From: Rhizophlyctis rosea
Taxonomy: Eukaryota > Chytridiomycota > Chytridiomycetes > Rhizophlyctidales > Rhizophlyctidaceae
Reading direction: 5' to 3'
DNA: 64,000 bases
Assembly: GCA_027596075.1 (NCBI GenBank)
Contig: JADGJC010000174.1
Coordinates: forward strand, 21,998-85,997
Under the pieces are notes generated by a model that was given only the letters and a program-made list of their open reading frames with translations, had not been told where the DNA came from and did not search any database. Each line of letters starts with the position of its first letter. The first letter of the stretch is position 1. Below, piece after piece: positions 1-64,000 of the stretch. The translations under genes were made by a program, and so were the position numbers.

Positions 1-153
1 AGCACAAGGTTCTCCTCATGTGAGTCCTCAAGGCAGTGGCCCTTTATTTGAATAAGCAGGATTGAAAACTGACTTTTCATATCCAGTATGGGTATGTAGC
101 ATCAGAATTCGATTGACCTTCCTCTCATTTACGCCAATGATTGATTCAAAAAG

Positions 154-1375
154 GCCTGAACATGACACATTGGAGTTGGGACCATCAGGTACTGGCACTT
201 CTTCCACGTAAACAAACCTAGGTTTACTCATGAGCGCTTTCATGACCTGCACAGTTTGAGTACTTTGGTGAACATCCGGACTTCCAGTGTCTAGTCTTCG
301 ATAATCGGGGAGTTGGTCTGTCGGACTGTCCACAAGAGAGATACACGTATGTCAAATCGTTGCCTATCTATCTGTCAAACCCAACTTTTATAGTGCCTGA
401 CGGTTCATCATTCAGCACCTCTGAGATGGCAAGAGACACATACGATCTTCTGGAGTGTGTTGGATGGAAGGAAGATATCCATGTGGTTGGTGTCTCGATG
501 GGAGGAATGGTAAGTGAGCCGTCGTCCCAGTCTACATAAACAGCAGCCCGACCTCATGCAATTCTACCCATTTTCAAGCACAGATCGCGCAAGAACTATG
601 TCTCTTGATACCCGATAGAGTAATATCGTTATGTTTAACGTCAACTACACCGGGCCGCAGCATCCCACCCGTAAGCTTCGCATGCGACTCTTCACTGATC
701 ATACAGCAAAGCTGATCCAGAACACAGGGCGCAGCCATCACAAATCTCCCGCGAACCCTAATGATCCGAGACGCAGAAACCCGCGTCCATTCAGTCATCG
801 ACATGGTATTCCCACCGGTACGTCTCCCCCTCCCCATCTCCCCTCCCCTCACACCCCATCGCTCAACCCTTCCACCCCACCAGACATTCCTCTCCCAACC
901 CTCCACCGAACTCGACCCAACAGGCATTCCATACCCAACCAACCGCGAAGCCCTCGTAGCCCGCTTAATGAAACGCATGGCCGCCACGCGTCCACAACCA
1001 CCGTTCGGCGCAATGGCGCAGCTTGGTGCTTGTATAACGCATTATGTTTCTGATGAGCGGTTGCGGAGTTTGAAGGGCAAATTACCTATTCTGATCGTGA
1101 CGGGTACTTGGGATAATGTGAGTTTTCCAATATGAAAGTTGGGTAGCGTTGTTGGGATGACATGCATAGACTACAAAGTCATGACTGAGACCAATCCCTC
1201 CCCGTAAACACAGCTAATCCGCCCCGTAAACTCCCACCGCCTCGCCTCCATCCTCGACGCACGGCTGGAAATCTTTGACGGGTGTGGGCACGCACTTGTT
1301 TCCGAGCAACCGAAACGGTATAATGCGTTGTTGGAAGAGCATTTTAGAGGTGCGCAGTGTGTGAAGGGCAGTTGA
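154..1375 (+). CDS. alpha/beta hydrolase fold protein (5' end unresolved)
   Basis: Predicted soluble alpha/beta hydrolase; the substrate cannot be inferred. I read seven exons that join in phase: 154-188, 255-346, 416-509, 584-670, 728-817, 884-1117 and 1214-1375. Landmarks in order are GLNMTHWSWDHQ (substrate-pocket loop), FDNRGVGLSD, YTTSEMARDTYDLLE, the nucleophile elbow GVSMGG, then GTWDNLIRP with the acidic residue and a late GCGHAL with the catalytic His. The chain ends at TGA 1373-1375. The first exon is entered through an AAG acceptor (151-153). The codon before it fits an ATGG just upstream of a GTATGT at about 93, but that upstream frame soon meets a stop, so the true start is unknown or lies off the left edge. 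The family assignment is firm and the 5' model is not. Confidence 0.8.
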
Positions 1376-3450
1376 CTCGTAGCCAAACTTTGAGGAGAAT
1401 GTTATTGGACCTTTTTAGTTTGTGTTGTTTGAGGTGTTTTGTCTGTAGTTTTCAATTCATGTGAATGAATGAGGCCTCATATCATGAAATATGTTTAACT
1501 TTGGAAGGTGATATGGAGCTGTGGCACTTGGGAGCTTTGTGGTGGTCGGGGCCCCAGCGAGCGGACTGGTCTTTTGATGTACTATAGCCGTGACGGGTAG
1601 AGGTATCTTGGTAGGACTGCAAAGCTGGCGGCGTCCTCATGTAAGCTTGCTCTTCGCTCTTAGAAAAACTCATGGCTACAACACATTTCGATGAACGAAT
1701 TTGTCGATGGCGAGTTGATATATTGGTGACGAACCATAAGAACTACAAAGCTGTTGTACTCCATGCCTTTGGATTCCAAAAGCACTTTTCCCGATCCAAA
1801 ATCCTGATCAATGCTGAAGAGCCGTGATGTGCGGACGGACACATCAGGAACTCTTGCACGGGGCAACCCCTCGACCGCAACGTATCCCTAGCACTCTAAG
1901 CAACACTCCCCAGTCTGATCATTACTGTTCCTTCCCCCAAATAGGGAGCTTGATGGAGTGCGGCCGGTCGGTTGCCCAACACATCAACCAGGCATGAATC
2001 CAGCTCTTATGCTAGCGCATTCGCACAATATGAGGCACCCCAGATCTCTGAGCATACCTACCGCACTGAGATCAAGCTGCGAGGCTCAACCTCCATCCAA
2101 CTGAAGGAACGTGGGGTCATTGCCACGAATCCGCCGACACGTTCGAGTTTGTTGTTCCCTCCAAATACATCTATCTAATGCTACAGATTTCGAGGAATAT
2201 TGAACCTTATCCTCGGCTTCTTGTGTGTTCTTGAGAGAGGGTGGAGATGGAGGCAACGCTCTCGTAGTCTATGCGATTTGGTGAATCCGCGACCGCCGAC
2301 CGACTGGTAGATGCTGGAATTCGAGTTAGCCGTGACAGACTACACTCCCAGCGGATGCTTTTTTGGGTCAAAAACTGACTCTGGTTGATGTGAGGCTCTT
2401 AACCGACACATCGCACTTGACTGGTGACGATGATATAAAGTCGTGCGAGTTGAAGTCACCGAGGCGAAAGCGGAAAGTCGACCAGAGGGTAGATTCTGAG
2501 ATTCGATTTGGCCATGACAGACCACACTCCCAGCGGATGCTTTTTTGAGCAAAAAAATGGCTCTGGTTGATGTGGGCCCTTAAACATTCACATCCATCTT
2601 GAGCCCACGAAAGGCTTGTGTCACCGGCTATCACGGTTACTCTTGGCAAGTAGCGACGGATTGCACGCCAGCGCTCGAGCGCTTTCGCTGCTTCTGCTTG
2701 CTTTTGCGGCCGGTGCCGCGGAAGGGTATGAAGAGAGAGAAACTGATCACTGATCCATACAGTCAACCAAAAAGCAAACAAATGACACCACTCACCCAGA
2801 AATTTCCGTAACGATTCCCCCGTCCAACCAATCCGACAGGAGAGTTTACTGGTTAACCAGATGAGAAGCAGCGACCCAAAAAGGATCCGGAACTGGCCGC
2901 AATCGCGGGAGTCGACTAACCCTCGTGGGAACTTGCAAGTCGCTGCGGCGTTCAACTGCCAGGGCGCTGATGACCATAAAGACCACCCAGCGTTCCTGGC
3001 AGCCTGAGACATGAGACTTCGGTAAGTCCCGATGACCTCACACCAATCCACTGCTGCTTCACCACCCAGTACCCCAGTCCAGTCTTGAACCCCGATGGAT
3101 GTGGAAGGACGGTGAAGGAGAAAGGATGGTTATGGGAGATGGGCGATCAATTTGAGTGGTGTTTGAGGTCCTGGCGGTGAGTCACAGTGATGCAAGTGAG
3201 CTCTGACCAAATAGGGGCAAAGCAATTTGACCTGTTTGTGGCTGGTCTATTGTTGGGCTCTCACACTCTCACGCTCGTGTCAACCTCGCAGCTCCTTGAA
3301 CTTTCGCTCCATCTCCACAAGTGCGCATATCTTGCTACACCCACTTGTCCCTTCATAACATAATATCAGTCTTGCCACCAGTAACCTAGTGCGCTCAGAC
3401 ATGTCAGGCATAGCCCTGGTACAAATATAACCGAAGAACACACACTCAAT
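1376..3450. other. gene-poor stretch, 2.1 kb
   Basis: No conserved protein is visible on either strand. The longest open frame (2368-3051, minus) shows no recognisable motif and overlaps a duplicated segment. The only structure seen is the direct repeat at 2306-2602. The right end is presumably the promoter of the MIOS gene. Confidence 0.5.
2306..2602. repeat. imperfect direct repeat, two ~115-bp copies
   Basis: Copy 1 runs from about 2306 to 2421 and copy 2 from about 2488 to 2602, an offset of 182 bp. Both contain a shared block reading ACTCCCAGCGGATGCTTTTT (2342-2361 and 2525-2544), then CTCTGGTTGATGTG and a CTTAA-containing tail, with scattered substitutions and a small indel. I see no terminal inverted repeats or target-site duplications. 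Confidence 0.7.
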
Positions 3451-6400
3451 ATGGCCACTGTGGGAAGTAAACAAAACAGGTACGGACACGCGACGATGAC
3501 CAGTCAGAGTGTGCGCCTGAGACTGACGGCTTCGCAACATAGGATAATATGTTCTCCTCGGAAAGACCGGCGGTTCTTAACGGGAGGAACGGACCTGAAA
3601 CTGTACGAATGGAGTGCGGTGGGTCACTATGATGCTGTCGCTCACTGCGCGAAACCAACCTGAGACTGTTGTCAACCAGGCACCCGATGGGACCTTTTCA
3701 GTTCAGTTGATAGCTGTAAACTCGGATATGGCACATATGAAGTGCTTCGCATGGTGAACAACTTCGAACTTCGCGGCTCGTGCTCAACTTCTTGCTGACA
3801 TACTGCTGCAGGAGCCCACATATGTCAGGCGACCTTGTAGCAGTCGGCTATACAACAGGCCGAACTGTCGTGACCAGCATACACGGTTTCACTTACCTAA
3901 ACAGCAACTCACAACACATCTCCATGACACGATCCGCATCAGCTTCATCCCTGCTAGGCAGTTCCTCCAATTCCCAACAAAGCTCAAAAGTCCTTGGCGA
4001 ATACATGCCTCGCCACACCCGCGCGTGCAACGTCGTATCATTTTGCCCGACAGAGCCGCGGCTGCTTGCTGCTGGGCTTGATAAAGTTCGTAACGACTAT
4101 GGGCTTCTAGTTTGGGATACGGAGGGGGCGGCGCGGAATGGGTTTGCGGGGGGAGCGGGTGGAGGTGTGGATTTGGAGGGTGACACTGCGGCTGTGGACG
4201 TACGGCCTGGTGGGCACCCGGAGCGGGGTGGGTCGGGAGGGAGTGAACCGATCAGAGGATTGAACTATGGATATTCTGTCTCCGATTTGGAAACGGCTTT
4301 AGGTAACTTTCATGGTTGAGTCTTCTTTACTGGGAGTTGAATCTCATGTGGCATGGGATCCGCCAGATGCACGCTTGACACGGGGATTCATGTCGTCGAC
4401 ATCAACTGTTACCGACCCATCATCGGCGCGTCAAGGTCCTCTGCCAAGCAGGTACGGCTTTTGTTTTCAAACCTTCCGGGTCTTTTTATGACTGGTGATA
4501 CGATAGCATGCACACCTAGCACGGTCACTCAGAATAAGCCAGTTGCGCAATTTGGATCATCCGAAGGTGTCTCCTCTGCAGCTTGGTTCCACCACTCATC
4601 GCCACGGCTGGTGGCCGGTATGGGGATCAAGTGGATTCGCATGTTTGATCTTCGATGTAGGTGATATGGATGCGAGCACGAACGTGGAAAGCTTGCTGAT
4701 GTATGCTCATTCAGTGGAGGCCTCAAGTCCAAGCATGATCATCCCAACCAAAGCCATAAGCGGCATCGCCACAGATCCCTTCCATCCATACCGCTTCGCA
4801 TCGTTTGCAGATGATTCCATCATCCGGATATGGGATGCGAGGAATGCGTCCGAACCTGCCTTAACGCTAAACTCGGAATACCGTAATGGAATATCTCAGC
4901 TCGAGTGGTCTCCATTGCGGTCTGGTCTTCTTGCATCTGTAGGGAGGGAGTCTTCTGTACTGAAGATCTGGGATATTCAGGAGGGGACGACTAAGGAGTT
5001 TTTCACGTCGACCGTGTACCGATCTTCACCTTCGCAGACTGCTCATAGTAATCTTCCTGGAACGTCGCCTGGCGCGGCGGCGTTGGGTACGTCTCCCGGC
5101 CAGGCATTTGCGGGCGGCGACGGTGGGCATGATGGCGTTCCGGGTGCATCGACTCTTGTAGCGCCGTCTGGAGCTCTACTGCCTACGGGCGGCGGAACCG
5201 GATCGCCCGGGATAGTTGAGGGGCCGCGAGGGGATAGTGCGGCAGAAGAATGGGGTACAGTTCCAGTTTTGTGGAAGACTCGTCAAGGTAAGGCCTTGGT
5301 TGAACCAAGCTCGAAGGCCCATGACTCAAACATGACTTGCGGCATGCATTAGTGAAACGGACATCACCCATAAGCGGCTTCGCATGGATGCCCATCGCGC
5401 GACCGGGCGACTTCTCCCACAACATCATCACCGCCCACCACCGCGACCCAGAATACGTCATCACAAACCTGCCCGTAACCTATAAGATGGAGTTCTCGCC
5501 GGACGGCGGTCTAGCGGTAACTGGAGGTAAAGCCGTCATGATGGTACCGCCTCACGTGACGGCTACGCCAACGGACCGCTTGAGCGTCTCCGGCGGGGAC
5601 GATATGTTCACGCCACTGAGGGGTGGGGAGAAGTTGTTTGGAACGCCGGGGAGACCGTCTTTGGTTAGCGTTACGGGAGTTGCATCCGTGAAGAGGGATT
5701 CGTTGGTGGAGTTGGGAGGGGAAATTACGTCGAGTTTTAGGCCGATTAACACGCTTATTATGACGCATTCTTCGGAGTTGGCGACGGATATGTCGGTTGT
5801 GATGGAGGAGAGGGTTTTGAGGGGGTATTCGATGGATGTAGGTTTTGCGGGGTTGCTTGAAAGATTTTTCAAGCGGTTGACTGAAAGTCTATATCATTGC
5901 AGCCGGATAAAAATCAGGAGATTTTGACGCAAGTCGACGGCGGGTTGAGAGAGCTTTGGAGATGGATAGAGCGTACGTGATTGAGCATGCATGATAGTCT
6001 GCACAAACATTGTCTGACCCCCATCCGCAGAGGTCAAAAGTCTCTCTTCAAAAGGACGAATGCGTGTACATAATAAAGATTATTCCGCGCAAGGCATCCA
6101 TGCTGTGATCCAAGAGATGACGACCTCCCCAGGTAATGGTCCTTGTGATTGAACACCCTCGATAGAATTGGAACTAACCTCCACGTCAGCGCTTGCCAAA
6201 ACACCCTACACAATACCCGGCACACCACGCGACGGAAGTTCCAGTCCCGCCGCGGGTTCATCGGCCGCATCGAGCCCACAACGCAAACAGGAGGCTTCGT
6301 TGCCGTTCGTGACGTATACCAATTACTATCGACAGTTGGCGCTACTGATTTGTGGATGGGATTTCCATGGAGGGGATAAGAATAGTGAGCGGAATCTGGA

Positions 6401-8063
6401 GCAGGTTTTGAGTAGGTGAGGTGGTGGAAGTTGATTTGCGAAATGTGCAGTTTGTGGTGCTGAGATGTTGACATTTTGCATCGTGCGTTTTTTTTCTTTG
6501 TGTAGCATGGAAGCCAGTGGGGAGTTTGAGAAAGCGGCTGGGTGGGCCTTATTCCATTCGTCGAGTTTGAGTCGGGCGATTCAGGCGTTGAATAAGAGCA
6601 ATAGTGAGTACAAATCTCCCTCTTCATAACCCCACCATCCCTTTTCTCACTGCGCATCCCTCTTCCACAGATGAACGTCTCAAACTAGTCGCCACGACAT
6701 TAGCCGGATATGCCAGCATTTCCACTGGGAGTTCCGCGTCAACGCTATGGCAGGATATGTGTCGGTCATTGAGCACAGAACTACAAGATCCATATTTGAG
6801 GTCGATGTTTGCGTTGATTGCGTCGAATGGGGATTGGAGTGTTGTGTTGAAGGAGGAAGGGTTGTCGATTCGGGATAGGATTGGGATTGCGTTGAGGTTT
6901 TTGGATGATGAGGCCGTAAGTCTCTTCCTCCTTTTTGATCATGGCTCCGAGAACTCTGCATTCTCTGACTATCACACTGTTTCCCGACCCCGCAGCTTTT
7001 GACGTATATCAATCAACTTACGTCCAGCATGGTATCGGAAGGGAATGTAGCTGGATTACCGTTGACGGGGTTGACGCCTATGGGTGTGGAGTTGTTTGAC
7101 CGTTATGTGGATCGGACGGGGGACGTGCAGACTGCGTCGTTGATTTTGAGTATGGTTTCGCCGCGGAGATTTACGGATTCGAGGGTTGAGGATTGGGTGG
7201 AGAAGTAAGTATTGAGAAACAATCCTTCATCTCGTAACAAAATCATTTGGACAGCATCTGACTGAGTTATCTTTGCGCAATGGCATAGTTACCGCTTCCT
7301 CCTCGACCGCTGGCAACTCTACCACGCACGAGCACAGTTCGATATCGCGAGGAGGAAATTCGTCGCGGGGGATCCGTTTTTGAACCAGCCGCCGCCGGCT
7401 AATGCGGCGTATAATGCGAATGTGCCGCCGCAGGTTTATGTTAGGTGTAATTTTTGTAACCAGCCGGTGGTCAATGGGCTGTTTCAGGCGGCGGTTAAGA
7501 AGGGCGGGGCGGGTGGTGGGGTGGTGGTGCCTGGGACGGGACCGGGACAGGGTCCTGGACCGAATACGGCGGCTTTGGTGTTGGGGCATGGGAAGCATAA
7601 GGTGGGTGGTTTGGGTTGTGATGGTTGGGTTTGGGTCAAAAGCACGCACTGATGACGGTTATTGATCTTGTTCTTGGAAACCCAGATCACCAGTTGTCCC
7701 AATTGTCGGAAGCCACTACCACGCTGCGCATTATGTTTATTGCATTTGGGAACACCAGCGGAGAACCTACAATTCTTTTCGCGGAGACCTACCACACCTG
7801 CTGGCGAACAACCGCCTTCTGCTGGAACGGGTGGTGACAGTATGTGTTCTTCTCACGTTCGATTCCCAGTCCAGGCTTTCTTCATGAATATTGACATGGA
7901 TCTTCTAATTTTTGCAGAATCCAACCCATCCGGCTTCGACCTATGGTTCACCTGGTGCCAAACCTGTCGACACGGCGGGCACGCGATTCACATATTGCAA
8001 TGGTTTGAAAAGCATGTGGAGTGTCCCGTATCTGATTGTAAATGCCGGTGTCGGCAGATTTGA
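3451..8063 (+). CDS. MIOS: MIOS/Sea4-type WD40-RING protein, GATOR2/SEACAT subunit
   Basis: Predicted homologue of metazoan Mio / yeast Sea4, a scaffold of the complex that activates TORC1 in response to amino acids at the vacuole or lysosome. Sixteen exons join in phase (3451-3618, 3680-3753, 3812-4302, 4367-4451, 4520-4656, 4715-5287, 5353-5837, 5903-5972, 6031-6132, 6190-6415, 6506-6603, 6671-6915, 6996-7204, 7289-7601, 7686-7839, 7918-8063) to give about 1191 aa. The N-terminal propeller shows RRFLTGGTDLKLYEW, LLAAGLDKVRNDYGLLVWD, GMGIKWIRMFDLR and SIIRIWDAR. A helical middle follows, then a C-terminal Cys/His zinc region (RCNFCNQPVVNG, SCPNCRKPLPRCALC, WFTWCQTCRHGGH, HVECPVSDCKCRC). Glycine-rich inserts at 4110-4250 and 5040-5240 interrupt the propeller. 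The ATG at 3451 is the first in frame. Confidence 0.93.
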
Positions 8064-8339
8064 TCGGAGAAGGAGTTTGATTTGTTCTTTTCTGTGAATA
8101 CATGTAGATAGTTTCATTCGCTTGGATTATGTGGGAGTTTTGATGGGATGGAAGTTGTTTGGTTGTCCGATGGTATTCCGGGTTTTCTCTTTTGCCCCAG
8201 TTTGGGGAAAGAGTGGTATGATTGGGAGATGTGGTATACAGAATTTGTGGGGTTTGTGGCATACTTATCGTGTTTCGAAGGATCGCTCGCGTTGGATTAC
8301 TGCCATTGTGGTGTAACTCGTCAGTTTCCCCGGCTTTCG

Positions 8340-9311
8340 TCATACAGAACCCAGATTATCAACCTGCCAAACACCCCAAAACTCACCAGACTTGTCAAAC
8401 TTTATCAGTAATGTGGTTCTTACAGGAAATTGCTCATTACCTGTTGCGTGGGCTGTAACTCTTGAAGGCTGTCCGATGAGGGAATGAGCCGTTGTTAGAA
8501 ACGCATTATCAAGGCGAAAGCGGATTTTGAACTTACGAATTGACACCCGTCTAGAATAGCCTCTACTATTCCTGCGGTGAACGCTCCAGCACTTAGTTGT
8601 GATAGGTCTTTTGGTACTGAGATAAATTTGGAGATATTTGGTTCGTTGTCGGATATCATATCTGATGTGGGTCCAGACATGATGAGCATAACTTTCTCTC
8701 CGGATGACCGCTCCAGCGAGACCATGGCGAAACTGGAGAAGAAAGGCACCCATTCCCAAACTCCCTTACATTCATCATCGTTCTCTGTTCCTTTTTCCAG
8801 TGAGTCCGCAGGTTTGCCGAAGAGGGTTTTCCATACTGTTGTGTGGATGAAGGAGAGGACGTTGAGGACGCGGGTGTCGCGTCTGCTGTTTCGTTCGCGG
8901 AAGACGGTGAGTTCTAGCATGCGGATGCCGACGCGGTAGCCGAAGTCGCTTAGTCTGTAAATAGAGGAAGGTGGTGGGCGCGGTGAGGTACGGTTGAGGG
9001 TTAGCGGTGTTTGGAGCGACACGATCTAGGCGCGTGACGGTTGCGGAAGTGAATAGTACCTTTTCTCTAGGTCTTGGATGCCGTTGGCGCGTTTTTGTGC
9101 GTATTGGAACATCTCGGAGAAGAGGAATGAGAAGGCGGATAGACTGACCTTTGGAGTGTAAAGAAGTCAGGCAGGAACATGGCTTCAAGTCCAACATTCA
9201 CCTTGCAAAGCCTGTGTTGCGTACCTCGTTCGTCTTACTTTTGTTCAAGTTTCGGTCCAGGATGTTCTGCTTTCGTACCGCTGGGGCGGACCGTGCTTGG
9301 CTTTGAGACAT
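8340..9311 (-). CDS. TRS31: TRAPP subunit TRAPPC5/Trs31
   Basis: Core subunit of the TRAPP complexes, the Rab1/Ypt1 exchange factors acting in ER-Golgi traffic. Five exons in phase (9311-9225, 9148-9060, 8954-8770, 8661-8537, 8468-8340) give 204 aa, the usual length. Family-typical strings are KQNILDRNLNKSKTNEV at the N terminus, FSFLFSEMFQYAQKRANGI, HTTVWKTLFGKPADSLEKGT, FISVPKDLSQLSAGAFTAGI and a C-terminal TTLLIKFDKSGEF. The intron at 8662-8769 happens to be open and a multiple of three, so a naive frame reads through it and adds a spurious insert after the acidic loop. It starts 188 bp from the divergent TAN1 gene, so the two probably share a promoter. Confidence 0.94.
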
Positions 9312-9499
9312 CTTGTTCGGATGTGATAGTTCTTTAGTGAATGGGAGTATGTACGAAGAGATGGAGGGGTCTGAAGGCGGGATGGCCCAGCTGGGGGCCA
9401 GTCCAACGCGGTTGTGAGGCTGAGTCAACTCTCCCCTCTTCAAAACGCGTTCCAAGTTTTCCCTTCCTCAAATTTCCCACGGATCTATTTTTATGCACC

Positions 9500-10832
9500 A
9501 TGGCCGACAGCCCCAATCGATCAGAATCGCAACAAAAACGTGCGCGCCCCATCACAAAGGACGCTATTGACGAAGATGGCCCTCCCTCAAAAGTAATAAA
9601 GTCAGAAACCGGGGAAGATGTCACACAGTCAAAACCCAAAAAACCGTCCACCCACACCATCCCCATAACGCGCGGAAAGTTTAAGAACCGTTATTTACGG
9701 AAACACGCAAGCCTGTTACATAGGTCGGACCCAGCGGTGGGACTTATTATTACTACTGGGGTTGGAAACGAGACAAGGGCACTGGTAGGGCCGTGTCTTT
9801 ACGTCTTGCAGCCTCTTGCGCAATTTGACGGTGGCCACGTTTCGATAGGGTCAAGCAAGGACATTCTTAGATACCCAGATGCCAGCACTATTTCCGGACC
9901 ATAAAACAGTTTGGGCGGCTCCTGCTGCAAAGCTCGATATAGACTTAGACATCGTGAAGGACTTTACTGGTGCCGCCGGTGCGGCTAATGCGGAGGACGG
10001 AGCTAAGAGCGAGACAAAACAGGAGGAAAGCACTTCTGATGATGACGTAGAAATTGGAGATCATGAAGCAAGTGGTGATGCGGAAGGCGGTGTGGAGGGT
10101 ACCAAAGCAGATCGAAGATTCCAAGCGGTGGACGCTGCATGTGCTGGATTATTGTTTATACGTTTTCGAGTGGACGTATCACCTGTAGATTTTGTGTTGA
10201 AGATGTTTGGTATGACCAGCAGCCATGTGAATCAAGGACTGCTTCATCGAGTATCTCACTCCAAATCATTAGACCATGTGCAGTCTCTACCACCGAAAGA
10301 ACAGAAAAAGTTTGCGCATCCCGTTCAGCATTGTTTCGTAAGATTCAAGGCAAAAGCAATGTTGGATTGTGTGAATATGCCTAATCAGCGAAGTACATCT
10401 AGAGATTCCTCCCCATCACCCATGTCTGTCCCGCAACACTCCAAGACATAAAAGATACCCTCACTCCCGTCGTCCAATCCGCACTCTCCCAACCTAGCGA
10501 CCTTTCAACGTCCGTTGCCGTCATTGCTGAAGTTAGAAACAACCTCAGCGTAACGCGCGACCTAGCCATCGAGACAGTTGCAAAGATGATACCTAATAAC
10601 TGCACGTAAGTCGCAATCCGTTCGCCCCATGCAGTCATGTTCTTGTCCCGATGACTTTTTGTACCAAAACTACCAATGCAGGATCAACCTAAAGAACCCG
10701 TCCAAAGTCCTATTCATTTCGATTTTCAAGAGTGTTTGCGGGTTTGCTATCTTGCCAAGATATTATGAGTTGAAGAAGTACAATTTGCATTCCGTTGTAC
10801 AGGCGGCTTCCGAAAAGGGAGGTAGCATATGA
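9500..10832 (+). CDS. TAN1: THUMP-domain protein Tan1 (tRNA ac4C12 cofactor)
   Basis: Tan1/THUMPD1 proteins bind tRNA Leu and Ser and enable Kre33/NAT10 to make N4-acetylcytidine at position 12. Five exons in phase (9500-9784, 9879-10209, 10273-10337, 10403-10605, 10682-10832) give 344 aa. The N terminus is basic and acidic, followed by FKNRYLRKHASLL and GLIITTGVGNETRAL, then an acidic low-complexity segment rich in Glu/Asp. The THUMP core reads RFLPITHVCPATLQDIK, EVRNNLSVTRDLAIETVAKM and INLKNPSKVLFISIFKSVCG, ending KYNLHSVVQAASEKGGSI. I chose the ATG at 9500 because the sequence upstream in that frame looks untranslated. The second junction (9784/9879) is the least certain. Confidence 0.9.
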
Positions 10833-11005
10833 TCTTGGTTATTTATATTCACAAGCTACTAAACTGTATATACACAATATACCAAGATGTTGGTATGTGA
10901 TTGATCGCTCTTGCAAGCTCTACGCTATCTATATACAATTTGGCTTGTGCTAAGTTGATTTGGTTCCTGGCATCAGCTTCGGACAATTACAGTGAAAGCC
11001 GTAAC

Positions 11006-12052
11006 CTAGCCTACGCGGTTTCCTCCGAACACCGACCTCCACAGACGCTTGGCACCCCGGTAGCAAACGAATCCCCCACCAATCAGATGGCCAAAGACGG
11101 AGGGAACACCATACTGGAACCAAGAGAGAGGTGACAAGATCCGTGTCCCAGGCACTACAATCTTCCTCAGATCGGCCGGGGCTTGTGCAATGGCCTGTCC
11201 CCAGGTTGTGCAAGCCTTGACAGCATCCACCGCCTCCAGAATAATCCCAACAACCTCATTCGGCTGACTAATGAAGGGTGAATGACTAGTCCATAATTCC
11301 CTCCAAGTAACCGTAGCACCTTGAGCCCTGACCATAGGAACTTGCATCCGTTGCACGAGGATGGGTAGACCGTGATCCTCAATAGTTCCTATGTACCATG
11401 TTGGCACATCCCGCCACCCAGCGTAGACGTACTCACCATCCTCAAACAGAGCCTTGAGGGATTGAGGGGCAAGTTGGGCAACGTGGTGGTCACTTTCGGA
11501 TTTGGCAACGTCATGGTAGAACAGGTCGTGTGGGTTTGAGATGAGTTCTGCCATGCCGGTTTGGTCGTTTCTGCGCCAGTAGGGTGGAGGCTTGTTGCCG
11601 AGGGGCGCCATGAAGGCCACGCCGGTGATGGAAAAGCCTGACGCGATGAGGATGAGAGCTACGACGTATCCTTTGCCGTGGGTGGAGGATGCTGGGGCAT
11701 TCTTTGGGCGGGCAAGGCCTTTGATGACGCTGTTGCCGACCATTCCGCCGTAGGAGTGGGCGATGACGATGACGTTGTGGCCTTGGGTAGTTTCTGAGGT
11801 GATTATGGCGCGGGCGGCGTCGACGTCGGCTTTGAGACCTAAGTTTCTGTCGCCGGTGGTGGAGGGGAGGGTGACGGTTAGGCACTTGATGCCGCGGTCT
11901 TGAAGGGGTTTGATGGTTTTGTCGTAGCAGGAGGGCTTGTGCCAGGAGCCTGGGATGAACACGAGCGTTGGGGTTTCCATGTTGCCGGCCATTGCGGTGA
12001 GTGGTGGTGAGGTTGAAGGAGAAAGGTGAGGTAAATGTCTAAAATGCCCCAT
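11006..12052 (-). CDS. alpha/beta hydrolase (AHSYGG nucleophile elbow)
   Basis: Single-exon alpha/beta hydrolase of 348 aa, or about 330 if translation starts at the second Met (MAGNMETPTLVFIPGSW), which lines up better with the family start. Visible elements are LVFIPGSWHKPSCYD (first strand and oxyanion region), TVTLPST, IVIAHSYGGMVGNSVIKG (nucleophile Ser) and a late FGHLIGGG that may supply the His. The C terminus is basic (Arg-rich). It resembles small fungal and plant esterase-like hydrolases; the substrate is unknown. It diverges from the gene at 12303 across 250 bp. Confidence 0.8.
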   Translation of the reverse strand: MGHFRHLPHLSPSTSPPLTAMAGNMETPTLVFIPGSWHKPSCYDKTIKPLQDRGIKCLTVTLPSTTGDRNLGLKADVDAARAIITSETTQGHNVIVIAHSYGGMVGNSVIKGLARPKNAPASSTHGKGYVVALILIASGFSITGVAFMAPLGNKPPPYWRRNDQTGMAELISNPHDLFYHDVAKSESDHHVAQLAPQSLKALFEDGEYVYAGWRDVPTWYIGTIEDHGLPILVQRMQVPMVRAQGATVTWRELWTSHSPFISQPNEVVGIILEAVDAVKACTTWGQAIAQAPADLRKIVVPGTRILSPLSWFQYGVPSVFGHLIGGGFVCYRGAKRLWRSVFGGNRVG

Positions 12053-12302
12053 CTGCTTTTATCCTTTTCACAAATTGTTCGACAACTTGCTGAAGTCAGC
12101 AATCTGGCATCTTCTCCGATTCTGGGGCCGCCAGGAAATTTGGGAAGGCGAGCAAAACTAAAGGACCCTAGTGCAGGACCCTGACTCACTCACAGATCAT
12201 GTCACGTGGCCTTCGGTGGCTTGGAGTCTTGGACTTTCCCCAAACAATTTTCCCACCTTTTCATTCTCTTTTTCCCGCTCCTTAGCTCGTCGTCCGTTCA
12301 AG

Positions 12303-12908
12303 ATGATTTCCATTTCCTGGAAGGGGTCCCTGAGACTCCTACAACGTACACGCAATACTGTAACAGCGAGTCGGCCTTTGTCCTGTCGGCAACCTCCACG
12401 TAGGACCCTCTCCTCCCGCCCCATCCAGTCCAACACCCACACCACAACTCGCTCCCGCCTCCCCTACGCCGCAATCCCCCTCTCCCTCCTCCTCCTCCAC
12501 ATAACAACCTCCTCCCCGCTAGAATGCTCCCCAAAATTCAACGGCGTCCCCGTAGCAGCAACATTCCTAATGCACCAAACCCTCCCCTACTTCGAAAAAC
12601 AATTCCCCGGCCTAGAACTCTCCGCCGTGTACGACTCCAACCGTCCCGAAGAATACTCCTACGAAGAGGAAGGCTTGCTAGCCGCACTGTTTCCCCAGGC
12701 TGCTGTCGCTGTCGTACCGGTGTTTGAGAAATTGAGCCAGGAGGAGGAGATGAAGTTGGGGTCGTCGGGGATTCGGAAGAAACCGGTTGGGAAGGTGTGG
12801 ATGAGGGGGGCGTGTAGTTATGGGTGTGCGACGGTGGAGTTGGTGGAGTTTAGGGTTTTGAAACTTAATGGGGATGTGGTGTGGGAATGGAAGAAAGACA
12901 AGAAATAG
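12303..12908 (+). CDS. small protein with mitochondrial-type N terminus, function unknown
   Basis: I do not recognise the family. The 201-aa frame opens with an Arg/Ser/Thr-rich, acid-poor stretch typical of a mitochondrial presequence. A short hydrophobic segment (IPLSLLLLHITTSSP) that could span a membrane follows. After it comes a compact domain with PYFEKQFPGLELSAVYDSN and a C-terminal strand-rich part (GKVWMRGACSY, VELVEFRVLKLNGDVVWEW). Codon use in the second half matches neighbouring genes. An inner-mitochondrial-membrane anchored protein facing the intermembrane space or matrix is an inference from this layout. The ATG at 12303 is the first in frame. Confidence 0.6.
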   Translation: MISISWKGSLRLLQRTRNTVTASRPLSCRQPPRRTLSSRPIQSNTHTTTRSRLPYAAIPLSLLLLHITTSSPLECSPKFNGVPVAATFLMHQTLPYFEKQFPGLELSAVYDSNRPEEYSYEEEGLLAALFPQAAVAVVPVFEKLSQEEEMKLGSSGIRKKPVGKVWMRGACSYGCATVELVEFRVLKLNGDVVWEWKKDKK

Positions 12909-13269
12909 ATGGTGGTGGTGGATGCTGTGTCGCAGTGCGCGCACAGTATCCTTCCTCAACTGAATGCTGTTCAGTCAACCTGTTTGAGAGAGTTGCTTTG
13001 GTGATGGTTGTGATCATGTTTGTTGTAGCAGAGGTGGACGTCCCCGTAAGCTCTGGCTACGTGACAGACTTCAATGCAGCAACAAACAGAATGACCAGAC
13101 CGAAAAGAGCCGTTTGAAACCCCACAGAAGATGGGCAAATGAGTTATCCTGATCAATAAAGTTAGCAGCCTATTCACATTATAAGTATTACAAAGTTGCG
13201 GATCTTCGACAGTTCCGTCTATGATAGCTCCGCCCGCCACCAACGGCATTTCCCGAAATTTGGCGAAGC
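12909..13269. other. intergenic, convergent ends
   Basis: 361 bp between the 3' ends of the small mitochondrial-type gene and the PPR gene. Nothing recognisable was seen beyond presumed 3' UTRs. Confidence 0.5.
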
Positions 13270-15126
13270 TTATGGTGTAGGTTGTTCTGCCACCGGCTCC
13301 TTCACCGCCGCCCGCTCCTCCAAACCCAACCCCGTCATCCAAGCGTCCGGGCCCAAAATCTTCTCCGCAGCCGCAAAAACGGACGGTGTACTATCCTTAC
13401 TAGGAACTACTCCACTCTCCACCAACTGCCTCACAACCTTCTCCACACCCGCCTCATCCCCCTTCCCCTGCAACGCCCGCACAACAACCTCATAATCCCC
13501 ACCCTTCCCAACCCACCCACTCCCCTTCGCCTCCTCCAAACTAGCTAACATAGCCTCCACATCCCCCGCATTAGCATACGCCTGAACAAGGTAAGAATAA
13601 TGCCCACCCAACTTCGCCGCAAGGTATTTCGACTTTGCTTTGTCGAAAGCGGTCTTAGCTTGTGCGGCGTCGTTCTTCAACGCGTATGCGTGGATCAAGG
13701 TGGCGCTTGCGTCGATCGCGTGGGATTCGGGGAGGATGTCGGTGGGGATGGCGGTGAGGAAGGTGATGGCGAAATCGGGTGATGAGGGTTTGGAGAGGAG
13801 GTATGTGGCAGCTAACCGTGCTTGGAGGATTGCAGCGTCCACTTCTGTCAACTCGGTCAACTTGAGCATACCCTTGAAGTAGTCGAGCCGCCCAGCACAA
13901 TCCAACGCCAAGGGAAGGAGGAACTTGTGATCAAACTCTAATCCATCCTCCTTCACGCCGGTCAACAAGGTCCATGCTAGGGCGTTTTCCTTTACTCGCA
14001 GGTGCGCGTTCACAACCGCGGTATACATCTCTATGCTGCGGGGTTGAGTTTCCCTCAACTCATTCTTATGGAGGAATCGTCGTGCCGACGTGGCGTCCTG
14101 AGCCTTCCCAAACGCCTCGATCATCAACGCAACACACTCAGGAGACACCCGTACCCGAGCCGCACACATCTCCTTATACACCTCCACCGCCCGACCCTTA
14201 TCGCCCTGCGCCCGAATCAACGCCGTCCATGCCGCCGTGTCCGCCTTCATTCCCCGCTTCTCGATCTCGTAGAAGTACTTGGTAGCTTGAGACACTTTGC
14301 CCTGCAGCGCGAAAGTGTTAACTAGGGCAGTGTAGTTCCCTACAGTTGGTTCGATCCCTTGTGATATCATGCGCTTATGCGCCGCCACCGCGTCCCCATC
14401 CCGACCGATTGATCCTAATCCGCCAACTAAGTACTCGTACGTCTTCGCGGTTGGTTTGTTCCCAACTTTGATCATTCGTTCGATGAAGGCAACCACTTCG
14501 TGGTGCTTCCCGGCTTTTGAGAGTGATTCCAAGAGTGTGTGGTACAATTCTAGCGAAGGGGTAAAGAGCTCTGGCTTATTTGCTTGTAGTGCTCGCAAAT
14601 ACCGGATTGCTAGTCCGCTTCCCTCCTCCTGCCTCAACGCCGCGACCAACGATACCTCCGTCTCTAAACTTGGTTGGTACCCAGCAGCAATCATATCCTC
14701 CCGAACCCGCAATGCCTCCTCCGCCGAGCCCTGCTTTCCCGCCAAGTGACGACTAATCACCTCTGTAAACTCCTCCGCGGTCAATCCCGACAGGGCTCCC
14801 CGAGCCCGGAACCGTTGGTAGTACGCAGGGAGTTTCTCGTATAGCTTTAGTCGCAGGCAGTTCCGGACGAGGATTGCCGGGTCGGCTTCGTCACTTTCCC
14901 ATGTTGGTGGGATTTGGAAGGGCTGTGGTTTGCGGGTTTTGCGGTTGACGGTGTTGTAGATTTCTATTGTTTCGGGCGGGCTGAGGTTGAGGAAGGTTGG
15001 GATGAAGGTGGAGTTGTTGCGGATTGAAGGTGTGAGTGGGGTGGTGGTACGGCATTGGATGAGTGGTGATCTTGAGGCGAGTGTGACGGTACACCGCCAT
15101 GAGAGGTGCGTTCCTGTTCGTATCAT
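13270..15126 (-). CDS. pentatricopeptide-repeat (PPR) protein, probably mitochondrial
   Basis: Single-exon protein of 618 aa. The first ~45 residues are Arg/Thr/Ser-rich without acidic residues, as in mitochondrial targeting peptides. From about residue 150 onward the chain is made of ~35-residue helical hairpins with PPR signatures. Examples are LYHTLLESLSKAGKHHEVV, TYEYLVGGLGSIGRDGDAV, NYTALVNTFALQGKVSQAT, AAWTALIRAQGDKGRAVEV and YSYLVQAYANAGDVEAML. Fungal PPR proteins bind organellar RNA and support mitochondrial mRNA stability or translation; the specific target cannot be read from the sequence. Its start faces that of PCH2 across 327 bp. Confidence 0.88.
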   Translation of the reverse strand: MIRTGTHLSWRCTVTLASRSPLIQCRTTTPLTPSIRNNSTFIPTFLNLSPPETIEIYNTVNRKTRKPQPFQIPPTWESDEADPAILVRNCLRLKLYEKLPAYYQRFRARGALSGLTAEEFTEVISRHLAGKQGSAEEALRVREDMIAAGYQPSLETEVSLVAALRQEEGSGLAIRYLRALQANKPELFTPSLELYHTLLESLSKAGKHHEVVAFIERMIKVGNKPTAKTYEYLVGGLGSIGRDGDAVAAHKRMISQGIEPTVGNYTALVNTFALQGKVSQATKYFYEIEKRGMKADTAAWTALIRAQGDKGRAVEVYKEMCAARVRVSPECVALMIEAFGKAQDATSARRFLHKNELRETQPRSIEMYTAVVNAHLRVKENALAWTLLTGVKEDGLEFDHKFLLPLALDCAGRLDYFKGMLKLTELTEVDAAILQARLAATYLLSKPSSPDFAITFLTAIPTDILPESHAIDASATLIHAYALKNDAAQAKTAFDKAKSKYLAAKLGGHYSYLVQAYANAGDVEAMLASLEEAKGSGWVGKGGDYEVVVRALQGKGDEAGVEKVVRQLVESGVVPSKDSTPSVFAAAEKILGPDAWMTGLGLEERAAVKEPVAEQPTP

Positions 15127-15453
15127 TTTTGTGGGTAATGGATGTCAAAAATAGACGATTCAAGATCTCTTGGTCAAACCCGTTTTGGTGGGTGCTCAGT
15201 AAAGTGGCTTTTGGTGGCTTGGAAGTATGTACAAATTGTCACATAGTGATCTATCCGTTTTGGGTTATACCAGTGGGGCAGTATATCGGCTCTGCCATCA
15301 TGGCTCCTCCATCAGCCTTCTTGCAACCGTTCCAAGCGTGGGAAATCTCCATCTCTGCTTCCCAACTTTTGACATCCCACTTTGTAACGAAGTAGAGGTT
15401 ACCTCGGTAGGCGCTTTGCTGTAAATATCATAGGCTCCCTCATATTGGTACCG
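15127..15453. promoter_or_regulatory. shared divergent promoter region, PPR gene / PCH2
   Basis: 327 bp separate the two ATG codons of head-to-head genes. No individual element can be assigned. A short open frame starting at 15301 is probably leader sequence of PCH2. Confidence 0.4.
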
Positions 15454-17666
15454 ATGACGGTGGGGATACCTTTGGGAGTGGTGCACGGTACGACCTCCTG
15501 CTAGGGTTTCGCACCCTACCAATGTTTACTAACAATATATTCCAGTCGAAGTATGCCTGAACTCAAACTCAACGGCGCGCTATGACGCCGCCCGCACGCA
15601 TGTCGAAGAATACCTGCGTAACACAGTCCAGTCTCGCAAAGTCCGTCGCACTTTTGCTGGCGAAGACTTTCGCGATACGCCTTGGTTGAGGAGCAACGTG
15701 GAGTTCATTCAGCTGTGCGAAGTGCGAGGTAAGTTGAGCTGCCAATTCGGTGCCCGTACGACTCCAACCTTACTCTCTTATAATGTTCCACGCGTTGGTG
15801 TTGCTTTCCTAGGACATGATATCAACAGTTGGTCGCGGCCATTTGAACAACTTGCGATGAACATTCATGTATATCAATTGGTACATCTCAATGATGACTC
15901 GACCATTCCTGCAAAACTTCCTTCAATAATTATAACAGAGCGAACAAGAGCGCTCAGAAGAAATCAACGAGGAAGAAAAAATCATGACGTTCAATCATTG
16001 GCTTCTCCCATCCCGCGAGCTTCATGGGCTTTGGGACAGGTAAGTGATACGGCAGCGGCGTGAACTCAATCAATTCTACGCTCATGATGGATGGACTGCA
16101 GTTTGGTCTTCGAAGAAGAAATCCAGTCAAGATTGCTCGATTACGTGTACACGTCCATGATATTTGCGGATAAAGGAATTGATTCGAATATCATCAGCGT
16201 CAACAGAGTGGCATTGTTCCACGGCCCACCCGGTACGGTCTAACATGTTGTTGTGTTAGTCATCCATTAAAGTACCCGCTTACATGAGGTCCTCGCAGGT
16301 ACCGGCAAGACTTCGCTTTGTCGGGCTCTGGCACAAGTAAGGAGACAGTCTTCCCAAATTTTGGCTGGCTGAAGACTCAACCACAGAAACAGAAACTGTC
16401 AATACGGCTTGCCAACCGCTACGCATATGGAAAGCTGGTGGAGATAAACAGCCATAGGTTGTTTTGACGGGAAACCATCACTAGCAAACCTTCGCATACT
16501 AATGCGACATCCTGTGCTCAGCTTATTTTCCAAATTTTTTTCAGAGAGCGGAAAGCTCGTGATGAAGATGTTCCAAAAGATTCACAGCCTGGCGGAAGAC
16601 GAGGAATCGTTTGTGTGTGTGCTCATCGGTAAGATGTTACCCATCAACACCAATGCAATCTACGCCATCTCAAACTGCCCTACATCAGACGAAGTGGAAA
16701 GTCTGACCGCCGCTCGAAAGGCGTCGATTTCTGGGCTGGAACCTAGCGACTCCGTGCGGGTAGTGAATGCGCTTTTGACGCAAATTGATCAGTTGAGAAG
16801 GAAGAAGAACGTTAGTCCTAAACCATGTATTCTGCCTTTCCGCAGTTATCTGATCATGTTTTCAGGTGCTCATTTTGACGACGTCCAATGTCACGGAAGC
16901 AATAGACGCGGCATTCATTGATCGAGCTGACATCAAGGTAAGCTCCATTATTTCATTGCACTCGGACACCAATTCATAAGGGATACTCAAGTATTATTTT
17001 CAGCAATACATAGGTAAGACTGGAATCTATACATCATGAGCGATGCCGTCCCCAAACTTCGCCGGCATTGACGAGATTACTGCATACAGGCAATCCAACG
17101 CAAAAAGCCATTTACGCCATCTTGGAGAGCTGTCTGCAAGAATTGATGCGATGCGGTTTGATCACTCCACCTGTACGTGAAACCAGATGTGTCTTCATTG
17201 CATAGCGGCTGAATGCACTCAATGTGGTGATCTTAGCAAGCCTTGCGCGACTGGAGGGAAGTTGAACTCTTCGCAAGAATCAGCAAGGATGAAACTCCGA
17301 GTGGGCGATTATTCGCCACGGCCGCTGCGTGTTTTGTAAGTCCGCGATTTACGCGTGCGTGTCGCATTCTGCTCATTCGTTGCCATTTGCTCAGCGAGAA
17401 GGGTTTAGCGGAAGGACATTGCGAAAGCTTCCTTTCGTGGCTCATGCGTTCTTCCTTTCGGTGAGATTGGTGCATCATTGCAGGAGCTTGTGCGGTATTT
17501 GCGACATTTGTGCCTGACATCCAATTGATCCACTCGTTTGTAGCAATCCGTGACTAGCACATTGGAGGAGTATCTTGCGGCGCTCCAAGCGGCGGTGGAG
17601 AACGAAAAGAGCAATCGGGAGTTGATGGAAGGCGTGGTGCCTCAAATGAACAATATGGCCTTGTGA
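15454..17666 (+). CDS. PCH2: AAA+ ATPase Pch2/TRIP13 (HORMA remodeller)
   Basis: Pch2/TRIP13 hexamers unfold HORMA-domain proteins such as Mad2 and Hop1, acting in the spindle checkpoint and meiotic chromosome axes. Fifteen exons in phase give 435 aa, against 432 for human TRIP13: 15454-15487, 15546-15728, 15813-15880, 15939-16039, 16102-16232, 16299-16336, 16387-16457, 16522-16628, 16689-16810, 16866-16937, 17004-17013, 17090-17172, 17237-17335, 17395-17460, 17544-17666. Motifs are VHVEVCLNS at the N terminus, [15 protein letters not shown], Walker [33 protein letters not shown], Walker [14 protein letters not shown], sensor 1 [21 protein letters not shown] and sensor 2 [15 protein letters not shown]. 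One exon is only 10 nt. The usual KWFSESGK reads KFFSESGK here. Confidence 0.95.
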
Positions 17667-20048
17667 AAACGTCAGTGATGTTGGACATTCTGTGTTTGAA
17701 GTTGCTATATGTGGGTAGTAGGAACACCTTCCCAGTTTAAGCTGACATAATGCTGCGGCCGAAGCCTTCATTGAAGTGCTGTTGGATCTCGATCCCTCTG
17801 CCAATCCCTCTCCATCGTGGACACTGCCCCTCTTTCTTTTCTCCCTCACTGCCACATCTCCAGCATCCCATGTCTCCAACCCCACTTCCAAATGAGCAGG
17901 AATGGGGCACGACGGGAGACGACACCCCTCGCAATGCATGACTCTCCCACCCCAACTTTTTTTCAACTTCATTCATTTCTCTGCAGTCTAATTTCTTGCA
18001 TTTGTCATTTTGTTGCCCATTGTTCCGTTGTCGCCCTGTGCCTCCTTTTCGACGTTTTCGTCTTATAGGACCCAACAGCGGTTTGGTGACCGCGTTCAGC
18101 TGCTGCCGGCAGGACCTGGAACCCGGGCTTTTCCTCAGGTTCTGGATGGTCTGGGGTGCTTCCTCTTCCGATGCATTGGAGAGTTGCAAAGTGACGAGGC
18201 ATTGCACTAAGTGAGCCGAGTTGCTATTGCCAACTGTTCACAGTCTCTCAGTGAATGCGCCGTCTCCCTATCACGGCCCACCAGTGCATTCTTCTTCCAC
18301 GCCGTCTCCTTGCTACATCATTACCACCGGTCCACGCCTTTACTCTCCTTCAGCCAAAAGTCCTGCACACCTGAACGGTATCAACCACAAGAGACCCAAC
18401 GCGTATCAAGAACCCTGTGCTTACGTAAACGAGGATCCGGAGGCAAAGCACGCGTGGCGACAAGCCCAGGAGCACCGACAGCTTGGCACTAAGCGTCTTA
18501 TCATTGTGGCGTGATAAGACGCGTTTTTGGGCTGAAATGATAAGGCCAAGGGTGTTCCGGTGTTCTTGAGGAGCTTTTGGCTTATCAAATTGGCTGTATG
18601 ATGAGGGCTTCTTGGCTGGTCTATTTTACAAAAAGTAATATTGCTCTGACCTAGTGTGTGCTATGGTCCAGCATTGACTATTAGGAATTCATTTCATGTG
18701 TTCCTTGGCAAAAGGTCAATAGTTCACCTTGGTCGGTCGAGTTGCCTATTCATTCTGGGCATCAGACCGGAGTCGGAGGATTGCGTTCACATTTTTGATA
18801 CACGCACAGTCGACACCGTAGCACAGGTGGAACCGTACTAGTTTCTTATCAGACTATCTACAGTCGGGCCCTCAATTGAGTCAGGCCGATTTTTTGGGGG
18901 GTCAAGCGCGTCCCTCAAACGAGGGGATTCCATAGTGGAAGTTCTATATTCCAGGGGGGTTGCAAGGTGAAGACGCAAGATAAGGAATCAAGACTGTCAC
19001 CCAGCAGCATCACATGTATTGGGCCCCAAAAAACACCTTGCAACCAACGTCTTTCTCCCACAAACCATTCCTTTGGCTCTCTCTTCCTATCCTTCAATCA
19101 GACAAACCCCACTCCCTCCGTCCTGCTTCAACTGCACCCTATCCCCCATACTCAACCACATGTGGATGTGAGTCTGCCACTCACTGCCTCATGCCAAACC
19201 AATTGTCATAACTCAACCCGTTTGTCGGTACATGCAGACTGTCTCCCATACGCTGCTGCTACTTCATCGACACGGGTCCTCCAGATTGTTGTTCATCGTC
19301 ATCAATAAGTCAATACCCTCACATACTCAATCAACACCCACTTTGGCACCCCTGGCCATCTCGGATCGACTAGGCACAAAGACCCGAAGACATCTTCTAG
19401 CTCCTTTGGCGTCGGTACCAACATCATCAACTGAAAGCCCGCACCGCCTGCCTGCTGGGAAACACATCAACATTCCTCAATCGAAAGGGCTTGGCCACTC
19501 TCCGGAACGTCAACCACAACAACGGCGGGTCACAAACAACATTCTTATAACTCACAGCCCGTCCCCTGGCACCCCGCAATTTTGACTCCCGCTGAAACAC
19601 TCTGTCCAGGTGGGTAGCGTCTCAATAAAGCAGGGCTTTCCCGGTGGGCGGCAGAAGAGAGCACACCACATAATAAGCGGGAAACAGACGGCAGTCTCCA
19701 TTTCATGTCTTGACGGGTCTTGCTGTCACCCATAACGGCATACCAGAGAAACTTACCTTTCATTACAAACAATTCTCCTCCTCCAGCCCTGCAGTACGTC
19801 TTCCTCGAGTCTTCGTAACTGCACAGGACAAGCAGAGCAACACACGTACGAGAAGGGTTCCCTTTCCTTCCGCGCGCTTGCACGCGGGCCGCTTCCGCGT
19901 TGCATAGAAACACACGGGCGTAGCAAACAAACGCCCGCCGCACGGCGTTAGTCATTAGTGGAACCACCTACCTTCACACAGCAAACCCTCCGGTCTGCAA
20001 CGAGGGCTATCGACGTCTACCACATAAAACCAAAAACACCAATCAGAA
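17667..20048. other. gene-poor stretch, 2.4 kb
   Basis: No conserved gene was found. One frame at 18221-18514 (plus) has a coding-like Pro/Ser composition and ends in a stop inside the hairpin at 18493-18522, but I cannot attach it to a start, splice partner or homologue. The last several hundred bases are probably promoter and 5' UTR of the gene at 20049. Confidence 0.4.
18493..18522. repeat. perfect 11-bp inverted repeat, 8-nt loop
   Basis: GCGTCTTATCA (18493-18503) and its exact complement TGATAAGACGC (18512-18522) are separated by TTGTGGCG and followed by GTTTTTGG. In RNA this is a stable hairpin with a U-rich tail. Confidence 0.75.
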
Positions 20049-22124
20049 ATGGACACCAAACTGAAGGCGGAGGAACAGCGCATCGACCTGAAGGTGCTCC
20101 ATCACTTGAATCGCGATGACCATCGGAAGAAGCTCAAGCGGTTCCGGAGGACGGTGTCGGCTGTCAGTGCGATTGTCAGCAACAAGCTTTATAGGAGCAA
20201 GGCCAGTTCGTTAGAGGCGTACTTCCGTGAAGCATGGAAGATCAGTCGGGCGCAGGTGTATCGGTTCTTGGATTGTGCTTGGGTCTTGAAGGTATGTGGG
20301 GAGGTTAGGCATTGAGTGATAGCTCGATACTGACCAACTAATGTTGCTCATGTCTTCTCATAACAGCACTTGGAAGGTTTCCCTTCACAACCGTGTCGCG
20401 AACGTCTTTGCCGCTCCCTCAAACGTCTTGCCAAAAACCGCAGCGACATCCGCAAACTCTGGGAAAGTGTCCTCGAAAAAGTCGACAACGATCATGAAGC
20501 CGTCACCAGTACCATTATCGCGACCATTTGGGCTGAGTTGTTGGAACAGGGACTCGTGACTGGAAAGCCGGATCCTGCTGGCGATGAGGCGGCGGAGTTG
20601 TTGAGCGACCGGGACAGGAACGAACTCGACCAGGATGATAGCGATTCTGAGATGGATGGTGGGAATGATGGTGGGGCGGAGAAGGGTTTGGATGCTCAGG
20701 GATCGGACTTGACGACGGGGACGTCCTCCAACACGTTGGGAAACAAGGAGTCGGCTCCGTTGACTTTGGAACCGGCTCTCGACCGCACGCCATCCGACCA
20801 TACGGCATCCCTTCTCGGCTCCACACATTCGCAGACGCCAAAGGCATACCAAAATGCCAGGACCTACCAACAACCGAACTCCACATTCTCGGATCGCACT
20901 CTCCCAATGCCGTCAACGCTCAACGACGTTCAAACCAACAACGCAACCGGTCTCTCATGGCGCAACACCACGCTCGCACCAACATCTTTGGATCCAGCCG
21001 TTCCGGCACCATTGACACGAGGCTTCAGCCTTCCAATGCTTCGTGATCTACCCCGCGCAGCGCCCGCACGTCCAACCTGGTCGAACGTCCCTACACCCAC
21101 CACGCAAAGTCACGACCCTCTGAACCCAGCGTCAATCCCTACGTCCAACCACATGGTCATTCCGCACACCAGACCGTTGTGGACTACCGCCACGGTAGCT
21201 TCAGCAAATGCCAACAGCAACGGAACAGCAGCCGCACCGTCCATCACACCCGCAGTCCCCATGCAACACGCCGAAATCCCAACATCAGATGTCAACACCT
21301 GCGCCGACCTCCTCGACTCCTTCTCTCGCAAAGGTTACGCCCTTCAGCCTTACGTGCACGGACGCTGGATTGAGGAACCGGCCAGCCAGTGGCGGATCGC
21401 ACCTATTGATCCTCGGTTCCGCCGCATCCCTTTGCTCTACGTACCCAACATGTCGGCAGCACCCCCGTCCAACGCCGTCGGAAACTTGCTGATGAGGAAC
21501 GACATCAGCAACCTCGGCGGCAAGGAGAGCGTGCCGTCCGCACAGCACCAAACAACCCGCAGCCCAACGGACCCTCAGATCCCCCCACCTCCCACGCAGT
21601 ACGTCTACATCACCGCATCACCCAACTCCGTCACGCCCTTCATCACTCAGCAGTCACCTCCTCTTTACGGTGCGACACCTCCACCGCAATACAGCCCGCA
21701 GTACGAGTACGAGAGGTTCCTTGCATTGCAGGGTCGGTACGCTGGGGCGCAAACAGGGATGAGCGGCGTTAGCAGTGGCGGGAACACGGGTGTGTATACG
21801 GTCCGGAGTCTCCCGTCTCAGACATCTGGACAAGGGTTGGAACGGGAGCACGCAGCGCCCGTTCTTCCCCTCATGCAGACGTCGCCGGTCATGAGCGCGA
21901 CGAGCACGCACCAAATGCCGTCTTGGATGGGATCTACTAATCCTGTTGCTGCTGCTGCAGGAGCGGCGGGTACTGGAACGGGAGACCATGGTCATCGGTC
22001 TTATGCTGGCTTGCCGATGCATGTTGCGCCGCAAGCGCAGCAGCAGGGGCAGGAGCATGATGCCGGGGCTGCGGGGTATGGGGCGGAGTTGGGGAATGGT
22101 GCGAGTGCGGGGACGGCGTGGTGA
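20049..22124 (+). CDS. protein with bacterial-like HTH/YCxxxW-type domain and long disordered tail
   Basis: Two exons (20049-20291 and 20367-22124) give 666 aa. The N-terminal ~160 residues are basic and helical. They contain SLEAYFREAWKISRAQVYR, ending FLDCAWVLK, then FPSQPCRERLCRSLKRLA and a helical LWESVLEKV / IIATIWAELLEQGLV segment. The string order ('L-x2-Y-F-R-x2-W-x-I-S-R-x2-A/V-Y-R', then a Pro-x-Arg-E-R block) resembles small HTH-like domains in bacterial plasmid and phage proteins (F-x2-Y-C-x-E-x-W-G-x-S-R). From about residue 165 to the end the protein is Ser/Thr/Pro/Asn/Gln-rich and probably disordered, with one ordered-looking island around residues 385-430 (LDSFSRKGYALQPYVHG). 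DNA binding is an inference; no known gene name applies. Confidence 0.72.
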
Positions 22125-25100
22125 TGTGGGAGGGTGGGAAGAGGAAGGGATTTAGTGGTGAATCTTTTGCTGTAGGCATTTTTCTGCATTTTGTAATATT
22201 ATGTTTCAAGCTAATGTGCATATGGAAAAGCTTTGCTGTTGAAGGCCCTTTAGTTTTTTTTTGCGAGATTTGTGTGAGGATGTGTGAGGATTGGAGGGAT
22301 GTAACTTACTGCTGAGCTTCTGGCGCCAAGGTTTGGGTCTGGCAGTACTCGGGCAGGCATCTCTCAACCGCGGAATCTTCTTTTTAACGACCAGCAGTCT
22401 TCTTCCTTCCATCTATACTTGTTACAAACAGAGCTGGAAAGCAATTCGATGGTATCAACGAGAAGTATTGAGGGTTGCTATTCAAGAATTTTTGCTCATT
22501 GTGTTTTTGGGTCAGGTTTGGGGTTTTGGCTTTTTGGAGAAGGAAGGTGTGGCGGTGGGGTGTGGTGGCACAATCACGCCGTTGTGTGCAGCTTGTGGCT
22601 TGATGATGGATTTTCTGGTTTCTGATTGCGCCTTCCTTCTCTGTCTGCTCCATTCCACATTTCTTTTCAACTTCCAACCTTGCTTCATCGTCACGCTCGT
22701 GTGATTACAACTCACATAATGCAAGGGACATCCGGCACGCATCGTCTCTGCTCTTCGCCACCCGCAAGACGCTGCGGCGACACATACATTCGTCATTCTC
22801 AAAATGGTGCGGTATCAAGTTCAATTCACATTTCCCACTACGCAATGATCATGTATCAGGAGGTTGGACCACCCCGCGGACGGGGCCAATGGCGGAACAG
22901 CACACTACGCCAACTACCTTATTACACCGTCAGCACACCTCATACTCCAAATAATCCTTGGGCAGCATCGTAGATGGCGTGTATACGACAGCCTCGCTTG
23001 AGAGCCTGTTAGGAATTTGCCCTTTTTGGACTAAACGGTGCTGACTACTGTGTCTGTTTCGTCGAGAGCTGGCCCCGGAAGATGGGGGGATGAGTGGCGG
23101 GTTGGGTGGGGATGGATGGGATGTGCGGGTCTCACTATTTGTGGGAGTTGGCAAGATGCTGGCTCTCACTCCTCTATTCACCATACTAACCGCTCCTCTC
23201 TTTTCTTCCTGTATGGGTGCTTCGGCACCACGGCGGACGGAAAGTCAGCAACGGGTCACCAGTACTCGCTCCCTCATCCGGTGCAAGTCCTACTGAAATT
23301 ATCCAATATTCTTGTTGGGTCAGCAGCAACAACACCACTGAAAGCTGGTGGGCATCGGTATCAACTACCAAATTCACTTCCAATTCACTACATTATCAAC
23401 TTCCATTCCCTCTCCTCGTCTTCATGCTTCATCACGACAGTCATTGGCCACCCAGACAACCCAGGCTACCATCCATCACACTCTGTGTGATGTTTCAGTG
23501 GTCTTGTTTGTCGGGACGCCCAACGACGTCGCCTTCCTCCGACCGCATGCTCCCATTTCCTTCGCTAGTCCGAGCAAGAAGGATGTGGTGGTTGCATCCA
23601 TCAGCGTACACTGATGGCTCTTCCTGCTAGGCTAGCCTGAGCTGATATAGGAAGGTATGGGTCGGTGATGGTATCCGACCGTGCATGCTCAGCAATTCGA
23701 GGGCTGCGCTGTGGAGTTGTGGAGGGAGAACAGCTCAGCAAACTCGAGGGCTGTCAAATCTTCTAATCCATCAATAATAGATCGCCTAGTTCTTCAACCT
23801 TCCGAATTGCGCTTCAACTTGGTTAGCCCGAGTCAAGTGGTTGCGCAATGCACTTTTCCTCAAGTCTAGTCCGAGTCTTGAGGAGTCTTGGTTGGTGACT
23901 TCGCTCAACACTGCTTCGACGACAAATACAGTTGCATCTGCCCCGCGATTGAATCAATAGGTTCTAACGCGAAAAGCTCCGCATGTCTTTGTATACCGTC
24001 GGTTGGGGTCCTCTGAACCTGGCCGACTACGGTCCCTGCATTGGTCAATGAGAGATGATAGCACGTTTTGTCGCTCGCCTGCTATGAGGCCTTTCTTTGG
24101 CCGAACACTCAAGTCTCTCTTCGCTTCCGGGAGAGCATGCTCTTGCATTCAGGGGATACAAAAGTTTGGCCGTTGTTGATCGGTGGTCCTCCGTCTTTGG
24201 TTTCGAGACGACACTTTCTTTTTTTTAGTCTCTGCTGTGCAGGCAAACAAAGCGTTTCGGCGCCTTTGTTTGTGCAGGTTCAACTCCTGCCAGAGACATA
24301 TCATTACAACAATGCTACATCTGGGTGTGTATACATGTACGTATATACAGGAGCAACGAAGCAATGCGAACTCCGTCAATTCGAAGCCTGATCACATTCA
24401 CCACCGCATTGGGGACAACTTAAGTTCTTTAGTGCTATTACGTGATCGCACCCATATCCATCCCTACCAATCATTACTTCGTTATTGTCAGGATGGTGCA
24501 CCTACTCAATCCAATACCAATTCAGTCCACTGAACACTCGCACTGCACAGAGACTCCCTGATGTTCAGGTTGACTGTTCAAGTGTAAGGGCCAATGGCGT
24601 GTCGGTGCAACTTGATCCTGATTCAGAGCATCATCGCCATTGTCGGGACATCATTGGGATCATATTCCATTGCCAGTTGAGTTCCATGCCTAGTTTCCCC
24701 TTCCTCTGTTGCTGTGCGCCCTCCTGCGATGGTTTTTGGGACGGGGAGTAAGGGGCCTACAATAGCTTAGAACTGCAAGAGCGACCATTGAACTTGGTGG
24801 CTGTGGGCAATGAAACTGGGCTCACGCTGCGTGTGTATGTCTCCGTGTACGTCACCGTCACCCAATTTTCATCCATGGTGAAGAGACTTTGACGGTGCTT
24901 CTGACTTCGACTTGCTGAGTGATTAAGGTCGCATTTCCATATCATGTCATTCCCATGGTTTTACTCACTAACCAGCTGGATTCCAGTCAGAGTGTACGCG
25001 GAAGTATCGCCCGGTCTTCCTCCCTATTCTGATAACGATGACAGAATGGCCATCAGCGTGACCCGCGGCTTTTCCCCGCCAACATATTGTTACAACTGAG

Positions 25101-25358
25101 GCCATGAAATCGGCCGGTGCAATGCTCTATCAGCGCCTCATCTTTGCCAATTTTCTTAAACTTCACCTTTGCAGAATTTCAATGGGAAGGCCAATGGGGA
25201 ACAAAGAGCGGCTTACGTAATCCCGATTCATCACTGTCCAGTGATGTCACCGAATGCCGCCCCATAAATACTCTCCATGGAAAGAAACCCCTCCTTCAAA
25301 CATCTTGCACATGATCAAAATTACCGAGTAAATCATAGCGAACTCCCAAAATCAAGCC
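22125..25358. other. gene-poor stretch, 3.2 kb
   Basis: Only short unconnected frames on both strands, none with motifs. A 20-bp near-repeat (GCTCAGCAA..TCGAGGGCTG) occurs at 23689 and 23732. No RNA gene or transposon feature was recognised. Confidence 0.45.
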
Positions 25359-26186
25359 ATGTCACTATCTAACAAGATCGTTCTCATCACCGGTGCTTCA
25401 ATGGGCATCGGTGCAGCAATAGCTCATCGTCTTGCCCGCGAATCTGCGACCCTGATCCTTCTTTCACGCTCCCAAGAGAAACTGGATACACTCGCATCCT
25501 CCCTCCGGTCGCTTCCCAATGCCGGCCCCATACACACCATTGCAATCGACGTCCGTCAGCACGCCAAATTCGCAACAGCCATCAGCACCCTCCTTTCCCA
25601 ACACTTTCAAAACAAACCCATCGACATCCTCATCAACAACGCTGGCCTCGCCCTCGGTGCTCCCGCCTTATTCTCCCAGCAGCGCATCGAAGACATCGAC
25701 ACCATGACAGCCACAAATATCAACGGCGTGATGTACGCCGCGCACGTCGTCCTAAACCAAGGCCAGATGCTCCAAGCCGGTCATGGCACAATCTTGAACA
25801 TCACATCAACAACTGGTCTCGAAGTACCTCCATTCCCAGGAGAAGCAGTCTACCATTCCAGCAAAGCCGCACAAGAAGCCTTCACAAACGTCCTTCGAAC
25901 CGAGCTCCAAGACACCAACATCAAAGTCCTTGCGGTACGGCCTGGAGTCGTGGCAACGAACTTCCATGAACAAAGAGTGGGGTACGATAAAGGGTTGTAT
26001 GCGGATTTTATGGAAGGATTTGAGCTATTGGTTGCAGAGGATGTGGCAGAGACTGTTATATGGATGTTGGAGAGGCCGGAGAGGGTTTCGGTCAAGGCGG
26101 TGGATGTCGTGCCTACTGCTCAAAGGAGTTTGCAGGTGTTTGATAGAAAGTGGAACGAGAGGAATGGGAAGGATGCGTCCAAGTAG
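25359..26186 (+). CDS. short-chain dehydrogenase/reductase, NADP-dependent 3-hydroxy acid type
   Basis: Single-exon classical SDR of 275 aa, the family's normal size. The Rossmann glycine motif is TGASMGIG (residues 12-19). NNAG follows at about 94-97, catalytic Ser in NITSTTG, and the active-site YHSSK gives the Y-x3-K pair. The tail RPGVVATNFHEQR is typical of the YMR226C / serine-3-dehydrogenase-like cluster, which oxidises short 3-hydroxy acids with NADP+. The exact substrate is not determined by sequence. No membrane segment or signal peptide is present, so it is probably cytosolic. Confidence 0.9.
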   Translation: MSLSNKIVLITGASMGIGAAIAHRLARESATLILLSRSQEKLDTLASSLRSLPNAGPIHTIAIDVRQHAKFATAISTLLSQHFQNKPIDILINNAGLALGAPALFSQQRIEDIDTMTATNINGVMYAAHVVLNQGQMLQAGHGTILNITSTTGLEVPPFPGEAVYHSSKAAQEAFTNVLRTELQDTNIKVLAVRPGVVATNFHEQRVGYDKGLYADFMEGFELLVAEDVAETVIWMLERPERVSVKAVDVVPTAQRSLQVFDRKWNERNGKDASK

Positions 26187-26533
26187 GGGTCAGCCTGCAG
26201 ATATGTTCAATATAGACGAACAATGGCGAACGTGACTTCCATGTGCGTCTTTGTTATGGTTTTTGGTGATTGGAGATGGGCAATGTACGAGCACAAATGA
26301 GGAGAAAATGTCTGTCAGGATCAACCTGATTTTCAAACAACTTTTACTTATACTGGACGGATACAAACTTCGGCGTAAGGCATTACACACATCTTTATGA
26401 CTATAGCAAGGCTCCGAATGATCAACATTCGGAACTCTAACATATATTTACTACCTAATCACAAGGCTAGCAAGGTGGAAACTATGGCCCCGATAGAGGG
26501 ACATCACTAAACTGACACCCCTCGCAGGCATGC
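26187..26533. other. intergenic, convergent ends
   Basis: 347 bp between the 3' ends of the SDR and DJ-1/CBM1 genes. No feature was seen. Confidence 0.5.
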
Positions 26534-27598
26534 TCAACGCGGCCTGCACTCGCTATAGTTGTCGGTGTACTGAACGCATTTCAGACCCGCAGCACAGCAC
26601 CTAGCACCCTTGAACGCCTGCCCACCACACTGAGCTCCCTTCCTTCCACACGCAGGATAAGCCGTGGGCGTCACGGGGCAGCTACTGACAGTAACGGTAA
26701 CAGGAGTAGGGGTCGGAATCACGGTAGTCGTCGTCTTGGTACTGGTAGAATTGGCCAACCCATAATACTCAGCAAACGGATCCCAGTTCGGGTCAGTATG
26801 CGGCTCATACTCCATCCCAAGCGCAATCGAATCCGCCAACGCCTTCCCCCAAATCTTCGTAACAAAGTAATGCGCCATGTCCATCCCAGCTTGAACACCC
26901 GACGACGTAATGTACTTCCCATCCTCGACCCAACGCGCATGCGGGATCCAGTTCACAGCACCGGGCTCAGAAACGTTGCGGGAGGTGACGTAGTACCATC
27001 CGGCTTTGTTGGAGGTTGCTTTACGACCGTTCAAGAGCCCCGCTCTGGCGGCGAGGGTGGACCCGGTGCAGACGGTGAGGAAGTACTCGACTTCGGCGGC
27101 TTTTTTGCGGAGGAAGTTGAGGAGTTTGTTGTTGGTGATTTCGATGTTGCCACCCATGCCGCCCGGGACGAGGATGTAATCGAGCTTGGGCGCATTTGCG
27201 TAAGAATAGTTGGCGGACCAAGTTTGACCCTGCATTCCGAGGGCTTCCATGTCCATTTGGGTGGTGGTCCCATCGGGAAGGAGGAGGGGGTGGCGGGCGA
27301 CATAGGTTCCGATGGGGCCGCCGGTTTCGGAGATTGTGACGATCTTGAGAGGGGCTTGGAAGGAGACGGTGTTGAAGTATTCGAGGGGCCCTGATTGAAA
27401 GAAGGATTTGATTGATTAGACCACTACTTGATTGATTGATGATAGAGTAAGCTTACCGGCGAGATCGATCAACTCAAACCCGGTGTACATAACCACACCC
27501 AGAGTTTTGGGCTTCGTCTGAGCAGTTTGCCCAATCGCAATTTGGGCCGCCGAGAGGAGCGCCAACCCCTTTAGGAGCATATGCTTCAAGCTGAGCAT
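26534..27598 (-). CDS. secreted DJ-1/PfpI-family protein with C-terminal CBM1
   Basis: Two exons (27598-27457, 27390-26534) give 332 aa. The N terminus is a signal peptide (MLSLKHMLLKGLALLSAAQ, cleavage probably after AIG). A DJ-1/PfpI glutamine-amidotransferase-like domain follows (LGVVMYTGFELIDLAG ... DYILVPGGMGGN). It has the nucleophile elbow FLTVCTGSTLAARAGLLNG and the late SSGVQAGMDMAHYFV segment typical of the isonitrile-hydratase/ThiJ branch. After about residue 265 a Ser/Thr/Pro linker leads to a ~36-residue CBM1 (GAQCGGQAFKGARCC, then CVQYTDNYSEC) with the expected Cys spacing. The fusion directs a cytosol-type fold to extracellular cellulose. The reaction is unknown. Confidence 0.88.
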
Positions 27599-28923
27599 GG
27601 TAAGCCGGTCGTACTAGTAGTTGAACCAAATGGTTGTTGGTTCGGAAGCAACAAGTACTGCCTGTTAGTTCAGCGAGGGATTTTTGCCCTGCTTTTATAT
27701 CAGCCAAAAACCCTCATTCGTCGAGTATCGGGTACCGTGTGCTGCGCAAATTCCGAAGATTATCCTGACGGGTCTGGTGATGGTCAATTTCGAACTCCTC
27801 AAAGAACATGTCAAACTCCCCCACGGGTTTCTCGTTTCGATATTTCAAATGTTCCCCCACATCATCCCGCATGAGTAGTCATTCGGTCGCAAAGTCCGTG
27901 TGTGCGCAGCGCGGGATCTCCTAGTACTTGGTCTTTCCTCCCCTTTCTACGTGTGTTCTGATTGGCTGAAAACACGCTCGTGTCTGGTGGCACAGCCATC
28001 CAACCTCCTACACCCCCATCAACGGGCTTCCCAATCCGCCAGGCCACTCTCTTTCCAGCGTCCCATCATGCCCGGCTCTGGAGCTTATGCGGAGCTCGTT
28101 TGGTGCATGGCTTAGAAGTCTACAACGGTAGCCCGGAGCATCCGATGGAGCACCAACCATACACAAAAAGCTTGCAGGTCCAGCTTCTCGGAGCTCAACA
28201 GTCATCTGTATTCTGCCCAATTGGTATGCAGAACACACAAACTAGCTTTTGACTAAGAGCTGGATCTGTTGGATGAAGGCCATGTTTTGTTATTACCAAC
28301 CTGCCGGCCAGCAGCTGCCCATATGACCCTTTCCAACCCGTTCAGAAAGTACTTCAGACACGGAATGAATCCGCGCCATGACACATCCGGGGACACCGGC
28401 CCTTCATGTTCTATGCTTCAATAAGGCGCGTGATGAAATTCACAGGCTCAGGTGACGGTCACATTGCCTTCGCACAAGTATTCGGCGACGAGAAAGGAAG
28501 GGAGAATGTTTGTTTATACGGAATGCAGCCTTCAGGCCTTCCGCTCCTTCTGGCTGGTTTCCGAGCCCAGACGCGTTATCTCAGGACAAGGACCGTCGTT
28601 CATGCTTCCAGTCAGGGTCCATTCAGTTGAACAAACTTTTTGAGAGCGCTGTATCGTATCAGAACAAGAACTCTTACAGTCCATATATATATCCTGGGAC
28701 GGGAAAAGCAGCTTGATGGAATGGTTTTTGACAGCCATGAACTGCACCGACTGCCAAAACCACGAACAACCGTCACCCAACCGGCGAATCTGCCAAAACT
28801 ATAAAATGCTTTCCTTCACCAAAATACATTACAAGAAAAACCAAGACCAACGCAAAGAATAATCAGCAGAAAAGTCGCCTCCGGGGTATCGTCCCTCTCG
28901 TCTCTCATCATGATCCAGCTACC
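27599..28923. other. gene-poor stretch, 1.3 kb
   Basis: Small frames only. The left end is presumably the promoter of the DJ-1/CBM1 gene and the right end the 3' flank of GDH2. No repeat or RNA gene was recognised. Confidence 0.45.
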
Positions 28924-31900
28924 CTATGACGCAATCTTTTGGAAGTACGGCGCCATGTACTCAAAGAAGGCGAATTGACCGGGCTCCGTGCCGTACTTGT
29001 AAACTGTGTGCGATGGGAAATAGAGGAATATGTCAATGATATGGTCCATAAACCAACAACCACGTCACAAAAAAACCAAGACACAAATCATAACAAAAAC
29101 CTACCAAACCGACTCGCCAAATAACTCCCAAAAATAGCTTTAACATACGTCTCCGGAACCCTCTTCAAAAGCGTCTCCAACCCCAACTTATCCAACAAAA
29201 TATTCGGGAACGCCTCCGTCAACACCACCAACCGCAACGGCACATTCTCCCAAAGCGTCGTATGCTGCAAATCAGCATTCAACTTAATAATCGCAAAGCT
29301 CAACTCATCACTAACAATAGCCTTCGGCTTCTTCGTCCTATTGCTCTCCCTCCAAATAGCTTCAAACTCCAACTCCGCGTTCTTCTCAATGATACCGTGC
29401 ACGGCTTTAATGTAGTCTGCGTAAAACGCGGGCGTGACGCCGTTTTTGACTTGCATGTGTTCGGAAAACTCGTCGTCGGTGAAGGAGAGGGCCGCGAGGA
29501 CTTCGAGGGAGGAGGAGGTGACGCCGCCTTTGTTTGCGGAGGCGTCTTTGAAGATTATGACGCCGGCTTTTTCGAGGCGGAGGCGGGCTTCCTGTTGACT
29601 CATGAGCATTAGTGTCTGTTTACAAGGGCATGAGTTTGATGTGGATGAAGGATGAACACCCACCTGAGTGAAGAACAAGTTCGCCCCTTCCACAATGTAC
29701 TTGAATCTAGGCGTCCCGTCCTCCTTGAACAACTGATTGACGTTGCCAACATCCACCGCCTCGGGTCTTCCTCCGCACGGCACGAAAAGCTCAGCGGACG
29801 CCAACGGATTTAGGTGGAAATCGTTACGGAACTTGACACCGCTATCAACAATCGTTCCGTCTGCACATGACTGTCGTTAGCGCAAGCCAAAAGCGCGTAG
29901 CTCCCCAAAATTGAAGGTCCGCAATGCAAAGACACTTACTTGGCAACCGAACTCCCGTCTCATCCACAAGCACGCGGAACCCATCCGGCCCGATCTTGGA
30001 CATGTCAAAGTTGCTGATCATTTGACGGGCGTTGGCCAGCCGGGTCAACTCTGGCCGATTGATGCCTGCAGGATCGTACAGGACACCACTACCGTCGACC
30101 ACGCCTGAGGAGATGGATCTCAATGGAACGTGCCGATAAAGGAAGAAACAACAACCTCATTTACGTACCAATCGTCATATCCTTCGAAATCTTGATTTCA
30201 TTGGACCCAAGATCACCGTCCGGTCCACCGGTCTGCAGCTTCCTGATTGTTTCCTCCTGTATATCGAAATACATGAGCTAACGCTCTCACAACAATGACA
30301 ATCAAACCTATTTGCCCACCTGAATACCCAATTTCCGAAGGATGCCGAGAACATATTGGTGAACGGAGCGTGTAGTCATTCCGAACGTGTCGTGCGGGAT
30401 GCCACCTGCGATAAGTCACTATGTCAGCATTGTTGCAAACTCCAAAGCAAATTCACCTTCCTTCATGAACACATACCAAGAGATTGACTCTTTCCCGTCG
30501 TGAAGGCCTTCCAGAACTTCGCTCCCCTAAATACCAGTCCGAGTCAGCACTCCCACCAGCACTCCATCAAAACTCCCAACTTCACATACCGATTCCTAGC
30601 ATGCTGGCTAGCCCAATCCATAAACTCCGCCGTCCCCTCATCAGGCCCAAAGAACAAAATCTCGGGCTTCTTGTAAAGATCCACAATCTTCTCCTTGATC
30701 CCGGGCGTCTCGCCAACAATCAGCAAGTCCAAAATCGCGTCCACGTATTTCTCGAAGGCAACGCGGGGTTTGTCTTGTTGAGTGGAGTCGAGGAGGATGG
30801 TACCCTTCGAGCCTCCTTCGGGAATGTCCTTAATTGGGGAATCAGATTTGAGTTCCCGTCTTAAGACGCTGAATGTACAGCAAGCATACCTTGTTCTTCC
30901 TTTGCTGAGTCGCAGCAAGGTTGAAGTTCTCGTCCATCAAACTACGGAGGTTGATACTGTACGCTTCCTTATTTCTCGAACGAACAATGCGTATACCTGA
31001 ATGCTGCATAAGAATCTACCACACGCACTGCACCAACAGCACACGTCCATACCTCCACGAGCAATATCCTGGAACCGCAAATGGAAGCCTCGGAACTCGC
31101 TTCCGATCACCAAGAACATTCCGAATAAGCGGTTGGGGTATTCGATTTCCGGAAGGAAGGAGGGATCTAGCCTGAATGAAAGAGCGACCTTCGTCGGTTG
31201 GTAGAAGTTGGTCTTCAGGACATGCTTGTTGAATGTGACGTAGGACTCGAAGATCTGATCATCATTTGTTTATTAGCCCGTTGGATGACAATGCTCCGAA
31301 TGGTGAGGTGCCTTACCATCAGCTCGTGGTTATTCTGCACGGTCCGGCGAATCTTCTCCAACAACTCGCTATGTTCTAGAACGGGAGTAGTTTGCAACCG
31401 TTGGAATGACAACGAAGGTCTGTATTCAGAAAGTTAGTGCGCAATGAGACGCTGATGCTTTTCCCAAGGGTCGAACATACGTGACTTGATCCCGCACAGA
31501 ACTAATATAATGCTCCATGGCGAAGTTGGTATAGCAGAGCTTGATAAGATCCGGGTACAGCTTGATGATATCCAAGATGTACTCTCGCGTGAAAGTGTCA
31601 GACCGCAGCCGCTTCTTAATTTTGCTCAAAGTTTCGACGTGGATCGTGTTGTTTTGGTCGAGGATTGTTGATAGCGTTGCGTATTCCGGACCCAGGCGGT
31701 TGAGGAAGTGTTGAGCGAAGATCCAGCCCACGTAGCCGTAAATGGATTCCTGGACTGTAGTAACCGGTCAGCAAATGATGGGAAAACTCTCAGTCAATGT
31801 CGTTGATCACGTACCGCTCAGCTTTCCGGATTGGAAGAAGTTTTGCAAAGGTGTGACGGGCAAAGCGTGAATCAAACTTGCTTCCTTCATGACTTGATAG

Positions 31901-33058
31901 ATGGTGTGTTCAATTGGAGGACCCTTCGATCCAGGTGTCTGATTCAGGTAGAGGCATAAGATGGTGATCCCGTTTGAAAAGTGCTCTGCATCCAACTCGC
32001 TGTTAGCGATAACTCAAACACACGAATTGATGGCATGAGCACTCACCAACATATTTGCGTGTCGAATAGAGTTCATAAAAGTGGTATAGATCTGACATTG
32101 CTGATATGAAGGATTGTGTGGTTCGTTGTCTTCATGGAAGATGAATTTAGCAATACGTAGCAGATATCCTTTTGTAAAATGCAACTTACTTGTACGCAAC
32201 CACCAGTCGCTTCTCCCGGGTATTCGGCAAGTCATACACCTCTATCACAGGCCCCGTCCTAGCAAGCGCCTCCTTCATGAGTTTACTATAGATGTCCAAA
32301 GTATTCTCGGTGGCCTTCTCCAAAAAGCTACGATCGGATACGGCACGGATGTCGGACGTTTCGGCTGCTGTGGGATTTTCGTTTACGAAGTTGCACTTCC
32401 GTACGAAGTAGCATCGCAGCTGTGTGGATAGGGCTGCAGAAACGGTTCCGGAAGAGCGATAACTTTCCATGCGGAATGCCAAAGCTTTTGTGCTCCGATC
32501 TACGTATCGTTCGTCGATCCTGGGTTTACTCGTTAGCCCATACCCCATTCGTCCCACGATGTCTTTACACATACCTCTTCTCATGCTGAGGTCCATTTAG
32601 AGCTGACACACCAGGTCGTGATGTATTGATGTATACAGCTCCTTCATCGGTCTCACGCTCGAGATTGATATCCAGCACATTCTCATTCCTCGTATACGCC
32701 AAAATCTTGGCGCCATATAGAGCCATAATATGTTGTGCGATTGTTTCTACACTCTCGAGCTGGAAGTACATGTCATCGATGCCGAGATTTCTATTTCACA
32801 CGCATTGCAAGTTAGACATATTCGTAGGAAGAATTATTGACACCAAGTAGGAGCTTCGTACCCGTAAAACCATGACACCTCATTGAAGACAAGCTCCTTC
32901 GGGATAAAACCCTTCTCCTCCACATAGGCGCAGACTTTTGCAAGCTGCTCCTGCTTTCCAGCAAAGACGTTGCTGGTGTAGCCGTCCGCTACCAAAGCGG
33001 ACACCGGCACACCGCCTTTGCCGGACGACGTCACTGAACCCGGCACGGAAAGGGACAT
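28924..33058 (-). CDS. GDH2: NAD-specific glutamate dehydrogenase (large fungal type)
   Basis: Catabolic GDH converting glutamate and NAD+ to 2-oxoglutarate, ammonia and NADH; in fungi it supports growth on glutamate. Seventeen exons, all in phase, give 1034 aa (yeast Gdh2 is about 1090): 33058-32862, 32790-32575, 32519-32190, 32129-32047, 31985-31815, 31754-31481, 31419-31317, 31254-31053, 30996-30890, 30828-30590, 30536-30457, 30405-30320, 30256-30169, 30104-29940, 29860-29664, 29591-29105, 29003-28924. Signatures are GSEFRGFHLRFQDIARGG, KDIPEGGSKGTILL (catalytic Lys region), ILFFGPDEGTAEFMDWAS, TTGKESISWYVFMKEG, GIPHDTFGMTTRSVHQYVL, KLQTGGPDGDLGSNEI (NAD site) and KYIVEGANLFFTQ. The ATG at 33058 is the first clear start. 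A TTTGCAG at 33084-33090 (minus) could be the acceptor of an upstream exon. The intron before exon 4 uses an AAG acceptor. Confidence 0.95.
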
Positions 33059-34266
33059 CGTGTGGTATGTACTGTTATCGTTGGTCTGCAAAGTGACGGG
33101 AGTCTAGTCAGGGTCCACTCTGAATGTATAAAAGTGCGACGCGCTCATCGCGAACCACCCACCTTGCAGTACGACCAACGGTTTTCGAAATGTCAAAATT
33201 ACTTATTATATGTTAGGGTGGGAAAGCACAAGGTGATTGCAGAAGTTGTTATGTGGGAAGGGTCGTGTTGGGAGCAAGTTGTCTTTATCTTTTGTAAGAG
33301 GTGGCGGTGCACGCGATATTACGAGGTTGTGAAGCAAATGAACCCTGTCCTTTTGCCTTTTACCAGAATCTTCAATTGAAGAGACTCGGTTCTTTGACAA
33401 GGGCAGCGTGTTGTTTGTGGCGTTGTCAGGTGGCAAAGCCATGGGGTCCGATGGTCCGGAGATGAATTGAGGGGGGCTTGCTGGGGCCCAGGGCCAGGCT
33501 GGCCAGGGTATCAACTATATCATACGCATCACGTCACATGATCAGATCATCGATCACACTCGGTCCAGGCGGTGGTGGTGGCGTGTGGTCATGCCATGCA
33601 CAGCCATGGTGTCTGATGGCACGGTGACCTTCCACAGGCATCAGCATGCCTGACGCACAGTCTTCTGACCTTCCTGCTGACCTAGCTTCAAACACCCACG
33701 TTTTCACATTGAAATTGAAAGGAAGATTAATCTTCCATTGGGTCACTCCCATCAGCGTCTTTTCTGGGAATTTTCCCACACTGAAACTGACAGGGTGGAA
33801 AGTGTGGAACAAGACTTACGCAGTGATACGCACCAATGCTGATGAGAGAAAACAGTTGTTCAGTGGCTCTGGATATGTGCTGGAAGCTGGGTGTGTACAT
33901 TGGGAACTTTACCGTAAATTAGGATATTTCGAGAGGAATGCGTGTGCGCCGCATCATGCGACGGTGAAGGACTTGGTATGGGGATATGTGAATTTCTTCT
34001 TTCAAAAACATCATGCATCAACGAAGGCAGCAAATGCAGACATTGTGTCGTGCAGCCACTAAAGCCCAATTAGGTTACATTTCGTTGGGGAAACACCGCG
34101 GCTGGGTTCATTTGCAAGTTGACAACGATGAGGGTTGCCGGCCTTCGGCAACCGAAATCAATCATTCTGGTTTCCAAGGTGGAGTCTTCCGTAGGTCTGT
34201 GCAATACATAGGTCCGGGCTGTGCTATCTTCAACGCAAATGCTGCCAGCAACTTCCATTTGCAACT
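33059..34266. other. intergenic, 1.2 kb, divergent promoters
   Basis: Lies between the starts of GDH2 (minus) and the WW-ankyrin-like gene (plus). A frame at 33646-34062 has no recognisable motif. Nothing else is supported. Confidence 0.45.
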
Positions 34267-35805
34267 ATGTGTGATCTTCCGCTTGAACTCATTCCACCAA
34301 TTCTCCTCTACCTCCCTCCCGAACAATGCTTCAAAGTTGGTGTAATTTTCCATATTCTCACCGGTGACCATTCCGTCCGTGACCATGCCATTCCTCTCCT
34401 GCCAAACGCCTCCATCGATAAAGCCTCCGGCAAAGCCAAATAGAACTCTTAGAGTGGTGGGTGGAGTGGAAACGTCAAAAGAAGGGAAGAGTTTTGTCGT
34501 ACACAAGGGAAAGCATGGATGCAGCCAGTATTAAAGGCCATGTGGAGGTGTTGGAGTGGTGGGGACGGAGCGGTCTCAGGATGCGGTACACTTCAAAGGC
34601 TATGGATGAGACGATGCACATTGATGTATTAAATTGGTGGAAGACAGGAAGTGGGTTGAAATTGACACGACTGAAATGGACCAAAGAGTGTTCCTGGCAC
34701 GGATATCCCACGTAAGAAGGAGCAATGTTGGTTCTGAATGGCCTCAGTCGTATTCTTCTCTGACGTTTCAATTTCAGGACCGCCATAGATAGAGCTAGCA
34801 GCCTGGGCCATGTTGCCGTTCTAAAATGGTGGAAACGAAGTGGGCTGACTTTTGCATGGTCAGTGGAGGCTATGACACACGCGTGCATCGGCGGACATGT
34901 GGACGTGCTAGACTGGTGGAAAGGAAGTGGTCTTGAGATGAAGTGGTCAGATAAGGCGATCAACTGGGCTAGCTGGGCCGGGAAGGATGCGCTTCAAGTA
35001 CTGGACTGGTGGAAATCCAGCGGGTTAGAGATGAAGTGGAGCGCACTAGCAATGGATGGGGCCAGCGACAAAGGAAGGATAGATGTTCTGGAGTGGTGGA
35101 AGGCCAGTGGATTGGAGTTGAAGTGGTCAACATGCGCAATCGATGATGCCTGCAAGAAAGGACACATTGCAGTATTGAATTGGTGGAAGGACAGCAACCT
35201 ATCTTTAAAGTGGACTTCTGCTGCTCTGGACGACGCTTCCTGGTTCGGCCACCTCCGCGTCTTCGAATGGTTCCCTCAAACCGGCCTCGAACTCCGCTAC
35301 ACCTCCAATGCTCTTGATTATGCCAGCCTCCAAGGTCACCTTCACGTCCTAGATTGGTGGAAGAATGATAGTGGGGTCGAACTCCTTTACACGCCCGATG
35401 CCCTGTACTGGGCCAGCTACCGCAAACAACTTGCCGTTTTGGAGTGGTGGAAAGCCTCTGGACTACAGATGAAGGGTTGGGCCCACGTAATTTTTCGGGA
35501 AGACGCCGCTAATGCGGAGGAGCTACAGTCACATACCAGTCATTCTCTAAGATATATGAAATACCGGGGCGAGTTTTTGGTGCGGGGGTGGAGTGATGAA
35601 ATTGTCAATTGGTGGGTGGAAAACTACTCGAACATACAATTTGGTAAGACGTTTTTTAGCTGTTTCTTGCATCACATATATCCCTTGCTCAACGGTTTTA
35701 AATTCTCTTTTCTTTTCAGAACCTCGCGGTCGTCGGAAGACCGCACGCTCGCCTTACGGCTGTCGACTTTGCCATTTGGTTGGTCACATTACTTGTCGCT
35801 GGTAA
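34267..35805 (+). CDS. WW-type ankyrin-like repeat protein with one apparent frameshift
   Basis: Exons 34267-34711, 34778-35643 and 35720-35805. The N terminus (MCDLPLELIPPILLYLPPEQ) matches the F-box-like head of its relative at 41241-42734. About a dozen ~33-residue repeats follow, each with the core [VI]L[ED]WWKxSGLxxK[WY]T and a DxAS-x-GH turn, a degenerate ankyrin pattern. The last exon adds a basic stretch and a Cys/His cluster (YGCRLCHLVGHITCRW) like a zinc knuckle. Near 34436-34441 the head runs into TAG while the repeats continue in the next frame. One extra A in an A-run would restore continuity, so this is either an assembly error or a real lesion. The downstream ATG at 34461 or 34512 would still express the repeats. 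Function is unknown; such repeats bind proteins. Confidence 0.7.
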
Positions 35806-36402
35806 TTCTTGCTGTAGCAAAACAAGGAGCGGGGGCTGAGACCCATCAATAGCTTAATCCGTGATACCAACTGTTATGCCACAAAGCAGAAGGGATCTCA
35901 ATGTCCATTCTCATTGAATCACTGGATGATCAAAATATTGAATGGAGATGGGTAGCACCAGACTTTCTCCCAGTGACTTGGGGTTGTTGGTAGACCTCTT
36001 TGAGGGACAGGACGCTCTTTGGGATTCTATCGAATTTGCTAGGCGAGCGAAAGGCGTCGCGTGCATCATTTGAGTCTGCATTATGCGACTGATGACCGCA
36101 TCGGATACATACACGGATATTCATTTGAAGATTGACAAGTTCGACAATTACACCTGGGGCCTCTGGACCGGCAAGTTTGAACCCTCGCGACTTGGTGGCC
36201 TGTGGCTTGCTATGGCTACAAGGTGGCTTGATTTCCCAGCCACAGATCGCCGGATGGGACGCGCCATAACCCTCAGTCGGATCCTGGCTTGCTCTCCATT
36301 CTCTCTTTCGTCCCACTCATTTCATCTTTTCGGCCAATTCACATTTTCCCATCCCATTCTCACCATCCATCAAGACCATCATTACACATCAACCACAAAC
36401 AA
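35806..36402. other. intergenic, ~600 bp
   Basis: No gene seen. The right end contains the shared upstream flank (CAAACAAGTCCATGTC at its edge) of the structured-RNA unit. Confidence 0.45.
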
Positions 36403-36752
36403 GTCCATGTCACGGATAGAGTGTTCCCTCTATGTACCGATCCCCCGTCTGATCCGGACCTTGTACACGAAGGGTGAGTTACCCGTACTTGGAACGGTGG
36501 CCAGGTTATATTACTAGCCTAAGCTACATGGTATCAGACGGAAAGGTGAAGTGCAGTAAGGCACCTAGGTGTCTTCCCGCTACACTGTCAGGATAAGTTT
36601 TGATCCGAACTGGGTACACAAGGGTGAGTTACCCGTACTCAGGGAGGTGGCCAGGTTATATTACTAGGCCGAAGCCCTTTCGGGGGTATCAAAATGGAAA
36701 TGACGGGCGGTGAGGGTATCATCTCTAGTGGGTTCGACTCCCACCATGGACC
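36403..36752 (+). ncRNA. structured-RNA candidate, unit 1 (tRNA-like ends, two internal domains)
   Basis: GTCCATG at 36403-36409 pairs with CATGGAC at 36745-36751. The latter directly follows a canonical T arm (stem GTGGG/CCCAC, loop TTCGACT, 36728-36744), exactly as in a tRNA. The T arm is also a perfect Pol III B box (GGTTCGACTCC). Inside are two copies of a ~95-nt domain closed by GTCTGAT/ATCAGAC (36447-36539) and TTTTGAT/ATCAAAA (36598-36694). Each holds a hairpin such as CTGGGTAC/GTACTCAG (36610-36642) and a GGCC...GGCC hairpin. A linker hairpin lies at 36558-36575. No normal D arm or anticodon arm is present, so this is not a standard tRNA. The strand is set by the T arm. I do not recognise the RNA class. 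Confidence 0.65.
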
Positions 36753-36756
36753 ATTC

Positions 36757-36783
36757 GACACAACACACGTTGTGTGTTGTGTC
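36757..36783. repeat. perfect 12-bp palindrome, 3-nt loop
   Basis: GACACAACACAC (36757-36768) and GTGTGTTGTGTC (36772-36783) flank GTT, four bases after unit 1. The right arm is nearly repeated after unit 2 (CGTTGTGTGTTGTTTG), but the left arm is not. Confidence 0.8.
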
Positions 36784-37014
36784 TTGGTTGTCTTGTGGAG
36801 GTGGTGGATGCTCGACTGTCACTTCGTCGATACTGCATGGTGAGTTGACTGTTTGTCACAGAAGGCGTTTCGTGATGCGCTCTAACCTTCATCCATCCTC
36901 AATGATACAAGCACCCATCCATCCTCAAGATACGAGCAAGCTCCATCAACATCCATCCATCCATTCATCCTCAAGATACAAGCAACTCGCAGCAACACAC
37001 TCCAACCTCAAACA
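36784..37014. repeat. spacer with three ~23-bp repeats
   Basis: The spacer between the two RNA units carries CATCCATCCTCAA..GATAC repeats at 36890-36913, 36916-36938 and 36961-36983, each ending (A/G)AGCA, mixed with CATC microsatellite. The last bases (CTCAAACAAGTCCATGTC into unit 2) match the flank of unit 1. Confidence 0.65.
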
Positions 37015-37377
37015 AGTCCATGTCGGATAGGATGCAACCTCTATGCACTGATCCGACGTCTGGTCTGGAACGAGTACATTAAGGGAAAGCTTGCCCGTAC
37101 TCAGGAAGGTGGCCTGGACAGATTGTCGGGCCGAGCCCGCAAGGGTACTAGATGGAGGTGAAAGGCAGCAAGGAAATGGTCCTTCTCGCCACACTGTCAT
37201 GGAAATCTGGTCTGGACTGGGTACATTAAAGGGAAAGCTTGCCCGTACCCAGGAAAGTGGCCTGGACAGATTGTCGGGCTGAGCCCGCAAGGTTATCAGA
37301 TGGAAGTGATTGGCGGTGAGGGTGCATTCTAGGCCGATGCGCTTCGGCGCGAGTGGGTTCGACTCCCACCATGGGCC
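37015..37377 (+). ncRNA. structured-RNA candidate, unit 2 (paralogue of unit 1)
   Basis: Same plan as unit 1 with many sequence differences. GTCCATG (37015-37021) pairs with CATGGGC (37370-37376) through one G-U pair, again directly after the T arm (37353-37369, loop TTCGACT). The internal domains are closed by GTCTGGT/ACTAGAT (37057-37153) and ATCTGGT/ATCAGAT (37205-37301). The first hairpin of the second copy is CTGGGTAC/GTACCCAG (37217-37252). A CCC-GCAA-GGG GNRA hairpin lies at 37136-37145 and a linker hairpin AAGGA/TCCTT at 37170-37184. A GCGC-TTCG-GCGC hairpin (37339-37350) sits where a long variable arm would be and is absent from unit 1. The stems are conserved while their sequences differ, which argues for selection on structure. 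Confidence 0.65.
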
Positions 37378-37773
37378 ATAAATCGTTGTGTGTTGTTTGC
37401 GAGTGTATGTAGTTGTGCGTGATGGATATCTGATAAAGTTTTGTAATAAATGAGTGTGCACAATACTATACTGGTGCGTTGCGTCTGTGCCGTGAACATT
37501 ATTACACTCATATCGAATTTCAAAATCTGTTATATCAAACGACGATGCGTATCCTGCTTCATAGGTCTACATCTTAACCCCTCCTTCCTTCCGGGTATCC
37601 CTTGTTCCTTTGTCAACTTCACACACACATACATCCCTGCGTCAATCATGCAGCTGGCCACGCATGATTATGTTTTGAATGTTTATAAATTCGAATATCT
37701 ACAGCCAACCGGTATATACAACGCATGAACAGCATGCGTAAGTCGCCCGCCTAGAAAGCGGAACTGAAGCACT
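37378..37773. other. intergenic, ~400 bp
   Basis: 3' flank of RNA unit 2 and of the F-box/ankyrin gene. No gene seen. Confidence 0.5.
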
Positions 37774-39825
37774 TCAGGGCCCCTCAGAAACCGCAACAGA
37801 CACATTCCCATGCCCGTGACTACTCCCACTCCCACCAAACATCCTAAACTCGCTCCCAACACCCGCAGAACCCCCAACACCACCCCCTTCCTGTCCCTTC
37901 CCAACCCACGCCCCACAAATCGCATCCATCGTCCTCCTACTAACCCCCAAAACCCTACACACATCCGCCCCATACCTAACCAAACACTCCACAACCCCTT
38001 TACACCCCCTGCCAACCGCAACCCTCAAAGGCGTCTCATCCAAACACCCAACCTCAACCCCAAACCGACACAAAACCTCCACAACATCCACCCACCCCCC
38101 ACGAACAGCACTACAAAGCGCATCAACGCCCGCAGCACCCTTCACGTCCGCCCCGTACTCGCAAAGCAACTTCACAAGTGGGGCGTTACCCCTCTGTGCC
38201 GCGTCACGGAGGAGGACATCGCCTGCGGTGCGGGCGTCGGCGCCGTGGGAAAGGAGGAGGGATACGCAGTTTAGGGATGAGTCCGTGCATGCTAGGCGGA
38301 GGGGCCAGTGGGTTGTTGTGTCGGGTGAGACGGGGAAGCCGAGGGAGAGGAGGAAGCGGAGGAGGTTGTGGTAGTCGCGGGTTAGGATTAGTTCGTAGAT
38401 GTCGTATGTTAGGAATGGGTCGTGGAGGGATGCGCGGCGGTGGAGGGGTTGGGGTTTTGAGGGGTGAGAGGGGGAGGGATCTAGGATGGTACGGATGAAG
38501 AAGAATAGTTGGGGTTCGGAAAAGGCCGCGTAGTCTATCTTTAGATCGCTTAAAGCCGCGTTACGATGACGGAGAAGGAAAGAAAGGATGTCGATAGACT
38601 CTTGACTAGGTTCAAACACATCCCCAACCTTCTCAAACCGCGTTTGCAACGCCGCTACGATCTGATTGATATCGATATTATACTTATAAGAGTCCGTCCA
38701 CATCGCTCGACGGCCCGTGCCATACAGGAATGGTGAAGAGAGCGGTAAAGGAATGGCGGAAATGACGGCCCATTCGATGGATTTGTCGAGGAGTTGGTCT
38801 CGCCGGTCGGACGGGATCATTCCTACGCCGCGTTTGAGGACTGGGAGGGACATGGATTGGGTTATGCTGTGATATAGCACGTCGTCGACAACTTGGGAGG
38901 TGTCGGCGCTTAGTGGGAGGAGACGATCGATGACATCCGGATGGCCTGACCAGGCGGCGAAGGCGACGAGCACGCCGAGCTCGTCTGGAGCGATGCGGAT
39001 GGTTGGGGAAGGTGAGGTGAGGCAGGCGATGAAGAGGGAGAGGCACGATTCGAGGCGTTTGGTGCAGATTAGACGGAGGAGGAGACGGATGGATCTAGCG
39101 GGTTCTGACATGCCGGTGCTGGTAACGATTATGGCGGTGGACCGTCTCGCAAGATGCGGGATGGAGTTACCAGAAGGGGTACGTTTCGTGGTCGGACGAA
39201 CAGGCATGACAATCGGGATGCTCTCAATTGCCGAATCTCCCACATCCCCAACGACATTCCTCCCACCCTTCAAAACTCCCCACTCCTCCAACATCCTCAC
39301 CAAAACCTCATCCCCCATCAACCCAACCGGACACCCACTCAGCGCAGCACCAAAACCCGGCGCCGCATACCCCATCACATCATCCAAAAACTCAAACTCC
39401 CCACACTTCCCAACCTCCGGCAGGCGAGGGAACTGGGCACGCAGCCATGCGCGCCGCGTGGTGTTGGATTGACTCAACGCATGGAACGCCCGGCAGCTTT
39501 TCGTGAATGCCGCGGGGTGAGAGACGAAGACGAAGATGGATATTAGGAGTTCGGGTGAGAGACTTAGGAGAGATTGGAAGGGTTGTGCCGTTCCGGGTGG
39601 TGTAGATGGACCTAGTGTCGATGACAATGGGTTCATGGTTGGAACTATTGCCAAGTCGTTGGCATAATCGGTTTGCGGTGTTGGGTGAAAAGTAAAGCGA
39701 GGTAAGAAAGACGTGCTGGTGCCGGTACTTGTACTAGATGGTGGACCGGGGATGGAATCATGGAGCATCTCTTGAAGCAGGAAATCGTTCGGGCAATAGT
39801 GGGGAAAGTTGGGTTGCGAAGACAT
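37774..39825 (-). CDS. F-box-like protein with C-terminal ankyrin repeats
   Basis: Single exon, 683 aa. After a Ser/Thr/Pro-rich N terminus, residues ~85-135 read LLSLSPELLISIFVFVSHP ... CRAFHALSQ, an F-box-like segment that would contact Skp1. A variable helical middle includes disordered patches. From ~residue 480 ankyrin repeats appear: LRFLLSLGFPVSP, WPLRLACTDSSLNCVSLLL, LLRDAAQRGNAPLVKLLC and LRVAVGRGCKGVVECLVRYG. The arrangement suggests a substrate receptor of an SCF ubiquitin ligase, which is inference. The tail is Gly/Ser-rich. Confidence 0.82.
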   Translation of the reverse strand: MSSQPNFPHYCPNDFLLQEMLHDSIPGPPSSTSTGTSTSFLPRFTFHPTPQTDYANDLAIVPTMNPLSSTLGPSTPPGTAQPFQSLLSLSPELLISIFVFVSHPAAFTKSCRAFHALSQSNTTRRAWLRAQFPRLPEVGKCGEFEFLDDVMGYAAPGFGAALSGCPVGLMGDEVLVRMLEEWGVLKGGRNVVGDVGDSAIESIPIVMPVRPTTKRTPSGNSIPHLARRSTAIIVTSTGMSEPARSIRLLLRLICTKRLESCLSLFIACLTSPSPTIRIAPDELGVLVAFAAWSGHPDVIDRLLPLSADTSQVVDDVLYHSITQSMSLPVLKRGVGMIPSDRRDQLLDKSIEWAVISAIPLPLSSPFLYGTGRRAMWTDSYKYNIDINQIVAALQTRFEKVGDVFEPSQESIDILSFLLRHRNAALSDLKIDYAAFSEPQLFFFIRTILDPSPSHPSKPQPLHRRASLHDPFLTYDIYELILTRDYHNLLRFLLSLGFPVSPDTTTHWPLRLACTDSSLNCVSLLLSHGADARTAGDVLLRDAAQRGNAPLVKLLCEYGADVKGAAGVDALCSAVRGGWVDVVEVLCRFGVEVGCLDETPLRVAVGRGCKGVVECLVRYGADVCRVLGVSRRTMDAICGAWVGKGQEGGGVGGSAGVGSEFRMFGGSGSSHGHGNVSVAVSEGP

Positions 39826-41240
39826 CTCTTCTTGTCTTCGTTTTCGTTTCCTAAGGGTGCTTCACAGTGTTAAAAACGGTTGGTAATAACATTCGCTACG
39901 TGGTCCTTAGTTCCGACGTGATGGACTTGGAGTGTGTATTGACGATGAAACCCTTTTTCCCACCTGTGAATGGATAAACCACAAATATATAACTGAAGTT
40001 GCTCCCCGTGCCACTTCCTTTAGCACATCGATGCATTTCCATGCAGGACTTGTTGTTTCCACGAAATCGATGTTTCAACCTGCCGATGTTGCCGCGTCCA
40101 CTTGCATCGGGTTTGGGAAACAGTCCATGTCCCAGCCATCGGCTTCCTGTTGAACCATCGACGATCATGGGTTTCGATCGTCCCTAACATCCAATTACAC
40201 GCATTTTTGGGACTTGTATGATTGAGTCATGCAAAGAGAAAGAGTTGGATGTGAGTAATTATTCTCGATCAGCATGCGCACTGCTGAAAACGCAAACTCC
40301 TCTTCTAGGGAAGACCCTGCACCCACCGGCACTGTACAATTTACACTTTTTCCGACACGATGTTTCAGCACACCAGCAAAATGCAGCGATTGGGCCGATC
40401 TGGTGGTCTAAATCCTCCAGGTATCCTCCGTGTGGCGTGGTGGCGCGTCATAAAATGTCCCGTCGCGTTTGGAGCTTGGTACGACCTCCGTCAGCATGGT
40501 GGCTCTGCCAGCGGATTTGGGTTGCCGGGATCTCGGAACTGGACAGGATCGGCGATGAGAATTCAGTCCCCGATTGCTAGTTGAGGGCTTCGGGGATCTG
40601 ACCATCGGGATTGGTCGATTTGCGATGTCCTTTTGGCCCCATGAAACTCCGCGAGTACCGTAGAAACGTAGCAGAATCCTTACCAGTAGAATAAAATTGC
40701 ATACCGTTGGTATATATAGGTATGTTGAGGTGAACTGTACATCATTCAACACCTAATGCTGGAATGGAAATTAGGAATTGAAGAGGTACTTAAGTTGTCG
40801 AATTTAGTTTGGCGAAATTGCTAGCGACAGTTGGCGATTTACTAAGTGCAGGTTATGGAGGTGCGGACATTGAATATCCAGGTTCACACAAGGCGAAAGT
40901 AGAGAGATGTCGATGCTTAACTGATATGATGTGCATCCACAAAAACTATGGAATAACCAAGCAGAAGACGACACATCCGTAATGGTTTTTGGCGCCACAG
41001 TGTATTCGATGCGTTGATAAAACAACTTGAAATATATTTTGAAGTCTTAATTACCGAACACTCTACATTATGTTTTATACTACAATCGTAAACATCTGAT
41101 TACATGCCTTCACCGGCGACCAACCCCTTTCTGCATGGTCACTGCCGCAGTCGATATGCACCACTCATGGCCTGCCCAAATGATGTCTTCGCCCATGTTT
41201 CTTCCGGCACATGATATTCTGTGTCCACCAGTAGACTACC
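39826..41240. other. gene-poor stretch, 1.4 kb
   Basis: Holds the presumed promoter of the F-box/ankyrin gene on the left and the 3' flank of the WW-ankyrin-like gene on the right. Short frames only, none supported. Confidence 0.45.
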
Positions 41241-42734
41241 TTATTCCTCCTCCTCTGCTTCTTGAATCCTCTTCAACCCAGTACCTGCCTTTCCCTTCCA
41301 CCAGCGCGAACTCCCTAACCCACTGGATTTCCACCATTTGACCACCTCAACTTGACCATTCTCCTCCGCCACACGCAATGCAGCATCCGTAAACTTCATC
41401 TCTAACATGTTCCTCCGCCACCACAAATTCCATAGACCGTATCCGCCCTCTGGCCCCCTAATCGCTGCCTCCCTCCACCATTCCAAAACATCCACACGGC
41501 CGTCCCTGCTCGCAAGATACATCGCCCAGTGTGTATATTTCAGCTTCAATCCACTGGCCCACCACCATTCCAACACATCCACATGTCCTTTCCCACTCGC
41601 GAAATCAAGAGCATCCGCCGAATACTTCAATTCCAAGCCACTACTCTTCCACCATTCTAACACCGCAATATGGCCGTTCTCACTTGCACCGTCAATCGCG
41701 TCCTTCGTGTATTTCAGTTCGAGCCCGCTCCGTTTCCACCACTCCAGCGCGCCAACATGCCCGTGCGCGCTCGCGCCGTTAATCGCCCAATGCGTATAAT
41801 TTAGATCCTTCCCCCAACGCTTCCACCAATCTAAAATGTGAACGTGCCCCTGTTTACTCGCCCCGTCCAAGGCCCATCCCTCCCACCCAGCAGCTACTGA
41901 CTGTCGATGGTTGTCGTACCGCATCACCAACCCGCTCTTAGCCCACCATTCCAACACATCCAAATGACCGTTTAGGCTAGCCCAACTCAATGATCCTGAG
42001 GTATACACTAGGGGCAGGCCGCTATCTTTCCACCATTGTAAGACGGATACATGCCCATGTCTAGAAGCTTCATCCATGGCGTTTGAAGGGGAGAGGTACT
42101 TCAAGGTCAATCCGCTCGATTCCCACCATTGAAGGACCCGAAGGTGACCATTCATACTTGCTTCTCTCAGAGAATCACGGGAATAGAAAATCTTCATCCC
42201 ACTGTTCTTCCACCACTCCAACACCTCATGAAAGCCCTTGCTGCTGGCGGCATCCATGACATCTTCATAGTATAGGCGGTAAGGAACTTTGAGCGGGAGG
42301 TTGGAGGACTTCCACCAGTTGAGGACGGTGATGTGGTTGTTGTCGCACGCCTGTTGGATTGCCGCCCCTGTATACTTCAACTCAAGACCACTGGATAACC
42401 ACCAGTCTAGGACGGGAATGTGCTGGTTTTTGCTTGCGAGGTCCATTGCGTCTGATGAGTATGTGAGGAGGGGTGCCTTTCCGTGACCATTCGAGGCAGT
42501 CCTTTGATTTTTCCTTCTAGTGGCAACATGTGTCCACCAAGTAAGTAAGTCGACTTGTCCTTTCCGGGAAGCATCATCTAAGCTGGTGTAGGGAAGGATC
42601 GGAAGGACGCTGTCTCGGAGGTGGGGGTACCCATAACAAACTGCAAGGATAACACCGATTCGAAAGGAGGTCAAACGGGGGACGACGTCGTGAATGAGGA
42701 TCAGGTGGAGGAGTTCAACGGGCAGCTGGAGCAT
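41241..42734 (-). CDS. WW-type ankyrin-like repeat protein, intact
   Basis: Single exon, 497 aa. It begins MLQLPVELLHLILIHDVVPR, an F-box-like head. About 14 repeats of ~33 residues follow with the core VLEWWKxSGLxLKYTxxAxDxAS and GH turns. It is the intact relative of the interrupted gene at 34267-35805 on the opposite strand, about 6 kb away. The C terminus is basic then acidic (KRIQEAEEEE) and lacks the Cys cluster of its relative. The repeat is a strongly diverged ankyrin unit in which the second helix carries a fixed Trp-Trp. Molecular partners are unknown. Confidence 0.82.
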   Translation of the reverse strand: MLQLPVELLHLILIHDVVPRLTSFRIGVILAVCYGYPHLRDSVLPILPYTSLDDASRKGQVDLLTWWTHVATRRKNQRTASNGHGKAPLLTYSSDAMDLASKNQHIPVLDWWLSSGLELKYTGAAIQQACDNNHITVLNWWKSSNLPLKVPYRLYYEDVMDAASSKGFHEVLEWWKNSGMKIFYSRDSLREASMNGHLRVLQWWESSGLTLKYLSPSNAMDEASRHGHVSVLQWWKDSGLPLVYTSGSLSWASLNGHLDVLEWWAKSGLVMRYDNHRQSVAAGWEGWALDGASKQGHVHILDWWKRWGKDLNYTHWAINGASAHGHVGALEWWKRSGLELKYTKDAIDGASENGHIAVLEWWKSSGLELKYSADALDFASGKGHVDVLEWWWASGLKLKYTHWAMYLASRDGRVDVLEWWREAAIRGPEGGYGLWNLWWRRNMLEMKFTDAALRVAEENGQVEVVKWWKSSGLGSSRWWKGKAGTGLKRIQEAEEEE

Positions 42735-43600
42735 ACCGAGCGTAGCAAATGGGTGCTAAATGGGAAATTGCCGAGTGGTTGTGCGCTGACTGGGTAAGTG
42801 CTTTTCGACCCGGTTTCGTGAAATCTTGCTTTTGATGTTAGTGTTCTCAGTCACTTGGTGGTCTGCATTTTGAATGAGAAGACCTCTTGGACCAGCTGGA
42901 AATCCTCTGTGACACGAACATCTGTGGCCCGGATCCGACACGACGGTCATTTTCGCGTGTCCTGATAAAAGGACTGAGCCCACATTTTACGAGCTGGAGG
43001 ACCATTGCGACAAGACTAAGCGTTGAAATTCGGCATATGTATTGGGGAACCACCGCCCATACTGGGCGTAACAATATCAAGTTTCTACATCAAAAATGTA
43101 GGCCCGCAGGGACTTGAGAGTGATTGACATGTGATGTGGTGTAGTTGGTGTGAGTCACACGAACTTGCAAGGACCCTCGCGAAACAAGCCCGTATTGTGA
43201 TGGCATTCTTAAGCGCGGTCTTGTGCTTGAAGGCGGCCTCGGTAGGGAAAATGGGAGTTCTCGGTCACCGTGATAGCGGTGAAGTGGCAAAAGTTACCCG
43301 CCACGGGTGTTATGGAGGGACAATGGGCTTTACCGGTCTGAAAAATATGAGCTCCTTAATGTTCTCATAGGTGTGGTTCGAACCCACACTCAGATTTCAA
43401 TATCCTGCCCGGAGTCTGTCTGTTGCACCAATATCTCCGCGGTGGTGATGATAGTTCCACAGTTACTATGCTTTTAACGAATTTCCTAGGCCATATTACC
43501 GGCACACTATACTACATGTAACTCCACTCAATACATACTACAAGCTATCTGCTACATATAAACTACATGTGCGACATTCCGCCGCCTACCGTCAAGGGGC
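42735..43600. other. gene-poor stretch with several strong hairpins
   Basis: No protein gene. The plus strand carries perfect hairpins CGCCCA-tac-TGGGCG (about 43055), CTACAT-caaaa-ATGTAG (about 43085) and CACCG-tgatag-CGGTG (about 43266), ending in a tRNA-like T arm at 43371-43389. Part of this may be an RNA gene. Confidence 0.4.
43335..43395 (+). ncRNA. possible tRNA-like element lacking a D arm
   Basis: GTCTGA (43336-43341) pairs with TCAGAT (43390-43395), with one G-U pair. TATGAG (43346-43351) pairs with CTCATA (43364-43369) around a 12-nt loop, and GTGTGG/CCACAC (43371-43389) forms a T-type arm with loop TTCGAAC and a B box GGTTCGAACCC. The D arm is missing and the middle loop is too large for a normal tRNA, so this may be a tRNA-derived fragment or the 3' end of a longer RNA. 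Confidence 0.3.
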
Positions 43601-46600
43601 CTACGTTGCTCCCCCAGCCTCCTGACTCTGAACAGTTCTATGGAACAGAAATGACACCATCGTTCCTCCATCTTCCTCCTGCCTCTTTACAACTGCCTGC
43701 AAGGCATCATCAAATCCCGAAAGCTCATCTTTGGAACAAGGAACGCCAACGTGCGCCCATTCGTTCAGCGAGTCCAATTTCACCTTTGGTGTTGTTTTGG
43801 TTGGTTTTGAGCCCGTATTTTTCTTCTGGGAGTGGTCAGCCGGACACTTTCCTGCAATGCATTGCACAACAGCCTGTACCTTTGGTTCTGTCGATGATGC
43901 TCCATTCTCCTGAGTTTCAATCCCCTGTCAGACCGCAAGACGAAGTAGAATTAGTTTGAATTCCTTTCTGGAACGACACAATAATACATGCCTGACATCG
44001 ACACCCAAGCAACTCATGCGTCGAGCAACTCGTCCTCTCATCAAGAGTGAACAAATCCTTCAACTCTTGCGCTGTGAAGTTGTTGATCGCCGCCGCGTCT
44101 TTGTCGTCCATAAGTGCGTCACTCAATCCTATTTTCGTGATTTGGCGCTGATAGATTTTTTCTTCGATTGTTCCCGTGCTGTACATTGTGAATTTGTTAA
44201 CTCGAGCAATGCACACAGCGCCGTCAGGACATCAACACACGTCAAAAATCGATAGATCTTGACTTCTTTCCGCTGCCCGTCTCGCCATACTCGCGCCATC
44301 GCTGAGCGAACCGCAATCACTGAAATGTCCGGTTTCACGACTTGTGGAATCCATTTCCACACCAACCTTGTTGATCCAACGCAGGGTTCCAATCAATGTC
44401 GAACAGCACCAGTCGGCTGGCTCCTATCAGATTCAGTCCCACTCCACCCGCTTTGCTGGACAGCAGGAACAGGAAATGGCTGTTTGTTGCTCGGTTGAAC
44501 TGGTCAACGTACCTAGTCAAGATTGGTGAGCGACTGCCAAACCATTGAGCACTATAAAAGTAAGTAAATACATACTCTTGTCGCTTTGAGACAGGCGTGC
44601 TCCCATCCAGGCGCAGATGGGGATACTCTCGCTCCTTGCAAATGCTTTGTATGACATCCAGCGTCTGAGTCCAGTTCGATACCACTACCACCTGAAAGAT
44701 GAATTGGATTCAGGTCTCAATCGGAATGGGATTCGTAATGGACTGCATCGCTAACCTTCTCCTGGGTGGTTTCCTTGATTTCATTCAAGAGCTCCATCAG
44801 CAGCTTCAGTTTCCCTGAACAAGCATAGCATGAGGTGTTGACCGCTCCGCTGCCAGGTCGAATATTGCCCATACCGCTTCGCTCGCACGATGCGCCGACT
44901 GTGCTCTGCAATTCGTCATTTTCCGCAGCGTCTGAACTATCTTCTCCTGAGATCTAGTTGTGAAGACTATGATAAGTAAGGGAGCCACACAGCATACAAT
45001 TGCCACCATACCAAATCAGGCGAATTGACGAGCTTTTTCAGCGTCGTGATGTACTTGAGAATGTTGCTCGCGCTTGGACCCTTCTGCAGGACGCTCCTCA
45101 AGGCGCTGGACTCGCTCAATTCCCGATACAGCCGGCTTTGTTCCGCAGTCGGTCGAACAAATATGACAACTTCTTGCTTGGGAGGTAGGTACTTTGCGTT
45201 GATGTCCGCCGTTCGACGAAGAATGAATAGCCGCGTCAACCGGGACAGCTGGCGGCGTGAAGAGAAGTTGAGCTCATTATACTGGTTTCCAAACCTTATG
45301 GTGCAATGTGCATACCTCTTCTGATCTTTCTCTCCCAAGTTGGAATTCCTCAGCTGAACAGCCAGGATCCCGCGACCGCATGATCGGATCTTGGAAAACT
45401 CTCTGTTGTAAAGATCAGCCCGTGTTTCAAGTCCATCATTACGCCGATGTTAGCTCTTGCCTTGAAGGTACTCAATGATCCAAGTATGCCTATGTTTTCG
45501 CGTTAGGACTGAACAACATCATAGCTCTTTCAACTAGTACGACATCTACTTGGATTTACGAAGTCAACCATGGCTCTGAACTCTTCCAAATCGTTCTATG
45601 GTAGGAAGCGTCAAAATTACGTCAACTGGCGGGGAGAAACTAATTGTGAAACTCACTTGTATCGGCGTTCCCGACAGAATGATCCTCCGCTTTGTGGTCA
45701 AGGACATCAACGCTTGCGCGGTTCGAATGTTGCTGTTCTTCAACCGGTGCCCTGATTGAGCCAGTCAGAAAGCTTTTGGTTTGAGTGTGCGATCATCTTC
45801 CATAACCACCTTCGTCGCATACGATTAAATCAATCTTGGAGTTCTGAATCAACTCTTGGCATGTTCGCATCTATGCAGCACCCTGCATTTAGTACTGGGC
45901 GATGATGCGGGGGGCCCAATCCAATTGCTGATTACTATATACCTTTTCATAACCTATTTTACGCGGTGACGCAAACGGTTCAGCAACGAAATCTTGTAGA
46001 CAATGCCTTTGTGAAGTTACCTATCACAATAACCTGGCGTAACGTAGATCAGAACATTGTCACAGGACGACCGGAAGCCATTACCACAACACGCACCTGA
46101 TGCACACGACCGATCATGAAGTCCTGTGCTGCAAGGTTAGACTCAAGCAAAGGAAGCACGAGAAAAAGCGATTGCAGACCTTGATGTCTGACTTTTGATC
46201 CACCGCGAACACCTTGACACGCTCATCTCCAAGCCATTTCTTGAACTCCTTTTTCCAATTCGCTACCAATGTCGCGGGGCATACAACGAGGACTGCATCA
46301 CCAACATTAGGCAATGTAGTCACGACGAAGAGTGCCTGCTGCATACCTCTCTTTGCAACAGGAGACTGGTTCGCCACAGGGTTCTGTTTCAGCAATGTCC
46401 AGATGAGGGAGATGGCTTGCAAGGTTTTGCCTGCCAGATTCTGTTGTTGGCACATGGCGCATTCCTGCAGCTCCAGGGAAGCGGAACTCACCAAGACCCA
46501 TTTCATCGGCAAGGATAGCTCCTGCGCCATTGTGATCTAAAGGAACCAGCTTAGCTATCATGCAATACTACTATGGTTCGGCGGTTTCGCATACCCTTCA

Positions 46601-47831
46601 TGCCCATGATACTGCCACGAAGAATGTCATAATGAGTAATCACGGGACCCCGAATGTATTTGTCGAAATGGTTACCTACCATTCATACAAGAAGGTGACA
46701 CCCTCTCTTTGATGAGGTCGGAGATGATCTGAGTAAGCATAGAGCATGAGCTTCGCGCATAGAAGATCAGGATGTTTGTTGCTTACTGGAAAGAACAGGA
46801 TCCACGACAACATCAACATATTGCACGCCCCTGGTGACCTCAACATCAGCTCGAGCTTCGGATCGAATCTCATCATTACTTACTTCTGAGTTTGGTCTGG
46901 CCGAGGCATTACAAGCGCATTCGGCGCCAAAGGGTTATGCCGCGGCACAGCAACTTTTGCCGGCGACTTTGAGGCAAGTGCGCCAGATACCGGGGTCAGT
47001 TTGAATTTCGAAAGTTTTACAGGAGCGGGAGACCGGGATGGATTTGTCGCCATGGGTGTGGCGGATCCCACAAAGCATTCTGCAACACGGGTTTGAGTGC
47101 TGAGTCTAAGATGGTAAAGACCAGACAACGACGACAACGACTCACTGCCGCTCGTGTAGTCCGCCCAGTTGACAGATCCCGTAATCTAAGTTGAAGGTTG
47201 TTTGTAAACAATGCATCTGTTGGGCACCTATCGAGTGACCGCACCTCGACTTCTTTACTTCCAACAGAAAGTTCTGCCCCAGATTCGAGCTCATCAAGAG
47301 AGGTCGAGCTCTTCGCAATTCTGTAATACAGAGCTGGTCAATGAGGAGCGCTCTGGGTGCATGCAAACGAGCGTCGATATTGGCTGACTTACTCTTTTCC
47401 TTCAATATCAAACAAAGTGACTACCTTTCCTTTGATGACCAGAATCCCGTCCCCATCCCACGTCTTATGCTAGATGAGCAGTGTAAATCAATCCACGAAT
47501 GCAGTATCAACTTTGCAATCGATCAGGGCACCTTCTTCTGTTGCTTCTTGCGCCAAACGACGGCGTAGCACCAGTTGACCACAGGACTGCCGGGCGTTTC
47601 GACCGCTGGCGGAGTAGCAGTTGCAGGGCTTACTGTCGCAACTCCGGATGCCAGAAGCGGTTTGTGGAGAAGTTTGCGCCGTTTGACGGGTGGTATGGTT
47701 GTGGGAAAAGTTGAAGTCTGGGATGTGGAGTTTGTCGATGGGATTTCCGTTGCGGTTGTGACAATCTCGACAGACGGCGGCGTTGGTGTAAGTGGAGCCT
47801 TCCGCTTCGGCGGTACAAAGCGCTTGTGCAT
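43601..47831 (-). CDS. RDH54: RAD54B/Rdh54-type SNF2 DNA translocase
   Basis: Swi2/Snf2-family motor acting with Rad51/Dmc1 in homologous recombination. The start [14 protein letters not shown] is at 47831. First exons: 47831-47532, 47463-47393, 47320-47245, 47185-47146, 47079-46884, 46830-46787, 46728-46680, 46611-46595 (17 nt), 46536-46492. The RAD54B-specific N-terminal domain reads [13 protein letters not shown] / [13 protein letters not shown] / [37 protein letters not shown] and Walker [20 protein letters not shown] follow. Then come [66 protein letters not shown] and [18 protein letters not shown]. The C terminus has [12 protein letters not shown] and LNEWAHVGV. Walker A is split by an intron. 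The last intron (43910-43991) has a GC donor. Middle exon edges are approximate. Confidence 0.92.
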
Positions 47832-48156
47832 CTTCTATATGATGCAAGTGGTTGTTACTTGGATGACAGTTCGAAAATGGGGAGGGTGGGAATGGGAAAG
47901 GTTGGGGAGAGTATCTGCAGGATTTTGTCCGACACGATCTACCCATTTTTGGTGTATTCAATTTTGCCGGTTGGAGGTGCAAGTGCACGTTTTGGAAAAT
48001 GTGGCACAAACAATGGAGTGGCTTGCTGCTCAGTGCCACCACTCCCAAATTCCAAATTTGACTTCCTGCCGCAGAATGGTGAAATCCTTCCTTCTCGGGT
48101 CAAGTCCATCTCTGCTTATAATACTGAGGCCGGCACAAGCAAGAACTAACTTCGAA
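47832..48156. promoter_or_regulatory. shared divergent promoter region, RDH54 / MRI1
   Basis: 325 bp between two head-to-head start codons. No defined element can be named. Confidence 0.4.
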
Positions 48157-49685
48157 ATGACGGCCGACGAAGGAAGAACTCTTGAAGCTATCAGGTACCG
48201 GAAGGGTAAGTTGGGACGCATACCGAGGATGGTCTGTCTCGGCGCATGGCCTAAAAATAGCACTTCCGCCAGGCTCTCTTGAAATCCTCAACCAATTGCT
48301 GCTACCGTGGGAGTCTGTTTACGAGGAAGTAAAAGGCGTCGAAGATGGTCACAAAGTCATAAAGACTATGAAAGTGAGAGGAGGTTGGTCCTTATCATTT
48401 GCATATCATGAAGCATACACACTATCGTGGCTAATTGTGTCCTTCCTCAGCTCCTGCGATAGCAATTGTCGCTGCTCTATCTCTTGCCGTCGACCTGCAC
48501 ATTCAAACCACCCACCGCTCAGCAGCAACCATCTTTCTCACCACCCCTGACGAAGTCGCAACATATGTCCACGACCAGCTCGAATACCTCAAAACCTCCC
48601 GCCCCACCGCCGTCAACCTCTTTGAAGCCGCTGCCCGTCTCGACAAATTCACCGCCAAAGCCGCCCAGACCGCTTCAGACGCAAGCACGGTTGTAGCTGC
48701 TTACATCAATGCTGCGGAAGCAATGTTGGCACAGGATATTGAGGACAACAAAAACATCGGGAAGTTCGGCGCGGCGTTCATTTTGGAGAACAAGCCCGAG
48801 ACACAGACCGACGTGCAGGTCTTGACGCATTGCAACACGGGTAGTTTGGCAACTGCTGGATGGGTAAGCTTGCAACTTCTTCAACGTAATGCAGGTGATC
48901 TGTAGATCTGACTTCGGTCGCAGGGCACAGCACTAGGCATCATTCGCGACCTCCACGCATCAGGCCGTCTCACCCACGCTTACTGCACCGAAACCAGGCC
49001 ATACAACCAAGGCTCCCGTCTCACCGCCTACGAACTTGTATACGAAGGCATTCCTGCGACCCTCGTCTGCGACAACATGGCATCCGCACTTCTCCGACAG
49101 CGGCCAATCACCGCCATCGTTGTCGGTGCTGATCGGTAGGTGGATCCCACTTCCATCAAGCGCTGACGATCTGGTATGAGCGCGGTAGAGCTAACACCCA
49201 CATTACAGCGTGGCAGCAAACGGCGATACAGCCAACAAGATCGGAACCTACCAGCTCGCCATCACCGCAAAACACCACGGCGTCCTCTTCATCGTCGCCG
49301 CTCCCTGGACCACCATTGATCTTGAGACACCATCAGGCGACCACATCCCAATCGAAGAGCGTGCCGCCATCGAAGTAGTGCAAATCAGGGGTCAGACCGT
49401 GGATGACGAGGCGGGCGTTAAGGAGAGTATGGATGGTGTGGCAGAGGAGGTGCCAACGACGAGTACGGTTGGGATTGCGGCTAAGGGTATTGGAGTTTGG
49501 AACCCGGCTTTTGATGTGCGTATTTGGTTTTGGGCATTTTGCACATTCCTCAAAGAAAGACTGACGTCTTCGTGTAGGTTACGCCCGCCAGTCTCATTTC
49601 CGCTATTGTGACCGAGAAGGGCGTCGTCGTCAAGGCTTCTGGAGCCACAACGTTCGATTTGAAGGCCGCTGCTGCCTCGCTGTAA
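48157..49685 (+). CDS. MRI1: methylthioribose-1-phosphate isomerase
   Basis: Converts 5-methylthioribose-1-phosphate to methylthioribulose-1-phosphate in the methionine salvage pathway; cytosolic and related to eIF2B alpha/beta/delta. Six exons in phase (48157-48205, 48261-48383, 48451-48863, 48924-49135, 49209-49515, 49578-49685) give 403 aa. Motifs are [36 protein letters not shown], the catalytic Cys in [33 protein letters not shown], the catalytic Asp in [31 protein letters not shown] and NPAFDVTPASLI. The donor of intron 2 is GTTGGT. Active-site residues are all present, so the enzyme should be functional. Confidence 0.96.
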
Positions 49686-49917
49686 ATTAAGCTGTATTCA
49701 TGTTGTTCGCTGTATGCCGTGTAGATGTACCATGTAAGGCATAGCTTTGGTAATAAGACAAATCTCTGCGCAGGTATCTTCGAAATGGCCTTTTTTGAAG
49801 CTTGCTTGGTCTTCATCAAATCGTGAGATGAATACATCGGCGCTATCTACATCTACATACCACTATCTACATTCTACCTAAATCCAACCTCCTATCACTA
49901 CCCCACCCTCCAACAAC

Positions 49918-51125
49918 CTACTCCAACTTCTCCACCGCATCAATCAACAGCGCATACTCAAACTTCTCCGGCTCCTTATGAAAAACCTCCACAAGCCTCT
50001 TCTTCTCCTCCTTCCCCGTAACATAAAACATCTGCATCTGATAAACCAGATTCTGCGCTTCCGAGTTCGTCAGCGTCTTTTGGTCGCCCACTTCACCGCT
50101 CATTAGAACAATGTCTTTATTGTCTGCTAGATCGATGTAGTGCGTGAGGACTAGGTGTGGGCGGGCGTTTTCGAGGTGGGTTTTGTATTCTAGGAGGGGG
50201 GTGAAGAAGACTTGGTGGCCGGCGAATTGGAGGAGGAAGAATTCGTAGCCGGAGTCGCGGGGGAGGGGGAGGATGAACTGGAAGATGATGGTGGAGTGAG
50301 AATTCATAGGGAGTTTAGTCTGGGCACCATGCTCTGCTTTACCATTGGGAAAGTTTTTGCTCTCGTCGTCAAATCTCGGTAAAACTGTGCCGGCATGACT
50401 CCACTGACTGAACTCTTAGCCGAATGATAGGCATTCCATATTGTCGCAATACGGTCCGCGTCCTCTTCTATGATTTTGTCCATGTTCATGATTTCGTTGA
50501 GACCCTACATGGCGGGAGCGCACTTTGAGTGCACACTCATTATCATCGCGTTCATGCTAATGTATTACCTTTACGTGAGATGGTAATCCATCCTTTCGTT
50601 CTGGTGCAGGTTTTGTTGGTTTTGGTGGCGGAGAGGAGGGGCCGCGGGTGGAGTTGGGAGAAGGTGGGGGAGTGGGGGGTCGAGAGGGAGTGGATTGTGT
50701 CTTTTTACGTTTGGAAATGAGTTCTCCAACAGATAAACCCTCACTGCAAGGAGAACAGTGAGTACTGACAGTCGTGTGACACTTCTTGAGTTAAAAAGAA
50801 GCCAACACTGACCTTTCCGCAGCCCTCTTCAACTTCTCCTCATATTTCTTCTTAATTGATACATCCTGGGCTGGCTCTTGTACAACTGCGGAGACCAGAC
50901 CGTCGAAAAGTGACTTTATGGGGTTGGACGAGGCGGTGGAAGAGGAGACGGATGGGGCGAATAGTCCAAATTCTGCGGGAGCTTTGTCATTTGAGGGGCT
51001 TCTCCAGTAAGTTTGTCACCAACACACCACACACCTGGAGCTAGTGTTGCGAATGGACGAGTGCGGGTCGGATACCGCACTCGCGCCGTCAGAGCGTATC
51101 GGGAGGTCCGCAGAACGGGTCGCAT
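49918..51125 (-). CDS. ATP11: F1-ATPase assembly chaperone Atp11
   Basis: Mitochondrial matrix chaperone that holds the F1 beta subunit during ATP synthase assembly. Five exons in phase (51125-51035, 50981-50813, 50743-50569, 50504-50343, 50277-49918) give 318 aa. The N terminus (MRPVLRTSRYALTARVRYPT) is a typical presequence. A Lys/Pro-rich linker precedes the core: GLNEIMNMDKIIEEDADRI, IWNAYHSAKSSVSGVMP, FILPLPRDSGYEFFLLQFAG, VFFTPLLEYKTHLENARPH, LTLTHY-like LVLTHYIDLADNKDIVLM, and EAQNLVYQMQMFY. The first intron ends in AAG (50982-50986, minus), the only acceptor that keeps the frame. Its 3' end converges on MRI1. Confidence 0.94.
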
Positions 51126-51540
51126 GGCGGTAAACAGCTAAACTTGACTTGCAGATCAAATTAAGCGAAAGTAGTTCGAAACCTCTCTCGTTCCTTCAGC
51201 CCGGGAGGCCCAGCGATAACCGTTGAATTGCAACTGCCGGGGTTCGTTGCGCTTAAGGATAAAGAATTGGTCGGTGTTGAACTTGAAAAACCGCGAGAAA
51301 GTCAACCCCAAATTTTAGCGGGGTTATCGCGTCTAATCAGCTGCGCAAATCTAATTGGATGACTCATCCATTACCTCATCGAAGGTCTTCTGCTTCCCTT
51401 TTGCAGGCTGTCCACTGTCCAGCCGTCCTTCCCTGCCCCACAGAGAACTCTGCATCTGTAAAGCTGAGGGAAAAACGAAGTGTCATTCGGTTTCCGAGCC
51501 GCGAAACAACTTCCCCAGCTGAACTGCTTTCGGCTTTCCG
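51126..51540. promoter_or_regulatory. shared divergent promoter region, ATP11 / 51541 gene
   Basis: 415 bp between divergent start codons. No element assigned. Confidence 0.35.
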
Positions 51541-53284
51541 ATGACGTCCCGCCCTATTTCCCGTCCGAGCTCACGCTCCTCCCGCGCGTCCACCACCCAT
51601 CACCACCGCCGTCCGCCCGTTCCATGTCCAACCCACTCCCATCTCGCAACCCCACTTGCATCCGCCCCTCCACCACCACTCCGCTCAATAACAGGCACAT
51701 CACGCAACGTCAACCTAACCTACAACGCTCCAACAAACACTCACGAAGCCCGCGCAGAGAGATGGGACGGGTTTGCAGTGATTCCCGTAGCTTGGACGGA
51801 AGAAACTCATGAGAACGCGTGGATGATAGAAAAGGAACTCGTAGCCGCAAAAGCTGCAGACACCTTTGACTGTGGAGCTGTAGCAACCAGAGCTCCATAT
51901 GACGACGGCAACAATAGAGAATATAACACTGATTATGAGACTGATGATGATACGGGCTTCTTCAGAGGGTCAAAAAGCCAAAACACTTGTCGCTCCATGC
52001 AAAGTTTCACATCATGGATGGATGCCGAGTCTACTGCTGAGTATGAAGCTCAGCGAGCTGATACTGCACGACGCGATAAACATGCACAGTACCGCGAGTT
52101 TCGAGAGCAATTGAGGGAGCGGTTGAAGCAGCGGGCGGAAAGGAGGAAGGAGGTAGTGCGGGAGGTGCTGGAGAATCTTTATGGTATTATCTTCCTTGCT
52201 ATTTGTCAATGAGGACGCTTTCTCACATTTGCAACACTGTAGCTGAGTCTCGACAAACGCATCGCCGATGTCATATTCATCCCATCATATCACATGCGGA
52301 ACATAAGCCGGACGCTGATTCCCGTGAGTTCGATCATCAGCACCAGCCGCCCACCCTCCCACGAGCACTTTCAGACGAGTTCCTTTTAGCGTCCGACCTA
52401 CCGGATATCTCCTCCCGTAAGCGTCGGTTGCTCAAACCGCTTCGGTCCTCGCAGCTTATCGATTATTTCGCAGGATCATACATCGTTCATCCCCTGGAAC
52501 CCTACACATTCCACGCTCAACATTTCCCCATCGATTCAACGCACACGGCTTACACAACTTCTCACACTCCCATATGCCCACATAGCGCGCGGACGCGTGG
52601 CGAAGGTGCGGATAAGCATCTTCGATTATGGTATCGGGCTGGGCATTTGGATGAGATGAGGCGAAAGGAGGTAAGAAAAATGTCGCACGCAAGCTTATAT
52701 TCAGCGCCGCATTTCGTGCTATCGGGCATATAATAACCCTGCTGCTGCAATTTCAGTTCGGAAAATCATACCAATCAACAATCAAGAAATACGCCACTTT
52801 AGAACGTGACAAAACAGTCGAATGGCGGAAATCACATCTTCCCTTTTCGAATCCTTCTCCTTCCCCACCGCCACGCCGTTCTTCATCCCGACCCCGTTCC
52901 AATAGCAGACGGTACGACTCAACACGGTATCATGCACAAGTTCAGGAAGAAGGACCTCCAGATCCAGCGGATGAGCAAAGGCATACTCCGCATTGCGTGA
53001 GACATTCGAGGGATAGATCATGTGGGGCACGGAGGGAAGGCTTTGTCAGTATTTTGGATGTATGATGGAGATAAGTGACGAATGGTCATGCACATTTGCA
53101 GGGAATATGTGATGGGTGTGCCTTGGAATATGGTATCTGTGCCAGCTGCTGTACCACAGAAAACGCATGTTGCCCACCAATGGGCTTGACTCGTTCCACA
53201 TTTGCAGGCAAGGATCTGGCAGGGATAGGACCCCATCGTCATTACGGACAAAAAGCCCATTCCGCATTTTCGACACCCAATTAA
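51541..53284 (+). CDS. uncharacterised protein with C-terminal Cys cluster
   Basis: I do not recognise the family. Four exons in phase (51541-52183, 52243-52670, 52757-52996, 53102-53284) give about 497 aa. The N terminus is Ser/Arg/Pro-rich. A conserved-looking stretch NLTYNAPTNTHEARAERWDG, followed by FAVIPVAWTEETHENAWMIE, precedes an acidic region. A long Arg/Glu/Gln-rich helix (REFREQLRERLKQRAERRKE) is probably a coiled coil. The third exon contains YQSTIKKYATLERDKTVEWR and a Ser/Pro/Arg tract. The last exon joins to make CGICDGCALEYGICASCC, then six residues and CC, a probable zinc or disulphide cluster. Skipping the final splice gives a shorter product ending at 53065, so the exact C terminus is uncertain. 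Confidence 0.65.
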
Positions 53285-53494
53285 TACACCAGAAACCGAT
53301 ATTACTGACTGAAAAGCACACCAGGTGCGTAAATCCACCACATGTGATTGAACAAAACAATAAATCAAGGAAAGGAACACTCGATTTAGTGGAGGAACCT
53401 GCCCCCATCAGAAACGAGTCTTTCCAACGCAATCCGACCCTTGAACGACGCTCCAACCGCTAACGGCCTACCCAATCGGAAAATCATCCCTACT

Positions 53495-54872
53495 TTACAA
53501 GCATTGAGAATAGTAGTTGTTGGAGACCTTGCAGGTGGATCCTGAAGCGCAGCATTTGGGACCGGTGTAGCCTTGGCCACCTGCAAAAATGATGGAAAAC
53601 CAAAAGAAAGGTTAAGCGGACTTTGAAGAATTGAAGTTTAATGGTTTTGATGAATACATACCGCATTGGCCGTACTTGGCAGCACAGTTGGTGGGGGCGA
53701 CGGTCGTGGTGGTCGTGGTGGTGGGTTGGCGAGTGGTAGTGGTCGTGGTGGTGGTGGTGGGTTGAGCATGGGTGGTGGTGGTGGTGGTTGTAGGTTGTTG
53801 TTGTTGAGTAGTGGTGGTGGTGGTCGGGGGCGGGTTAGAGTTGCTGGAGCCACCAGTGGTCGCTGAGTTGCGGCTCTGGCCATAGGCGGGAGCGGGGCCC
53901 AAGCCAGGGTAGTTGGCCAAGTTTCCGCCGCTGGAAATCCAAGTTCAAAATTTATGAAGGACGATATCGCCAGAAAGAACAAAACTTACTAGATCGCAAA
54001 GGTGGCTCCGGCATCATTGGCGCTGTAGGCACCGGGGAAGGCGACGGTTGGGGAGGGGGGTGTGCTGCCACCTGTAGAGCGAGGGTAAGCATGGGTGCGG
54101 TTTTGAGGGAGCAGGATGGGCTACTTACCACCGGTGATCTGGACATCGAAGCAACGAACGTAGAATTGAGCGGCACCAGTCACTTGGAGACCGACGTGCT
54201 CGGCACGGAAGATGTACTTGCCCGAGGGAAGTTGGGGAGGGATGATGAAGGTGAAACCGCCTGGCGTGAAGCAAAGACGTCAGCAAAATCATGCTCATGA
54301 ACATATGGCAGTGACAGCGACTACAAATCCCACTAACCGTTCTCAAAGTTGTTACACCAGCTCCAAGCATCGTCCGTGTATGACCCGTAAGCGCCGGCAG
54401 TCTTCGCGACGGGGATTTCGTGACCCCAGATCTTGGCCCACGACGCACCGTTGTCGGAAGAGGCGTAGACGGCGCAGGGTCCGGGGTGGTAGATGTTCTG
54501 TTGAGCCTCTCCGGGCTGGTCGTACCAGACGGTCTTGACCTCGGAACCGGCGGCAAAAGTGCAAGTGCTGGCGGCTGGGGAAGAGGAGCCTTGGATGTTG
54601 CACATGATTTGGCTAGACTGATTATGATGGTTGGGGGTTTAATGTATGGCGTCAGTTTCTAATTTTGGGAATGAAAGGAAGCTTTCCTTTCCTCTGATAC
54701 TTACGGAGACGGCGGCGCCGGAGATGGGAGAGTTGGACCATTGGGGGGGACCGCCGTTGCTGACCATGTCACGGAGACAGGTGCCGTCGCCGTTGACAGA
54801 CTGAAGGAAGTAGTGCGCATTGGCGGCACCGACGGACGCGACGAGCGCGAAGATGGAGATTTTGGAGATCAT
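53495..54872 (-). CDS. AA9 lytic polysaccharide monooxygenase with CBM1
   Basis: Secreted copper enzyme that oxidatively cleaves cellulose. Six exons in phase (54872-54705, 54617-54338, 54260-54129, 54071-53990, 53930-53662, 53580-53495) give 338 aa. The signal peptide ends ANA, leaving His1 of [17 protein letters not shown] as the first brace residue. The second His is in [13 protein letters not shown]. The axial Tyr and nearby Gln lie in [19 protein letters not shown], and [14 protein letters not shown] is the preceding strand. A Thr-rich linker made of repeated TTTTTT(R/H)xQP blocks follows. It leads to a CBM1 ([20 protein letters not shown], then NNYYSQCL). The usual RHE of the second sphere reads RAE here. 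Confidence 0.9.
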
Positions 54873-56873
54873 GATTTTGTTAGCTCTTTGATTTGATGGG
54901 TGTTAACTTGGTGGTATCTTAGTAACTCAGAACTTGACGAAAGTGGTGGGCAACCTTCGTTTCTTTATATATTTGGAATTTTGGACCCATCCTGCCCGTT
55001 CCCAAGGTAGCCAACCCCCACATTCCATTTGTGCAACAAATTGTCTTCCATCTTTCTATAAGAACATTCGCAGGTGATACACGGAAGCACATGTGTGCCA
55101 AGAACGGCCACACGGTCCAAAGTGGATCTTCCAAGCTCCGAGCGTATCCCCTTTGGGCAGCCTTTGTCCTACAAAATTTACAAATCTGCATATTTGTGTG
55201 ACATAGACCGTGTCAAGGGACTTAAGGACTCGAGAAGGTCAATTTCCTTCCGAACTTCCTTTCATTGGTCCGTAACGGTAACAGGGGCGTGGAACCTCTC
55301 TATCCGATATCGTCCCCCCTACACAGCGCGATCTTCCCGTTTTGTATCCTGATGTCATGACAATCTGACGATGATGTCGGTGGTTGATGTCCTGGAGCGC
55401 GCTAATGATCTCTTCACAGCAACGTTGATGGTCTCCTCGGTCTCCTCAAAGTCATCTGCATCGCTTCAATGGCGAGTGAAAAATGAAACGTCGGCGCACG
55501 AATCTCTTTCAACTTCAAGGATGCAAATCCACGTTGGTCTGAGCCGACTACTGTGAAATGCGCGGCTGATTTTGCCATCGGTCATGTTACAATTGAGTTC
55601 CGTGCATCGGGAAATTGCTTGCTCAAGAACCCAGGATGAAACTGCATATTACTTCCCAAGAACAACAAGGCGGCGTGGGAAATGAAGCAGCCTACTCAGC
55701 CGGTCTGGGCTCATGGAGTTGACCTACGGAGCCCCCAATCTGGGCGCCTGCAGACAATTTGCCAAATTAGCCACCCGTGCCCCCCGCCTGGCGCCTGAAT
55801 CATATGGCTATGAGCTGTTCGAAGCGCTCGAACGGGCCGGCGCCGTTGCCAGCAATCATCGAACGGAGGTTCTCCTCATCTCAATGTCACGGTGGAATCC
55901 ACAATTCGGTGTTGCTCTCTGCATGCAGTACCCTGTTGGTAAAATCGCAAACGTCGAAGAGCTGGAACACGACAGATATTTGTGATACAGCAATGCCTTG
56001 TAGAAAACGGCGTTTGTAATGATTGGGCGCACTTTCAATATGCAGCTGCGCAAATCTATGGTGCAACGGGTGTAGTTCAGCAAATTGAAAAGTTTGTATG
56101 CAGCCTACACTTGCACCATGGATTGTGGAAGCTATGGCATGATGACCCAGGACGATGTGTATCATTGTGCGGTTCATCACAAAAATAAATAAAGACTAAG
56201 ACCTCACACCTCCTTTCTTTTCTCCAATTACCTACAGCAGTTATCATGATATGAGTCCGGCCGAATCTGAATTGGAAAATGTTTTGTTAATGTCAGGAGT
56301 GGGTTGCAGTGTGGAGTGTGTGTGGTGATTTCAGGCGCATCAAACTTTGAGAGAACCCGTGGCGTCAATCGAGTGCAAGCCACACAAGCCACTCTTGCGG
56401 TGATGACCCCCCTCGCATCTCTGGTCTCTCAATATTTTCCTTCACTCACCAGTTTCATCCATTTACCACGAGCAACATTCGATTTCCAACACCCGCCGGT
56501 ACACCACCTTTCGCACCATCCATCCATCCCATCCATCCATCCATCCACGCTCCCTTCACCATACGGATACCAACCTCAATCTCAACGATCAACATTCAAG
56601 ACCTCGACTTCGCATCGGCCCATTTTCACCATCGACATTTCCCGGCGACTCCAGAGCTTATCGACATTCAACTTCAACTTCACATTCACCGTTCACCATT
56701 CACCAACGACATTTTTGTGCTCGGCGATCAAGACTCAAGGTCCTGGCACCACTATCAGCATCACTGCTCCCACGTGGGTGTTGATTTCCCTTTGGGAATC
56801 GGGCGTTACGGTCAAGAACAGTCCTCGTTGCGGCGGGGGCTATCTTCGGCAACTTGACGTATCGTGCAGGAGC

Positions 56874-56911
<38 letters not shown>

Positions 56912-58199
56912 CTACAACAACTACAACAACAACAACGACACCACCATCAACAAGACTTGGTGTCTTCCTTCGAGGTGCGAGGCCTCACCAAGACATCAAG
57001 CCTGCTCCATGCAGTTAGTATAGTCGCTAGTTTAGTTGTAATGTAATTTAGTTGTAATGTTTCTTCGAGTGGAGTGCGTTGTCAAACACGCACGGAGTCG
57101 GTGTCGGGGTTCAAGGTGAGTGGTCCGAGGGTACTTGGGAGATGACAGGGAGGGTTTCCTTCAATCCGATGTGGTGGTCTTGCATGGCTTGTCCTTTATG
57201 GTGAAGTCCCTTGGCTTTTTGCCATGGTGCCTATTGGATGGGAGTAGCTACATGTAAGGCCGTTAGCCCATTGGTGCGAGGGGATCCCTGCGAGGCTTGT
57301 CCCGCCAGGCGCTCTTTGGGTCATCTCCAGAGGAGGCGGGTTGGGAGAAAGGGTCGAGGGCCAATCCACGATGCCCATAGCTAGTTGATATTCGCTCAAT
57401 GATTATTACGATGGGGGCTGACAAGGGGTATTCCTTGCATGGTACGCACCTAACGTCTCTTCCCCAATCGGCTGCCTTGGGGAGGGATCTATGCTTTTTG
57501 CATAGTATTGGGCACATGTGTAGGGGCTTAGTGGGATACCCTCCGTCCGCTTCGTGTCGCTTGCCGACATGTTCGTCCGAGAGCTCTGTCTCACTGGCCT
57601 GGGTCAGCTCACCGAGGGAGGGGGTGGGATGGGACTTACCGCATTCTTCGTTTATATTAGAAACGCTCTCGTCGATCTCAAGCACCTAGGTGTTGTTTGT
57701 CAGACGACGCCAGCTCCTGAACTGGTTTCTTTTTCGGGGAGTCCCCCCGCATGGCGTTCGGGGAACCCATTTCAGGCGGCTGTCTACGTTGTCTGCCAAC
57801 CACCGCCGAGGTGTCGAGTTCCTTTTTGAATGATACAGCAGAGCCGACCAACGACTGGCAACTTCAACTTCGAGCTCTAATGTCGCCCATTTTTCAGCTT
57901 TGCTGGAGATGGAGGGTCCCCAGCCCCTGAACAGACAGAGGGGAGCATCGAGTCGAACAAGAAAGCCAATTGCGAACTTGCACAATCATCCACCAAGTTG
58001 TACAATATATAAATGAGATCGTCATGTCAAATAAAGATAGCCGTTGCAACACGTCGTCCAGCACCCTGCACAGAACTTTTTTAATTGACTATGCTTCCTC
58101 ATGTGTTTCTTTTCTCGCAATCATATTATACAGGATGCGCAGCAAGGCAGCACAGCAGCGTCAGTTGCTACCCAAATGACTCGTTTACAAATGACTCGT
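54873..58199. other. gene-poor stretch, 3.3 kb
   Basis: No conserved gene seen. It contains CATC-type microsatellite near 56515-56550 and a CAA tract at 56873-56936. A frame at 56304-57023 is open mainly because of these low-complexity tracts. The stretch near 57100-57950 is GC-rich with short frames on both strands and no recognisable domain. Confidence 0.45.
56873..56936. repeat. (CAA)n microsatellite with CTA interruptions
   Basis: About 21 trinucleotides, nearly all CAA with two CTA interruptions, in a region without a supported gene. Confidence 0.85.
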
Positions 58200-60087
<1,888 letters not shown>

Positions 60088-60407
60088 AGCTGATTCAGAT
60101 ATGAAGTTGGGTTCGCTGTATCAGGGTGGTGTAAAGACGTTCCGGTCTGTGCCGAAGCAAGAGTGTAAAAAATAGCCAAGCGTGAAACCCCAAAAGTAAA
60201 CAAGGGGGGAAAGGAAGGGGAAGCGGGTTTGGCTTTTTGGTGGCTTGTACACCCACGGTCCGATCGTGTCGGACAAAATGCTCAATCCAATTTCTGGCAT
60301 TTCGACCTTCCTCTCGGTCTTCCTGTCCATCTTCCCACGGGCCACCTCCATCGCCACCAACCAATCCCAATCTCTTCAAACACGAACCTGATCACTCCAA
60401 AGCAAAC
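60088..60407. promoter_or_regulatory. shared divergent promoter region, RBBP4 / coiled-coil gene
   Basis: 320 bp between the two start codons. It includes the 5' UTR exon of the RBBP4 gene. No element assigned. Confidence 0.35.
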
Positions 60408-61132
60408 ATGTCAAAGGACCCCGCGCAAACACTCCCACCACCTCACCTCGTCGCACCTTCCCAATCACCACCTCACCTCGTCGCACCTTCCCAATCACCA
60501 CTTCCCCTTTCACCAATAACAGACCACCCACCATCACCCCTCCCCCTACCGCCACTCCCATCCGCCTCGCCCTCCCCGACACCCTCCTTCGCCACTACAA
60601 CAGCAACCCAACCGCAACCCCAACCTCAACAACCCCAACCAAAATTCTCCAAACTAGCCCACAACCTCTCGCTCCTAACAGACCGCACCCGCTCCGCACG
60701 CGAAGAACTCCTCCGAATGCAATCAATAACCAAAGAACTGGTACGTCACCCTTTTCCGCTGCTGAATATCCCGTACCTGATCATCTAATACACGGTACTG
60801 CACCACAGAAATCCCAATGCGAAATCCAACACCAAGAATGCACATCCCTCCAATCAGACCAAGTCGCCGCTAAATCAGAAGTGGACACCCTGATGGCCCG
60901 CATCGAAGCCCTCGCGGGAGAAAAGATCCGCATACAGCAGAAATTGGAGGAGTTGAAGGCGGAGAATGGACGGTTGGAGGCGTTTTTGACGGTGGGTAAT
61001 CATGTTGATATGATCCATTATGCCTCCACACATTTGTAGTTCGGGCGAGGGGGTCTTTTTGAGACGCGTGGGAAACACATTGGTCGAAGATGGCGACTGG
61101 GTCAACGTGCGGGGATCGTTGGCCAAGAATGA
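60408..61132 (+). CDS. small coiled-coil protein with Pro-rich N terminus
   Basis: Not recognised. Three exons (60408-60740, 60809-60991, 61040-61132) give about 202 aa. The first ~75 residues are Pro/Ser/Gln-rich and include a perfect 30-bp tandem duplication (PPHLVAPSQS twice). From FSKLAHNLSLLTDRTRSARE onward the sequence is heptad-patterned coiled coil through MARIEALAGEKIRIQQKLEE and ENGRLEAFL. It then ends with a short basic segment GLFETRGKHIGRRWRLGQR. The third exon is the weakest part of the model. The layout resembles small coiled-coil adaptors, but no family can be named. Confidence 0.6.
60438..60497. repeat. perfect 30-bp tandem duplication inside a coding exon
   Basis: Two identical copies, 60438-60467 and 60468-60497, in frame and encoding a duplicated decapeptide. 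Confidence 0.9.
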
Positions 61133-61562
61133 GTGACGCTTGAGGAAGAGGGTCATTGGATTGATGTCTCGATCTTTCAAAATTTCGATAGTGGAATATA
61201 GTTCTTTTTGTTTCCCGAATCCTTGACACATTTCCACGACTTGACCCTAACATCCATGTTTCCTTCCACTAGGCACCAACGGGTCAAATAACTGATACGG
61301 ACGACCCCATGCTGCAGGACGCCCCACCAGCGTAAAAATGCCACATCAAGATCGCGCCCTTTTGTTTTTCCGTAATGTAGATACTCGGCATACCGCAAGC
61401 GAATACCTGTAAAAGCCAAATGCTGCAAGCATACGCATATCCACTATTCCATTGTGAGGCGTAAACATATGTTTTGTGCATGATATCTGCGTCGTGTCAC
61501 ATATCTACGTAGATCATATGGACTGCTACATACAATTGGACCTATGCGCTACATACACCAAA
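61133..61562. other. intergenic, convergent ends
   Basis: 430 bp between the 3' ends of the coiled-coil gene and RAD4. No gene or repeat seen. Confidence 0.5.
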
Positions 61563-64000
61563 CTAGATCTCCTCAAACTCCTCATCCCCTCCTCCATCAT
61601 AATCTACAAAAAACCCACCACCACCACCACCACCATTCCCCCTCTTCCTCCTAACCCTAGGCCCCATATCCACATCCTCAAATCCTCCTTCATCTCCATC
61701 CTCCTCATCTTCCTCCTCCCCATCCTGATCAACCCTGAAATCCGCATCCATCTCATCATCGTTATCATCATCCTCACTCAACATAAACCCTCCCCCCGAA
61801 TGTCCCCCACCACCCCTCCGTCTCCTCAACCTAGGTCCCAAATCTACATCCACATCCCCTCCAACTTCATCATCCTCTACAAAGAACCCCCCACCACTTT
61901 CTCTCCCCCTCCCACCCTCATCCTCCTCCTCCACCTCATCATCCCCAACCACGAACCCACCCCCACCCACCTCTCCAATCTCCTGCACCACCTCCTCCCT
62001 CCGCCTCCTAATCTCCTCCTCCGCCCTCCTCCTAGCCTCAGCACTCTCCTCCACCCCACTCCCTTCCCCCAAATACTCCCTCATCAACCGATCCCGCGTC
62101 ACAAGCCCAACAACCAACTTCCTCCACCGTCCAACGACAGCCCGTTCCCGCTTCTTTCGTGCTTGTTCGGCTGAGATGCGGGATTTTTCTTCGTATGCCT
62201 GTTTGAAGAGAGAAGTGGATTGAGAAGTGGTTGTTATCAGGATTGGCGGAAAACCAAAAGATGAGAAAATAAGGCAAACGGCAATGCCTACCGCCAATAG
62301 AATCTCCTCAAACTCCTTCGCGACAACAACACCCTTGATGTCTGGTGTGGATCGACCTTTGTTGAAATCAAATCCAACCTATGAATGTGAAAATTTCGAT
62401 GAATATCGCGAGTACACGCATGATGGATAAGATCAACCGAATGCGTGCCCGCGCGCAGCGCGCACAACGCACAATTCAAAAAGGAAAAAGTCTCATGACA
62501 ATGCTTACAACAGCAGGCGCATAATCGATCCCCAACTCTTTCGCGATTCGACCGAGTCCTTGCACTGAGACACACGCAGCATTTCATCAGCATGGGCGTG
62601 AAATGTCGGAGGAGAACCAAACGGTGCTCACATTGTATATGCGCCGCTCCAACCGGTACCATCTTCTTGTGGAACACCTCCACATTCCCAAACGAGTTCT
62701 TCGGTATCTTACCCTAAAACGATGAAAAAAAGCATACATCAGCTCAACGTCACATCGCGAGCCATCACACTCCCAATCGAAACAAACAACAAACATCCTC
62801 CCTCCACCTCCCCCCTCGCCCAAACGCTTACATCAACAACAACCCCCGGCACATACTCCTCCGTCTGCCACTCCCCAAACACCCCACTCTTACTCGGATC
62901 CCCCATCTCCCCCTCCCCAACCTCCTTCCCCGTCTCCGCAGCCTCAATCTTCGCCATCTCAATCGCCCGCTTCCGGTTGATCGTCGCCGCGTGCGCCGTG
63001 ACGTATTTCACCGGTTCTTCGCCTTCTTTGACTTGGAGACCGAGACGGAGCCAGGATTCGGGTGTGCGAAGCTGTGTGGGGCGGAGGGTTGGATGGTGAG
63101 TGGGTAAATACAAAAACAATGAGGTAAACAGAGAGTCACGCATATAACCATCCAGAATATCCGAAAACGTCACATGTCGGAAATACAAATCTCCAAAAGA
63201 TAGATACGAACCTCCTTAACCAAAGTCCTCGGATACACAAACTCACCCTTAAACCTCCCAATAGAATACTGCGGCCCACTAGGATGTATGATCTCCATCT
63301 TCTTCAAATGCCGTTCCAACACATATCTGACAATTAAAACAATCAGTGTAAACTCAATCGCTAGTCCAAGCAGAAAAACACTCACAACGCATGCCCCTTA
63401 AACCCCGCCAAACTACTCGGCATAGCCTCCATAACAAGTTTCCCCTTCAAATCTTCCTCCTCCCTCCGATCCTTCACTCCTTCCTCCGCTTTCGCCTTAC
63501 TGTGAAGCCATAGCGTGCGATCCCACCACCCTTCGCCCTCGTCGCCGGGCGGGAGACGGAGTTTAATGGTTTTGGCGCCGTATTGGGATGCGTAGCGGCG
63601 GGTGACGTCTTTGATTCCGAAGCCTGTTTGGTGGTTGGGTGGAGAGGGTGAGACTCCAGATTGCGGACAGCGAATATGATAGGACATGAAACGATGATGA
63701 AACAAACAATACATACCTTGCTCGTACGCAACAATGTAACTGAACTGACACTGATTCGGTGCCGAAGCAGGAGGTTCCAACGCAACAGTATCGTTAATCA
63801 TCCCACTAACAGGATCAACAATCACCCACTCCTTCGCCTTCTCATTATAAACCTCGCACCACAATTTCATCGGATACGGCGACAAATCCACCAAATCATT
63901 CTTCCCCTTCCCCACACCCTTCCCCACCCCACTCTTACCCACCCCACACTTCTCCTGCGCACCCTCCCCACCCACCTCCCCATCCCCCTTCGTCCTCTTC
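61563..64000 (-). CDS. RAD4: Rad4/XPC DNA damage recognition protein (5' part outside window)
   Basis: Nucleotide excision repair factor that detects helix-distorting lesions and recruits TFIIH. Exons seen, in phase: 64000-63717 (partial), 63623-63386, 63326-63212, 63071-62832, 62713-62632, 62564-62509, 62378-62292, 62198-61563. The end of the transglutaminase-like domain reads LWCEVYNEKAKEWVIVDPVSG. BHD1 is MPSSLAGFKGHALYVLERHL, followed by GRFKGEFVYPRTLVKE. BHD2 is TEEYVPGVVVDGKIPKN, running directly into BHD3 NSFGNVEVFHKKMVPVGA, then GLGRIAKELGIDYAPAVVGF and STPDIKGVVVAKEFEEILL. The tail from ~61563 to 62020 is an unusual acidic, Gly-rich region with repeated GPRxRRxRG blocks. The donor of the 63072-63211 intron is GTTCGT. 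Confidence 0.93.

Follow-up and report, generated by a model that had tools for sequence, protein, structure and literature searches.

A dispersed family of candidate structural RNAs with tRNA-like ends in the genome of the chytrid Rhizophlyctis rosea

Two neighbouring sequences in the window (the whole stretch of 64,000 nt of Rhizophlyctis rosea DNA that was analysed) begin and end in the manner of a tRNA and enclose a large body between these ends. Which kind of RNA they might encode is the question raised by this locus. An earlier note had described in the pair a large folded body framed by an acceptor stem and a T arm of tRNA type, had proposed a Pol III transcript class, a SINE-like family or a heavily expanded tRNA, and had asked for a covariation check on more copies and a comparison with known RNA families. 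When the sequence was read again, both units were found to start with GTCCATG, to end in its pairing strand immediately 3' of a canonical T arm, and to have the upstream flank CAAACAAGTCCATGTC in common, all as described. The boundaries of unit 2 were corrected (Table 1). The divergence of the two units under retained end pairing was also confirmed, with 68% identity overall and a U-G second pair in unit 2.

In unconstrained folding the acceptor stem of both units closed, with the pair probabilities given in Table 1, and the T arm was recovered. The folding-energy z-scores were only moderately low, at −2.9 for unit 1 and −2.8 for unit 2 (60 shuffles each). The body of each unit is folded, as the note had it, and is built with two copies of a 91–95-nt module, a feature absent from that description. 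In several cases (units 1, 2 and L032, by eye) the modules within one unit look more alike than those of different units, which suggests recent duplication or conversion.

Table 1. Features of the two units in the window.
Feature	Position	Strand	Basis or remark
Unit 1, subtype A short, 349 nt, two modules	36403..36751	+	pattern, folding
Unit 2, subtype A long, 361 nt, two modules and a hairpin at the anticodon-arm position	37016..37376	+	pattern, folding
Unit 1 acceptor 5' strand GTCCATG	36403..36409	+	pairs with 36745-36751, p 0.96-1.00
Unit 1 T arm GTGGG-TTCGACT-CCCAC	36728..36744	+	T stem fully paired in 41/41 units
Unit 1 acceptor 3' strand CATGGAC	36745..36751	+	sequence, folding
Unit 2 acceptor 5' strand GTCCATG	37016..37022	+	pairs with 37370-37376, p 0.84-1.00
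Unit 2 T arm GTGGG-TTCGACT-CCCAC	37353..37369	+	folding
Unit 2 acceptor 3' strand CATGGGC	37370..37376	+	second pair U-G
Unit 1 H2 (ring-closing helix) 5' strand TAGAG	36417..36421	+	pairs with 36723-36727, MFE
Unit 1 H2 3' strand CTCTA, abuts T arm, without anticodon arm	36723..36727	+	MFE
Unit 2 H2 strand TCGG	37023..37026	+	pairs with CCGA 37334-37337, MFE; same pairing found by RNAalifold in subtype B
Unit 2 second H2 strand TAGGATGCA	37028..37036	+	pairs with 37323-37331, MFE
Unit 1 module 1, 91 nt	36448..36538	+	module comparison
Unit 1 module 2, 95 nt	36599..36693	+	module comparison
Unit 2 module 1, 94 nt	37059..37152	+	module comparison
Unit 2 module 2, 95 nt	37206..37300	+	module comparison
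Unit 2 hairpin GCGC-TTCG-GCGC at the anticodon-arm position, UUCG tetraloop, without anticodon	37339..37350	+	folding
Unit 1 5' flank, pyrimidine-rich then A/C-rich, G-poor (candidate promoter or leader)	36313..36402	+	
GU-rich element 3' of unit 1	36769..36782	+	sequence
GU-rich element 3' of unit 2	37385..37399	+	sequence

Relatives were collected by DNA searches of the same genome and with a pattern of the T arm and 3' acceptor strand, and the catalogue covers this one genome. The pattern had 53 matches (at most three mismatches) against none for the reversed pattern and is therefore not due to chance. Forty of the 53 are units with a recognisable 5' strand; one further tandem unit on contig C16 brings the number to 41. 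The multi-copy nature suspected in the note is thus borne out by a dispersed and divergent family of 41 units of 84–529 nt, in at least four subtypes, in a chytrid genome of 44 Mb. Assigned by eye, 11 units belong to subtype A, 14 to B (two of these B2), 10 to C and four to D; a single unit, E, combines repeated modules with a run of N, and a mini unit measures 84 nt. Tandem unit pairs lie on the contig of the window (C84) and on C16, and contig C431 is a hotspot of the family, where about 66 kb (approximately 75.9–142 kb) hold eight units of subtypes A, B, B2 and E.

The 13 remaining pattern matches were left out of all counts. One of them, L061 on contig C57, is a relative of subtype A with a damaged 5' acceptor strand and, by eye, probably a degenerate relative or pseudogene. 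The mini unit (L042, contig C107) has the acceptor stem, D arm and T arm with the central body almost absent, and may represent a minimal form of the family. L088 (contig C627) and L107 (contig C279), with a T arm at the 3' end, an acceptor GTCTCTG/CAGAGAC and T runs upstream, are possibly a further unit type. Of seven further exact sites of the B motif, the one that was read, on contig C125 (L134), is by eye not a unit.

The tRNA-like ends are conserved throughout the family. All five positions of the T stem are paired in every unit, with pair changes that include U-A to C-G, and the T loop reads TTCRANT in 37 of 41. This loop agrees with the B-box consensus as well, as had been claimed for the T arm. 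Acceptor pairs 1, 4 and 7 are formed in 41, 41 and 40 of the 41 units respectively; in A, B/E and D nearly every position of the stem is paired, and in eight of 11 C/mini units U-U stands at pairs 5 and 6. Among eight units folded without constraint, the acceptor probability was only 0.46–0.48 in L056 and 0.29 at pair 7 in L035; the three C units among the eight gave 0.0 at pairs 5 and 6. Across the 41 units the 5' and 3' acceptor strands of one unit pair at −6.70 kcal/mol, compared with −5.14 kcal/mol for swapped strands (0 of 20000 permutations), a statistic that ignores the relatedness among units. For 21 of the 41 units the strand's own partner came out on top, the ranking being poor in subtype C. 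In 10 of 11 C/mini units there is a D hairpin of 4 bp or more (5–6 bp in nine of them) whose loop carries GG, the eleventh having only 3 bp; the loop GG is weak in the four D units, and in A and B an expanded arm stands in place of the D arm. The base at −1 is A or C in all 41 units. Immediately 3' of the acceptor no single base is fixed (C 27, A 9, T 5), and CCA is not encoded there.

Between these ends, the anticodon arm is absent or its place is taken by a UUCG hairpin or by large modules, and modules also occupy the position of the D arm. The covariation asked for was strong in subtype B. RNAalifold, run unaided on 11 of the 14 B units, returned the acceptor stem, H2, module stems, a GUUUGC hairpin and the T arm. 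In this alignment 94.9% of cells were paired and 13 of 48 pairs had changed on both sides, compared with 4.6 in shuffles; none of 500 shuffles matched any of five measures, and slid controls reached at most 6, a comparison in which the structure is favoured, being derived from the same alignment.

For subtype A, the consensus fold of eight units contained 87 pairs, of which 15 had changed on both sides, with the acceptor stem and T arm kept. Unit 2 and its relative on contig C20 share the TCGG-CCGA pairing, the second strand pairing beside it and then a small hairpin at the site of the anticodon arm. The second H2 strand is AGGGTGT with ACACCCT on C20 and GGGTG with CACCC on C442 (by eye). In the C135 copy the strands of the unit 1 H2 read TAGAGCG with TGCTTTA. 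Against this helix, its swap test in A-short units was not significant (7065/20000), and in the consensus fold of the eight A units (A1) no H2 was formed, the TAGAG strand lying in a local hairpin. A swap test on A-long and B together (524/20000) was set aside because the wrong place had been probed for B. In subtype C, a helix at the position of the anticodon stem pairs at −13.25 kcal/mol with its own strand and at −10.76 kcal/mol when swapped (86 of 20000 permutations), with displaced controls at 3346 and 17703 of 20000. CUUUUUG stands between complementary arms in 10/10 C and 3/4 D units (by eye), and the C/D consensus fold was poor (−9.8 kcal/mol). In the alignment of the modules, three of 19 pairs had changed on both sides. 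Energy z-scores over 25 A, C and D units (60 shuffles each) ranged from +0.1 to −4.8; those of L032 and L056 lay close to 0, and further units gave weak values.

The flanks were compared with control windows and with genes of the same genome. Upstream, the composition is C 0.37, T 0.34 and G 0.11 from −60 to −30, and A 0.36, C 0.33 and G 0.08 from −30 to 0. Pyrimidine hexamers occur in 27 of 40 units (0.186 of control windows) and TCTTTC in 17 of 40 (2.1 expected). The regions before five ORF starts in the window have a similar A/C-rich, G-poor part and are without the pyrimidine tract (C+T 0.52 at −60 to −30, compared with 0.71 for the units). Downstream, TGTGT or TTGTG was found within 50 nt in 20 of 29 units (0.073 of control windows) and AAUAAA-like hexamers, resembling poly(A) signals, in six of 29 (0.013). 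Where 58 nt or more of downstream sequence was available (27 units), a run of T4 or more within 40 nt was present in two units, compared with 12/12 tRNA genes of the same genome, taken from 63 matches listed (Fisher p 2e-8); for T5 or more the counts were 0/27 and 8/12. One of the other 14 units (flank 32–51 nt), B_C149, has T5 at 22 nt, giving 3/41 by eye. Within 100 nt, T4 or more was found in 10 of 27 units (0.27 of control windows). With pyrimidine-rich and A/C-rich sequence upstream, GU-rich and poly(A)-like elements downstream and Pol III terminators scarce, the flanks look like those of mRNA genes, unlike those of tRNA genes, and point to transcription by Pol II.

The reading that we prefer, with a probability of roughly 0.5, is that the units are genes of structural non-coding RNAs transcribed by Pol II, whose ends, folded as a tRNA-like domain, are trimmed by RNase P and RNase Z and whose modules act as scaffolds. 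RNA polymerase II would make a precursor with the pyrimidine- then A/C-rich leader and the poly(A)-type 3' flank. The two end portions of the unit would fold into a tRNA-like domain, with the acceptor stem beside the T arm and, in subtype C, a D arm, and this domain would close a ring in which one or more swappable structured modules replace the D arm, the anticodon arm or both. RNase P and RNase Z would recognise the domain as a tRNA elbow and release an RNA of 84–530 nt, its ends base-paired and thereby protected, to which CCA may be added, and the modules would serve as binding scaffolds.

A precedent for such processing exists in mammals. The mascRNA and menRNA are about 60 nt long, one at the 3' end of each of the long transcripts MALAT1 and NEAT1. 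According to two papers, RNase P and RNase Z excise them from Pol II transcripts, and no aminoacylation of mascRNA takes place (PMC11693755, PMC12941219); two D-loop guanosines of mascRNA form with the T loop the elbow that both enzymes recognise (PMC11693755), and MALAT1 and NEAT1 are given as the only known lncRNAs whose maturation relies on the tRNA-processing machinery (PMC12941219). The same parts are present in the units, most clearly in subtype C and the mini unit (a tRNA-like acceptor, a T arm and a D arm with two guanines that may meet the T loop, without anticodon loop), and for this reason we infer processing by the same two enzymes. The units differ from mascRNA and menRNA in the body, as long as about 500 nt, that stands between their tRNA-like ends, and in forming dozens of paralogues in a chytrid.

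The reading can be extended, more tentatively and at rather less than even odds, to a class of nuclear eukaryotic ring RNAs with a working tRNA-like closure, made by Pol II and matured by tRNA enzymes. In these RNAs the D and anticodon arms would have become sockets for interchangeable, duplicating modules, and the plan of tmRNA would have been reached independently, in dozens of versions within one chytrid. If true, at least 41 candidate chytrid genes would suggest that the tRNA elbow is a more general device for giving RNAs defined and protected ends; they would offer natural module swaps from which to learn what the ring bodies bind, and would put the substrate requirements of RNase P and RNase Z to the test.

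The strongest rival shares the Pol II origin and takes the tRNA-like fold as a mere terminal clamp beside a poly(A) site, the RNA being capped, polyadenylated and uncut by RNase P and RNase Z. The poly(A)-like hexamers and GU-rich elements agree with it, as do the variable base after the acceptor and the U-U mismatches in the acceptor stems of subtype C, but a clamp leaves unexplained why the T loop has the tRNA form, why the D loop carries GG, why the acceptor stem has the length of that of a tRNA and why −1 is always A or C. We regard it as unlikely, while giving it some weight.

The transcript class first suggested, Pol III genes that use A and B boxes and terminate in an unusual way, fared much worse and is very improbable. 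It could draw on the B box in the T arm and on a CAA-type start ahead of the unit. The terminator count speaks against it, an internal run of T5 or more is present in 14/14 C and D units (though some yeasts stop Pol III only at longer T runs), and by eye no clear A box was seen in A and B. Judged by these sequences, the units are not ordinary Pol III genes.

A SINE, or a retroposed repeat of another kind whose ends derive from tRNA, is just as improbable. The units share a B box and dispersed copies with tRNA-derived SINEs, and two close pairs, the B2 pair (93% identity) and B_C1/B_C149 (88%), have unalignable upstream flanks, the upstream side alone having been compared; precise retroposition may account for these pairs. 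Unalignable flanks are usual for strongly conserved RNA genes. Target-site repeats were not found in the 41 units taken together: the longest match between the flanks of one unit averaged 3.95 nt, compared with 3.87 nt for swapped flanks, and a match of at least 8 nt occurred in one unit (9 nt, the longest) compared with 0.4% of swapped flanks. Among ten close pairs examined, three A pairs are similar in both flanks, above all 100 shuffles. The tRNA parts at both ends, the structural covariation, the shared flank signatures and the tandem pairs also argue against a SINE, and the SINE-like family of the note found no support.

Least credible are pre-tRNA genes whose anticodon loop is interrupted by a giant intron: ARAGORN, when introns of up to 3000 nt were allowed, read unit 2 as tRNA-Leu(GAG) with a 268-nt intron, and subtype C has its helix at the anticodon-stem position, but calls were made in only six of 41 units and were mutually inconsistent (Leu, Ser, Ala (2), Gln (2)), unit 2 has a UUCG tetraloop and unit 1 nothing at the anticodon-arm position, and a U33-type anticodon loop was not seen by eye in subtype C. 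Without introns, ARAGORN made no call within the window. With tRNAs the units share the acceptor stem, the T arm and a cloverleaf outline, and in subtype C the D arm too; they differ in their length and in having no ordinary Pol III terminator. From the idea of a heavily expanded tRNA the cloverleaf outline remains, with inserts in the D and anticodon arms, and decoding falls away, since no consistent anticodon loop has been kept.

The comparison with known RNA families gave no Rfam 15 match, either in the window at the gathering score or at eight loci with E up to 5. In tmRNA, a large ring is closed by a tRNA-like domain. The same plan, without a tag frame, had been seen in the two units and was upheld; a conserved ORF across units was not found. 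The units differ from tmRNA in lacking an ARAGORN tmRNA call (at the loci of this genome) and an Rfam match, in lying in nuclear DNA and in the paired D stem of subtype C. Descriptions of such RNAs were not found in the open-access literature searched, and chytrids are not mentioned in the available part of PMC5640933. The RNA family and its architecture, function being outside this claim, could be placed in no known family.

The patterns were also searched for in other DNA. The T-arm pattern was found in 24 viral stretches, in 19 of which ARAGORN places a tRNA ending at the match; of the five without such a call, two are cut off by the end of the stretch. Patterns of the 5' end matched 12 and 3 viral and 76 prokaryote stretches, the 76 being close to the number estimated for chance (about 60). 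In none of these 91 was a T arm with acceptor strand present within 700 nt downstream, some stretches ending sooner.

Downstream of unit 2, positions 41241–42755 of the window encode on the minus strand an ankyrin-like protein with WWKSSGL repeats. Its named relatives among the 120 matches listed are mostly from zoosporic fungi (Zopfochytrium, Rhizophlyctis rosea, Cladochytrium, Catenaria and Allomyces) and viruses of the mimivirus group.
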